From contig JAFTBN010000030.1 of the NCBI GenBank assembly GCA_017455185.1, positions 1 through 33,597 of the forward strand: a DNA stretch of 33,597 nucleotides, written 5' to 3'. Each line of letters opens with the position of its first letter. Positions within the stretch are counted from its first letter, which is position 1. The DNA comes from Clostridia bacterium. Its GTDB lineage: Bacteria; Bacillota; Clostridia; Oscillospirales; CAG-272. The translations under genes were made by a program, and so were the position numbers. Of this stretch, positions 1-33,597 are shown in pieces. A model generated the notes under the pieces. That model was not told the origin of the DNA. It did no database searches and saw nothing but the letters and a program-made list of their open reading frames with translations.

Positions 1-39
1 CAATATTTCCGGGGAAAATCAAGGGGGAAAACTCAAATT

Positions 40-67
40 TTAATAATATTCTTTAGAATATTATTAA
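40..67. repeat. Perfect 13-bp inverted repeat, 2-nt loop
   Basis: TTAATAATATTCT (40-52) and AGAATATTATTAA (55-67) are exact reverse complements around TT. The segment is AT-rich and lies upstream of the truncated cas9. It could be a DNA-binding site or a hairpin; no T-run follows, so it is not a standard terminator on the + strand. Confidence 0.6.
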
Positions 68-110
68 TTGGCCAAAAAAATACCGCAAAAATTTCCGATC
101 AAATTAAATT

Positions 111-126
111 TGTTTACCGGTAAACA
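111..126. promoter_or_regulatory. 16-bp perfect palindrome, LacI-family operator-like
   Basis: TGTTTACCGGTAAACA is a perfect palindrome. Sixteen-base palindromes with TG/CA ends and a central CG-containing core are typical of LacI/GalR-family operators, so this may be a sugar-operon operator. Its frame-1 TAA (121-123) closes the reading frame immediately upstream of the Cas9 homology. No regulator gene or sugar operon is visible nearby, so the assignment is inferred from shape alone. Confidence 0.4.
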
Positions 127-183
127 CAAAATTCACGTTTAAAAAGGACAGGGAAGGAAGAGTTTTCAAAGTATCTGGCTTCT

Positions 184-3099
184 TTGTTTGATAAAGTAAT
201 CTTCGACGAGGAGGATCTGGAAAAGGGCTCGGATATGAAGTCCAGACTTCAGACAAGAACTTTTTTGCCAAAGCAGAGAGATACAGATAACCGGGTTTTG
301 CCACATCAATTGTATTGGGGAGAACTGCACTTGATTCTAAATAACGCTTCAAAGTATCTTGCGTTTTTAAATGAGAAGGATGAGAGCGGCCTTTCTGTCC
401 AGGAAAAGATTGAGTCCATTTTCCTGTTCAGGATTCCTTATTATGTCGGACCGTTGAATCGTCATGCGCCGAATTCGTGGATGGTTCGAAAACAGGAAGG
501 AAAAATTTATCCTTGGAATTTCGAACAGATTGTTGATTTGGATGCGAGCGAGGATGAGTTTATAAAAAAACTCACCAATACCTGCACCTATCTTCCGGGC
601 GAAAAAGTGCTCCCCAAAGATTCTCTTATGTATCACAAATTCACCGTGTTGAATGAAATAAACAATATGAGAATCAACGGAGAAAGAATATCGGTTGAAT
701 TGAAACAGCGTATTTTCAATGAAGTCTTTCTAAAGAAGAAGAAAGTGACCCGTAAGTTTTTAACTTCGTGGATGATTCAGAACAGTTACTTGGAAAAAGG
801 AAAGGAAGAAGCGTTAACCGGGATTGATGAGGAAATCAAATCAAATTTGATTCCGCAAATCGCGTTCAAACAATTGATGGAATCTGGGACTTTGTCTGAA
901 ACAGATGTGGAGAGAATAATTGAGAGGGCAAGTTATGCCGAGGATAAGACCAGGTTATTAAAGTGGATGGAGCGGGAATATCCTTATCTGACAAAAGAGG
1001 ATTGCTTGTACATCGCTTCGCTGAAGATTAAAGATTTTGGAAGATTGTCGCGCAAGTTTTTGAATGAATTGACCGGAGTAGATTGCACAACCGGAGAAGA
1101 GACTACCATCCTGAATGCTATGTGGAATACTCAAAATAACCTTATGGAAATTGTGAGTGACCCGGATAAGTATACTTTTTCAAAGAGGATACAGGAATTC
1201 AAAACTGAATACTATTCGAATAATACGTCTTCTCTTGAGGATAAGTTGAATGAAATGTACCTTTCCAACACGGTGAAGCGTCAAGTATACAGGACTTTGG
1301 ATATTGTCAAAGATGTTTCGAAAGCTTTCGGTGCTCCGAAAAAAATATTTGTGGAAATGACCAGAGGAGGCACTGAAGACGAAAAAGGCAAAAGAACGAA
1401 ATCAAGAAAGCAGCAATTGCTTGAACTTTATGATGAATGCGCTGATGAGGACATAAGGCATCTGAAAGCCCAACTTGAAGAGATGGGTGAATTGGCCGAC
1501 AATAAACTGCAAAGCGAAAAACTGTTTTTATATTATCTGCAACTTGGTCGTTGTATGTATACGGGAAAACCGATTGACCTTTCTAAAATCGGAAACAGTT
1601 CCTACTGTGATGTAGATCACATTTATCCGCAGGCATACGTAAAGGATGACAGCGTCTTAAATAATAAGGTTCTTGTTTTTTCGGAAGAAAACGGAAAAAA
1701 GAGTGATAAATATCCTATTGCGGATAATGTTCGTCATTCTATGACGGCTTTCTGGTCATTTTTAAAGAATTCTAAGCTCATTACTGAAGAAAAATACAAA
1801 AGGCTTGTCCGTGCTACTCCTTTTACGGATGAGGAGAAATATGGGTTTATTAACAGACAGATAACCGAAACATCTCAATCGACGAAAGCGGTCGCTTCTT
1901 TGTTGAAGGAGTTTTATCCGGAAACAGAAATCGTTTATTCCAAAGCCAATTTAACTTCTGAATTCAGGCATGTATTTGATCTGTATAAGTCGCGTCTATA
2001 TAATGATCTTCATCACGCAGTAGATGCTTATTTGAATATTGTTGTCGGCAATGTTTACAATATGAAATTCACGAAGCAGTTCAATGTTCATCAGTCTTAT
2101 AGTATTAATGTGGAAACTGTTTTTTCTCATCCAGTTTACAGCAATGGTAAACTGGTATGGGATGGGCAGCCGATGCTGGGGAAGGTAAAAAAGACTGCAA
2201 TCAAAAATACAGCGCACTTTACCAAGTTTGCTTTCCTGAAAAAAGGTCAGCTTTTTGATATCATGCCCGTACAAAAGGATGATGGACTTGTGCCGATCAA
2301 AAAGAATATGCAGACTGAAAAATATGGGGGTTACAATAAACCTAAGGTGATGTGCTTTATTCCTGTAAAATTTAGCGCAAAAAAGAAGACTGATATTTTG
2401 ATAATGCCTGTTGAAATACTCTATTGTGATAGAGTTTTAAAGGATGAAGTGTTTGCAAAAGATTATGCAATATCCAGAATTAAATCGATTCTAGGGCTTG
2501 ATGTTTCGGAGATTTCTTTTCCTTTAGGAAGGAAACCTTGGAAAGTCAACACTGTGCTCTCTTTGAATGGGTTTAAAATATGTGTTTCCGGAACTTCAAG
2601 TGGTGGAAAGTGCTTGATTGCTCAGCCGATTATGCAGTTTGCATCAGACAATTATTGGAATTATTATTTAAAGAAGCTGGAAAAAATGAGTGAGAAAATG
2701 ACACGAATAAACTATATTTATGACCAAATATTTGATGTTGTAAACAAGGAAGACAATAATAAATTGTATGACCTATATGTAGATAAATTGAAGCATTCTG
2801 TTTATGCCAAACGTGTCAATTCGCCACTGACAATTTTGGAAGAAGGAAGAGAATTGTTTCTTTCACTAAGTATTATGGAACAGGTGAGAGTCTTATTGAA
2901 TATTCATCAATTGTTTGGTCGTGAGACTGGGGGAAGAGATTTGTCTTTGATTGGAGGCAAAGAACATGCTGCAGCTACTGTAAGTTTCAGTTCAACGGTA
3001 TCGAATTGGAAGAAATACTATAGTGATGTACGGCTATTAAATGTTTCAAGTTCGGGGCTTTGGCAAAAGGAATCTGTTAATTTGTTGTCTCTATTATGA
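184..3099 (+). CDS. cas9: CRISPR-associated endonuclease Cas9, type II, N-terminally truncated
   Basis: This is the C-terminal two-thirds of a type II-A-like Cas9. From the TTG at 184 it encodes 971 residues. The landmarks are the REC motif FRIPYYVGP with WNFE (about 82-114), RuvC-II KKIFVEMTRGG (386-396, Glu391), HNH DVDHIYPQ (His479) with NGKKSD (Asn503), RuvC-III HHAVDAYLN (His610, His611, Asp614), and a normal-length PAM-interacting region ending SSSGLWQKESVNLLSLL. Cas9-like sequence continues in frame upstream to about 145-157 (KEEFSKYLASLF, like the KEEFYKF region of SpCas9), then stops; an in-frame TAA sits at 121. RuvC-I with its catalytic Asp, the Arg-rich bridge helix and most of REC1, about 400 residues, are missing, and no other frame in 1-145 supplies them. 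The TTG has no convincing Shine-Dalgarno, so translation is doubtful. It is probably a pseudogene or an artefact of a contig edge. The gene is AT-rich compared with the chromosome that follows. Confidence 0.85.
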   Translation: MFDKVIFDEEDLEKGSDMKSRLQTRTFLPKQRDTDNRVLPHQLYWGELHLILNNASKYLAFLNEKDESGLSVQEKIESIFLFRIPYYVGPLNRHAPNSWMVRKQEGKIYPWNFEQIVDLDASEDEFIKKLTNTCTYLPGEKVLPKDSLMYHKFTVLNEINNMRINGERISVELKQRIFNEVFLKKKKVTRKFLTSWMIQNSYLEKGKEEALTGIDEEIKSNLIPQIAFKQLMESGTLSETDVERIIERASYAEDKTRLLKWMEREYPYLTKEDCLYIASLKIKDFGRLSRKFLNELTGVDCTTGEETTILNAMWNTQNNLMEIVSDPDKYTFSKRIQEFKTEYYSNNTSSLEDKLNEMYLSNTVKRQVYRTLDIVKDVSKAFGAPKKIFVEMTRGGTEDEKGKRTKSRKQQLLELYDECADEDIRHLKAQLEEMGELADNKLQSEKLFLYYLQLGRCMYTGKPIDLSKIGNSSYCDVDHIYPQAYVKDDSVLNNKVLVFSEENGKKSDKYPIADNVRHSMTAFWSFLKNSKLITEEKYKRLVRATPFTDEEKYGFINRQITETSQSTKAVASLLKEFYPETEIVYSKANLTSEFRHVFDLYKSRLYNDLHHAVDAYLNIVVGNVYNMKFTKQFNVHQSYSINVETVFSHPVYSNGKLVWDGQPMLGKVKKTAIKNTAHFTKFAFLKKGQLFDIMPVQKDDGLVPIKKNMQTEKYGGYNKPKVMCFIPVKFSAKKKTDILIMPVEILYCDRVLKDEVFAKDYAISRIKSILGLDVSEISFPLGRKPWKVNTVLSLNGFKICVSGTSSGGKCLIAQPIMQFASDNYWNYYLKKLEKMSEKMTRINYIYDQIFDVVNKEDNNKLYDLYVDKLKHSVYAKRVNSPLTILEEGRELFLSLSIMEQVRVLLNIHQLFGRETGGRDLSLIGGKEHAAATVSFSSTVSNWKKYYSDVRLLNVSSSGLWQKESVNLLSLL

Positions 3100-3109
3100 G
3101 TTGGAGAAC

Positions 3110-3476
3110 GTTTGAGAGCAGTGTAATTTCATAGGGGTCTCAAACCTTTTCTCCTTTTCTTCCGGACTTGTGACCGTTTGAGAGCAGTGTAATTTCATAG
3201 GGGTCTCAAACCGCAATCATCAACACGCTGCCCGCGCCCAAGTTTGAGAGCAGTGTAATTTCATAGGGGGTCTCAAACTCCTAGGTTGGTCTCCTTCAGC
3301 CGTAGCCAGTTTGAGAGCAGTGTAATTTCATAGGGGGTCTCAAACTCCTAGGTTGGTCTCCTTCAACCGTAGCCAGTTTGAGAGCAGTGTAATTTCATAG
3401 GGGTCTCAAACCGTTCGCCTCGGCTTCGGCAGCCACTCCGGTTTGAGAGCAGTGTAATTTCATAGGGGTCTCAAAC
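3110..3476 (+). CRISPR. CRISPR array, 6 repeats and 5 spacers (type II repeat)
   Basis: Repeats occupy 3110-3145, 3176-3211, 3242-3278, 3309-3345, 3376-3411 and 3441-3476. They are 36 bp except numbers 3 and 4, which have five Gs instead of four near the 3' end (37 bp). Each begins GTTTGAGAGCAG and ends GGTCTCAAAC, and the outer 8 bases (GTTTGAGA/TCTCAAAC) form an inverted repeat. The GTTTxAGAGC start is the usual type II-A orientation, so crRNA transcription is expected on the + strand, in the same direction as cas9. Spacers are 3146-3175, 3212-3241, 3279-3308, 3346-3375 (30 bp each) and 3412-3440 (29 bp). Spacers 3 and 4 differ by one base. The array starts only 10 bp after the cas9 stop, leaving no room for a separate leader. 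Confidence 0.97.
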
Positions 3477-3642
3477 GTCTTGTTTGCTGATTGCTTTAAA
3501 GGAGATTGTCATTTGGATTGCCGAAATACGGCTTGGCTTTCTCACAGGGGATGTTTTTTTGACTTTTGCAAGAATGGAACGTGCAATTATTCATTTTCAC
3601 TTCAAAAAAATGCGGAAAGAAGCGAAAATATGGAAATTGCCA
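3477..3642. other. Spacer region between CRISPR array and livK promoter
   Basis: No supported gene is present. A 61-codon frame from a TTG at 3480 has no Shine-Dalgarno and no recognisable domain. No anti-repeat that could nucleate a tracrRNA is seen on either strand here. A T-run occurs at about 3553-3560 without a good hairpin. Confidence 0.4.
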
Positions 3643-3671
3643 TTGACAAAATGAAAGAACGGTGATATCAT
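3643..3671 (+). promoter_or_regulatory. Sigma-A promoter of livK
   Basis: TTGACA (3643-3648), a 17-bp spacer, then TATCAT (3666-3671). The -10 lies inside a dyad, TGATAT-CATT-ATATCA (3663-3678), which could be a regulator site. Transcription should start near 3678, giving a leader of about 57 nt before livK. Confidence 0.75.
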
Positions 3672-3714
3672 TATATCAATATTTCTTTTTTGCGCCATGC
3701 AAAGGGGAAAAATA

Positions 3715-3738
3715 ATGGATAACGAGGTATCACTATGA
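3715..3738 (+). CDS. Possible 7-codon leader peptide overlapping livK start
   Basis: ATG at 3715 encodes MDNEVSL and stops at TGA 3736-3738, overlapping the livK ATG (3735) in an ATGA arrangement. It has its own AAAGGGG (3701-3707) at 7-nt spacing. This would give translational coupling, but livK also has its own GAGG (3724-3727), so the minicistron may be accidental. Confidence 0.3.
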   Translation: MDNEVSL

Positions 3739-4868
3739 AACTCTCAACCAAGAGATGGATCTGTTCTTTGATGCTTGTTTCCATGCTTCTCCTGTGCTTT
3801 GCCGGCTGCGGCAAGGCCAACAGCAAAGACACATGGAACATCGGTGCTACCGGCCCGCTGACCGGTTCCGCTTCCTCCTACGGCATTTCCGTCAAGAACG
3901 GGGCCGAGCTGGCCATCGAGGAAATTAACAAAGCCGGCGGTTTGGCCGGACATGACTTCAAGTTCGATATGAAGGACGATCAGGCGCAGCCGGGTCCTGC
4001 CGGACAGGGCTATGATGTTCTGTACGAAGCAGGCATGATTGCTTCCATCGGTTCGGTTACATCGGATTCCTGCCTTGCCTTCGGTGCCAAGGCCGCAAAA
4101 GACAATCTGTTCTTCATCACTCCTTCGGCGTCCGCGCAGGCCGTCATTGAGACGGGTACCAACGCTTTCCGCGTCTGCTTCGGCGACCCGGACCAGGGAA
4201 CTCTTGCCGCTCAGCAGATCAAGGCGGACGGTTATACCAAAGTCGGCTGCATCTATGATACCAGCGACCCGTATTCCGCCGGCATATATGAAGCCTTCAA
4301 GGCCGAGATGGACAAGCAGGGCATCGCGTTCAATACCCAGAGCTTCGACAAGGACAACAACAAGGACTTTTCGTCCCAGGTTGAACAGCTCAAGGAATGC
4401 GACATCATTTTCTGCCCGTTCTATTACACCGAGGCTGCTCTCGTGGCGCAAAGCTGCGTTTCCAAGAGCGTGAATGCCGTTCTGTTCGGCTGCGACGGTT
4501 TTGACGGAATTGCCGGCATGTTCTCCGACACCGACGTCATCTCCAACAAGATCCTGTACATCACGCCTTTCGACGTGAACAGCACCGAGGCCAAATCCGC
4601 TGCATTCGTTTCGGCTTATAAGGCAAAGTACGGTTCTGAGCCGGATCAGTTCGCAGCGGACGGTTACGATGCCATCTATCTGATCTATACGGCTATGAAG
4701 CAGGCAGACATCAAGGATCTGTCCCTGACGGCTTCGCAGGTTTGCGAACTGATCAAGGGCGTCATCCTGCAGTCTTCGTTCTCCTATGCAGGCGTAACCG
4801 GTACGATGACATGGGATGCATCCGGCGCCTGCACCAAGACTCCGATCATTGTCGAATACAAGAAATAA
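3735..4868 (+). CDS. livK: Branched-chain amino-acid-type ABC transporter, substrate-binding lipoprotein
   Basis: A 377-residue periplasmic-binding-type protein of the LivJ/LivK (type I, receptor ligand-binding) family. Residues 1-25 form a lipoprotein signal ending in lipobox FAGC (Cys25), so it is anchored on the outer face of the membrane and delivers solute to LivHM. The mature start WNIGATGPLTGSASSYGISVKNGAELAIEEINKAGGLAG is the characteristic first strand and helix of the family; QADGYTKVGCIYD and the C-terminal FAADGYDAIYLIYTAMKQA are also typical. The start at ATG 3735 is supported by GAGG 7 nt upstream and by the signal peptide. It is first in the livK-HMGF cluster, with its own promoter and a hairpin after it. 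Ligands of this family include Leu/Ile/Val, other amino acids and short amides or urea, so the substrate is not certain. Confidence 0.93.
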   Translation: MKLSTKRWICSLMLVSMLLLCFAGCGKANSKDTWNIGATGPLTGSASSYGISVKNGAELAIEEINKAGGLAGHDFKFDMKDDQAQPGPAGQGYDVLYEAGMIASIGSVTSDSCLAFGAKAAKDNLFFITPSASAQAVIETGTNAFRVCFGDPDQGTLAAQQIKADGYTKVGCIYDTSDPYSAGIYEAFKAEMDKQGIAFNTQSFDKDNNKDFSSQVEQLKECDIIFCPFYYTEAALVAQSCVSKSVNAVLFGCDGFDGIAGMFSDTDVISNKILYITPFDVNSTEAKSAAFVSAYKAKYGSEPDQFAADGYDAIYLIYTAMKQADIKDLSLTASQVCELIKGVILQSSFSYAGVTGTMTWDASGACTKTPIIVEYKK

Positions 4869-4884
4869 AGATTGATTTCTGTCA

Positions 4885-4925
4885 GGTCCTCGTATCCCGG
4901 TTTATACGGGGTACGGGGACCTTTT
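4885..4925 (+). terminator. Hairpin between livK and livH (partial terminator)
   Basis: GGTCCTCGTATCCCG (4885-4899) pairs over 15 positions, with G-U wobbles, with CGGGGTACGGGGACC (4907-4921), followed by TTTT. Such a hairpin after the binding-protein gene commonly keeps binding-protein mRNA in excess over the downstream permease genes. No separate promoter for livH was recognised, so read-through is expected. Confidence 0.65.
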
Positions 4926-5016
4926 CCGCATCTTTGGCTCGCGCCTATGGCTCGGGCCGGTTAGTTATTTGAAAGGGGAGGGCGGTTCCTGACAAGGGAG
5001 ACTGTCCGTTGAGTGT

Positions 5017-5889
5017 ATGACGGCTACGACTTTTATAGACGGATTGAGCCTGGGCGCCATTTATGCGCTCATCGCACTCGGTTATACCATGGTATACGGT
5101 ATCGCCAAGATGCTGAATTTTGCTCATGGTGATATCATCATGGTGGGCGCTTATACGGTATACAGCACGCTGCTGTGGATGGGCAAGCCGATTCTTGCGG
5201 TAATCTTTGCCATTGCTGTATGCGTCATTCTGGGCGTTGTCATCGAAAAAGTGGCCTATAAGCCCTTGCGTGGAGCCTCGCCACTGGCCGTCCTGATTAC
5301 GGCCATCGGCGTCAGCTATCTGCTCCAGGCCATCGCGCAGCTTGCCTTCGGAGCCAAGGCGGTTCCGGTCGGGCTGCCGCGTTTTCCCGTGCTCCACATT
5401 GGAGATAAGCTGGTGGTCAATGTCTCCACTCTGATTACCCTGGGAGTGGGGAGCGTTTTGATGATTGCGCTGACCTTGTTCATCAAGAAGAGCAAAATCG
5501 GGCGCGCGATGATTGCGGTCTCCGAGGACCGGAAAGCGGCGCAGCTGATGGGCGTCAACGTCAACCGGATCATCTCCCTGACGTTTGCCATCGGTTCGGC
5601 CCTGGCCGCCGTTGCGAGTATCTTTTACCTGATGCAGATTCCGAACACCTCGCCGACCTTAGGTTCCATGCCCGGCATCAAGGCCTTTACGGCGGCCGTC
5701 ATCGGCGGCATCGGATCGATTCCTGGCGCCATGATCGGCGGCGTGCTCCTGGGCGTGGTGGAAAAGATCTGCCTGAGCATTCCGGCTCTCAATCCGTATA
5801 CCACCGCCATTGAGTTTGCCATCCTGATCGTGATTCTGATGGTCCGGCCCACGGGCATTCTGGGCAAGAAGATCAGAGAGAAGGTGTAA
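5017..5889 (+). CDS. livH: Branched-chain amino-acid-type ABC permease LivH
   Basis: A 290-residue polytopic membrane protein of the LivH permease family. The N-terminus FIDGLSLGAIYALIALGYTMVYGIAKMLNFAHGDIIMVGAY is the family hallmark; GSALAAVASIFYLMQIPNTSPTLGSMPGIKAFTAAVIGGIGSIPGAMIGGVLLG is the conserved C-terminal half, including the loop that contacts the ATPases. About eight hydrophobic segments are present and the length is normal. It pairs with LivM to form the membrane channel. The ATG at 5017 starts the conserved sequence, but the nearest good Shine-Dalgarno (AAGGGAG, 4994-5000) is unusually far, 16 nt, which may mean weak initiation. livM follows after one base. Confidence 0.93.
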   Translation: MTATTFIDGLSLGAIYALIALGYTMVYGIAKMLNFAHGDIIMVGAYTVYSTLLWMGKPILAVIFAIAVCVILGVVIEKVAYKPLRGASPLAVLITAIGVSYLLQAIAQLAFGAKAVPVGLPRFPVLHIGDKLVVNVSTLITLGVGSVLMIALTLFIKKSKIGRAMIAVSEDRKAAQLMGVNVNRIISLTFAIGSALAAVASIFYLMQIPNTSPTLGSMPGIKAFTAAVIGGIGSIPGAMIGGVLLGVVEKICLSIPALNPYTTAIEFAILIVILMVRPTGILGKKIREKV

Positions 5890-5890
5890 T

Positions 5891-7066
5891 ATGGCTGGGT
5901 ATTTCAAAAGCATCCGGGACGGCTTTAAACTCCGGAACTTCACCAATTACATCCTGATTGCGGCGGCCCTGATTCTGTTCCTGATCCTGGAACTGACGGG
6001 CGTCCTGCGCCGCTCGCACGCCAATCTGCTTGCGCAGGTCGGATTCAGCATCATTCTTGCGGTTTCGCTGAATCTGGTCGTCGGCTTCCTGGGAGAGCTG
6101 AGCCTGGGACACGCGGGATTTATGTGCGCCGGCGCGTACATCGGCTGCTTTGTGGCCAATCAGCTGCACAAAACCTCGCTCCCTCCGCTTGTGACTCTCA
6201 TCGTTGCGATGGCGGTGGGCGGAATTGTCGCGGCTCTGTTCGGCTTTGTGGTCGGCCTTCCGGCCTTGCGCCTCAAGGGCGACTATCTGGCAATCGTGAC
6301 GCTGGCGTTCGGAGAAATCGTGCGGAACATCTGCAAGAATCTGCCCTGGTTTGGAGGCGCTATGGGTCTGCCGACCGAACAGTATGGCACGCATCTGTTC
6401 ATCGTGGCCTTTGCGGTCGTTCTCCTGATGCTGATTCTGACGCAGAATCTGATTCATTCCAAGCACGGCCGTGCGATTACGGCGATCCGGGACAATGAGA
6501 TTGCGGCCCGGGCCATGGGCATCAACGTCGTTTTCTACAAGTTGTTCGTCTTTGTCTTTACCGCCTTTTTCGCCGGCGTGGCAGGCGTTATCTACGGGTA
6601 TTATACGACTCCTGTCATCTACTCCTCCTTTACGTTCAACTACTCGATCGAGATTCTGGTCATGGTGGTCCTGGGCGGCATGGGCAACATCACGGGCTCC
6701 ATCCTGTCTGCCTCCCTGATCACGGTGGTCAACTTCGTCCTGCAGAGCAATCTGTCAGGCGATCAGGCAGCCATTAAGTATTTGGTTTATGCCCTGATTC
6801 TGATGGTGACCATTCTGTTCAACAACGCGCCGGCCTTCCGTCCGATCAAGGAAAAGATCGGGCTGCAGGCAATTCTATCCAGGGTGCGGAAAAAATTCGG
6901 TCTTAAACATCCGTCCGAGAATCCGGAGGAGATTGTGGACGACAGCGCCAAGTGGCACCGCATCCCGACCAAAATCAAGATGGATTCCATCCTTTCGACC
7001 GACCTCAAACCGGCCGACGACGGAACGCTGGAACCGGATCCGAGACAGGAGGACAAACATGAGTAA
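5891..7066 (+). CDS. livM: Branched-chain amino-acid-type ABC permease LivM
   Basis: A 391-residue membrane permease of the LivM family, partner of LivH. Family features are GFSIILAVSLNLVVGFLGELSLGHAGFMCAGAYIG (about 51-85), the LPALRLKGDYLAIVTLAFGEIVRNI segment, and KHGRAITAIRDNEIAARAMGINVVFYKLFVF, the cytoplasmic coupling-helix region. The last roughly 70 residues (after about 318) are a hydrophilic, charged cytoplasmic tail ending PDPRQEDKHE, longer than in minimal LivM proteins. The start at 5891 follows AGAAGG in the livH 3' end with a single base between genes. The stop overlaps livG by 8 bp, indicating translational coupling. Confidence 0.93.
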   Translation: MAGYFKSIRDGFKLRNFTNYILIAAALILFLILELTGVLRRSHANLLAQVGFSIILAVSLNLVVGFLGELSLGHAGFMCAGAYIGCFVANQLHKTSLPPLVTLIVAMAVGGIVAALFGFVVGLPALRLKGDYLAIVTLAFGEIVRNICKNLPWFGGAMGLPTEQYGTHLFIVAFAVVLLMLILTQNLIHSKHGRAITAIRDNEIAARAMGINVVFYKLFVFVFTAFFAGVAGVIYGYYTTPVIYSSFTFNYSIEILVMVVLGGMGNITGSILSASLITVVNFVLQSNLSGDQAAIKYLVYALILMVTILFNNAPAFRPIKEKIGLQAILSRVRKKFGLKHPSENPEEIVDDSAKWHRIPTKIKMDSILSTDLKPADDGTLEPDPRQEDKHE

Positions 7067-7835
7067 TCCTTTATTGCTTGAAACCCGGGATCTCGGAATC
7101 ACCTTCGGCGGTCTGAAAGCCGTCCAGAATCTGAATCTGCAAATCAAACCGATGGAACTGTACGGTCTGATCGGGCCCAACGGGGCCGGGAAGACCACGG
7201 TCTTCAACATGCTGACCGGCGTATACAAGCCGACCTACGGTCATTTCTATCTGGACGGGGAAGACCTGACCGGTCAGTCGCAGCAGCAGACCTGCGCCCG
7301 CGGCATTGCCCGGACGTTCCAGAACATCCGGCTGTTCAACAACATGAGCGTGCTGCGCAACGTGATGGTGGGACTGCACCACGATCCCGCTTTCAAATGC
7401 AACCCGTTGGTGGCGATGTTCCGCCTGCCTGCCTATTACGTGCATGAAAACGCGATGGTGGACCGGGCCAGGGAATTGCTGGACATCTTCGGCCTGGACG
7501 GGGAGCGGAACAACCTGGCTTGCAACCTGCCCTACGGCAAACAGCGCAAGCTGGAAATCGCGCGGGCGCTGGCAACCAATCCCAAACTTCTGCTGCTGGA
7601 CGAACCGGCTGCCGGCATGAACCCGCAGGAGACGGCTGAACTGATGGAGACCATCAAGTCGGTCCGGGATACATTCAAACTGACGATTCTTCTCATCGAA
7701 CACGATATGAGCCTGGTCAACGGCATCTGCGAGCGGGTTACCGTCCTGAACTTCGGGACCGAACTGGCCCAGGGGCCGGTCGGGCAGGTGCTCCGGAATC
7801 CGGAAGTCATCCGGGCCTATCTGGGCACGGATTAA
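7059..7835 (+). CDS. livG: Branched-chain amino-acid-type ABC transporter ATPase LivG
   Basis: A 258-residue ABC ATPase that powers LivHM from the cytoplasmic side. Walker A is GPNGAGKT (39-46), the signature is the LivG-type YGKQRK (159-164) in place of LSGGQ, and Walker B is LLLLDEP (177-183) followed by AAGMNP, which is diagnostic of LivG. The switch histidine is in LLIEHDMSLV. The frame is open further upstream, but ATG 7059 is preferred: it has AGGAGG at 7047-7052 and starts the family-typical sequence. It overlaps the livM stop by 8 bp. Confidence 0.93.
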   Translation: MSNPLLLETRDLGITFGGLKAVQNLNLQIKPMELYGLIGPNGAGKTTVFNMLTGVYKPTYGHFYLDGEDLTGQSQQQTCARGIARTFQNIRLFNNMSVLRNVMVGLHHDPAFKCNPLVAMFRLPAYYVHENAMVDRARELLDIFGLDGERNNLACNLPYGKQRKLEIARALATNPKLLLLDEPAAGMNPQETAELMETIKSVRDTFKLTILLIEHDMSLVNGICERVTVLNFGTELAQGPVGQVLRNPEVIRAYLGTD

Positions 7836-7845
7836 GGAGGCGCGT

Positions 7846-8562
7846 ATGGCATTGCTGGAAGTACAGAATCTGGAAGTCAATTACGGCCTGATCAAAGCCA
7901 TCAAGGGCATCTCGTTTGAGGTGAACCAGGGGGAGATTGTCTCCCTGATCGGCGCCAACGGGGCCGGAAAGACCACGACGCTCCACGCCATCAGCAACAT
8001 TCTGCCCAAGAGTGGGGGCAAAGTGTTTTTCGACGGAGAGGACATCACCGACAAAAAAGCGCATGAACTGGTCTATATGGGCATCGCTCACGTGCCGGAA
8101 GGAAGAAGAATCTTTTCCGAACTGACCGTGTATGAGAACATCCAGCTCGGATTCTTCTCCCGCAAGGACAAGCGAGAATACGAGCAGTCATTGCAAATGG
8201 TATACGAGTATTTCCCGGTTCTCCAGGAAAGGCAGAATCAGATTGCGGGCACGCTTTCGGGCGGGGAACAGCAGATGCTGGCCATGAGCCGGGCACTGAT
8301 GTCCAAGCCCAAACTGCTTCTTATGGACGAGCCCTCCATGGGCCTGTCCCCCCTTTACGTCAATACCATTTTCGAAATCGTGCAAAAGGTCAACCGGGAA
8401 TCGGGTACGACCGTGCTGCTGGTGGAACAGAACGCAAAGAAAGCGCTTTCCATCTCCTCTCGCGCGTACGTGCTGGAAATCGGGAACATCTCGCTGACCG
8501 GAACCGGTTCCGAACTGTTGAACAACAAGAGCGTCATCGAGGCTTATCTCGGGGGCGAGTGA
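7846..8562 (+). CDS. livF: Branched-chain amino-acid-type ABC transporter ATPase LivF
   Basis: A 238-residue ABC ATPase, the second nucleotide-binding subunit of the LivKHMGF importer. Walker A is GANGAGKT (36-43), the signature is LSGGEQQ (137-143), and Walker B is LLLMDEP (157-163) with SMGLSP, typical of LivF. The sequence GIAHVPEGRRIFSELTVYENI is another family mark. AAGGAGG lies just upstream of ATG 7846, and the gene follows livG by 10 bp. It is the last gene of the cluster and is followed by a strong terminator. Confidence 0.94.
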   Translation: MALLEVQNLEVNYGLIKAIKGISFEVNQGEIVSLIGANGAGKTTTLHAISNILPKSGGKVFFDGEDITDKKAHELVYMGIAHVPEGRRIFSELTVYENIQLGFFSRKDKREYEQSLQMVYEYFPVLQERQNQIAGTLSGGEQQMLAMSRALMSKPKLLLMDEPSMGLSPLYVNTIFEIVQKVNRESGTTVLLVEQNAKKALSISSRAYVLEIGNISLTGTGSELLNNKSVIEAYLGGE

Positions 8563-8570
8563 TTTTTTTA

Positions 8571-8610
8571 AGGTGCGGCGGCATTTGTGTTTCGCCGCTC
8601 CTTTTTTTTT
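8571..8610 (+). terminator. Rho-independent terminator of the liv cluster
   Basis: AGGTGCGGCG (8571-8580) pairs, with one mismatch, with CGCCGCTCCT (8593-8602), and the T-run continues to about 8610. It ends the liv transcript before the strong promoter at 8625. Confidence 0.85.
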
Positions 8611-8624
8611 CGGCGCAGGAAAAC

Positions 8625-8653
8625 TTGACACCCCAATCAGACAATGATATAAT
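8625..8653 (+). promoter_or_regulatory. Consensus sigma-A promoter of the lar operon
   Basis: TTGACA (8625-8630), exactly 17 bp, then TATAAT (8648-8653): a perfect consensus promoter. The next gene starts at 8702 after AAGGAG. The strength suggests constitutive high transcription unless a regulator acts; no clear operator is seen. Confidence 0.88.
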
Positions 8654-8701
8654 AAAAACAGACAGAATTAATGCAGTCCGGGTCGGACAAAAGGAGTTTA
8701 T

Positions 8702-9133
8702 ATGGCTTGCTTTACGGTAACGGTTGTAGAGGCAATTGCAACGACCATCGCAACCAAAGCGGTGGAAAAGAGAGAAAGAAAACTGCAGAAAAAGGAGAAC
8801 GCGGAAACCGGCGCATCCGTTGGCATATCCGCGGAACATAAGATTCCGTTTTCCAGAAAGCTGAAATGGCTCAACCGGATGCTTTGGGGCGGAAGCGCTC
8901 TTCTGGCTTTTGAACACCTGTGGCATGGAGAAATCGTACCGTATTTCCCGTTCCTGACCGCGGCATCCAATCCCGAAGACGCGGCGGAGATGCTGCGTGA
9001 GATGGGAACCGTCGGCGTGTCGATGGCTCTTCTTGTTACGCTGGTCTGGCTGGGAATCGTCGGGGTGACGGCCCTGATGGAAAAGAAGGCTGCCAAGGAA
9101 GATAAAAGCGAGACGGAGGAGCCGGTTAAATGA
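8702..9133 (+). CDS. Small membrane protein heading the lar operon, unknown function
   Basis: A 143-residue protein with no family I can name with certainty. A charged, lysine-rich stretch (about 20-40) lies between a short hydrophobic N-terminus and two predicted membrane segments: about 58-82 (LNRMLWGGSALLAFEHLWHGEIV, carrying two His and two Glu) and about 102-127 (GTVGVSMALLVTLVWLGIVGVTALM). The tail is acidic (KEDKSETEEPVK). Its start has AAGGAG 6-7 nt upstream. The stop overlaps the next start (ATGA, 9130-9133), and the operon continues into larBCE, so a role in nickel handling or in the nickel-pincer cofactor is possible but inferred only from context. Confidence 0.8.
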   Translation: MACFTVTVVEAIATTIATKAVEKRERKLQKKENAETGASVGISAEHKIPFSRKLKWLNRMLWGGSALLAFEHLWHGEIVPYFPFLTAASNPEDAAEMLREMGTVGVSMALLVTLVWLGIVGVTALMEKKAAKEDKSETEEPVK

Positions 9134-9450
9134 CTCTGCTCATAACGTTGTTCGCCGCGATTATCTCGACCGTCGTCTGGTATAAAAACGCGCCGAAGAG
9201 TGAGATGCAGACCGGCATTCTGTGCTGGATTTACTGGGGCGCGACCCTGATGTGGACGGTGGACGCCGTCTTTGAATACGCTGAGTTGGGCTCCGCGTTT
9301 TTCGAACCCGAACCCGCCGCGGTTCTCAACGATACGCTGCTCGGCCTGGCCGCGGTAGCGCTGGGCCTGCTCATCTGGCTGATCGTTTTGCTGATCCGGG
9401 ACCCGAAGGGGAATCTGCGCGCGGCGCTGTTCAAGAAAAAGAAAGAATGA
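9130..9450 (+). CDS. Second small membrane protein of the lar operon, unknown function
   Basis: A 106-residue protein with three predicted membrane segments: about 2-19 (TLLITLFAAIISTVVWY), about 29-53 (GILCWIYWGATLMWTVDAVFEYAEL) and about 66-90 (LNDTLLGLAAVALGLLIWLIVLLI). An acidic loop, FFEPEP, lies between the last two, and the tail is basic (KKKKE). Translation is coupled to the previous gene by an ATGA overlap, so the pair probably form one membrane complex. It precedes larB by 57 bp. Known Lar nickel uptake uses the ABC-type LarMNQO; these two proteins do not resemble those components. Confidence 0.78.
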   Translation: MTLLITLFAAIISTVVWYKNAPKSEMQTGILCWIYWGATLMWTVDAVFEYAELGSAFFEPEPAAVLNDTLLGLAAVALGLLIWLIVLLIRDPKGNLRAALFKKKKE

Positions 9451-9457
9451 ATGCAGG

Positions 9458-9483
9458 CAGAGCGGGGCTTTGTTCCCGCTCTG
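9458..9483 (+). promoter_or_regulatory. Intra-operon hairpin before larB
   Basis: CAGAGCGGG (9458-9466) and CCCGCTCTG (9475-9483) form a perfect 9-bp stem with an 8-nt loop. No T-run follows, so it is more likely an mRNA processing or stability element, or a weak attenuator, than a terminator. Confidence 0.45.
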
Positions 9484-9507
9484 TTCCGTTGAGGAAGAAA
9501 CAGAATT

Positions 9508-10263
9508 ATGAAAACCGAAATGAAAACCATTCTCGAGGACGTGCGGGACGGACGGGTGTCGGTGGACGACGCGCTGCTGAAACTGAAAATGCAGCCGTTT
9601 GAGGATCTGGGCTTTGCCAAGGTGGACTTGCACCGCCCGGTCCGTCAGGGACAGCCGGAAGTCATCTACGGGGCAGGAAAGACGCCCGAGCAGATGGTGA
9701 AAATCCTTGAGACGATGATGCAAAAAGGGCAGGACCGCGTTCTCCTGACCCGCCTCGGAGAAGAGGCGGCCGAAAAGATCCGGGTCAAGGTCCCGCTGAC
9801 CTATGACCCCGTCAGCCGCATCGGGTACACGGGAAATCTCCCGACGCCGGACGGCATCGGGAAAGTCGTCGTCGCGACAGGGGGGACCAGCGACATTCCG
9901 GTCGCCGAGGAAGCGGCTCTGACGGCTTCCTTTTTCGGGAACGAAACGGTCCGTCTGTATGACGTGGGCGTAGCCGGACTGCACCGGCTTCTGTCCCGGA
10001 TGGATGTCATCATGGGGGCTTCGGTGATCATCGTCGTAGCCGGCATGGAAGGGGCTCTGGCCAGTGTGGTCGGAGGACTTGCGGACTGTCCGGTCATTGC
10101 CGTTCCCACTTCGGTGGGGTACGGGGCATCCTTCGGGGGACTCTCCGCGCTGCTTTCCATGCTCAACAGCTGTGCGTCGGGCGTGTCGGTGGTCAACATC
10201 GACAACGGATTCGGAGCCGGATATCTGGCCGGCATGATCAATCATATGGAGGCAAAGAAATGA
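9508..10263 (+). CDS. larB: LarB, pyridinium-3,5-biscarboxylic acid mononucleotide synthase
   Basis: A 251-residue LarB. The enzyme carboxylates and hydrolyses nicotinic acid adenine dinucleotide to give pyridinium-3,5-biscarboxylic acid mononucleotide, the first step of the nickel-pincer nucleotide cofactor. The C-terminal half is a PurE-like (AIR carboxylase) domain with ATGGTSDIPVAEEA (123-136), VAGMEGALASVVGGL (177-191) and PTSVGYGASFGGL followed by the LNSCASGVSVVNIDNGFGAG segment. The length is normal. The start at ATG 9508 follows GAGGAAG. The stop overlaps larC by ATGA (10260-10263). Confidence 0.93.
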   Translation: MKTEMKTILEDVRDGRVSVDDALLKLKMQPFEDLGFAKVDLHRPVRQGQPEVIYGAGKTPEQMVKILETMMQKGQDRVLLTRLGEEAAEKIRVKVPLTYDPVSRIGYTGNLPTPDGIGKVVVATGGTSDIPVAEEAALTASFFGNETVRLYDVGVAGLHRLLSRMDVIMGASVIIVVAGMEGALASVVGGLADCPVIAVPTSVGYGASFGGLSALLSMLNSCASGVSVVNIDNGFGAGYLAGMINHMEAKK

Positions 10264-11564
10264 AAGTGCTTTACCTGGACCTGGGGATGGGCGCCGCGGG
10301 CGATATGCTCGGAGCGGCTTTGTACGAACTCTTGCCGGACCCCGGAACTTTCCTCAAGAAACTGAACGGTCTGGGAATCCCACACACCGTCTTTGTCGCC
10401 GAGCCTTCGGTCAAGTGCGGCATCACCGGCACGCATTTCCGCGTTCTGGTGGACGGCGAAGAGGAGGGGGAGCACGTTCATGCGCACCAACATGACCATG
10501 AACATGAGCATAGTCATGACCACGAACATAGCCATGACCATGAACACGAACACGACCATGACCACGGACATCATCATGAACACTGGGGCATGGCGGAAAT
10601 CGAGCATCTGGTCAGGGATCATCTGTCCCTGCCGGAGTCGGTCAGGGAACAGGTGCTCCGGGTGTATGGAAGCATCGCGCAGGCGGAAAGCCGGGTGCAC
10701 GGCACACCGGTAAGTGAGATTCATTTCCATGAACTGGGCACGATGGACGCGCTGGCGGATATTTGCGCGGTATGCCTGCTGCTCGACGAACTGAAACCCG
10801 ACCGCATCATCGCCTCTCCGGTTCACGTCGGATCGGGAACGGTCCGGTGCGCACACGGGATTATGCCGGTGCCCGCTCCCGCGACAGCCCTTCTGCTCGA
10901 AGGCATTCCGTCCTACAGCACCGATCTTCAGGGTGAACTCTGCACCCCGACCGGGGCTGCGCTTTTGCGCTGCTTTGTCGACGAATATGGCCCGATGCCC
11001 GTGATGCGGATGGAAAAAGTCGGGTACGGAATGGGACAGAAGGATTTCGAACGGGTGAACTGCGTGCGCGCCTGCCTGGGGCAGACCGCCGATGAGGCCG
11101 GAGAAAGCATTCTCGAACTTTCCTGCAATCTGGACGATATGACCGGGGAAGAACTCGGATACGCGCAGGAGCGGCTGTTCGCCCTGGGCGCCCGGGAAGT
11201 CTATACCGTTCCGGTTTACATGAAAAAGAACCGCCCGGGAATCAAACTGTGCGTATTGTGCGACGAGGACAAAAAGGAAAGCATCCTCAAAGGGCTGTTC
11301 CGCTTTACCACGACCATAGGCGTACGGGAATGCAGAATGGAGCGCCATGTGATGGCACGGACGGCCGAGTCGGTCCGCACGCCCCTTGGAACGGCCCGCT
11401 GCAAGGTGTGCCGCGGATACGGGGAAGAAAAGAAAAAATGGGAATACGAGGACTTGGCTGCACTGGCGACCGAGAACGACATGACGCTGGACCAGGTGCG
11501 GAAGTCCCTGGATTTAGGACAAGGAAAAAATGGATACAATACAGGAAAAGAAAAAGAAACTTGA
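10260..11564 (+). CDS. larC: LarC, nickel insertion protein (P2TMN nickel chelatase)
   Basis: A 434-residue LarC, which inserts nickel into pyridinium-3,5-bisthiocarboxylic acid mononucleotide using CTP. Family motifs are MKVLYLDLGMGAAGDMLGAAL at the N-terminus, SEIHFHELGTMDALADI, the SPVHVGSGTVRCAHGIMPVPAPAT segment, ELCTPTGAALL, and LSCNLDDMTGEELGYAQERLFALGAREVYTVPVYMKKNRPG. Residues 72-108 hold 20 histidines alternating with Asp/Glu, an expected nickel reservoir, encoded by degenerate CATGAN repeats. In Lactiplantibacillus the product is read through a programmed frameshift between larC1 and larC2; here it is one intact frame. It is coupled to larB by ATGA and overlaps larE by 35 bp. Confidence 0.94.
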   Translation: MKVLYLDLGMGAAGDMLGAALYELLPDPGTFLKKLNGLGIPHTVFVAEPSVKCGITGTHFRVLVDGEEEGEHVHAHQHDHEHEHSHDHEHSHDHEHEHDHDHGHHHEHWGMAEIEHLVRDHLSLPESVREQVLRVYGSIAQAESRVHGTPVSEIHFHELGTMDALADICAVCLLLDELKPDRIIASPVHVGSGTVRCAHGIMPVPAPATALLLEGIPSYSTDLQGELCTPTGAALLRCFVDEYGPMPVMRMEKVGYGMGQKDFERVNCVRACLGQTADEAGESILELSCNLDDMTGEELGYAQERLFALGAREVYTVPVYMKKNRPGIKLCVLCDEDKKESILKGLFRFTTTIGVRECRMERHVMARTAESVRTPLGTARCKVCRGYGEEKKKWEYEDLAALATENDMTLDQVRKSLDLGQGKNGYNTGKEKET

Positions 11565-12363
11565 GCAGATCCTGACGAAGATGGGACAGGTTGCGGTCGC
11601 TTTTTCGGCCGGAGTGGATTCCACTTTTCTTCTCCGGGTCGCGCACGATACCCTGGGGGACAACGCTCTGGCGGTCACGGCCGTAACCGGAGCTTTCCCG
11701 CAAAGGGAAAGGGAAGCAGCGCGGGCGTTTTGTCAAAAGGAAGGCATACGCCGGCTGGAAGTACCCCTGGACGTGTTTGAACTGGATGCGTTCCGGCTCA
11801 ATCCTCCGGACCGCTGCTACTATTGTAAGCGGGCCATTTTCGGGCGGATGCTGGAGGCCGTAAAGGACACCGGTGACTTTTGTCTCGTCGAAGGCTCGAA
11901 CGTGGACGACCTGAAGGATTACCGTCCGGGTATGAGGGCCATCGACGAGTTGGGAGTGCGCAGTCCGCTGCGCGAGGCAGGGCTTTTGAAATCCGAAATC
12001 CGGGAACTGTCCCATGCCCTGGGACTGCCGACCTGGGACAAACCGTCCTTTGCCTGCCTTGCGACAAGAATTCCGTCGGGCACCGACATTACCCCCGAAC
12101 TCCTTTTGCGGGTGGAGAAGGCTGAGGAACTGCTCTCCGATCTCGGGTTTTCGCAATACCGGACCCGGGTCAACGGGCGCGAGGCTCGCCTGGAGTTGCG
12201 CCCGGATGAGTTTGAGCGGGTCATGCGCCCCGGAGTAAGGGAAAAGATTACACAGACCTTGCACGAACTCGGATTTGCCTTTGTTTCGCTCGACCTGGAC
12301 GGGTACCGGACGGGCAGCCTGAACGTCGGGTCATCCGGCAAAAAGACGGATTCGTCAATTTAA
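11530..12363 (+). CDS. larE: LarE, ATP-dependent sulfur transferase for the nickel-pincer cofactor
   Basis: A 277-residue PP-loop ATPase of the LarE family, which turns the two carboxylates of the LarB product into thiocarboxylates. The PP-loop is AFSAGVDSTFLLRVA (about 24-38); EGSNVDD and LPTWDKPSFACLATRIPSG are family marks. Cysteines at 96 and 99 (DRCYYCK) plus Cys176 (ACLATR) are present. Some LarE enzymes sacrifice one cysteine's sulfur, while others with three conserved cysteines use an iron-sulfur cluster; this protein fits the three-cysteine pattern. ATG 11530 lies within the larC 3' end, with AAGG upstream. No terminator is evident before the next promoter. Confidence 0.93.
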   Translation: MDTIQEKKKKLEQILTKMGQVAVAFSAGVDSTFLLRVAHDTLGDNALAVTAVTGAFPQREREAARAFCQKEGIRRLEVPLDVFELDAFRLNPPDRCYYCKRAIFGRMLEAVKDTGDFCLVEGSNVDDLKDYRPGMRAIDELGVRSPLREAGLLKSEIRELSHALGLPTWDKPSFACLATRIPSGTDITPELLLRVEKAEELLSDLGFSQYRTRVNGREARLELRPDEFERVMRPGVREKITQTLHELGFAFVSLDLDGYRTGSLNVGSSGKKTDSSI

Positions 12364-12404
12364 ATAAAAATGATAGCGCAAAATCAACAAATGTTACAAT
12401 TACA

Positions 12405-12433
12405 TTGCACTTTTGGTTGAAATGTGCTACAAT
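12405..12433 (+). promoter_or_regulatory. Sigma-A promoter before the namZ-like gene
   Basis: TTGCAC (12405-12410), a 17-bp spacer, then TACAAT (12428-12433). The expected transcription start near 12440 supports ATG 12464 as the first codon rather than the in-frame TTG at 12413, which lies within the promoter. Confidence 0.75.
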
Positions 12434-12463
12434 GGAATCAGAATCGATGAAAGTGAGTTTTCT

Positions 12464-13642
12464 ATGGTGGAGATCGGCATCGACCGGGTGAGGGAACCCG
12501 AGTACCATAATCTGTTGTCCCGCGGAAGATTGGGAGTGATTTCCGCCGCTTCAGGCGTATCCTCCTCCTATCGGTATTCCATCGATCTTTTGCATGAGCA
12601 GTTCAACGTGGGAGGCATTTTTGCCCCGGAGCACGGCTCGCGCGGAATGCTGGGCCCGGGGGAACTGGTCAACGGAGGGGAGGATCCTTTTACGCATCTT
12701 CCCGTATACAGTCTGTATCAGGAATCCTATTCGGACAAAAAGGAGAAGAAGCGCGTCTTCGTTCCGACGGACGAATCCCTGCGGGGCATTGACCGGATGG
12801 TTTTTGACATGCAGGACGTCGGATCCCGCTATTTCACCTATGCTTCCACTCTGTATTATGCGATGCAGGCCTGCGGGGAGAAGGGAATTCCCCTGACGGT
12901 CCTGGACCGGCCGAACCCGCTGGGCGGGGCGGTTGAAGGAAACTGTCTGGACCCGAAGTACCGGTCTTTCATCGGACTGACGAGCGTGCCGATCCGGCAC
13001 GGGATGACCCTGGGCGAGCTGGCCCGGTTCTACAACGGAGAGTATCATCTGGGCTGCGACCTGAGCGTAATTCCGGTTAGGGGCTGGAAGAGGGAGATGT
13101 ATTTTGACGAGACCGGACTGCCGTTCGTGCGGCCCAGTCCCAATCTTCCCACCTTCGAGTCGGTGCTGGTGTACAACGGAACCTGCCTCTTTGCGGGAAC
13201 CAACGTCTCCGAAGGCCGGGGCACGACCTGTCCCTTTACCATCATCGGGGCGCCTTACATTAATCCGATCGAACTGGCCGACCGGCTCAACGCCGACCGG
13301 AGCATCGAAGGGGTGCGCTTCAGTCCGGCTTTCTTCATTCCTCTTTTCTCGGTATACAGGGATCAGAAGGCCTATGGGGTTCAGCTCCACGTGACCGACA
13401 AAAGGGCATTGCGCCCGGTTGCGCTCGGCGTGAAGATGATCGAGGCCATCCGGGAGCTTTATCCCGAAGAGTTCCGCTTTACGCCTCCTTCGGTGGAGGG
13501 AGCCCGCTGGCACGTGGACATCGCTTCGGGCAATACCGATTTGCGTCTGTCGGGACTGTCGTCGGACGAACTGATGGAAAAATGGAATGCCCAGGCGGAA
13601 CGGTTCCGCTCGGACAACGAAAAATATCATCTTTACGAATGA
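12464..13642 (+). CDS. namZ: DUF1343 protein, NamZ-type exo-beta-N-acetylmuramidase
   Basis: A 392-residue DUF1343 protein. The characterised member, Bacillus subtilis NamZ, removes MurNAc from the non-reducing end of peptidoglycan fragments. Conserved blocks are RLGVISAASGVSSSYRYSIDLL, FAPEHGSRG, DMQDVGSRYFTYASTLYYAM, VLDRPNPLGG, the SPNLPTFESVLVYNGTC segment and GTNVSEGRGTTCPFTIIGAPYI. Unlike secreted NamZ there is no signal peptide, so it should act in the cytoplasm on imported or recycled muropeptide sugars. The ATG at 12464 is chosen because the promoter -10 lies upstream at 12428. The next gene, a PTS permease with an EAL domain, begins 43 bp later, consistent with sugar uptake and breakdown in one operon. 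The symbol is used by family, not by shown activity. Confidence 0.85.
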   Translation: MVEIGIDRVREPEYHNLLSRGRLGVISAASGVSSSYRYSIDLLHEQFNVGGIFAPEHGSRGMLGPGELVNGGEDPFTHLPVYSLYQESYSDKKEKKRVFVPTDESLRGIDRMVFDMQDVGSRYFTYASTLYYAMQACGEKGIPLTVLDRPNPLGGAVEGNCLDPKYRSFIGLTSVPIRHGMTLGELARFYNGEYHLGCDLSVIPVRGWKREMYFDETGLPFVRPSPNLPTFESVLVYNGTCLFAGTNVSEGRGTTCPFTIIGAPYINPIELADRLNADRSIEGVRFSPAFFIPLFSVYRDQKAYGVQLHVTDKRALRPVALGVKMIEAIRELYPEEFRFTPPSVEGARWHVDIASGNTDLRLSGLSSDELMEKWNAQAERFRSDNEKYHLYE

Positions 13643-13685
13643 CAGCCGAATGGGGTTTGGCTTGACAGGCGGAAAGGATACGGCT

Positions 13686-15785
13686 ATGGGTACGAAAACA
13701 TCTTTCTTGAAGAATTTCACCTTGAAGCTGGAAAAGCTGACGCTGGTGCAATCGATTCGCACCGGCCTTGTCAGCATGATTCCGATCCTGATCATCGGCG
13801 CTTTGTCCCTGGTCTTCAAATCGTTCCCGATTGCCTGGTATCAGGAGCATCTGCCGGTTTTCCTGGACGGATTCTTCCTCAAATTGCTTGATGCGATTTA
13901 CAACGCGACCTTCGGTCTTTTGTCGGTCTATATGACCTTCTTCATCAGCCGGGCCTTCATGAAGGTGACGGCCGAACCCGATATCGTCAACGGAGGCGCG
14001 ATTGCCGCCTCGCTGGTTGCCTTTTTCATCCTGGCAGGAGCGTATCTGCCCGGTTTCGGATTGGATTCCACCGGTCCGAAGTCGATCTTTTTGGCCATTC
14101 TGACCGGCCTTCTGGCCTCAAGACTGTATCTGATTCTGTTCAAGTTCTTCCGCAGCAAGGAGCTGCGTCTGTTCTCCTCGGGGGCGGACAAGGAACTCAA
14201 CCGGATGCTTTCCACCCTTCTGCCGATTGCCATCGTGGCGATTTCCTTCGCGCTGTTCAACACGCTGATCATTCAGCTGTTTAAGGTGGAATCCTTCCGC
14301 GAGCTGCTCGCGAAATTCTTCAGTCTGTTCTTCTCCTGGGAGGGACCGGAATTCCTCAAGGGACTGCTGTTCGTGTTCCTGTCTTCACTGCTTTGGTTCT
14401 TCGGCATACACGGGAGCGATACGCTCGAGGACGTCATGGAGCATACGTTTACGCCGGGCCTTGCGGAAAATATGGCGGCGGTGGAAGCCGGAGAGACTCC
14501 CACGGTGATTCTGACCAAAGGCTTTTTCGATTCCTTTGTCCTGATGGGCGGCTGCGGTGCGACCATCTGTCTGCTCATCGCCATCCTTCTGTTCTCGCGG
14601 AACCGGGCCAGAAGGGGTCTGGGATACGCCGCGGCGTTCCCGATGCTGTTCAACATCAACGAACTCATGGTCTTCGGTTTGCCGATCATTTACAATCCGA
14701 TTATGCTGATCCCGTTTCTGGCGGTTCCGCTCGTCTTCTTCCTCGTTTCCTATTTTGCGGTGGCCGTGGGAATCGTTCCGGTCATCACTCATGCCGTGGA
14801 ATGGACCACTCCGATTTTCTTCGGCGGCTATTACGCGACGGGCTCGGTGGCAGGCTTGCTTCTTCAGGCGTTTAACCTGGTCATCGGCGTTTTGATTTAT
14901 TTCCCGTTTGTCCGCATCATGGACCGCCAGACCGAGGAAGCGTACAAGAACAACTTCAACGAGTTTGTGGCCTATTTCAAAGCCAACGAGTCGGATCTGC
15001 AGAAGGTCCGGATCTGCGAACTGGGCAACATTTACGGCGACTGCGCCAAGGACCTTTGCGCGGATCTGCGCCACGGACTGGAAAAGCAGATGCGCCTGGC
15101 CTATCAGCCGCAATACAACTATCAGGGCGAATGCGTGGGCGTTGAAGCCCTGATGCGCTGGGAGCATCCGCTCCATGGAATTCTGTATCCGCCGCTGGTT
15201 GTGAAACTGGCCGAGGAGACCGGACTTTTGGCCGAACTGGAGGAACTGGTGCTCAGGAAGGCACTGGAGGACAGGGAAGCGGTTTACCGCAAATTCGGGG
15301 AAAATATCAAACTTTCTGTCAATGTAACAGGGACCACGGTTTCGACCGAACGGTACATTCGGTATCTGAAAACCCTCAACGAGCAGGATCCCTTCAAAGG
15401 AAAGAACATCTGCATCGAGGTCACCGAGCAGGCGACGCTCACCTTTGACGACAACACCCGCAACGCCCTGCAGACCATGCACGAGATGGGACTCCTTCTG
15501 GCCATCGACGACTTCTCCATGGGACAGACGTCCATCCATTATTTGAAGGACAACATGTTCGATCTGATCAAGCTGGACGGTACTCTGGTCCAGGGACTGT
15601 TTTCCCACGCCAATACAAAGGAGATTGTGGGATCCATCGTCAAGTTGGCGCTCTCGCTCAACATGAATGTGGTGGCCGAATTCGTGGAGAAGGAAGAGGA
15701 AAAGGAAACCCTTCACGAACTCGGGTGCGATATCTATCAGGGATATCTGTATTCGCCGGCTGTTTTCCTGACGAAAAAGGATTGA
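13686..15785 (+). CDS. PTS EIIC-type permease fused to an EAL (c-di-GMP phosphodiesterase) domain
   Basis: A 699-residue fusion. Residues about 15-410 form a lactose/cellobiose-type PTS EIIC membrane domain, with GIHGSDT (about 240-246) and NINELMVFGLPIIYNP (323-338). The family usually reads NEP where this protein has NEL. Residues about 460-695 form an EAL domain with EAL (487-489), SVNVTG, IEVTEQ, IDDFSMGQTS (607-616), IKLDG, AEFVEKE and QGYLYS. The Glu, Asn, Glu, Asp-Asp, Lys and Glu residues expected for metal and c-di-GMP hydrolysis appear present. No GGDEF, EIIA or EIIB domain is seen. ATG 13686 follows GGAAAGGA and starts the membrane domain; the frame is open further upstream but overlaps namZ. 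Sugar passage may therefore regulate c-di-GMP, or the permease domain may serve only as a receptor. Confidence 0.9.
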   Translation: MGTKTSFLKNFTLKLEKLTLVQSIRTGLVSMIPILIIGALSLVFKSFPIAWYQEHLPVFLDGFFLKLLDAIYNATFGLLSVYMTFFISRAFMKVTAEPDIVNGGAIAASLVAFFILAGAYLPGFGLDSTGPKSIFLAILTGLLASRLYLILFKFFRSKELRLFSSGADKELNRMLSTLLPIAIVAISFALFNTLIIQLFKVESFRELLAKFFSLFFSWEGPEFLKGLLFVFLSSLLWFFGIHGSDTLEDVMEHTFTPGLAENMAAVEAGETPTVILTKGFFDSFVLMGGCGATICLLIAILLFSRNRARRGLGYAAAFPMLFNINELMVFGLPIIYNPIMLIPFLAVPLVFFLVSYFAVAVGIVPVITHAVEWTTPIFFGGYYATGSVAGLLLQAFNLVIGVLIYFPFVRIMDRQTEEAYKNNFNEFVAYFKANESDLQKVRICELGNIYGDCAKDLCADLRHGLEKQMRLAYQPQYNYQGECVGVEALMRWEHPLHGILYPPLVVKLAEETGLLAELEELVLRKALEDREAVYRKFGENIKLSVNVTGTTVSTERYIRYLKTLNEQDPFKGKNICIEVTEQATLTFDDNTRNALQTMHEMGLLLAIDDFSMGQTSIHYLKDNMFDLIKLDGTLVQGLFSHANTKEIVGSIVKLALSLNMNVVAEFVEKEEEKETLHELGCDIYQGYLYSPAVFLTKKD

Positions 15786-15814
15786 GAAAAACAAAGAACC
15801 ATACTTATGGGCTT

Positions 15815-15852
15815 GAAACGGCAGCGTCTTCGGATGGCTGCCGTTTCTTTTT
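15815..15852 (+). terminator. Rho-independent terminator after the EIIC-EAL gene
   Basis: GAAACGGCAGC (15815-15825) and GCTGCCGTTTC (15837-15847) form a perfect 11-bp stem with an 11-nt loop, followed by TTTTT. Confidence 0.93.
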
Positions 15853-15881
15853 CGCTACAGGGCACTTTTTTTCCATACCCC

Positions 15882-15910
15882 TTGACAAGGGAGAAACATG
15901 GGTATAAAAT
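15882..15910 (+). promoter_or_regulatory. Sigma-A promoter of the methyltransferase/ABC transporter operon
   Basis: TTGACA (15882-15887), 17 bp, then TAAAAT (15905-15910). The predicted transcription start (about 15917) falls on the first operator-like dyad. Confidence 0.82.
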
Positions 15911-15916
15911 ATACAC

Positions 15917-15932
15917 GTTAGCGGTTGCTAAC
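15917..15932. promoter_or_regulatory. Operator-like dyad 1, GTTAG-N6-CTAAC
   Basis: GTTAGCGGTTGCTAAC is a perfect dyad (GTTAGC/GCTAAC) placed at the expected transcription start, a classic repressor position. The same outer half-sites recur at 15972. Confidence 0.65.
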
Positions 15933-15971
15933 TACTGATCGGGGCTATGCCTCATTCTTTTTTGAAAGCGG

Positions 15972-15987
15972 GTTAGCAAAGACTAAC
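15972..15987. promoter_or_regulatory. Operator-like dyad 2, GTTAG-N6-CTAAC
   Basis: GTTAGCAAAGACTAAC repeats the half-sites and spacing of dyad 1, and is extended by G and C (GGTTAG/CTAACC, 15971-15988). It lies in the leader 13 bp before the first gene, 55 bp centre to centre from dyad 1. A TetR- or MarR-type dimer is the likely reader, but no regulator gene is adjacent. Confidence 0.65.
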
Positions 15988-16000
15988 CGAAAGGGCCTGC

Positions 16001-16867
16001 ATGAAATATAAGATTGAAAAGAACAGCGTCCAGGAGACGCTGGTCATCCCGCTCTACGGGCGCAAACTGTGCACGGAACTGTTCCCGGATCTGTTCCGGG
16101 ACGACAAGGCGGTGGAATTGATCGGGCGACTCGACTACGACTTTTCCGAGTTGGAAAAGAGGGCTTCCTCCAAGGCGTACCGCTTCGGGGCATTGGAAGT
16201 GGCCATGCGTCAGACCGACTTGTCGTGCGAGGTGAAGGATTATCTGAAAGACCACCCCACGGCTTCGGTTGTGAACCTGGGCTGCGGCCTTGATCAGACA
16301 GGGGAGAGCTGCGACAACGGAACCTGCCGCATCTTCAATCTGGATATGCCGGACGTCATAGCCGCAAGAAACGAATTGCTCCCGCCCGGGGAGAGGGTGT
16401 GCAATCTTGCCTGTGACCTGAACGATTTTTCCTGGATGGATGAGATTCTGTCCGGGAACGGCGCCGTCTTTTTTGCCGCCGGCGTGTTCTACTATTTCAA
16501 AACCGGGCAGGTCCGGGCGCTTTTTGCCCGGATGGAAGAGCGGTTCCCCGGCGGCAGGCTGTGCTTTGACGCCGCAGGAAAGAGCGCGGTGAAAATCATG
16601 CTCAGAACATGGGTCAGACAGGCCGGGGTGACGAGCATTCGGGACTATTTCAGCGTCCGGGACGCAAGGAAGGACCTTGAGGATTGGTTTTCCCACACCG
16701 CCGTATCCAGCCGGGGATATATGCTGGGATACAGGGACCTGAAGGACAGGTCCGTTCCGGGATTTTTCAGGCTGCTGTCCCGGATTGCGGACAACCGGAT
16801 GCATATGCAGATTGTGAAACTCGAGTTTGGATCAAGGGAGGATACAGGGGATGAAACCGGATTATAA
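16001..16867 (+). CDS. SAM-dependent methyltransferase, leucine carboxyl methyltransferase-like family
   Basis: A 288-residue class I methyltransferase of the LCMT/PPM type (COG3315), a family of O-methyltransferases often tied to secondary metabolism. The SAM motif is VVNLGCGLDQ (91-99), with the family acidic block IFNLDMPDVIAARNELLPPGERVCNLACDLNDFSW and the N-terminal LYGRKLCTELFPDLFRDDKAVEL. No membrane segment is seen. The start at ATG 16001 lies behind AAAGGG. It overlaps the second methyltransferase by 17 bp. The dual operators upstream suggest inducible expression, probably with the ABC transporter downstream. The substrate is unknown. Confidence 0.85.
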   Translation: MKYKIEKNSVQETLVIPLYGRKLCTELFPDLFRDDKAVELIGRLDYDFSELEKRASSKAYRFGALEVAMRQTDLSCEVKDYLKDHPTASVVNLGCGLDQTGESCDNGTCRIFNLDMPDVIAARNELLPPGERVCNLACDLNDFSWMDEILSGNGAVFFAAGVFYYFKTGQVRALFARMEERFPGGRLCFDAAGKSAVKIMLRTWVRQAGVTSIRDYFSVRDARKDLEDWFSHTAVSSRGYMLGYRDLKDRSVPGFFRLLSRIADNRMHMQIVKLEFGSREDTGDETGL

Positions 16868-17642
16868 AAACTGGCTGCCGAAAGGAATGCTGTTTGCATT
16901 ATATGCCGGGTTCTGCGTTTGCGCGTTTCTTTTGGGATTGTTTGCCGGCATCGGGGCGGGAACGGGAAAAGTCTGGGCGTACATTCTCTTCGGCGTGTTT
17001 GCGCTCGGCACACTCGTGCTGTGTTTTGTGAGTGTCCGGATGCATAGGCTCTACAGGGCTTTTTCGTATGACGGAAAGCGCAGACTGTCTGCCCGGATTG
17101 TGGAAGGCGTTGCGTCTTATATTACTTTGAAAGAGAAGGGCCTGTGCCTGGACGTCGGCTGCGGAAGCGGAGCGCTGGCGATTGCCGTCGCAAAGAAGAA
17201 TCCGAAGGGAATGGTGGTCGGTATGGACCGATGGGGCAAGGAATATGCTTCGTATTCCAAGGAACTCTGCGAGCAGAACGCAAAGGCGGAAGGCGTAGCC
17301 AATGCTCGTTTCGAAAAAGGGGACGCCTGCGCGCTGCCGTATTCCGACGGCTCGTTTGACGCCGTGGTCAGCAATTACGTCTACCACAACATAATGGGAA
17401 AGGACCGTCAGGAACTGCTGATGGAAACGCTCAGGGTCCTGAAAAAAGGCGGCTCTTTCGCCATTCACGACCAGATGAATCCGGTCCGATACGGGGACAT
17501 GAATGCCTTTGTGCAGAAACTGAAGACCATCGGGTACGAAAAGGTGGAACTGATCGATACAACGCCGCTGTTCTTCCAGGACGAAAAAGAGGCAAAGCGG
17601 TTGTTTCTGGACCATTCGTTCCTCCTGACCGGTATCAAATAA
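16851..17642 (+). CDS. Membrane-anchored class I SAM-dependent methyltransferase
   Basis: A 263-residue protein with two N-terminal membrane segments (about 13-33 and 42-63) followed by a soluble Methyltransf_11/25-type domain. The SAM-binding motif is LDVGCGSG (100-107); further class I marks are the Asp of VGMDRW, KGDACALPYSDGSFDAVVSNYVYHNI and LKKGGSFAIHDQM. The ATG at 16851 is chosen over the in-frame upstream codon at 16827 because GGGAGG precedes it. The domain should face the cytoplasm beside the membrane, suggesting a lipid-like or membrane-bound acceptor. The substrate is unknown. About 120 bp of spacer separates it from the ABC transporter genes. Confidence 0.85.
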   Translation: MKPDYKNWLPKGMLFALYAGFCVCAFLLGLFAGIGAGTGKVWAYILFGVFALGTLVLCFVSVRMHRLYRAFSYDGKRRLSARIVEGVASYITLKEKGLCLDVGCGSGALAIAVAKKNPKGMVVGMDRWGKEYASYSKELCEQNAKAEGVANARFEKGDACALPYSDGSFDAVVSNYVYHNIMGKDRQELLMETLRVLKKGGSFAIHDQMNPVRYGDMNAFVQKLKTIGYEKVELIDTTPLFFQDEKEAKRLFLDHSFLLTGIK

Positions 17643-17764
17643 CAAAGAAGCAGGCGACGGAGCGGCGGCCGTTTCCAAGCCGCAGGTCAGCCATGACGAA
17701 CGAAAACATGGATAGAATGAATATAAAAAAATGACAAAATCTGATGGAGAAGAAGGCAGTTTGC

Positions 17765-18463
17765 ATGTTTATTGAAATTGAAGGAATCAAAAAGGATTTC
17801 GGTTCCGGAGACAGTCTGACGCACGCACTGAGCGGAGTGTCCTTCAAAATGGAAAAAGGGGAAATGGTGGTTCTGCTCGGCCCGTCGGGAAGCGGCAAGT
17901 CCACGCTTCTGAACATCATCGGCGGCATTGAGGCGGCCGACGGGGGAAGCGTGACCATCGGCCGGGACCAGGTGCACGGGATGACCGAGAAGGAGCGGAC
18001 GCTCTACCGCCGCAATCACCTGGGTTATGTATTCCAGTCCTACAACCTCATTCCCAACCTGACCGTTCGGGAAAACATAGAGACGGGCGCCTATTTGTCG
18101 AAATCTCCCCTGGACCTGGACGAACTGCTCGAGGTGCTGGGACTGACCCGGCACCAGACAAAAATTCCCTCGCAACTGTCCGGCGGACAGCAGCAGCGCA
18201 CGTCCATCGGACGGGCCGTCATCAAAAATCCCGACCTGCTTCTGTGCGACGAACCCACGGGAGCGCTCGACAGCGAAACGTCCGGACAAATCCTTGAGCT
18301 GATCGAGAAGGTGAAGGAGAAATACGGGACATCGGTGATTATGGTGACGCACAACGAAATCATCGCGCAGATGGCAGACCGAATCATCCGCCTGAAGGAC
18401 GGACGCATCCTGTCGGACGAAAAGAACGAAAACAAGAAGAAAGCGGGCGAGCTGGCGTTATGA
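17765..18463 (+). CDS. ABC transporter ATPase, MacB/LolD-like
   Basis: A 232-residue ABC ATPase of the MacB/LolD/BceA type, which energises FtsX-like permeases rather than importers. Walker A is GPSGSGKST (39-47), the signature is LSGGQQQR (138-145), and Walker B is LLLCDEP (158-164) followed by TGALDSETSG. The switch His lies in VTHNEI. ATG 17765 is preferred to the ATG at 17744 because GAGAAGAAGG lies 8-9 nt before it and it begins the domain directly. It is coupled to the permease by an ATGA overlap. Probable roles are export or extraction of a peptide, antibiotic or lipid; no bce-type two-component genes are adjacent. Confidence 0.9.
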   Translation: MFIEIEGIKKDFGSGDSLTHALSGVSFKMEKGEMVVLLGPSGSGKSTLLNIIGGIEAADGGSVTIGRDQVHGMTEKERTLYRRNHLGYVFQSYNLIPNLTVRENIETGAYLSKSPLDLDELLEVLGLTRHQTKIPSQLSGGQQQRTSIGRAVIKNPDLLLCDEPTGALDSETSGQILELIEKVKEKYGTSVIMVTHNEIIAQMADRIIRLKDGRILSDEKNENKKKAGELAL

Positions 18464-20721
18464 AAAACCCGCTGTATAAACGTCTGGGGCGCGAACTGTG
18501 GCACGATCTGCCGCGGTACATTGTTATTTTTCTGTTTATGGCTTTGCCGATTGCCCTGTGCGCCGGCTATATGATCGGGAACGATTCGATGATTCGGACC
18601 TACAACGAAGCCATTGAAAAATACAATCTGGAAGACGGCCATTTTCAGACGCTGTTTTCCCTTGACGAGGAGGGAACCGAACAAATCGAAAAGGAAGAGA
18701 ATCTGGACGTCTTTCCTCTTTTTTACAAGGAGGAGACGGGAAAAGACGGGCACACGGTCCGGGTGTACGACCTGTCGGACCGGGAAGAGATCAATCAGGT
18801 CTGCCTGCACAAGGGAGATCTGCCCGCCTCTTCGGATGAAATCGCGCTGGACCGGCTCTATTGCGAAAACAACGAAATTGAGGTCGGCGACTCATTCCGG
18901 GTGGGCAGCAGGACGCTTCGCGTGAGCGGAACCATTTCCGTTTTCGATTATTCCTGCCTGTTCAAACGCAACACCGATACGATGTTCAACGCCCAGTCCT
19001 TCACCGTCGCTCTTATGAGCAAGGAAGGGTATGCTGCCTTGAGTACCGAGAATGAGGTGTTCAATTATGCCTTCCGTTTTCCGGAGCGCCTGACAGAGGA
19101 AAAGGCACACGAGCGCAACCTGGAAATACGTAAGAATTTGTATGCGTCCCTGATTGCAAAAGGCAATATGCTCAGCGATTATCTGGCGGTGGAGGACAAC
19201 CAGGCGGTTCAGTTCTCCATTATTGACATAGAGGGCGACCTGACCATGATGCTGATTTTCGGCATCCTGATTGTCGGCGGCCTGGCGTTTGTTTTCGCCC
19301 TGTCCATCAAGAGTCAGATTGAAAACGAAGCAGGGAGCATCGGCACTCTCAAGGCCCTGGGATACAAAAACGGGGAATTGCTTGCGCACTATCTGCTTCT
19401 GCCCACAGCCACCACGCTGCTGGCCGGAGTTGTGGGAAACATCCTGGCCTATACGGTGCTCAAGGAGTATCTGGTCGGTCTGTACTATCATTCCTATTCA
19501 TTGCCTACCTATACCACTTTCTACAACGCCAAGGCTCTGATCTTTACGACCGTGATTCCTATTTTGCTGGTGCTTGGAATCAATCTCTTCATTCTTCTTC
19601 GCTCGCTCCGGATTCCCGCGCTCGAGTTCTTGCGCGGCAATCTGCGTGTGCGCCGGGGACGCAAAGTGAAAAAACTGGGGACGGGTATGCCCTTTATGAC
19701 CCGGTTCCGTCTTCGCGTCATCGGGCAGAACAAGGGAACCTACGTCGCGCTGTTCTTCGGCACGTTCTTTGCCTGCGTGATCCTGATGTTCGGGCTGATG
19801 ATGAGTCCGCTGCTTGAACGGTACAAGCAGCAGGTCACCGATTCCTTGCTGGCGCCGTATCAGACCGTTCTTAAGGCGGACGTGCCGGTGGAGGACAGGA
19901 CGGCGGAAAAGGTGTACATGACCCAATTGCAATACGGCCTTGACGACATCATGGTGCTGGGCGTGGAAAAGACGGGTGCGGATTCCCGCTATTTCGGGAA
20001 TCTGAAACTGTCGGACGGGAAAGTGACCGTCAACCGGCCTATAAAGGAAAAATACGGGCTGAAGGCAGGGGAAGCCTTTGAAATGAAGGAAAAATACGAG
20101 GGCGGCACCTACCGTTTCACCGTGTCCGACGTGTTTGTCAACGATGGGTCTTTGATGGTCTTTATGCCGCTCGATGATTTCAGGGAGACATTCGGCGAAG
20201 GCGAATATCTGCCGATGGTTTTTTCACAGCAGAAACTGTCGGTAGACGGAGCGCTGGTTTACAAAACCGTTACGTTGGCTGATCTGACTGCCGCCAGCGA
20301 CCAGCTGACCAGTTCCATGGGGGATGTGTTCAGGCTGTTCACGCTCTTTTCGGTCATCCTGTTTGCGCTGCTGATTTATCTGCTGGCCAAGATTGTCATC
20401 GAGAGAAACGCCCGCCAGATTGCCATGATGAAAATCCTGGGTTACAAGGTCAGGGAAATCAACCGGGCCTACAACCTGCCGACCGGCATCATGGTTATGA
20501 TTTCGCTTGGCATCAACACGGTCCTTTGCCGGTATTTGATCGAACTTTTGTGGAGGATCATCGTGCCGATGCGTATGAGGGGCTGGCTGGATTGCTATTT
20601 TGCCCCGTATCTGTTCCCGCTGATTGCCGCGCTGGGACTGCTCAGCTATCTTGCGGTATATGGAATCGAAAGCCGTAAAATCGCGAGAATTCCTCTGTCC
20701 CGCACCCTGAAAGAGGGATAG
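18460..20721 (+). CDS. FtsX-type ABC transporter permease (two FtsX domains)
   Basis: A 753-residue MacB/FtsX-superfamily permease. One membrane segment near 20-38 is followed by a large extracytoplasmic region (about 40-260). The first FtsX block is about 262-390 (LMLIFGILIVGGLAFVFALSIKSQIENEAGSIGTLKALGYKNGELL), with a fourth segment near 418-440. A second extracytoplasmic region follows, and then the second FtsX block, about 615-750 (IVIERNARQIAMMKILGYKVREINRAYNLPTG). The paired LKALGYK and MKILGYK motifs mark the duplicated domains. This layout fits mechanotransmission-type transporters acting on a substrate at the outer membrane face. It is coupled to its ATPase by ATGA and is the last gene of the operon. 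Confidence 0.9.
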   Translation: MKNPLYKRLGRELWHDLPRYIVIFLFMALPIALCAGYMIGNDSMIRTYNEAIEKYNLEDGHFQTLFSLDEEGTEQIEKEENLDVFPLFYKEETGKDGHTVRVYDLSDREEINQVCLHKGDLPASSDEIALDRLYCENNEIEVGDSFRVGSRTLRVSGTISVFDYSCLFKRNTDTMFNAQSFTVALMSKEGYAALSTENEVFNYAFRFPERLTEEKAHERNLEIRKNLYASLIAKGNMLSDYLAVEDNQAVQFSIIDIEGDLTMMLIFGILIVGGLAFVFALSIKSQIENEAGSIGTLKALGYKNGELLAHYLLLPTATTLLAGVVGNILAYTVLKEYLVGLYYHSYSLPTYTTFYNAKALIFTTVIPILLVLGINLFILLRSLRIPALEFLRGNLRVRRGRKVKKLGTGMPFMTRFRLRVIGQNKGTYVALFFGTFFACVILMFGLMMSPLLERYKQQVTDSLLAPYQTVLKADVPVEDRTAEKVYMTQLQYGLDDIMVLGVEKTGADSRYFGNLKLSDGKVTVNRPIKEKYGLKAGEAFEMKEKYEGGTYRFTVSDVFVNDGSLMVFMPLDDFRETFGEGEYLPMVFSQQKLSVDGALVYKTVTLADLTAASDQLTSSMGDVFRLFTLFSVILFALLIYLLAKIVIERNARQIAMMKILGYKVREINRAYNLPTGIMVMISLGINTVLCRYLIELLWRIIVPMRMRGWLDCYFAPYLFPLIAALGLLSYLAVYGIESRKIARIPLSRTLKEG

Positions 20722-20760
20722 GAAAATCCGTTTTGAAGGATAAATTCTTTTTTGCCTGTC

Positions 20761-20789
20761 TTGTCAACCCTCCCTGTTTGTTGTATAAT
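20761..20789 (+). promoter_or_regulatory. Sigma-A promoter of the PP2C phosphatase gene
   Basis: TTGTCA (20761-20766), 17 bp, then TATAAT (20784-20789). The promoter is embedded in an inverted repeat (20771-20810). Confidence 0.85.
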
Positions 20790-20810
20790 GGGGAGGAAGA
20801 CAGACAGGGA
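20771..20810. promoter_or_regulatory. Inverted repeat spanning the -10 region
   Basis: TCCCTGTTTG (20771-20780) and CAGACAGGGA (20801-20810) are reverse complements at 9 of 10 positions, 20 bp apart. The left arm lies in the promoter spacer and the right arm just after the transcription start, a layout suited to repression. Confidence 0.5.
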
Positions 20811-20849
20811 AAACCCGCCGGGCTTTTTCCGACGGGTTTTACTTTTTGA
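20810..20849 (+). terminator. Terminator-like hairpin in the leader of the phosphatase gene
   Basis: AAAACCCG (20810-20817) pairs with CGGGTTTT (20833-20840). An inner CGG/CCG pairing across one C/A mismatch extends the stem, and a T-rich tail (ACTTTTTG) follows. It lies between promoter and start codon, so it could act as an attenuator; no antiterminator arm was identified. Confidence 0.55.
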
Positions 20850-20862
20850 AAGGGGAAGGAAA

Positions 20863-22482
20863 ATGCCTTTCGATACCAAATTGTCCTTGAAGGCGGATCA
20901 ATCCAAGTGGATTGTGCCGGCCTGTTTCTTTTATATGCAGGTGCTTCTCGTAGCCGGAATCACGCTTCTGATGGTCAGGGGATTTGATGCACTCACACCG
21001 ATGAACGCGTTCAGCATCGGGGCGGATATCTTTTGCATGGCAGTGGCTGTCATGCTCAGCTTTTCGGTTGTGGCCGCAAGAAAAGAGGGCGGGGGATACA
21101 TCCGTATTTTTACCACCTTGCTGACGCTGGCTACCCAGGCCATGTTCCTGGATGAATGCTGCTGGGTGGTGAACGGAATCGTCAAACTCAGCTCTTGGAA
21201 TCTGGCCATCAACGTCTTTTATTTTGCAAACAGTGCAGTCTTGATTTTCTTCTTCTGGCGCTATATCACCATAGCGCTCAATCTTGAGTCGAATCTGATG
21301 CGGATCGTCAACAACATCCTGTCCGGGCTGATGCTTCCGAACCTTTTGGCCTGCTTTACGAACTTCTTCTATCCGCTCTATTTTTACATCGATGAAGCCG
21401 GATATTATCAGCGGACCGGCGGCACGTATATCATCTCCCAGGTTTATCTGGTCATAGTGCTCATTGCGTTCATCATGGCGCTTTTCTCTTCCCACGCGGA
21501 CAGAAGAACCAAACTGGTCACGACCTCGTTCGTGACGGTGCCACTGGTCAATCTGGCTCTGACGCATTACGTATACGGCATCTCGACCCAGTATGCGGCC
21601 ATGCTGATTGCCATCGTTCTGATTTATTGCGCTCTGTTCGCAGACCGAGAGAAACACCTGGCGAATACCGGGCGGGAACTGGCCCTGGCGACCCGGATTC
21701 AGGCGGATATGCTTCCCAATGTGTTCCCGCCGTTCCCGGACCGGAAGGATTTTGACATCTTTGCTTCCATGAAGCCCGCCAAAGAGGTCGGAGGAGATTT
21801 TTACGATTTCTTCCTTCTGGATGACGATCATCTGGGAATCGTGATGGCCGACGTATCGGGAAAAGGCGTTCCTGCCGCGCTGTTCATGATGGTATCCAAA
21901 ATTCTGGTTCAGAACTATACGCTGATGAAGCGGGATCCGAAACTGGCCCTGGAAGAGACCAACAACCAGATCTGCTCGAACAACCGTGAGGAAATGTTCG
22001 TGACCGTATGGCTGGGCATCCTGAATCTGAAGACGGGTCTTCTGACTGCGGCCAACGCCGGGCATGAGTATCCGGTGATGAAAAAGCAGAAGAACGGAGA
22101 CTTTGAACTGATCAAAGACAAGCACGGCTTTGTCGTCGGAGGCATGGCCGGAGCCCGGTACAAGTCGTACGAATTGCAGATGGAAAAGGGGTCCAAACTG
22201 TTCCTGTACACGGACGGTGTGGCCGAGGCGACCAACGCCAACAAGGAACTGTTCGGTACCGTGAGAATGCTTGACGCATTGCAAAGCGTCAAGGACGGAA
22301 CGCCGCAGGAAGTGATTGCCGCCGTCGATAAGGCCATCACGCACTTCGTCGGAGAAGCGCCTCAGTTTGATGATATTACCATGCTTTGCCTGCATTTCAA
22401 GGGGCCGCAGGAAAACGAGACTCCGGCCGAACCGTCCGGAGAGTCAGAACCTTTGACAGGCCCGTCGGATACAGCCGGCTGA
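20863..22482 (+). CDS. Membrane-bound PP2C-type (SpoIIE/RsbU) serine phosphatase
   Basis: A 539-residue protein. Residues 15-260 hold about seven predicted membrane segments with no named sensor motif. A short linker (RELALATRIQADMLPNVFPPFP, about 271-292), typical before RsbU domains, leads to a SpoIIE/PP2C domain to about 515, with KEVGGDFYDFF (307-317), MADVSGKGVPAALFMM (328-343), the TAANAGHEYPV segment and the C-terminal PQFDDITMLCL. The acidic metal ligands are present. Such proteins usually dephosphorylate anti-sigma-factor antagonists, linking a membrane signal to a sigma-factor switch; none of those partners is in the window. ATG 20863 is chosen over the longer open frame because AGGGGAAGGA precedes it and the promoter and hairpin lie upstream. 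Confidence 0.9.
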   Translation: MPFDTKLSLKADQSKWIVPACFFYMQVLLVAGITLLMVRGFDALTPMNAFSIGADIFCMAVAVMLSFSVVAARKEGGGYIRIFTTLLTLATQAMFLDECCWVVNGIVKLSSWNLAINVFYFANSAVLIFFFWRYITIALNLESNLMRIVNNILSGLMLPNLLACFTNFFYPLYFYIDEAGYYQRTGGTYIISQVYLVIVLIAFIMALFSSHADRRTKLVTTSFVTVPLVNLALTHYVYGISTQYAAMLIAIVLIYCALFADREKHLANTGRELALATRIQADMLPNVFPPFPDRKDFDIFASMKPAKEVGGDFYDFFLLDDDHLGIVMADVSGKGVPAALFMMVSKILVQNYTLMKRDPKLALEETNNQICSNNREEMFVTVWLGILNLKTGLLTAANAGHEYPVMKKQKNGDFELIKDKHGFVVGGMAGARYKSYELQMEKGSKLFLYTDGVAEATNANKELFGTVRMLDALQSVKDGTPQEVIAAVDKAITHFVGEAPQFDDITMLCLHFKGPQENETPAEPSGESEPLTGPSDTAG

Positions 22483-22503
22483 AATGGGCATGAGCAGAAC
22501 AGG

Positions 22504-22540
22504 TCCGCCATGGCGTAGGCTGTGGCGGATTTTATTTTTT
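22504..22540 (+). terminator. Rho-independent terminator after the phosphatase gene
   Basis: TCCGCCA (22504-22510) and TGGCGGA (22523-22529) form a perfect 7-bp stem followed by TTTTATTTTTT. Confidence 0.85.
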
Positions 22541-22969
22541 CTAACCAAAAAATTAAACAATAACATACACAAAAGGTTCTTTGCCCCGGGCAAAGCCGAC
22601 CGGACTTGCGAAGGAAACTTTCCCATTTGCGGGACAGGCCGGATCGGATGCGCTGAAGGCCTCATGGGATGAATTGGCTGATTCAGGCCGAATGCAGGAT
22701 CTGTCTCCGAAAGCGGCTGCCCGGCTGCAATCCGACTCTGATTTACAAAAAATTCACATTTGATAGGTTTTGGCGGGTGATACTTTTTGGTCATTTTTGT
22801 TATTTCTTGTCCTTTCCGTTCTGCCGTGCTTTTCTTTCATTTTATATGTATCGCATAATTTTATTGCACAATTATGTAAAATCTGATATATTAAAATATG
22901 ATTTACGGAATAGGAGCCGGGGTTTTATTCGCGTTCTGCTTTGGCTGAACTCATTTTTTATTCAAAGTC
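22541..22969. other. 429-bp gene-free region before the oligopeptide importer
   Basis: No gene is supported. The left half (about 22579-22745) is GC-rich and begins with an 8-bp palindrome around one base, CTTTGCCC-C-GGGCAAAG (22579-22595). It contains a 60-codon frame from a TTG at 22581, but without a ribosome binding site or known domain. The right half is AT-rich and holds a 7-bp inverted repeat, CATAATT/AATTATG (22854-22876). It may include a decayed gene, an unrecognised RNA, or operators for the promoter at 22970. Confidence 0.4.
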
Positions 22970-22998
22970 TTGAATTTTAGCGGTTCCTGTGCTATAAT
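22970..22998 (+). promoter_or_regulatory. Sigma-A promoter of the oligopeptide-type importer operon
   Basis: TTGAAT (22970-22975), a 17-bp spacer, then TATAAT (22993-22998). The leader to the first gene is about 165 nt and includes GTCC/GGAC pairings near 23058-23075; no known riboswitch motif is recognised in it. Confidence 0.78.
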
Positions 22999-23170
22999 AA
23001 GGGCACTTTATTTAAGGAAAGCAACACTTTCTGCGCTGCGATTTTCGTTGTCCGTTGTCCCGGCAGGACGGTCGGATTTCGGGAATCATTCCTTATTATT
23101 GATTGAATGACGATATAATTATTCCTCTCTAAGCGGTGGAAAATTTATAAATTTAAAAAGGGGTACTAAC

Positions 23171-25387
23171 ATGAAGAACCTGATTAGAGTGCTTTCTGTT
23201 ATCCTGGCTCTCGTTATGGTAGTCGGCATTGTCGCTGCCTGCGGAAAAAAGGATAACGATAAGGAAAGCAAGAATGATGATTCCTCCAAGGTCGTTTATC
23301 AGGATATCGATGACGCTGATGTCGTTGAGCGCGATGATTTCACCTCGGTTTATGAGACAATCGGCGCCGGTATCACGATTGACGACGTGACCGAGAAGGA
23401 CGATGGTACGGCAACCGTTACCGTGGATGGCGTCACCTATGAACTGGGTATGGACTTCCTGTCCATGGCCATGGTTTATAACACGTCCGTTCCGGAAGGA
23501 AGCAAGTACAAGACCGAAGAGGAAGTCTACAACCAGTGGTGGAAACTCTACATCCAGAGATGGAACCTTCTGGTTGCCGAAATTCCGCTTTACTCCAACG
23601 AGTATTACGATCTGTACAACGCAAAATTCCAGAATTTCGTAACCTCTCCTTACTGGGGTGCTGTTGATGCCATCATCAAGACCACTGTCAAGGAAGGCGC
23701 TGAGAATTCTGCTATTCTGGGTAGCTCCACAGACTTGAGCGGCATGTTCCGTAATGCAAGCTGGGGCAAATCCAGTCCTGCCGCTTCCGACAACGATGTC
23801 ATGAGTCTGACCAGCGGCTATTCGACCGTCTATTCCGACATTACCGGTAACTATATCTGGAATATGCAGGCATTGGCTGAGGAGCCTACCTCCAAGATCA
23901 ATGAAGACGGTACTCTGACCTACACGATCAAGATCCGCGACGATATGAAGTTCTCTGATAACTCCGCTATCGATGCCCGCAACTACATTGTCGCTATTCT
24001 TTCCAACAGCACTCCTGTCGCGGTTGAAGCAGGCGGTTCCGGTTCTTCCGGCCGTACGCTTGTCGGCTATGATGCCTTCAAGAAAGGCGATTCCAAGTAT
24101 TTCAAGGGCGTTCAGCTGCTGGATGATTACACCTTTGCTGTAACCTTCACCTCTGACTATGCCGGATACTATTATGCCATGATCAATGCGGGCTTCAGCC
24201 CGGATCCGCTGCCTCTGTACCTCGGTACCAAGGGCGCGATTACCGTTGACCCCGAAACCAAGGCATGCGGCCTGAACGATGATTACTATGAAAAGAACTC
24301 CGACGGCAAGTATGTCGTTGCAGCCGAAATCGTTGCGAATATGAAGTGGGATTCCCCGCTGCCTTATTCCGGTCCTTACAAGGTGACCAACTACAACGAT
24401 TCCGATAAGACCGCTACCCTGACCCTCAACCCCGTATATCCGGGTGATGATGCTCGCGGCAAGCCCTCCATCGAAACCATTCACTATGTCAAAGTTGTTT
24501 CCGAGACCCAGATGGATCAGTTCAAGAGCGGACAGGTTGACGTTATTGCCGGCATCACCGGCGGTAAAGACACCGAAGCAGCTCTGAAGATCGTGAAGGA
24601 CAACCCTGAGAAGTACGCTGAAACTCACTATGACCGCGCAGGTTATGGTAAGATCGGTTTCCGCGCTGACTGGAGCCCTGTTCAGTTCAAGGAAGTCCGT
24701 CAGGCGATTATGTACACCATCAACCGTCCTGAATTCGCAGCTACCTTCACCGGCGGTTACGGTTCTGTGGTTCATGGCCCGTACTACACCGGATTCTCTG
24801 CTTACAAGGCAGTTGAAAACGACATCCAGCTCAACGCTTACACCTATTCTTCCGACAGCGCTATCCGCGTTCTGGAAGCAGGCGGCTGGATTTACAACAA
24901 GGAAGGCAAGACCTTCGTAAAGGGTACTGACGATGTCCGTTACAAGAAACTGAGCGGATATGAAAAGTCCAAGGAAAACCTCCACTTCAAGACAGTGGAC
25001 GGCAAGTATGCCACCGTTAAGATCAACGGCGAGTATTATATGCCTCTCGCAATCACCTGGTACGGCACACAGCCGAACGAAGTGACCGACCTGCTGGTTA
25101 CTGCATGGCAGAACAATCCGACAGCCACCACTGATATCGGTATGTATATCCAGTACATCTCGACCGAGTTTATCCCGGGCCTGTACGGCGAATACATGCG
25201 CAGTGAAGAGGATGGCTACGATGGAACCCCGAAGCTTTGCGCTATCAACTTCGCTACTTCCTTCAGCAGCGCTGCTTATGATTTCGCATTCAACTGGACC
25301 ATCGATCCGGACTACTATGAGACTTATTCTGCATACTACATCATGGACGATGCAGATTTCTATGCTGATTATTCCAAATCCAAATAA
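23171..25387 (+). CDS. Oligopeptide-type ABC transporter substrate-binding lipoprotein, SBP_bac_5-like
   Basis: A 738-residue solute-binding lipoprotein of the OppA/DppA (SBP_bac_5) type. Residues 1-24 are a signal ending in lipobox VAAC (Cys24), followed by an acidic linker. The canonical fold seems to start only near residue 177 (AILGSSTDLSGMFRNASWGK). It continues with DGTLTYTIKIRDDMKFSDNSAIDARNYIVAIL, the PYSGPYKVTNYNDSDKTATLTLNPVYPG segment, IETIHYVKVVSETQMDQFKSGQVDVIAGI and FKEVRQAIMYTINRPEF, all typical. It ends at NWTIDPDYYETYSAYYIMDDADFYADY, where ordinary members still have a C-terminal segment. That segment (QRWNLLVAEIPLYSNEYYDLYNAKFQNF) instead lies near residues 125-160. AAGGGG precedes ATG 23171. 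It presumably feeds the permease encoded downstream; the ligand is unknown. Confidence 0.9.
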   Translation: MKNLIRVLSVILALVMVVGIVAACGKKDNDKESKNDDSSKVVYQDIDDADVVERDDFTSVYETIGAGITIDDVTEKDDGTATVTVDGVTYELGMDFLSMAMVYNTSVPEGSKYKTEEEVYNQWWKLYIQRWNLLVAEIPLYSNEYYDLYNAKFQNFVTSPYWGAVDAIIKTTVKEGAENSAILGSSTDLSGMFRNASWGKSSPAASDNDVMSLTSGYSTVYSDITGNYIWNMQALAEEPTSKINEDGTLTYTIKIRDDMKFSDNSAIDARNYIVAILSNSTPVAVEAGGSGSSGRTLVGYDAFKKGDSKYFKGVQLLDDYTFAVTFTSDYAGYYYAMINAGFSPDPLPLYLGTKGAITVDPETKACGLNDDYYEKNSDGKYVVAAEIVANMKWDSPLPYSGPYKVTNYNDSDKTATLTLNPVYPGDDARGKPSIETIHYVKVVSETQMDQFKSGQVDVIAGITGGKDTEAALKIVKDNPEKYAETHYDRAGYGKIGFRADWSPVQFKEVRQAIMYTINRPEFAATFTGGYGSVVHGPYYTGFSAYKAVENDIQLNAYTYSSDSAIRVLEAGGWIYNKEGKTFVKGTDDVRYKKLSGYEKSKENLHFKTVDGKYATVKINGEYYMPLAITWYGTQPNEVTDLLVTAWQNNPTATTDIGMYIQYISTEFIPGLYGEYMRSEEDGYDGTPKLCAINFATSFSSAAYDFAFNWTIDPDYYETYSAYYIMDDADFYADYSKSK

Positions 25388-25441
25388 GATTGGAATATGA
25401 GCGGATTCGCAAAAGCGGGTCCTGAGTCATAAGACTTGATG

Positions 25442-25471
25442 CAGGAACGGTGCCTTCGGGCATCGTTCCTG
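25442..25471 (+). promoter_or_regulatory. UUCG-capped 13-bp stem-loop between SBP and permease genes
   Basis: CAGGAACGGTGCC (25442-25454) and GGCATCGTTCCTG (25459-25471) pair over 13 positions (one G-U) around a cTTCGg tetraloop, an exceptionally stable RNA hairpin. No T-run follows, so it probably protects the upstream SBP transcript or pauses polymerase rather than fully terminating. Confidence 0.7.
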
Positions 25472-25595
25472 TATATGTGTATAATGAGATCACTAGGGCC
25501 GGAACAGCCCGAAGAAATGCCCGTTTGGAAACAGCGGGAAGCAGGACGATTGTCCTGCGGTTCCTACCTCCTGAGAAAGATTGGAGACCCTTTAC

Positions 25596-26636
25596 ATGGG
25601 AAAGTATATCGTTAAAAGATTTTTATATATCATTGTTGTCTTCTTTATTCTTTCTTTCATGCTTTTTATGATTTACAATATGCTTCCGATAGACAAAGCG
25701 GGACAGGTTGCCCGGGAGGAAGTGAAAGTAAATAAGAATATTGCGGATAAAGAAGCCTTTTATCGGGAACGCTATGAATTCTGGTCCAAAAGATTTGGAA
25801 CAGATGGAAATAAATTGCAAAGATACGGCCGCTGGTTAGGCATCTATCCTTACAGCGACAAGACTGTCGGGTTCAACGGGATGCTTCAGGGCAATTTCGG
25901 AGACTCTTCGGAATACGGAAAACCGGTTGTGGAAGTCTTTGTCGAACCGATGAAGAATACCATTCTGATTAACATCTTTGCTACTTTTTTGGCTTTGGGA
26001 ATCACTATCCCATTGGGTATTTTTTGTGCGGTGAAGCGGGGAAGCAAGAGGGATGTGGCCGTCCAGGTCGGGACCATCATCGGATACAGTCTTCCCACTT
26101 TCATCATTGCCATTGTCTTTATCTGGCTGTTTGCGGTGGTACTGAAGTGGTTCCCGGTATCCGGAACCAATACCGTCGGGTCGGAGACATGGCCTGCGGC
26201 AAAGCGGTTCTGGGATAAGATGTATCATCTGGCTCTGCCCCTGATTGTTATGACGTTCTGCTCACTGGGCGGCATGACGCGGTACGTCCGCGCCTCTATG
26301 ATTGAAGCCCTTTCCATGGACTGCATCAAGACCGCACGGTCTAAAGGCTTAAGGGAAAAGATCGTCATCTATTCGCACGCCTGGAGGAACGCGTTGATTC
26401 CGATTGTCACGCTGGTCGTCGGCTGGTTCCTGGGGATTTTCGGCGGTTCTTTGATGATTGAGAATATTTTCGCCATCAACGGAATCGGGCGTGTTTATTA
26501 TCATGCCCTTACGGTTTCGGACAACGAAGTCGTTCTGGCGTTGCAAATGTTCTATATTTTCATTTCGTTGGTCGGCAATTTGCTGATCGATATCATTTAC
26601 GGTTTCGTGGATCCTCGTATCCGCGTGAACAAATAA
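25596..26636 (+). CDS. Oligopeptide-type ABC permease, OppB/DppB-like
   Basis: A 346-residue permease with the N-terminal segment GKYIVKRFLYIIVVFFILSFMLFMIYNMLP typical of OppB/DppB, and a BPD_transp_1 domain in the C-terminal two-thirds. The coupling EAA-type loop is SMDCIKTARSKGLREKIVIYSHAWRNALIPIVT; the end GRVYYHALTVSDNEVVLALQMFYIFISLVGNLLIDIIYGFVDPRIR is a family mark. Compared with minimal OppB it carries extra residues (about 35-90) in the first extracytoplasmic loop. ATG 25596 is favoured because GGAG lies 9 nt upstream and the membrane helix begins at once. It forms the channel with the OppC-like protein, which starts 12 bp downstream. Confidence 0.92.
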   Translation: MGKYIVKRFLYIIVVFFILSFMLFMIYNMLPIDKAGQVAREEVKVNKNIADKEAFYRERYEFWSKRFGTDGNKLQRYGRWLGIYPYSDKTVGFNGMLQGNFGDSSEYGKPVVEVFVEPMKNTILINIFATFLALGITIPLGIFCAVKRGSKRDVAVQVGTIIGYSLPTFIIAIVFIWLFAVVLKWFPVSGTNTVGSETWPAAKRFWDKMYHLALPLIVMTFCSLGGMTRYVRASMIEALSMDCIKTARSKGLREKIVIYSHAWRNALIPIVTLVVGWFLGIFGGSLMIENIFAINGIGRVYYHALTVSDNEVVLALQMFYIFISLVGNLLIDIIYGFVDPRIRVNK

Positions 26637-26648
26637 GGAGGCTGAGAC

Positions 26649-28643
26649 ATGGAAGACGATAAGAAAAAGTCCTTTGGCTCAAAAGTCGCAGCCGCCTTTA
26701 AGACTCTGGGCCGCTGGTGTGCCCGGATGTTTATGGGTGCCAGCAAGACCATTTCCGAGGAAAACAGCAAGGATGCCATGGAAGTGGAAAAGCTGGAAAG
26801 CCCGGGAAGAATGGCTGTCAAGGTCTTCTTCCGCCGCAAACTGGCGGTTGGTGCCCTGGTGGTGCTGCTAGCGCTCTTTTTGCTGGTTTTCATCGGCCCT
26901 GCGATTTGGCCGATCGATCTGAACTATACGGACTCGGCTCAGGCAAACATAGGGCCGACCATGTCCATGCTCTCCGTCCCCAGCGGATTGAAGGGGCAGA
27001 TTGAGTCCATTGACAGTTTCGGTTCCTTTACCGTTGGGGTCAGCAAGGATCATACCCTGTATTACTGGGGAAACAAGACCAACAATCTGCTTGGAATCAA
27101 GTACACCGATTTCCCGGATGAGATTCAGCCCGGAAAAGTCTACATGGCTGCCGCCGGCCGGGATCATCTGGTTGCGGTGGTGATGGATTCCGAAACCGAA
27201 GGACATCTTGTCTTCTGGGGAAACAGCAACCGCGGTCAGTTCGGAAAGAATCTGGGCAGCAATACGGATGACCCGATTCTGGAACTTCCCGATGAAATCC
27301 GGACAGGAAAGCTGGAACTTTCCAAAATATCGCAGCTCGAAGCAACCGAACAGGTTTCTGCCATTGTATACGACGGACGTGTTTATTTCTGGGGGAACAC
27401 CAAATCCTGCCTGAACATGATTCGTACGCAGAATGCGGCAAATGCCATTACGGACAAAAACGCCGTCAAGGTTGCCCTGAGTAAATTCTATGCGGCTGTC
27501 CTGTATGACGACGGCACGTATCTCTCCTATGGAGAGGTTTCCAACAATTACTTCCGCGGAGAAACGGGCTATTCCTATCTGCAGGGGAAGGACGTGGACC
27601 TGGTTCCCGAACTTTCTTCTCACAAGATCGTGGATCTGGTTGCATCCAACAACAACTTTGCTTTCCTGCTTGACAATGGGGACATTCTCATTCAGGGCGC
27701 AGCCAGGGTGGAAAAGGACATTTCGCCCATTCCCACTGAGGAAAAGGTGATTTCACTTGCGGCCGGAACAAGTCATTTCGCCGCAGTAACCGACGCGGGG
27801 AAAGTCTATCTGTGGGGCACCTCCAACAATGGAGAGTGCAAGTTGAACGGTGAATCGGCCAGCCGGGTCTTTCTGGGTTCCTACCAGACCTATCTGGTGG
27901 ATGAGAACGGTGCCTTAGTCAAGTCGTGCGGTCTGAAAGGATATCTGTTCGGAACGGACAGCATGGGCCGCGATACCGCGAAGAGAATCGTTCACGGCGG
28001 CAGAATGACCATGACCATCGGTGCAGTTGCCGTTATCATCTCGTCGGTGATTGCCATCATCGTGGGATGCGTCTCGGGCTACTTCGGCGGTTGGGTCGAT
28101 ATGCTCCTGATGCGTATAACCGAAATCTTTTCGGCGATTCCGTTCCTTCCGTTTGCCATGCTTTTGTCCTATGTCCTGACGACACGGCCGATTTCCGAGA
28201 ATATGCGTATTTTCATCATCATGATGATTCTGGGTGTTCTTTCCTGGACGGGTCTTGCGCACATGATCCGCGGGCAGGTTCTGGCAGAGCGCGAAAAGGA
28301 ATTCGTCCTGGCGGCCAAGGCAATGGGCGTCAAGGAACGTCATATCGCGTTCAAGCACATTCTTCCGAATGTCATCTCGGTGGTCCTGGTCAGCATGACC
28401 CTGGATTTCGCGGGATGCCTTCTGACCGAGTCCGGTTTGTCCTACCTGGGATTCGGCGTTCAGCAGCCTCGCCCGACGTGGGGCAACATGCTCAACGGCG
28501 CAAACAACTCGATTGTCATCCAGAATTTCTGGTGGCAGTGGGTGTTCCCGGCAATCTTCCTTGGAATCGCAACCATTTGCATCAACATCATCGGCGATAC
28601 GCTCCGTGACGTTCTCGATCCCAAGAGTACGAGAGATAAATAA
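26649..28643 (+). CDS. OppC/DppC-like ABC permease with an RCC1/BLIP-II-like beta-propeller insertion
   Basis: A 664-residue protein, about twice the usual length. It has a cytoplasmic N-terminus, TM1 about 65-88, then roughly 315 inserted residues (about 115-430, DNA about 26991-27938), and resumes at FGTDSMGRD (434-442), the motif that normally precedes TM2. The rest is a normal DppC core, with the EAA loop EKEFVLAAKAMGVKERHIAFKHILPN (550-575) and LTESGLSYLGFGVQQPRPTWGNML. The insertion has seven RCC1-like units, each a beta strand plus an x-x-DGxVYxWG-type turn: DHTLYYWGN (134-142), GHLVFWGNSNRGQFG (185-199), DGRVYFWGN (242-250), DGTYLSYGE (288-296), NGDILIQGA (343-351), AGKVYLWGTSNNGE (383-396) and NGALVKSCG (420-428). 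Topology puts this propeller outside the cell, next to the SBP dock. AAGGAGG precedes the start. Confidence 0.92.
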   Translation: MEDDKKKSFGSKVAAAFKTLGRWCARMFMGASKTISEENSKDAMEVEKLESPGRMAVKVFFRRKLAVGALVVLLALFLLVFIGPAIWPIDLNYTDSAQANIGPTMSMLSVPSGLKGQIESIDSFGSFTVGVSKDHTLYYWGNKTNNLLGIKYTDFPDEIQPGKVYMAAAGRDHLVAVVMDSETEGHLVFWGNSNRGQFGKNLGSNTDDPILELPDEIRTGKLELSKISQLEATEQVSAIVYDGRVYFWGNTKSCLNMIRTQNAANAITDKNAVKVALSKFYAAVLYDDGTYLSYGEVSNNYFRGETGYSYLQGKDVDLVPELSSHKIVDLVASNNNFAFLLDNGDILIQGAARVEKDISPIPTEEKVISLAAGTSHFAAVTDAGKVYLWGTSNNGECKLNGESASRVFLGSYQTYLVDENGALVKSCGLKGYLFGTDSMGRDTAKRIVHGGRMTMTIGAVAVIISSVIAIIVGCVSGYFGGWVDMLLMRITEIFSAIPFLPFAMLLSYVLTTRPISENMRIFIIMMILGVLSWTGLAHMIRGQVLAEREKEFVLAAKAMGVKERHIAFKHILPNVISVVLVSMTLDFAGCLLTESGLSYLGFGVQQPRPTWGNMLNGANNSIVIQNFWWQWVFPAIFLGIATICINIIGDTLRDVLDPKSTRDK

Positions 28644-28660
28644 GGCGGAGGTACAGGAAT

Positions 28661-29680
28661 ATGGCATTACTTGAAGTGAAGAACCTCCATACGTATTTCC
28701 GCACCCGCAAGGGAACGGTGAAAGCGGTCAACGACGTATCTTACGAACTGGAAGAGGGAAAGACCATCGGCATTGTCGGTGAGTCCGGATCCGGCAAGAG
28801 CGTGTCGGCCATGAGCATTCTGCAGCTGCTGGACGGAAACGGCTATATAGCGGACGGACAGATTCTGTTTGAAGGAGTCGATCTGACCAAACTGTCCCAG
28901 ACTGAAATGTACGACGTCCGCGGCAACAAGATTTCGGTCATTTTCCAGGAGCCGATGACCTCCCTGAACCCTGTGTTCACGGTAGGGAAGCAGCTCTCCG
29001 AGCCGTTCATCATTCACCAGAATATGAACCGGAAGCAGGCTTGGGAAAAGTCGATCGACATGCTCTATCAGGTACAGATCCCGAACCCGGAACAGGTCAT
29101 CCGTCAATATCCGCATCAGCTGTCCGGCGGTATGCGTCAGCGCGTCATGATTGCGATGGCTCTGGCGTGCCGTCCGAAGATTCTGATTGCGGACGAGCCG
29201 ACTACGGCACTGGACGTGACCATTCAGGCGCAGATTCTTCGTCTGATGAACGATTTGCAAAGAGAAAACGGAACGTCCATCATTTTCATTACGCATGATC
29301 TGGGCGTTATCAACGAAATGGCCGATGACGTAGTGGTTATGTATTGCGGCCAGGTGGTGGAGCAGGCTCCGGCCAGCCTCATTTTCACCAACTGCAAAAG
29401 CAGCCACCCGTATACCGAAGGCCTGATGTACAGCATTCCTCGTCTGGAAAACATTACGGAAAAACTTGAGCCGATTCCCGGCTCGGTTCCGCATCCGCTC
29501 GCATTGCCGAAAGGATGCAAATTTGCTCCGCGCTGCAAGTATGCAACGCAGAAATGCTTCGAAGAAGAACCGGAGCTGGTGGCTATTTCCGACCAGCAGA
29601 AAATCCGGTGCTTCTATCCTGAAAAGGAGGTGAGAAACAGTGCAGAACACAAACAAGCTCTTGTCGATCACGAATCTTAA
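28661..29680 (+). CDS. Oligopeptide-type ABC transporter ATPase, OppD/DppD-like
   Basis: A 339-residue ABC ATPase of normal OppD/DppD layout. Walker A is GESGSGKS (40-47), the Q-loop FQEPMTSLNP (95-104), the signature LSGGMRQR (154-161), Walker B LIADEPTTALD (175-185), and the switch His is in ITHDLGV. The C-terminal oligopeptide-HPY region HPYTEGLMYSIPRL is followed by four cysteines in GCKFAPRCKYATQKC and RCFYP, the pattern that binds an iron-sulfur cluster in some DppD/OppD proteins. GGAGG precedes ATG 28661. It overlaps the OppF-like gene by 41 bp. It drives the importer with the OppF-like partner. Confidence 0.94.
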   Translation: MALLEVKNLHTYFRTRKGTVKAVNDVSYELEEGKTIGIVGESGSGKSVSAMSILQLLDGNGYIADGQILFEGVDLTKLSQTEMYDVRGNKISVIFQEPMTSLNPVFTVGKQLSEPFIIHQNMNRKQAWEKSIDMLYQVQIPNPEQVIRQYPHQLSGGMRQRVMIAMALACRPKILIADEPTTALDVTIQAQILRLMNDLQRENGTSIIFITHDLGVINEMADDVVVMYCGQVVEQAPASLIFTNCKSSHPYTEGLMYSIPRLENITEKLEPIPGSVPHPLALPKGCKFAPRCKYATQKCFEEEPELVAISDQQKIRCFYPEKEVRNSAEHKQALVDHES

Positions 29681-31247
29681 GAAGTATTTCCCGATAGCGA
29701 AGTCCAGCATTTTCCAGAAGGAACAGATGTATGTCCGTGCCAATGAGGACATTTCCTTTGATATTTACAAAGGGGAGACTCTGGGTATCGTGGGCGAATC
29801 CGGATGCGGAAAGTCCACGCTGGGACGTGTTATTCTTCAATTGTACGATCAGACAGCCGGAACGACCATATACTATGGCCGTACCCGCGCCGAACTGGCA
29901 CCCTCCTATGTCAGGAACACATTGAAGAATGTGCACAAGTTCATTGCAAAATACGAAAAGAAAAAGGACCATGCGGTAGACCTCAAAAAGCAGGTGAAGG
30001 CATTGGGTGAAGGTGCGACCTTTTATCAGATTCAGGAGATGAACCTGGCGATGTCCGAGGCCAAGACCGCCGAGCAGCATCTGGCTAAGATCCTGGGCGG
30101 ATTTATGGTCAGGGCAACGGACGAAGGCGCAAAACTCCTTTTGAACGAAGCACTGCTCGAGGAAAAGCAGGCCAAATTCCAGCTGAAGCTGGATGATGTT
30201 TCCCTCAGACTTGAGTCTTCAGAAAAGCCGGTGAAAAACAGAGAGGCTTTGGAAGCCAAGAAAGAAAAATTGAAAACGCAGATTGGCGATTTGCAGGTGC
30301 AGATTGACGCTGTCACGGATGAGATTGCAAAACTCAAGAAATCGTTTTCGGACGATCCGGAATTTGCACGGTTTGAGGAAATGCTGGATGACGGAATCGA
30401 TCTGGCCCGGTTGAAGTATTCCGAAATGCGTCTTTTGCGCAAGGATCTGCAAATCATTTTCCAGGATCCGTATTCATCCCTGAACCCCCGTATGACCATT
30501 GGTCAGATTATCGAGGAAGGCCTTGTCACGCATAAATTCTTCCGTCGCGGAGATCCGCAGATGAAGGATTATATTCTGGAAATCATGCGCAAGTGCGGCC
30601 TTCAGGATTACATGATGCATCGGTATCCCCACCAGTTCTCCGGCGGTCAGAGACAGAGAATCTCCATCGCGCGCGCATTGGCCGTTAAACCGAAATTCGT
30701 GGTTTGCGACGAATGCGTATCCGCTCTTGACGTTTCGATTCAGTCTCAGATTATCAACCTGCTGCAGGATCTGAAGGAAAAAGAAGGCCTGACCTATATG
30801 TTCATTTCCCATGACCTTTCGGTTGTCCGGTATATTTCGGACCGGATCTGCGTCATGTATCTGGGAAATGTGGTTGAGTTTGCGGATGCGGATACGATTT
30901 TCCGCGATCCCCGTCATCCTTATACGGTCGCGCTGCTTTCCTCCATCCCGACAACGGATCCGGAAAGCCTGAAGAAGGAGAGAATTCTTCTGGAAGGGAA
31001 TATTCCTTCTCCGATTCGCCCGCCTGAAGGCTGCAAGTTCCATACGCGCTGCTATATGGCTTGCGATATCTGCAAACGGGTTCCGCCTCAACTGGAAGAG
31101 ATTGAGCCGGGTCACTTCCTGGCTTGCCATTTCCCGAATCGTAAGATCGACGAGAATGGAAATTATCTCTTTGAACTGCCTAAGATGGAGCGTAAAAACC
31201 GCAGAGTGGAAGAACCCGTTCAGGTTCAGACACCGTTGCAGGATTAA
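29640..31247 (+). CDS. OppF/DppF-like ABC ATPase with a long helical insertion
   Basis: A 535-residue ATPase, about 200 longer than standard OppF. Walker A is GESGCGKST (52-60). The Q-loop IIFQDPYSSLNPR appears only at 272-284, whereas normally 30-50 residues separate them. The intervening region (about 80-265) is highly charged and helical, with heptad-like stretches such as REALEAKKEKLKTQIGDLQVQIDAV, suggesting a coiled coil projecting from the ATPase core. The remainder is normal: signature FSGGQRQR (333-340), Walker B VVCDECVSALD (353-363, Cys replacing the usual Pro after DE), switch His in ISHDLSVV, HPYTVALLSSIP, and a Cys-rich tail (GCKFHTRCYMACDIC). The start is GTG 29640 behind a perfect AAAGGAGG. 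It overlaps oppD by 41 bp, so translation is probably coupled. Confidence 0.93.
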   Translation: MQNTNKLLSITNLKKYFPIAKSSIFQKEQMYVRANEDISFDIYKGETLGIVGESGCGKSTLGRVILQLYDQTAGTTIYYGRTRAELAPSYVRNTLKNVHKFIAKYEKKKDHAVDLKKQVKALGEGATFYQIQEMNLAMSEAKTAEQHLAKILGGFMVRATDEGAKLLLNEALLEEKQAKFQLKLDDVSLRLESSEKPVKNREALEAKKEKLKTQIGDLQVQIDAVTDEIAKLKKSFSDDPEFARFEEMLDDGIDLARLKYSEMRLLRKDLQIIFQDPYSSLNPRMTIGQIIEEGLVTHKFFRRGDPQMKDYILEIMRKCGLQDYMMHRYPHQFSGGQRQRISIARALAVKPKFVVCDECVSALDVSIQSQIINLLQDLKEKEGLTYMFISHDLSVVRYISDRICVMYLGNVVEFADADTIFRDPRHPYTVALLSSIPTTDPESLKKERILLEGNIPSPIRPPEGCKFHTRCYMACDICKRVPPQLEEIEPGHFLACHFPNRKIDENGNYLFELPKMERKNRRVEEPVQVQTPLQD

Positions 31248-31262
31248 TTTGCACTTTTTCAT

Positions 31263-31293
31263 AGAGTCGGGAGTTTCGGCTCCCGGCTCTTTT
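31263..31293 (+). terminator. Terminator hairpin after the importer operon
   Basis: AGAGTCGGGAG (31263-31273) pairs with CTCCCGGCTCT (31280-31290), one G-U pair, followed by a short T-run (TTTT). It may be leaky, since the next small gene starts 14 bp later with no clear promoter. Confidence 0.75.
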
Positions 31294-31306
31294 CAAAGGA
31301 GGCTGT

Positions 31307-31519
31307 ATGAGATTGGGATTTACCAGAAGAGAAGTCAAACCTGTGACCGAAGAGCAGGAAAAAGATTTCCAAAAAAGGATGAAGGATAACAAGGTCGGCA
31401 AGAAAGATATGGCCGCCATGCTGATATCCGCCTTCATCTGGATCATCCTTCCGACCCTTTTGGTGCTGCTTCTCATCGGGGTGATTGCCTATGCGGCTTT
31501 CGGAGGGTTTTCCTCATAA
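31307..31519 (+). CDS. Small single-pass membrane protein, unknown function
   Basis: A 70-residue protein. A charged, basic N-terminal half (EEQEKDFQKRMKDNKVGKKD) is followed by one strong membrane helix (about 36-64, AAMLISAFIWIILPTLLVLLLIGVIAYAAF). AAAGGAGG lies 6-7 nt before ATG 31307, which strongly supports expression. I recognise no family. It directly follows the importer terminator and may be expressed by read-through. Confidence 0.75.
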   Translation: MRLGFTRREVKPVTEEQEKDFQKRMKDNKVGKKDMAAMLISAFIWIILPTLLVLLLIGVIAYAAFGGFSS

Positions 31520-31622
31520 AATACTGCACAAAAAAGTATAATTTCACTTATTTTTATCCATTAATATACTACCTCCGCATTTGTTGTTCAATCATTTTTC
31601 ATAAATGTTTGTGAAAAAACAC

Positions 31623-31651
31623 TTTACAAATATTTCTGCTTATGCTATAAT
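31623..31651 (+). promoter_or_regulatory. Sigma-A promoter of the small HTH gene
   Basis: TTTACA (31623-31628), 17 bp, then TATAAT (31646-31651). A 7-bp inverted repeat, ACTTTAC (31621-31627) and GTAAAGT (31660-31666), brackets the promoter. The upstream region (31520-31620) is AT-rich and otherwise featureless. Confidence 0.82.
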
Positions 31652-31681
31652 GGTCAACAGTAAAGTAAGGAGGCTGCTTTG

Positions 31682-31873
31682 ATGGAAGAAATTCTGGATC
31701 GCTATTTTTCTATGCCGCAGATTTGTCAATATCTTGGCGTTAACCGTTTAACTGTTCTTCGTTGGATCGAGACGAAAAATATGCCGGCTCATCGTGTGGG
31801 CCGCAATTGGAAGTTCAAGACCACGGAAGTTGACGAGTGGGTCAAGAGCGGAAAAGCTGCAGATATGGATTGA
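31682..31873 (+). CDS. Small excisionase/MerR-like helix-turn-helix protein
   Basis: A 63-residue stand-alone HTH_17-type (excisionase family) DNA-binding protein. The winged-helix pattern is YFSMPQICQYLGVNRLTVLRWIETKNMPAHRVGRNWKFKTTEVDEWVKSG, with the typical tryptophans and the AHRVGRNWKF wing. AAGGAGG is about 8 nt before ATG 31682; the in-frame TTG at 31679 is less likely. It has its own promoter and terminator, so it is monocistronic. No integrase or phage gene is near, so it is probably a small chromosomal regulator rather than a phage excisionase; its target is unknown. Confidence 0.88.
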   Translation: MEEILDRYFSMPQICQYLGVNRLTVLRWIETKNMPAHRVGRNWKFKTTEVDEWVKSGKAADMD

Positions 31874-31890
31874 TTTTCATTAAGGCTATG

Positions 31891-31925
31891 AAAAGAGGAG
31901 TGAATCGAGACACTCCTCTTTTTGT
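31891..31925 (+). terminator. Rho-independent terminator after the HTH gene
   Basis: AAAAGAGGAGTG (31891-31902) and CACTCCTCTTTT (31911-31922) form a perfect 12-bp stem with an 8-nt loop and a T-tail. Confidence 0.95.
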
Positions 31926-31942
31926 TCGGGAAAGGGAAACGG

Positions 31943-32578
31943 ATGGCACTTGTATATCTTTCGCGGATTCCGGAATCGGTACACGTCCGCCCTCTTGGCT
32001 GCCCGGTACGGGATTCGTATCTGGAGGCCATTCCGAATCCCGCACGCAGGGCGGAGAGTTATCTCTCCTGGCTGCTGCTGATGTATGTCCTGGATACGGA
32101 ATATGGGGTGGACCTGACGCATGCGGACGTGAGACGGACTCCGGAAGGCCGATGGTACGCAGCCGATGTCCCGTATTCCTTCTCCCTCTCCCATACCCGT
32201 GAGTTTGTCGCCTGCGCCGTATCGGAAGAACCGGTCGGTGTGGATATCGAGCGGGCGGACCGGATCGGACAAAGGGATGCCGACGCCTTTCTGGCACGTT
32301 TTTTTCACCCGGGAGAAAGGGAAAAACATCTTCACCCCGTTCTTGCCTGGAGTCTGAAGGAAAGCGTATTCAAAGCGGGGCAGGGGCGATACAGGAATCT
32401 GCTTGAGGCGGATGCGTCAATTTGTCCTTTCGCTCTTGCTTACAGGTGGCTTTCAGTCGGAGAACCGGATACGGTGCTCACGCTGGCAGGGGGTTCGCTT
32501 AAGGCGGAAACGGAATCGGTAAAGGCGGTCTGGGTTTCAGAAGGGGAACTGGAGCGGTTCCCGGATGACAGAATATAA
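31943..32578 (+). CDS. 4'-phosphopantetheinyl transferase, Sfp-type superfamily
   Basis: A 211-residue PPTase, which moves the phosphopantetheine arm of CoA onto a conserved serine of carrier proteins. The two hallmark motifs are VGVDIE (98-103, Mg ligands Asp101 and Glu103) and WSLKESVFK (136-144, Glu140 and Lys144). The preceding PYSFSLSHTREFVACAV matches the substrate-binding SLSHT block of the Sfp/AcpT group. ATG 31943 is chosen because AAAGGG lies upstream; the frame is open to a TTG at 31922 inside the terminator. No NRPS, PKS or ACP genes are near, so the acceptor could be fatty-acid ACP or a distant cluster. It overlaps nothing but runs into the zinc-ribbon gene with a 25-bp gap. Confidence 0.9.
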   Translation: MALVYLSRIPESVHVRPLGCPVRDSYLEAIPNPARRAESYLSWLLLMYVLDTEYGVDLTHADVRRTPEGRWYAADVPYSFSLSHTREFVACAVSEEPVGVDIERADRIGQRDADAFLARFFHPGEREKHLHPVLAWSLKESVFKAGQGRYRNLLEADASICPFALAYRWLSVGEPDTVLTLAGGSLKAETESVKAVWVSEGELERFPDDRI

Positions 32579-32603
32579 AAGAAGAATCACGGAGGAGGAT
32601 GGA

Positions 32604-33038
32604 ATGGCCTATTGTGTGAATTGCGGATGCGAAATCAAAGAAAGCGATAAGTTTTGTCCCAACTGCGGAGCACCGGTGAACAAAAAAGAGCAGGGACAGT
32701 CTGTTTATGTCAGTGAAAACTGGCAGCAGGAAAACAATTCCATGTCGAAAAAACTGAATGGCCGCGGTACGGCGATTCTGGTTCTCGGCATCTTGAGTCT
32801 GGCTTTGAATTTTTTTGGGTCCATCCGGATTGCTTCCATTGTACTGGGCATTGTCGGCATTGCGCTGTATTCGGGTTACCGAAAGCAGGCGCAGGAAATA
32901 CCCGGCTCGGTCAGGGCGGGTTTTATCATGTCCATCGTCGGAGTGTCTTTGTGCGCGGCTCTTATCGTGCTGAGCTTTTTTGGCCTCCTTGCATCCATTA
33001 CGTTTTTCTCTTTGCTGGGCGAAGCAATGGCATCCTGA
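32604..33038 (+). CDS. Zinc-ribbon membrane protein, DUF4190-like
   Basis: A 144-residue protein. The N-terminal zinc ribbon has Cys4, Cys7, Cys18 and Cys21 (YCVNCG and FCPNCG). A Gln/Asn-rich linker follows, then two or more hydrophobic segments (about 55-85 GTAILVLGILSLALNFFGSIRIASIVLGIVGIALY, and about 103-140). Small integral proteins of this design are common in Bacillota, with no established role. ATG 32604, behind GGAGGAGG, is preferred over the in-frame ATG at 32565, which lies inside the preceding gene. Confidence 0.85.
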   Translation: MAYCVNCGCEIKESDKFCPNCGAPVNKKEQGQSVYVSENWQQENNSMSKKLNGRGTAILVLGILSLALNFFGSIRIASIVLGIVGIALYSGYRKQAQEIPGSVRAGFIMSIVGVSLCAALIVLSFFGLLASITFFSLLGEAMAS

Positions 33039-33125
33039 AGATAGGGTGCAGGCCTGTCGGTAAAAGTGGATCAGAACGAGGACGTGAACGTCACGCCGTC
33101 GAGTAACACGAGAGGGATCATACAG

Positions 33126-33597
33126 ATGACCAAAAAACTGAAACTAAAAGAAAACGCAACTATATTCGGATTGATTTTTACCATCGCTGCAGCGGTATTC
33201 ATCATAGCGCTCAGCATCCCGTTCTTCACGGAGGCGAGGCTGAAGGACAGCCTGTTCGACGCCGGTGTGGATTCGATTGGCGCGCTTTTCAGCGCGGCGC
33301 TGTTTTTCGGATGCATGAAGCAAAATGGAAACGGGATCGGCTATTTGAGAAGCCTGATCGTTCTTGTGAGCGTCTGCTTTGCGGTCAACGAAGCGATTCT
33401 TTTCACGGTGAAGATACCGGAACAGAGCACGGTCTGTTTCATCCTTTGCCTGATCAGCAAGCTGCTTGACCTTGCGATGATCTACTTATTCTACTCTTAT
33501 GTAAAAGTCACGCTGGGCTTCAACGGGAAGATTGCAAGGCTGGCGGAAAAGATCATCCCCGTTTTGCTGGCGCTGGAAACGCTCGTCCTTTTATCCA
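33126..33597 (+). CDS. Polytopic membrane protein, C-terminus beyond the window
   Basis: The frame from ATG 33126 (GAGAGGG upstream) stays open for 157 codons to the window end. It shows about five hydrophobic segments, for example TIFGLIFTIAAAVFIIALSIPFF and STVCFILCLISKLLDLAMIYLFYSYV. The order and length of helices resemble the membrane half of the phosphatase at 20863, which suggests a membrane sensor with a C-terminal output domain outside the window. I recognise no named family. The 87 bp before it show no clear terminator or promoter. Confidence 0.65.
   Translation, partial: MTKKLKLKENATIFGLIFTIAAAVFIIALSIPFFTEARLKDSLFDAGVDSIGALFSAALFFGCMKQNGNGIGYLRSLIVLVSVCFAVNEAILFTVKIPEQSTVCFILCLISKLLDLAMIYLFYSYVKVTLGFNGKIARLAEKIIPVLLALETLVLLS

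Follow-up and report, generated by a model that had tools for sequence, protein, structure and literature searches.

The OppC-type permease encoded in the window (the whole stretch of DNA analysed, 33,597 nucleotides in length) carries an internal seven-bladed propeller of the RCC1/BLIP-II type, a predicted fold that is supported by profile matches and by structural comparison of the model. The propeller lies between the first two transmembrane segments (TM1 and TM2). Permeases of this architecture form one clade with a fixed operon order, that is, a conserved subfamily of the Opp/Dpp importers, which probably goes back to one insertion into the TM1–TM2 loop. As to its role, we lean towards the view that the propeller serves as a platform on which the binding protein OppA docks and is aligned, coupled to opening of the importer.

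The OppC frame (26649–28643, on the forward strand, as are all parts of the operon given below) runs through 664 amino acids without interruption. In Pfam, it matches OppC_N at residues 51–103 (1.1e-10) and the ordinary permease core, BPD_transp_1, at residues 469–659 (28053–28625; 9.7e-34). Against the whole protein, the RCC1 profile PF00415 scores 31.4 bits and the RCC1_2 profile PF13540 scores 27.5 bits, exceeding their curated cut-offs of 21.7 and 22, respectively; the RCC1-like family WD40_RLD matches residues 118–400 (1.9e-33), with its 116.7 bits falling below the curated cut-off of 150. TM1 (about residues 65–88; 26841–26912) falls within the OppC_N match and aligns with TM1 of the solved OppC from E. 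coli (8z21_B). Residues 37–105 align weakly to residues 11–78 of this reference and residues 430–660 align to residues 80–301, the core match reaching 3.7e-52 (phmmer), with the ordinary OppC sequence resuming at the FGTDSMGRD motif (27948–27974). Since the alignment breaks between TM1 and the FGTD.GRD motif, the loop of the reference has no room for a domain at the site of the propeller. The original prediction had described a normal TM1, an insert at 26991–27938 (residues 115–430) and a return at FGTDSMGRD to a normal core; Pfam and the alignment agree with this description, and the insert is almost exactly the propeller. In the OppC family, the N-terminus is inside the cell and the EAA loop is cytoplasmic. 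From this established topology and the alignment to 8z21_B, the loop that holds the propeller should be extracellular.

The propeller comprises residues 112–428 (26982–27932; about 317 residues). An AlphaFold2 model, computed from an alignment of four sequences (the window OppC and three relatives), has seven blades of three to four strands each at residues ~110–430, with pLDDT values mostly of 80–90 in the strand blocks and of ~40–55 in several loops; the transmembrane parts of the same model are poor (pLDDT ~40) and not usable. The core strands of blade 1 occupy residues 118–141 (27000–27071) and end in the WG motif W140-G141. Blades 2 and 3, at residues 164–191 (27138–27221) and 227–249 (27327–27395), have their WG-type positions at W190-G191 and W248-G249, respectively. 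Blade 4 (residues 272–294; 27462–27530) is degenerate, also at its WG-type position (~291–295), and is followed by blade 5 (327–350; 27627–27698) with G350, blade 6 (367–392; 27747–27824) with W389-G390 and blade 7 (399–427; 27843–27929) with 427-G428. Structural searches with the model (Foldseek, VIA-align) returned UVR8, BLIP-II, RPGR and RCC1, matched over residues 103–437 with Z of ~22. In VIA-align, UVR8 (6xzn) was matched with Z 22.3 over 279 residues (rmsd 3.6) and BLIP-II (1jtd) with Z 22.0 over 250 residues (rmsd 2.9), and Foldseek matched UVR8 at 3.8e-15. As this would be an extracellular bacterial domain, guanine nucleotide exchange on Ran is not expected of it.

More than 55 relatives have their insertion at the same point as the window OppC. 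Samples of 394 genomes from the order, 391 from the class and 398 from the phylum contained 29, 17 and 14 genomes, respectively, that encode full-length proteins of this kind (RCC1-OppC), a few genomes being shared between samples; the carriers represent at least 21 families (by the family codes of the genome set), and three named MAG contigs, two from Lachnospiraceae and one from Christensenellaceae, add to them. Three checks named in the original prediction bear out the architecture: RCC1 profiles above curated cut-offs, seven blades in the model, and long OppC homologues that share both the insertion point and the operon. In a tree built from the permease core without the insert (83 rows; rooting not established), one branch, supported at 100/99, has all 58 RCC1 rows on the same side. 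Because whole-protein profile searches could miss members without the insert, 295 genomes of the order were also searched with the core alone. The 21 best matches (299–500 bits) were long frames of 586–667 amino acids, save for one partial frame of 439 amino acids in which most of the propeller is still matched; below these, the score fell to 246 bits, for a shorter frame. Neither the core tree nor this search of 295 genomes revealed a propeller-less member inside the clade. For the sampled set, the tree and the gap in the search rule out repeated independent insertions, and a single ancient insertion followed by retention would fit these sequences best. No free RCC1 protein that might have been the donor was found outside OppC in the 60 nearest genomes at E 1e-8, and no match to plasmids reached 80% coverage of the window OppC.

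In the window, OppC is preceded by an OppA-type lipoprotein (23171–25387; 738 amino acids; SBP_bac_5) and an OppB-type permease (25596–26636; BPD_transp_1), and is followed by the ATPases OppD (28661–29680; ABC_tran, oligo_HPY) and OppF (29640–31247; 535 amino acids; oligo_HPY and an ABC_tran match split around an insert). The order OppA–OppB–OppC–OppD–OppF is found in all 36 RCC1 loci with enough flanking sequence, counting two in which OppA is cut by a contig end (L102, L106) and one in which it is broken (L113); a 37th, L002, shows B–C–D–F up to the contig ends. At L113 (4572–6859), the OppA gene adjoining RCC1-OppC is split into two frames of 217 and 405 amino acids, and a second, longer OppA-like gene lies beside it. 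With OppC_N and BPD_transp_1 above the Pfam cut-offs, an SBP_bac_5 protein, a second permease and two ATPases with oligo_HPY, the system is a member of the Opp/Dpp type I ABC importers, and by family membership its substrates would be oligopeptides. There is no Rfam match in the window and hence no linked regulatory RNA was seen there. No conserved partner gene was seen beside the operon: M3 oligopeptidases are the sole recurring neighbour family, at fewer than a quarter of the loci, and they also flank control operons without the propeller. Such genes adjoin the operon at L098:3047–4759, L101:13400–15400, L107:14256–15929 and others.

Two further features of these operons, on which the original prediction was silent, concern OppF and OppA. 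The OppF insert (about residues 84–245; 29889–30374) lies between Walker A and the Q-loop and is probably helical, judging by the appearance of its sequence. An insert of ~120–160 amino acids is present in 35 of the 36 readable RCC1-Opp loci, L101 being the exception, and is absent from the OppF proteins (337–430 amino acids) of eight control operons of the same order that lack the propeller. No OppA similar to the RCC1-Opp type was found beside these eight control operons either.

The window OppA, as far as its sequence tells, is circularly permuted. Its residues 178–714 correspond to residues 42–550 of the canonical OppA of L099, and its residues 94–173 correspond to the C-terminal residues 566–638 of the same protein; residues 56–93 were assigned by eye against L094. 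The segment at residues 56–173 (23336–23689), which is C-terminal in canonical binding proteins, thus sits N-terminal, after the lipobox. In the solved OppA 9p48, residues 17–86 match profile positions 204–278 (weakly), residues 171–311 match positions 403–554 (7e-20) and residues 505–558 match positions 124–177 (3e-6). AlphaFold2 modelling of the permuted OppA with four sequences reached a mean pLDDT of 40.6. The permuted order is found in 11 loci (the window, L031, L032, L033, L088, L091, L092, L093, L095, L105 and L107), whereas the order is canonical in L094, L096 and L097, their nearest relatives. The tree of the binding proteins needs one or two changes of order, with one in 52% of the bootstrap trees, so that a single origin of the permutation is possible. 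The propeller accompanies both permuted and canonical OppA. No description of a natural circular permutation of a substrate-binding protein was found in the open-access literature searched; such an example from an Opp binding protein would help in studying how the fold evolved.

Other OppC lineages of the same order (L006, L007, L008, L010 and L023–L029) carry inserts of ~200–350 amino acids at the same site, between OppC_N and GTD..G. Unlike the propeller, these have no RCC1 repeats and no Pfam match, and they lie on separate branches of the core tree. The TM1–TM2 loop of OppC has the look of a hot spot for insertions. Operons with the second type of OppC insert encode OppD ATPases (L124:6678–8888 and L125:6742–8913) of ~723–737 amino acids, in which an insert of ~400 amino acids splits the ABC domain. 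Elsewhere in the window, 13587–15785 encodes a 732-residue protein in which a PTS EIIC domain is joined to an EAL (cyclic di-GMP phosphodiesterase) domain, and 184–3099, near the contig start, encodes a Cas9-type protein with REC, HNH, RuvC and PAM-interacting domains, the N-terminal part of which is apparently missing from this frame.

Within the clade, mean conservation is lower in the propeller (1.75 bits) than in the core (2.99 bits). Most conserved residues of the propeller are structural residues of the RCC1 repeats, and no conserved non-structural pocket residues are evident in it across the clade. The flanking linkers are strongly conserved, with P103 at 96% and P111, G428, G431 and G435 at 100%. 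A fast-evolving propeller between conserved linkers would suit a rigidly mounted module with a variable, partner-specific surface. After the divergence of the OppC core, the OppB core, OppD and the OppF core had been removed, propeller distance correlated with that of OppA (partial r 0.60; rank 0.41–0.43) and of the OppB outer loop (partial r 0.43; rank 0.41–0.47). With the cytoplasmic OppF insert, a partly saturated control, the correlation was weak (partial r 0.13; rank 0.11–0.20). The lengths of OppA and OppC also co-vary (r 0.80), which is partly phylogeny. Indirectly, this suggests that the outer parts, namely the propeller, OppA and the OppB outer loop, evolve together; given the partial saturation of the control, the evidence is moderate, and shared rates or that saturation can also account for the pattern.

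On these grounds, we favour, by a modest degree of belief, the docking role. The propeller would rest on the membrane's outer face, right above TM1 and TM2, held by the two conserved linkers, and, probably together with the OppB outer loop, would dock and align the lipoprotein OppA. Ligand-loaded OppA would thereby be placed above the translocation path, and its docking would be coupled to opening, much as MalF P2 does for the maltose-binding protein; this likeness is an analogy, as the fold and the loop differ. As for the original prediction of an extracellular docking, sensing or gating module, the placement accords with the established topology and the role is plausible, with docking supported indirectly by the way in which the propeller diverges in step with OppA and the outer loop of OppB. 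Two considerations count against it: other Opp systems dock their binding protein without any such domain, and the TM1–TM2 loop may simply tolerate insertions, as the other inserts indicate. A more far-reaching reading, which we hold only tentatively, is that these systems constitute a separate class of ABC peptide importers. The propeller, the OppB outer loop and the large binding protein (permuted in one branch) might then form a composite outer receptor that evolves as a unit, the propeller selecting or gating import, with the helical arm of OppF as a second added module on the inside.

It is rather unlikely that the propeller is itself the substrate receptor, a surface trap for peptides or larger ligands that are then passed to OppA or the permease. 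Propellers often bind ligands, fast variation would suit changing ligands and M3 oligopeptidase genes lie near several operons, but those peptidases also stand beside the propeller-less controls, the operon already has a binding protein and the clade shares no evident pocket residues beyond the structural ones. A little less likely still is that the propeller anchors the importer to the cell wall, a secreted protease or a host or food protein, where peptides arise. BLIP-II and RCC1 do bind proteins (PMC9218822) and the topology places the domain outside the cell; nevertheless, no consistent partner gene lies near the operon, and the divergence of the propeller tracks the operon's own outer parts. 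That the propeller is a structural embellishment without specific function, tolerated by an insertion-prone loop, would accord with the other inserts at the same place in OppC lineages of the order, yet it is improbable given that all members of the clade in the sampled order retain the propeller and that its repeats and linkers are preserved over wide divergence. The link to beta-lactamases and penicillin-binding proteins at which the original prediction had hinted finds no support here. BLIP-II is among the best structural matches, but the likeness is at the level of the fold (~20% identity), UVR8, RPGR and HERC2 match about as well and no recurrent gene of that kind occurs among the flanking families, which makes a BLIP-II-like sensor or inhibitor on a transporter very improbable. 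The window genome is fragmented (83 contigs), but a misassembly, which the original prediction had allowed for, or a gene fusion artefact is refuted, as is chance: more than 55 proteins encoded by independent genomes share the insertion point and the architecture, with single-contig assemblies (G435, G452) among the carriers.

In textbook Opp importers, the permease amounts to a minimal channel, and it is the free binding protein that recognises the substrate. The window operon shares its five-subunit plan with known Opp/Dpp importers (E. coli OppABCDF, 8z21, and DppBCDF, 8z1v; M. tuberculosis Rv1280c–1283c, 8j5q, and DppABCD, 8wd9; Opp4 of NCBIfam), including OppC_N with BPD_transp_1, an SBP_bac_5 lipoprotein and OppD and OppF with oligo_HPY. 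Nevertheless, there are clear differences. The solved OppC and DppC chains have 287–302 amino acids and a short TM1–TM2 loop, whereas RCC1-OppC proteins have ~600–700 and a propeller; OppF here has an extra insert, and the window OppA is circularly permuted. The window OppC reaches no NCBIfam equivalog cut-off, its best match being Opp4C (NF045476) with 294.2 bits over the core only, below the curated cut-off of 350. In the open-access papers searched, no description of RCC1 together with OppC, a permease or an oligopeptide ABC transporter was found. The architecture is thus apparently undescribed, although absence from the open-access literature is no proof of novelty. Found in a conserved lineage that spans many families of one phylum, and combining a propeller permease with a modified ATPase and with a binding protein that is enlarged or permuted, it could serve as a natural system for the coupling of docking to gating. 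The OppC insert has the repeat motif, the seven blades and the Z of ~22 in common with the propellers of RCC1, BLIP-II and UVR8, but the latter occur as soluble proteins or within eukaryotic ligases and receptors as domains, whereas here a loop of a membrane permease harbours the fold. The closest functional parallel would be MalF P2, which is borne outside the cytoplasm by a loop of the maltose importer permease and makes contact with the maltose-binding protein (PMC3150292 and references therein). By topology, the propeller is likewise an extracytoplasmic domain inserted in a permease loop of an ABC importer; MalF P2 differs in its unrelated fold and in the loop that carries it, and the contact with the binding protein is, for the propeller, a putative one.
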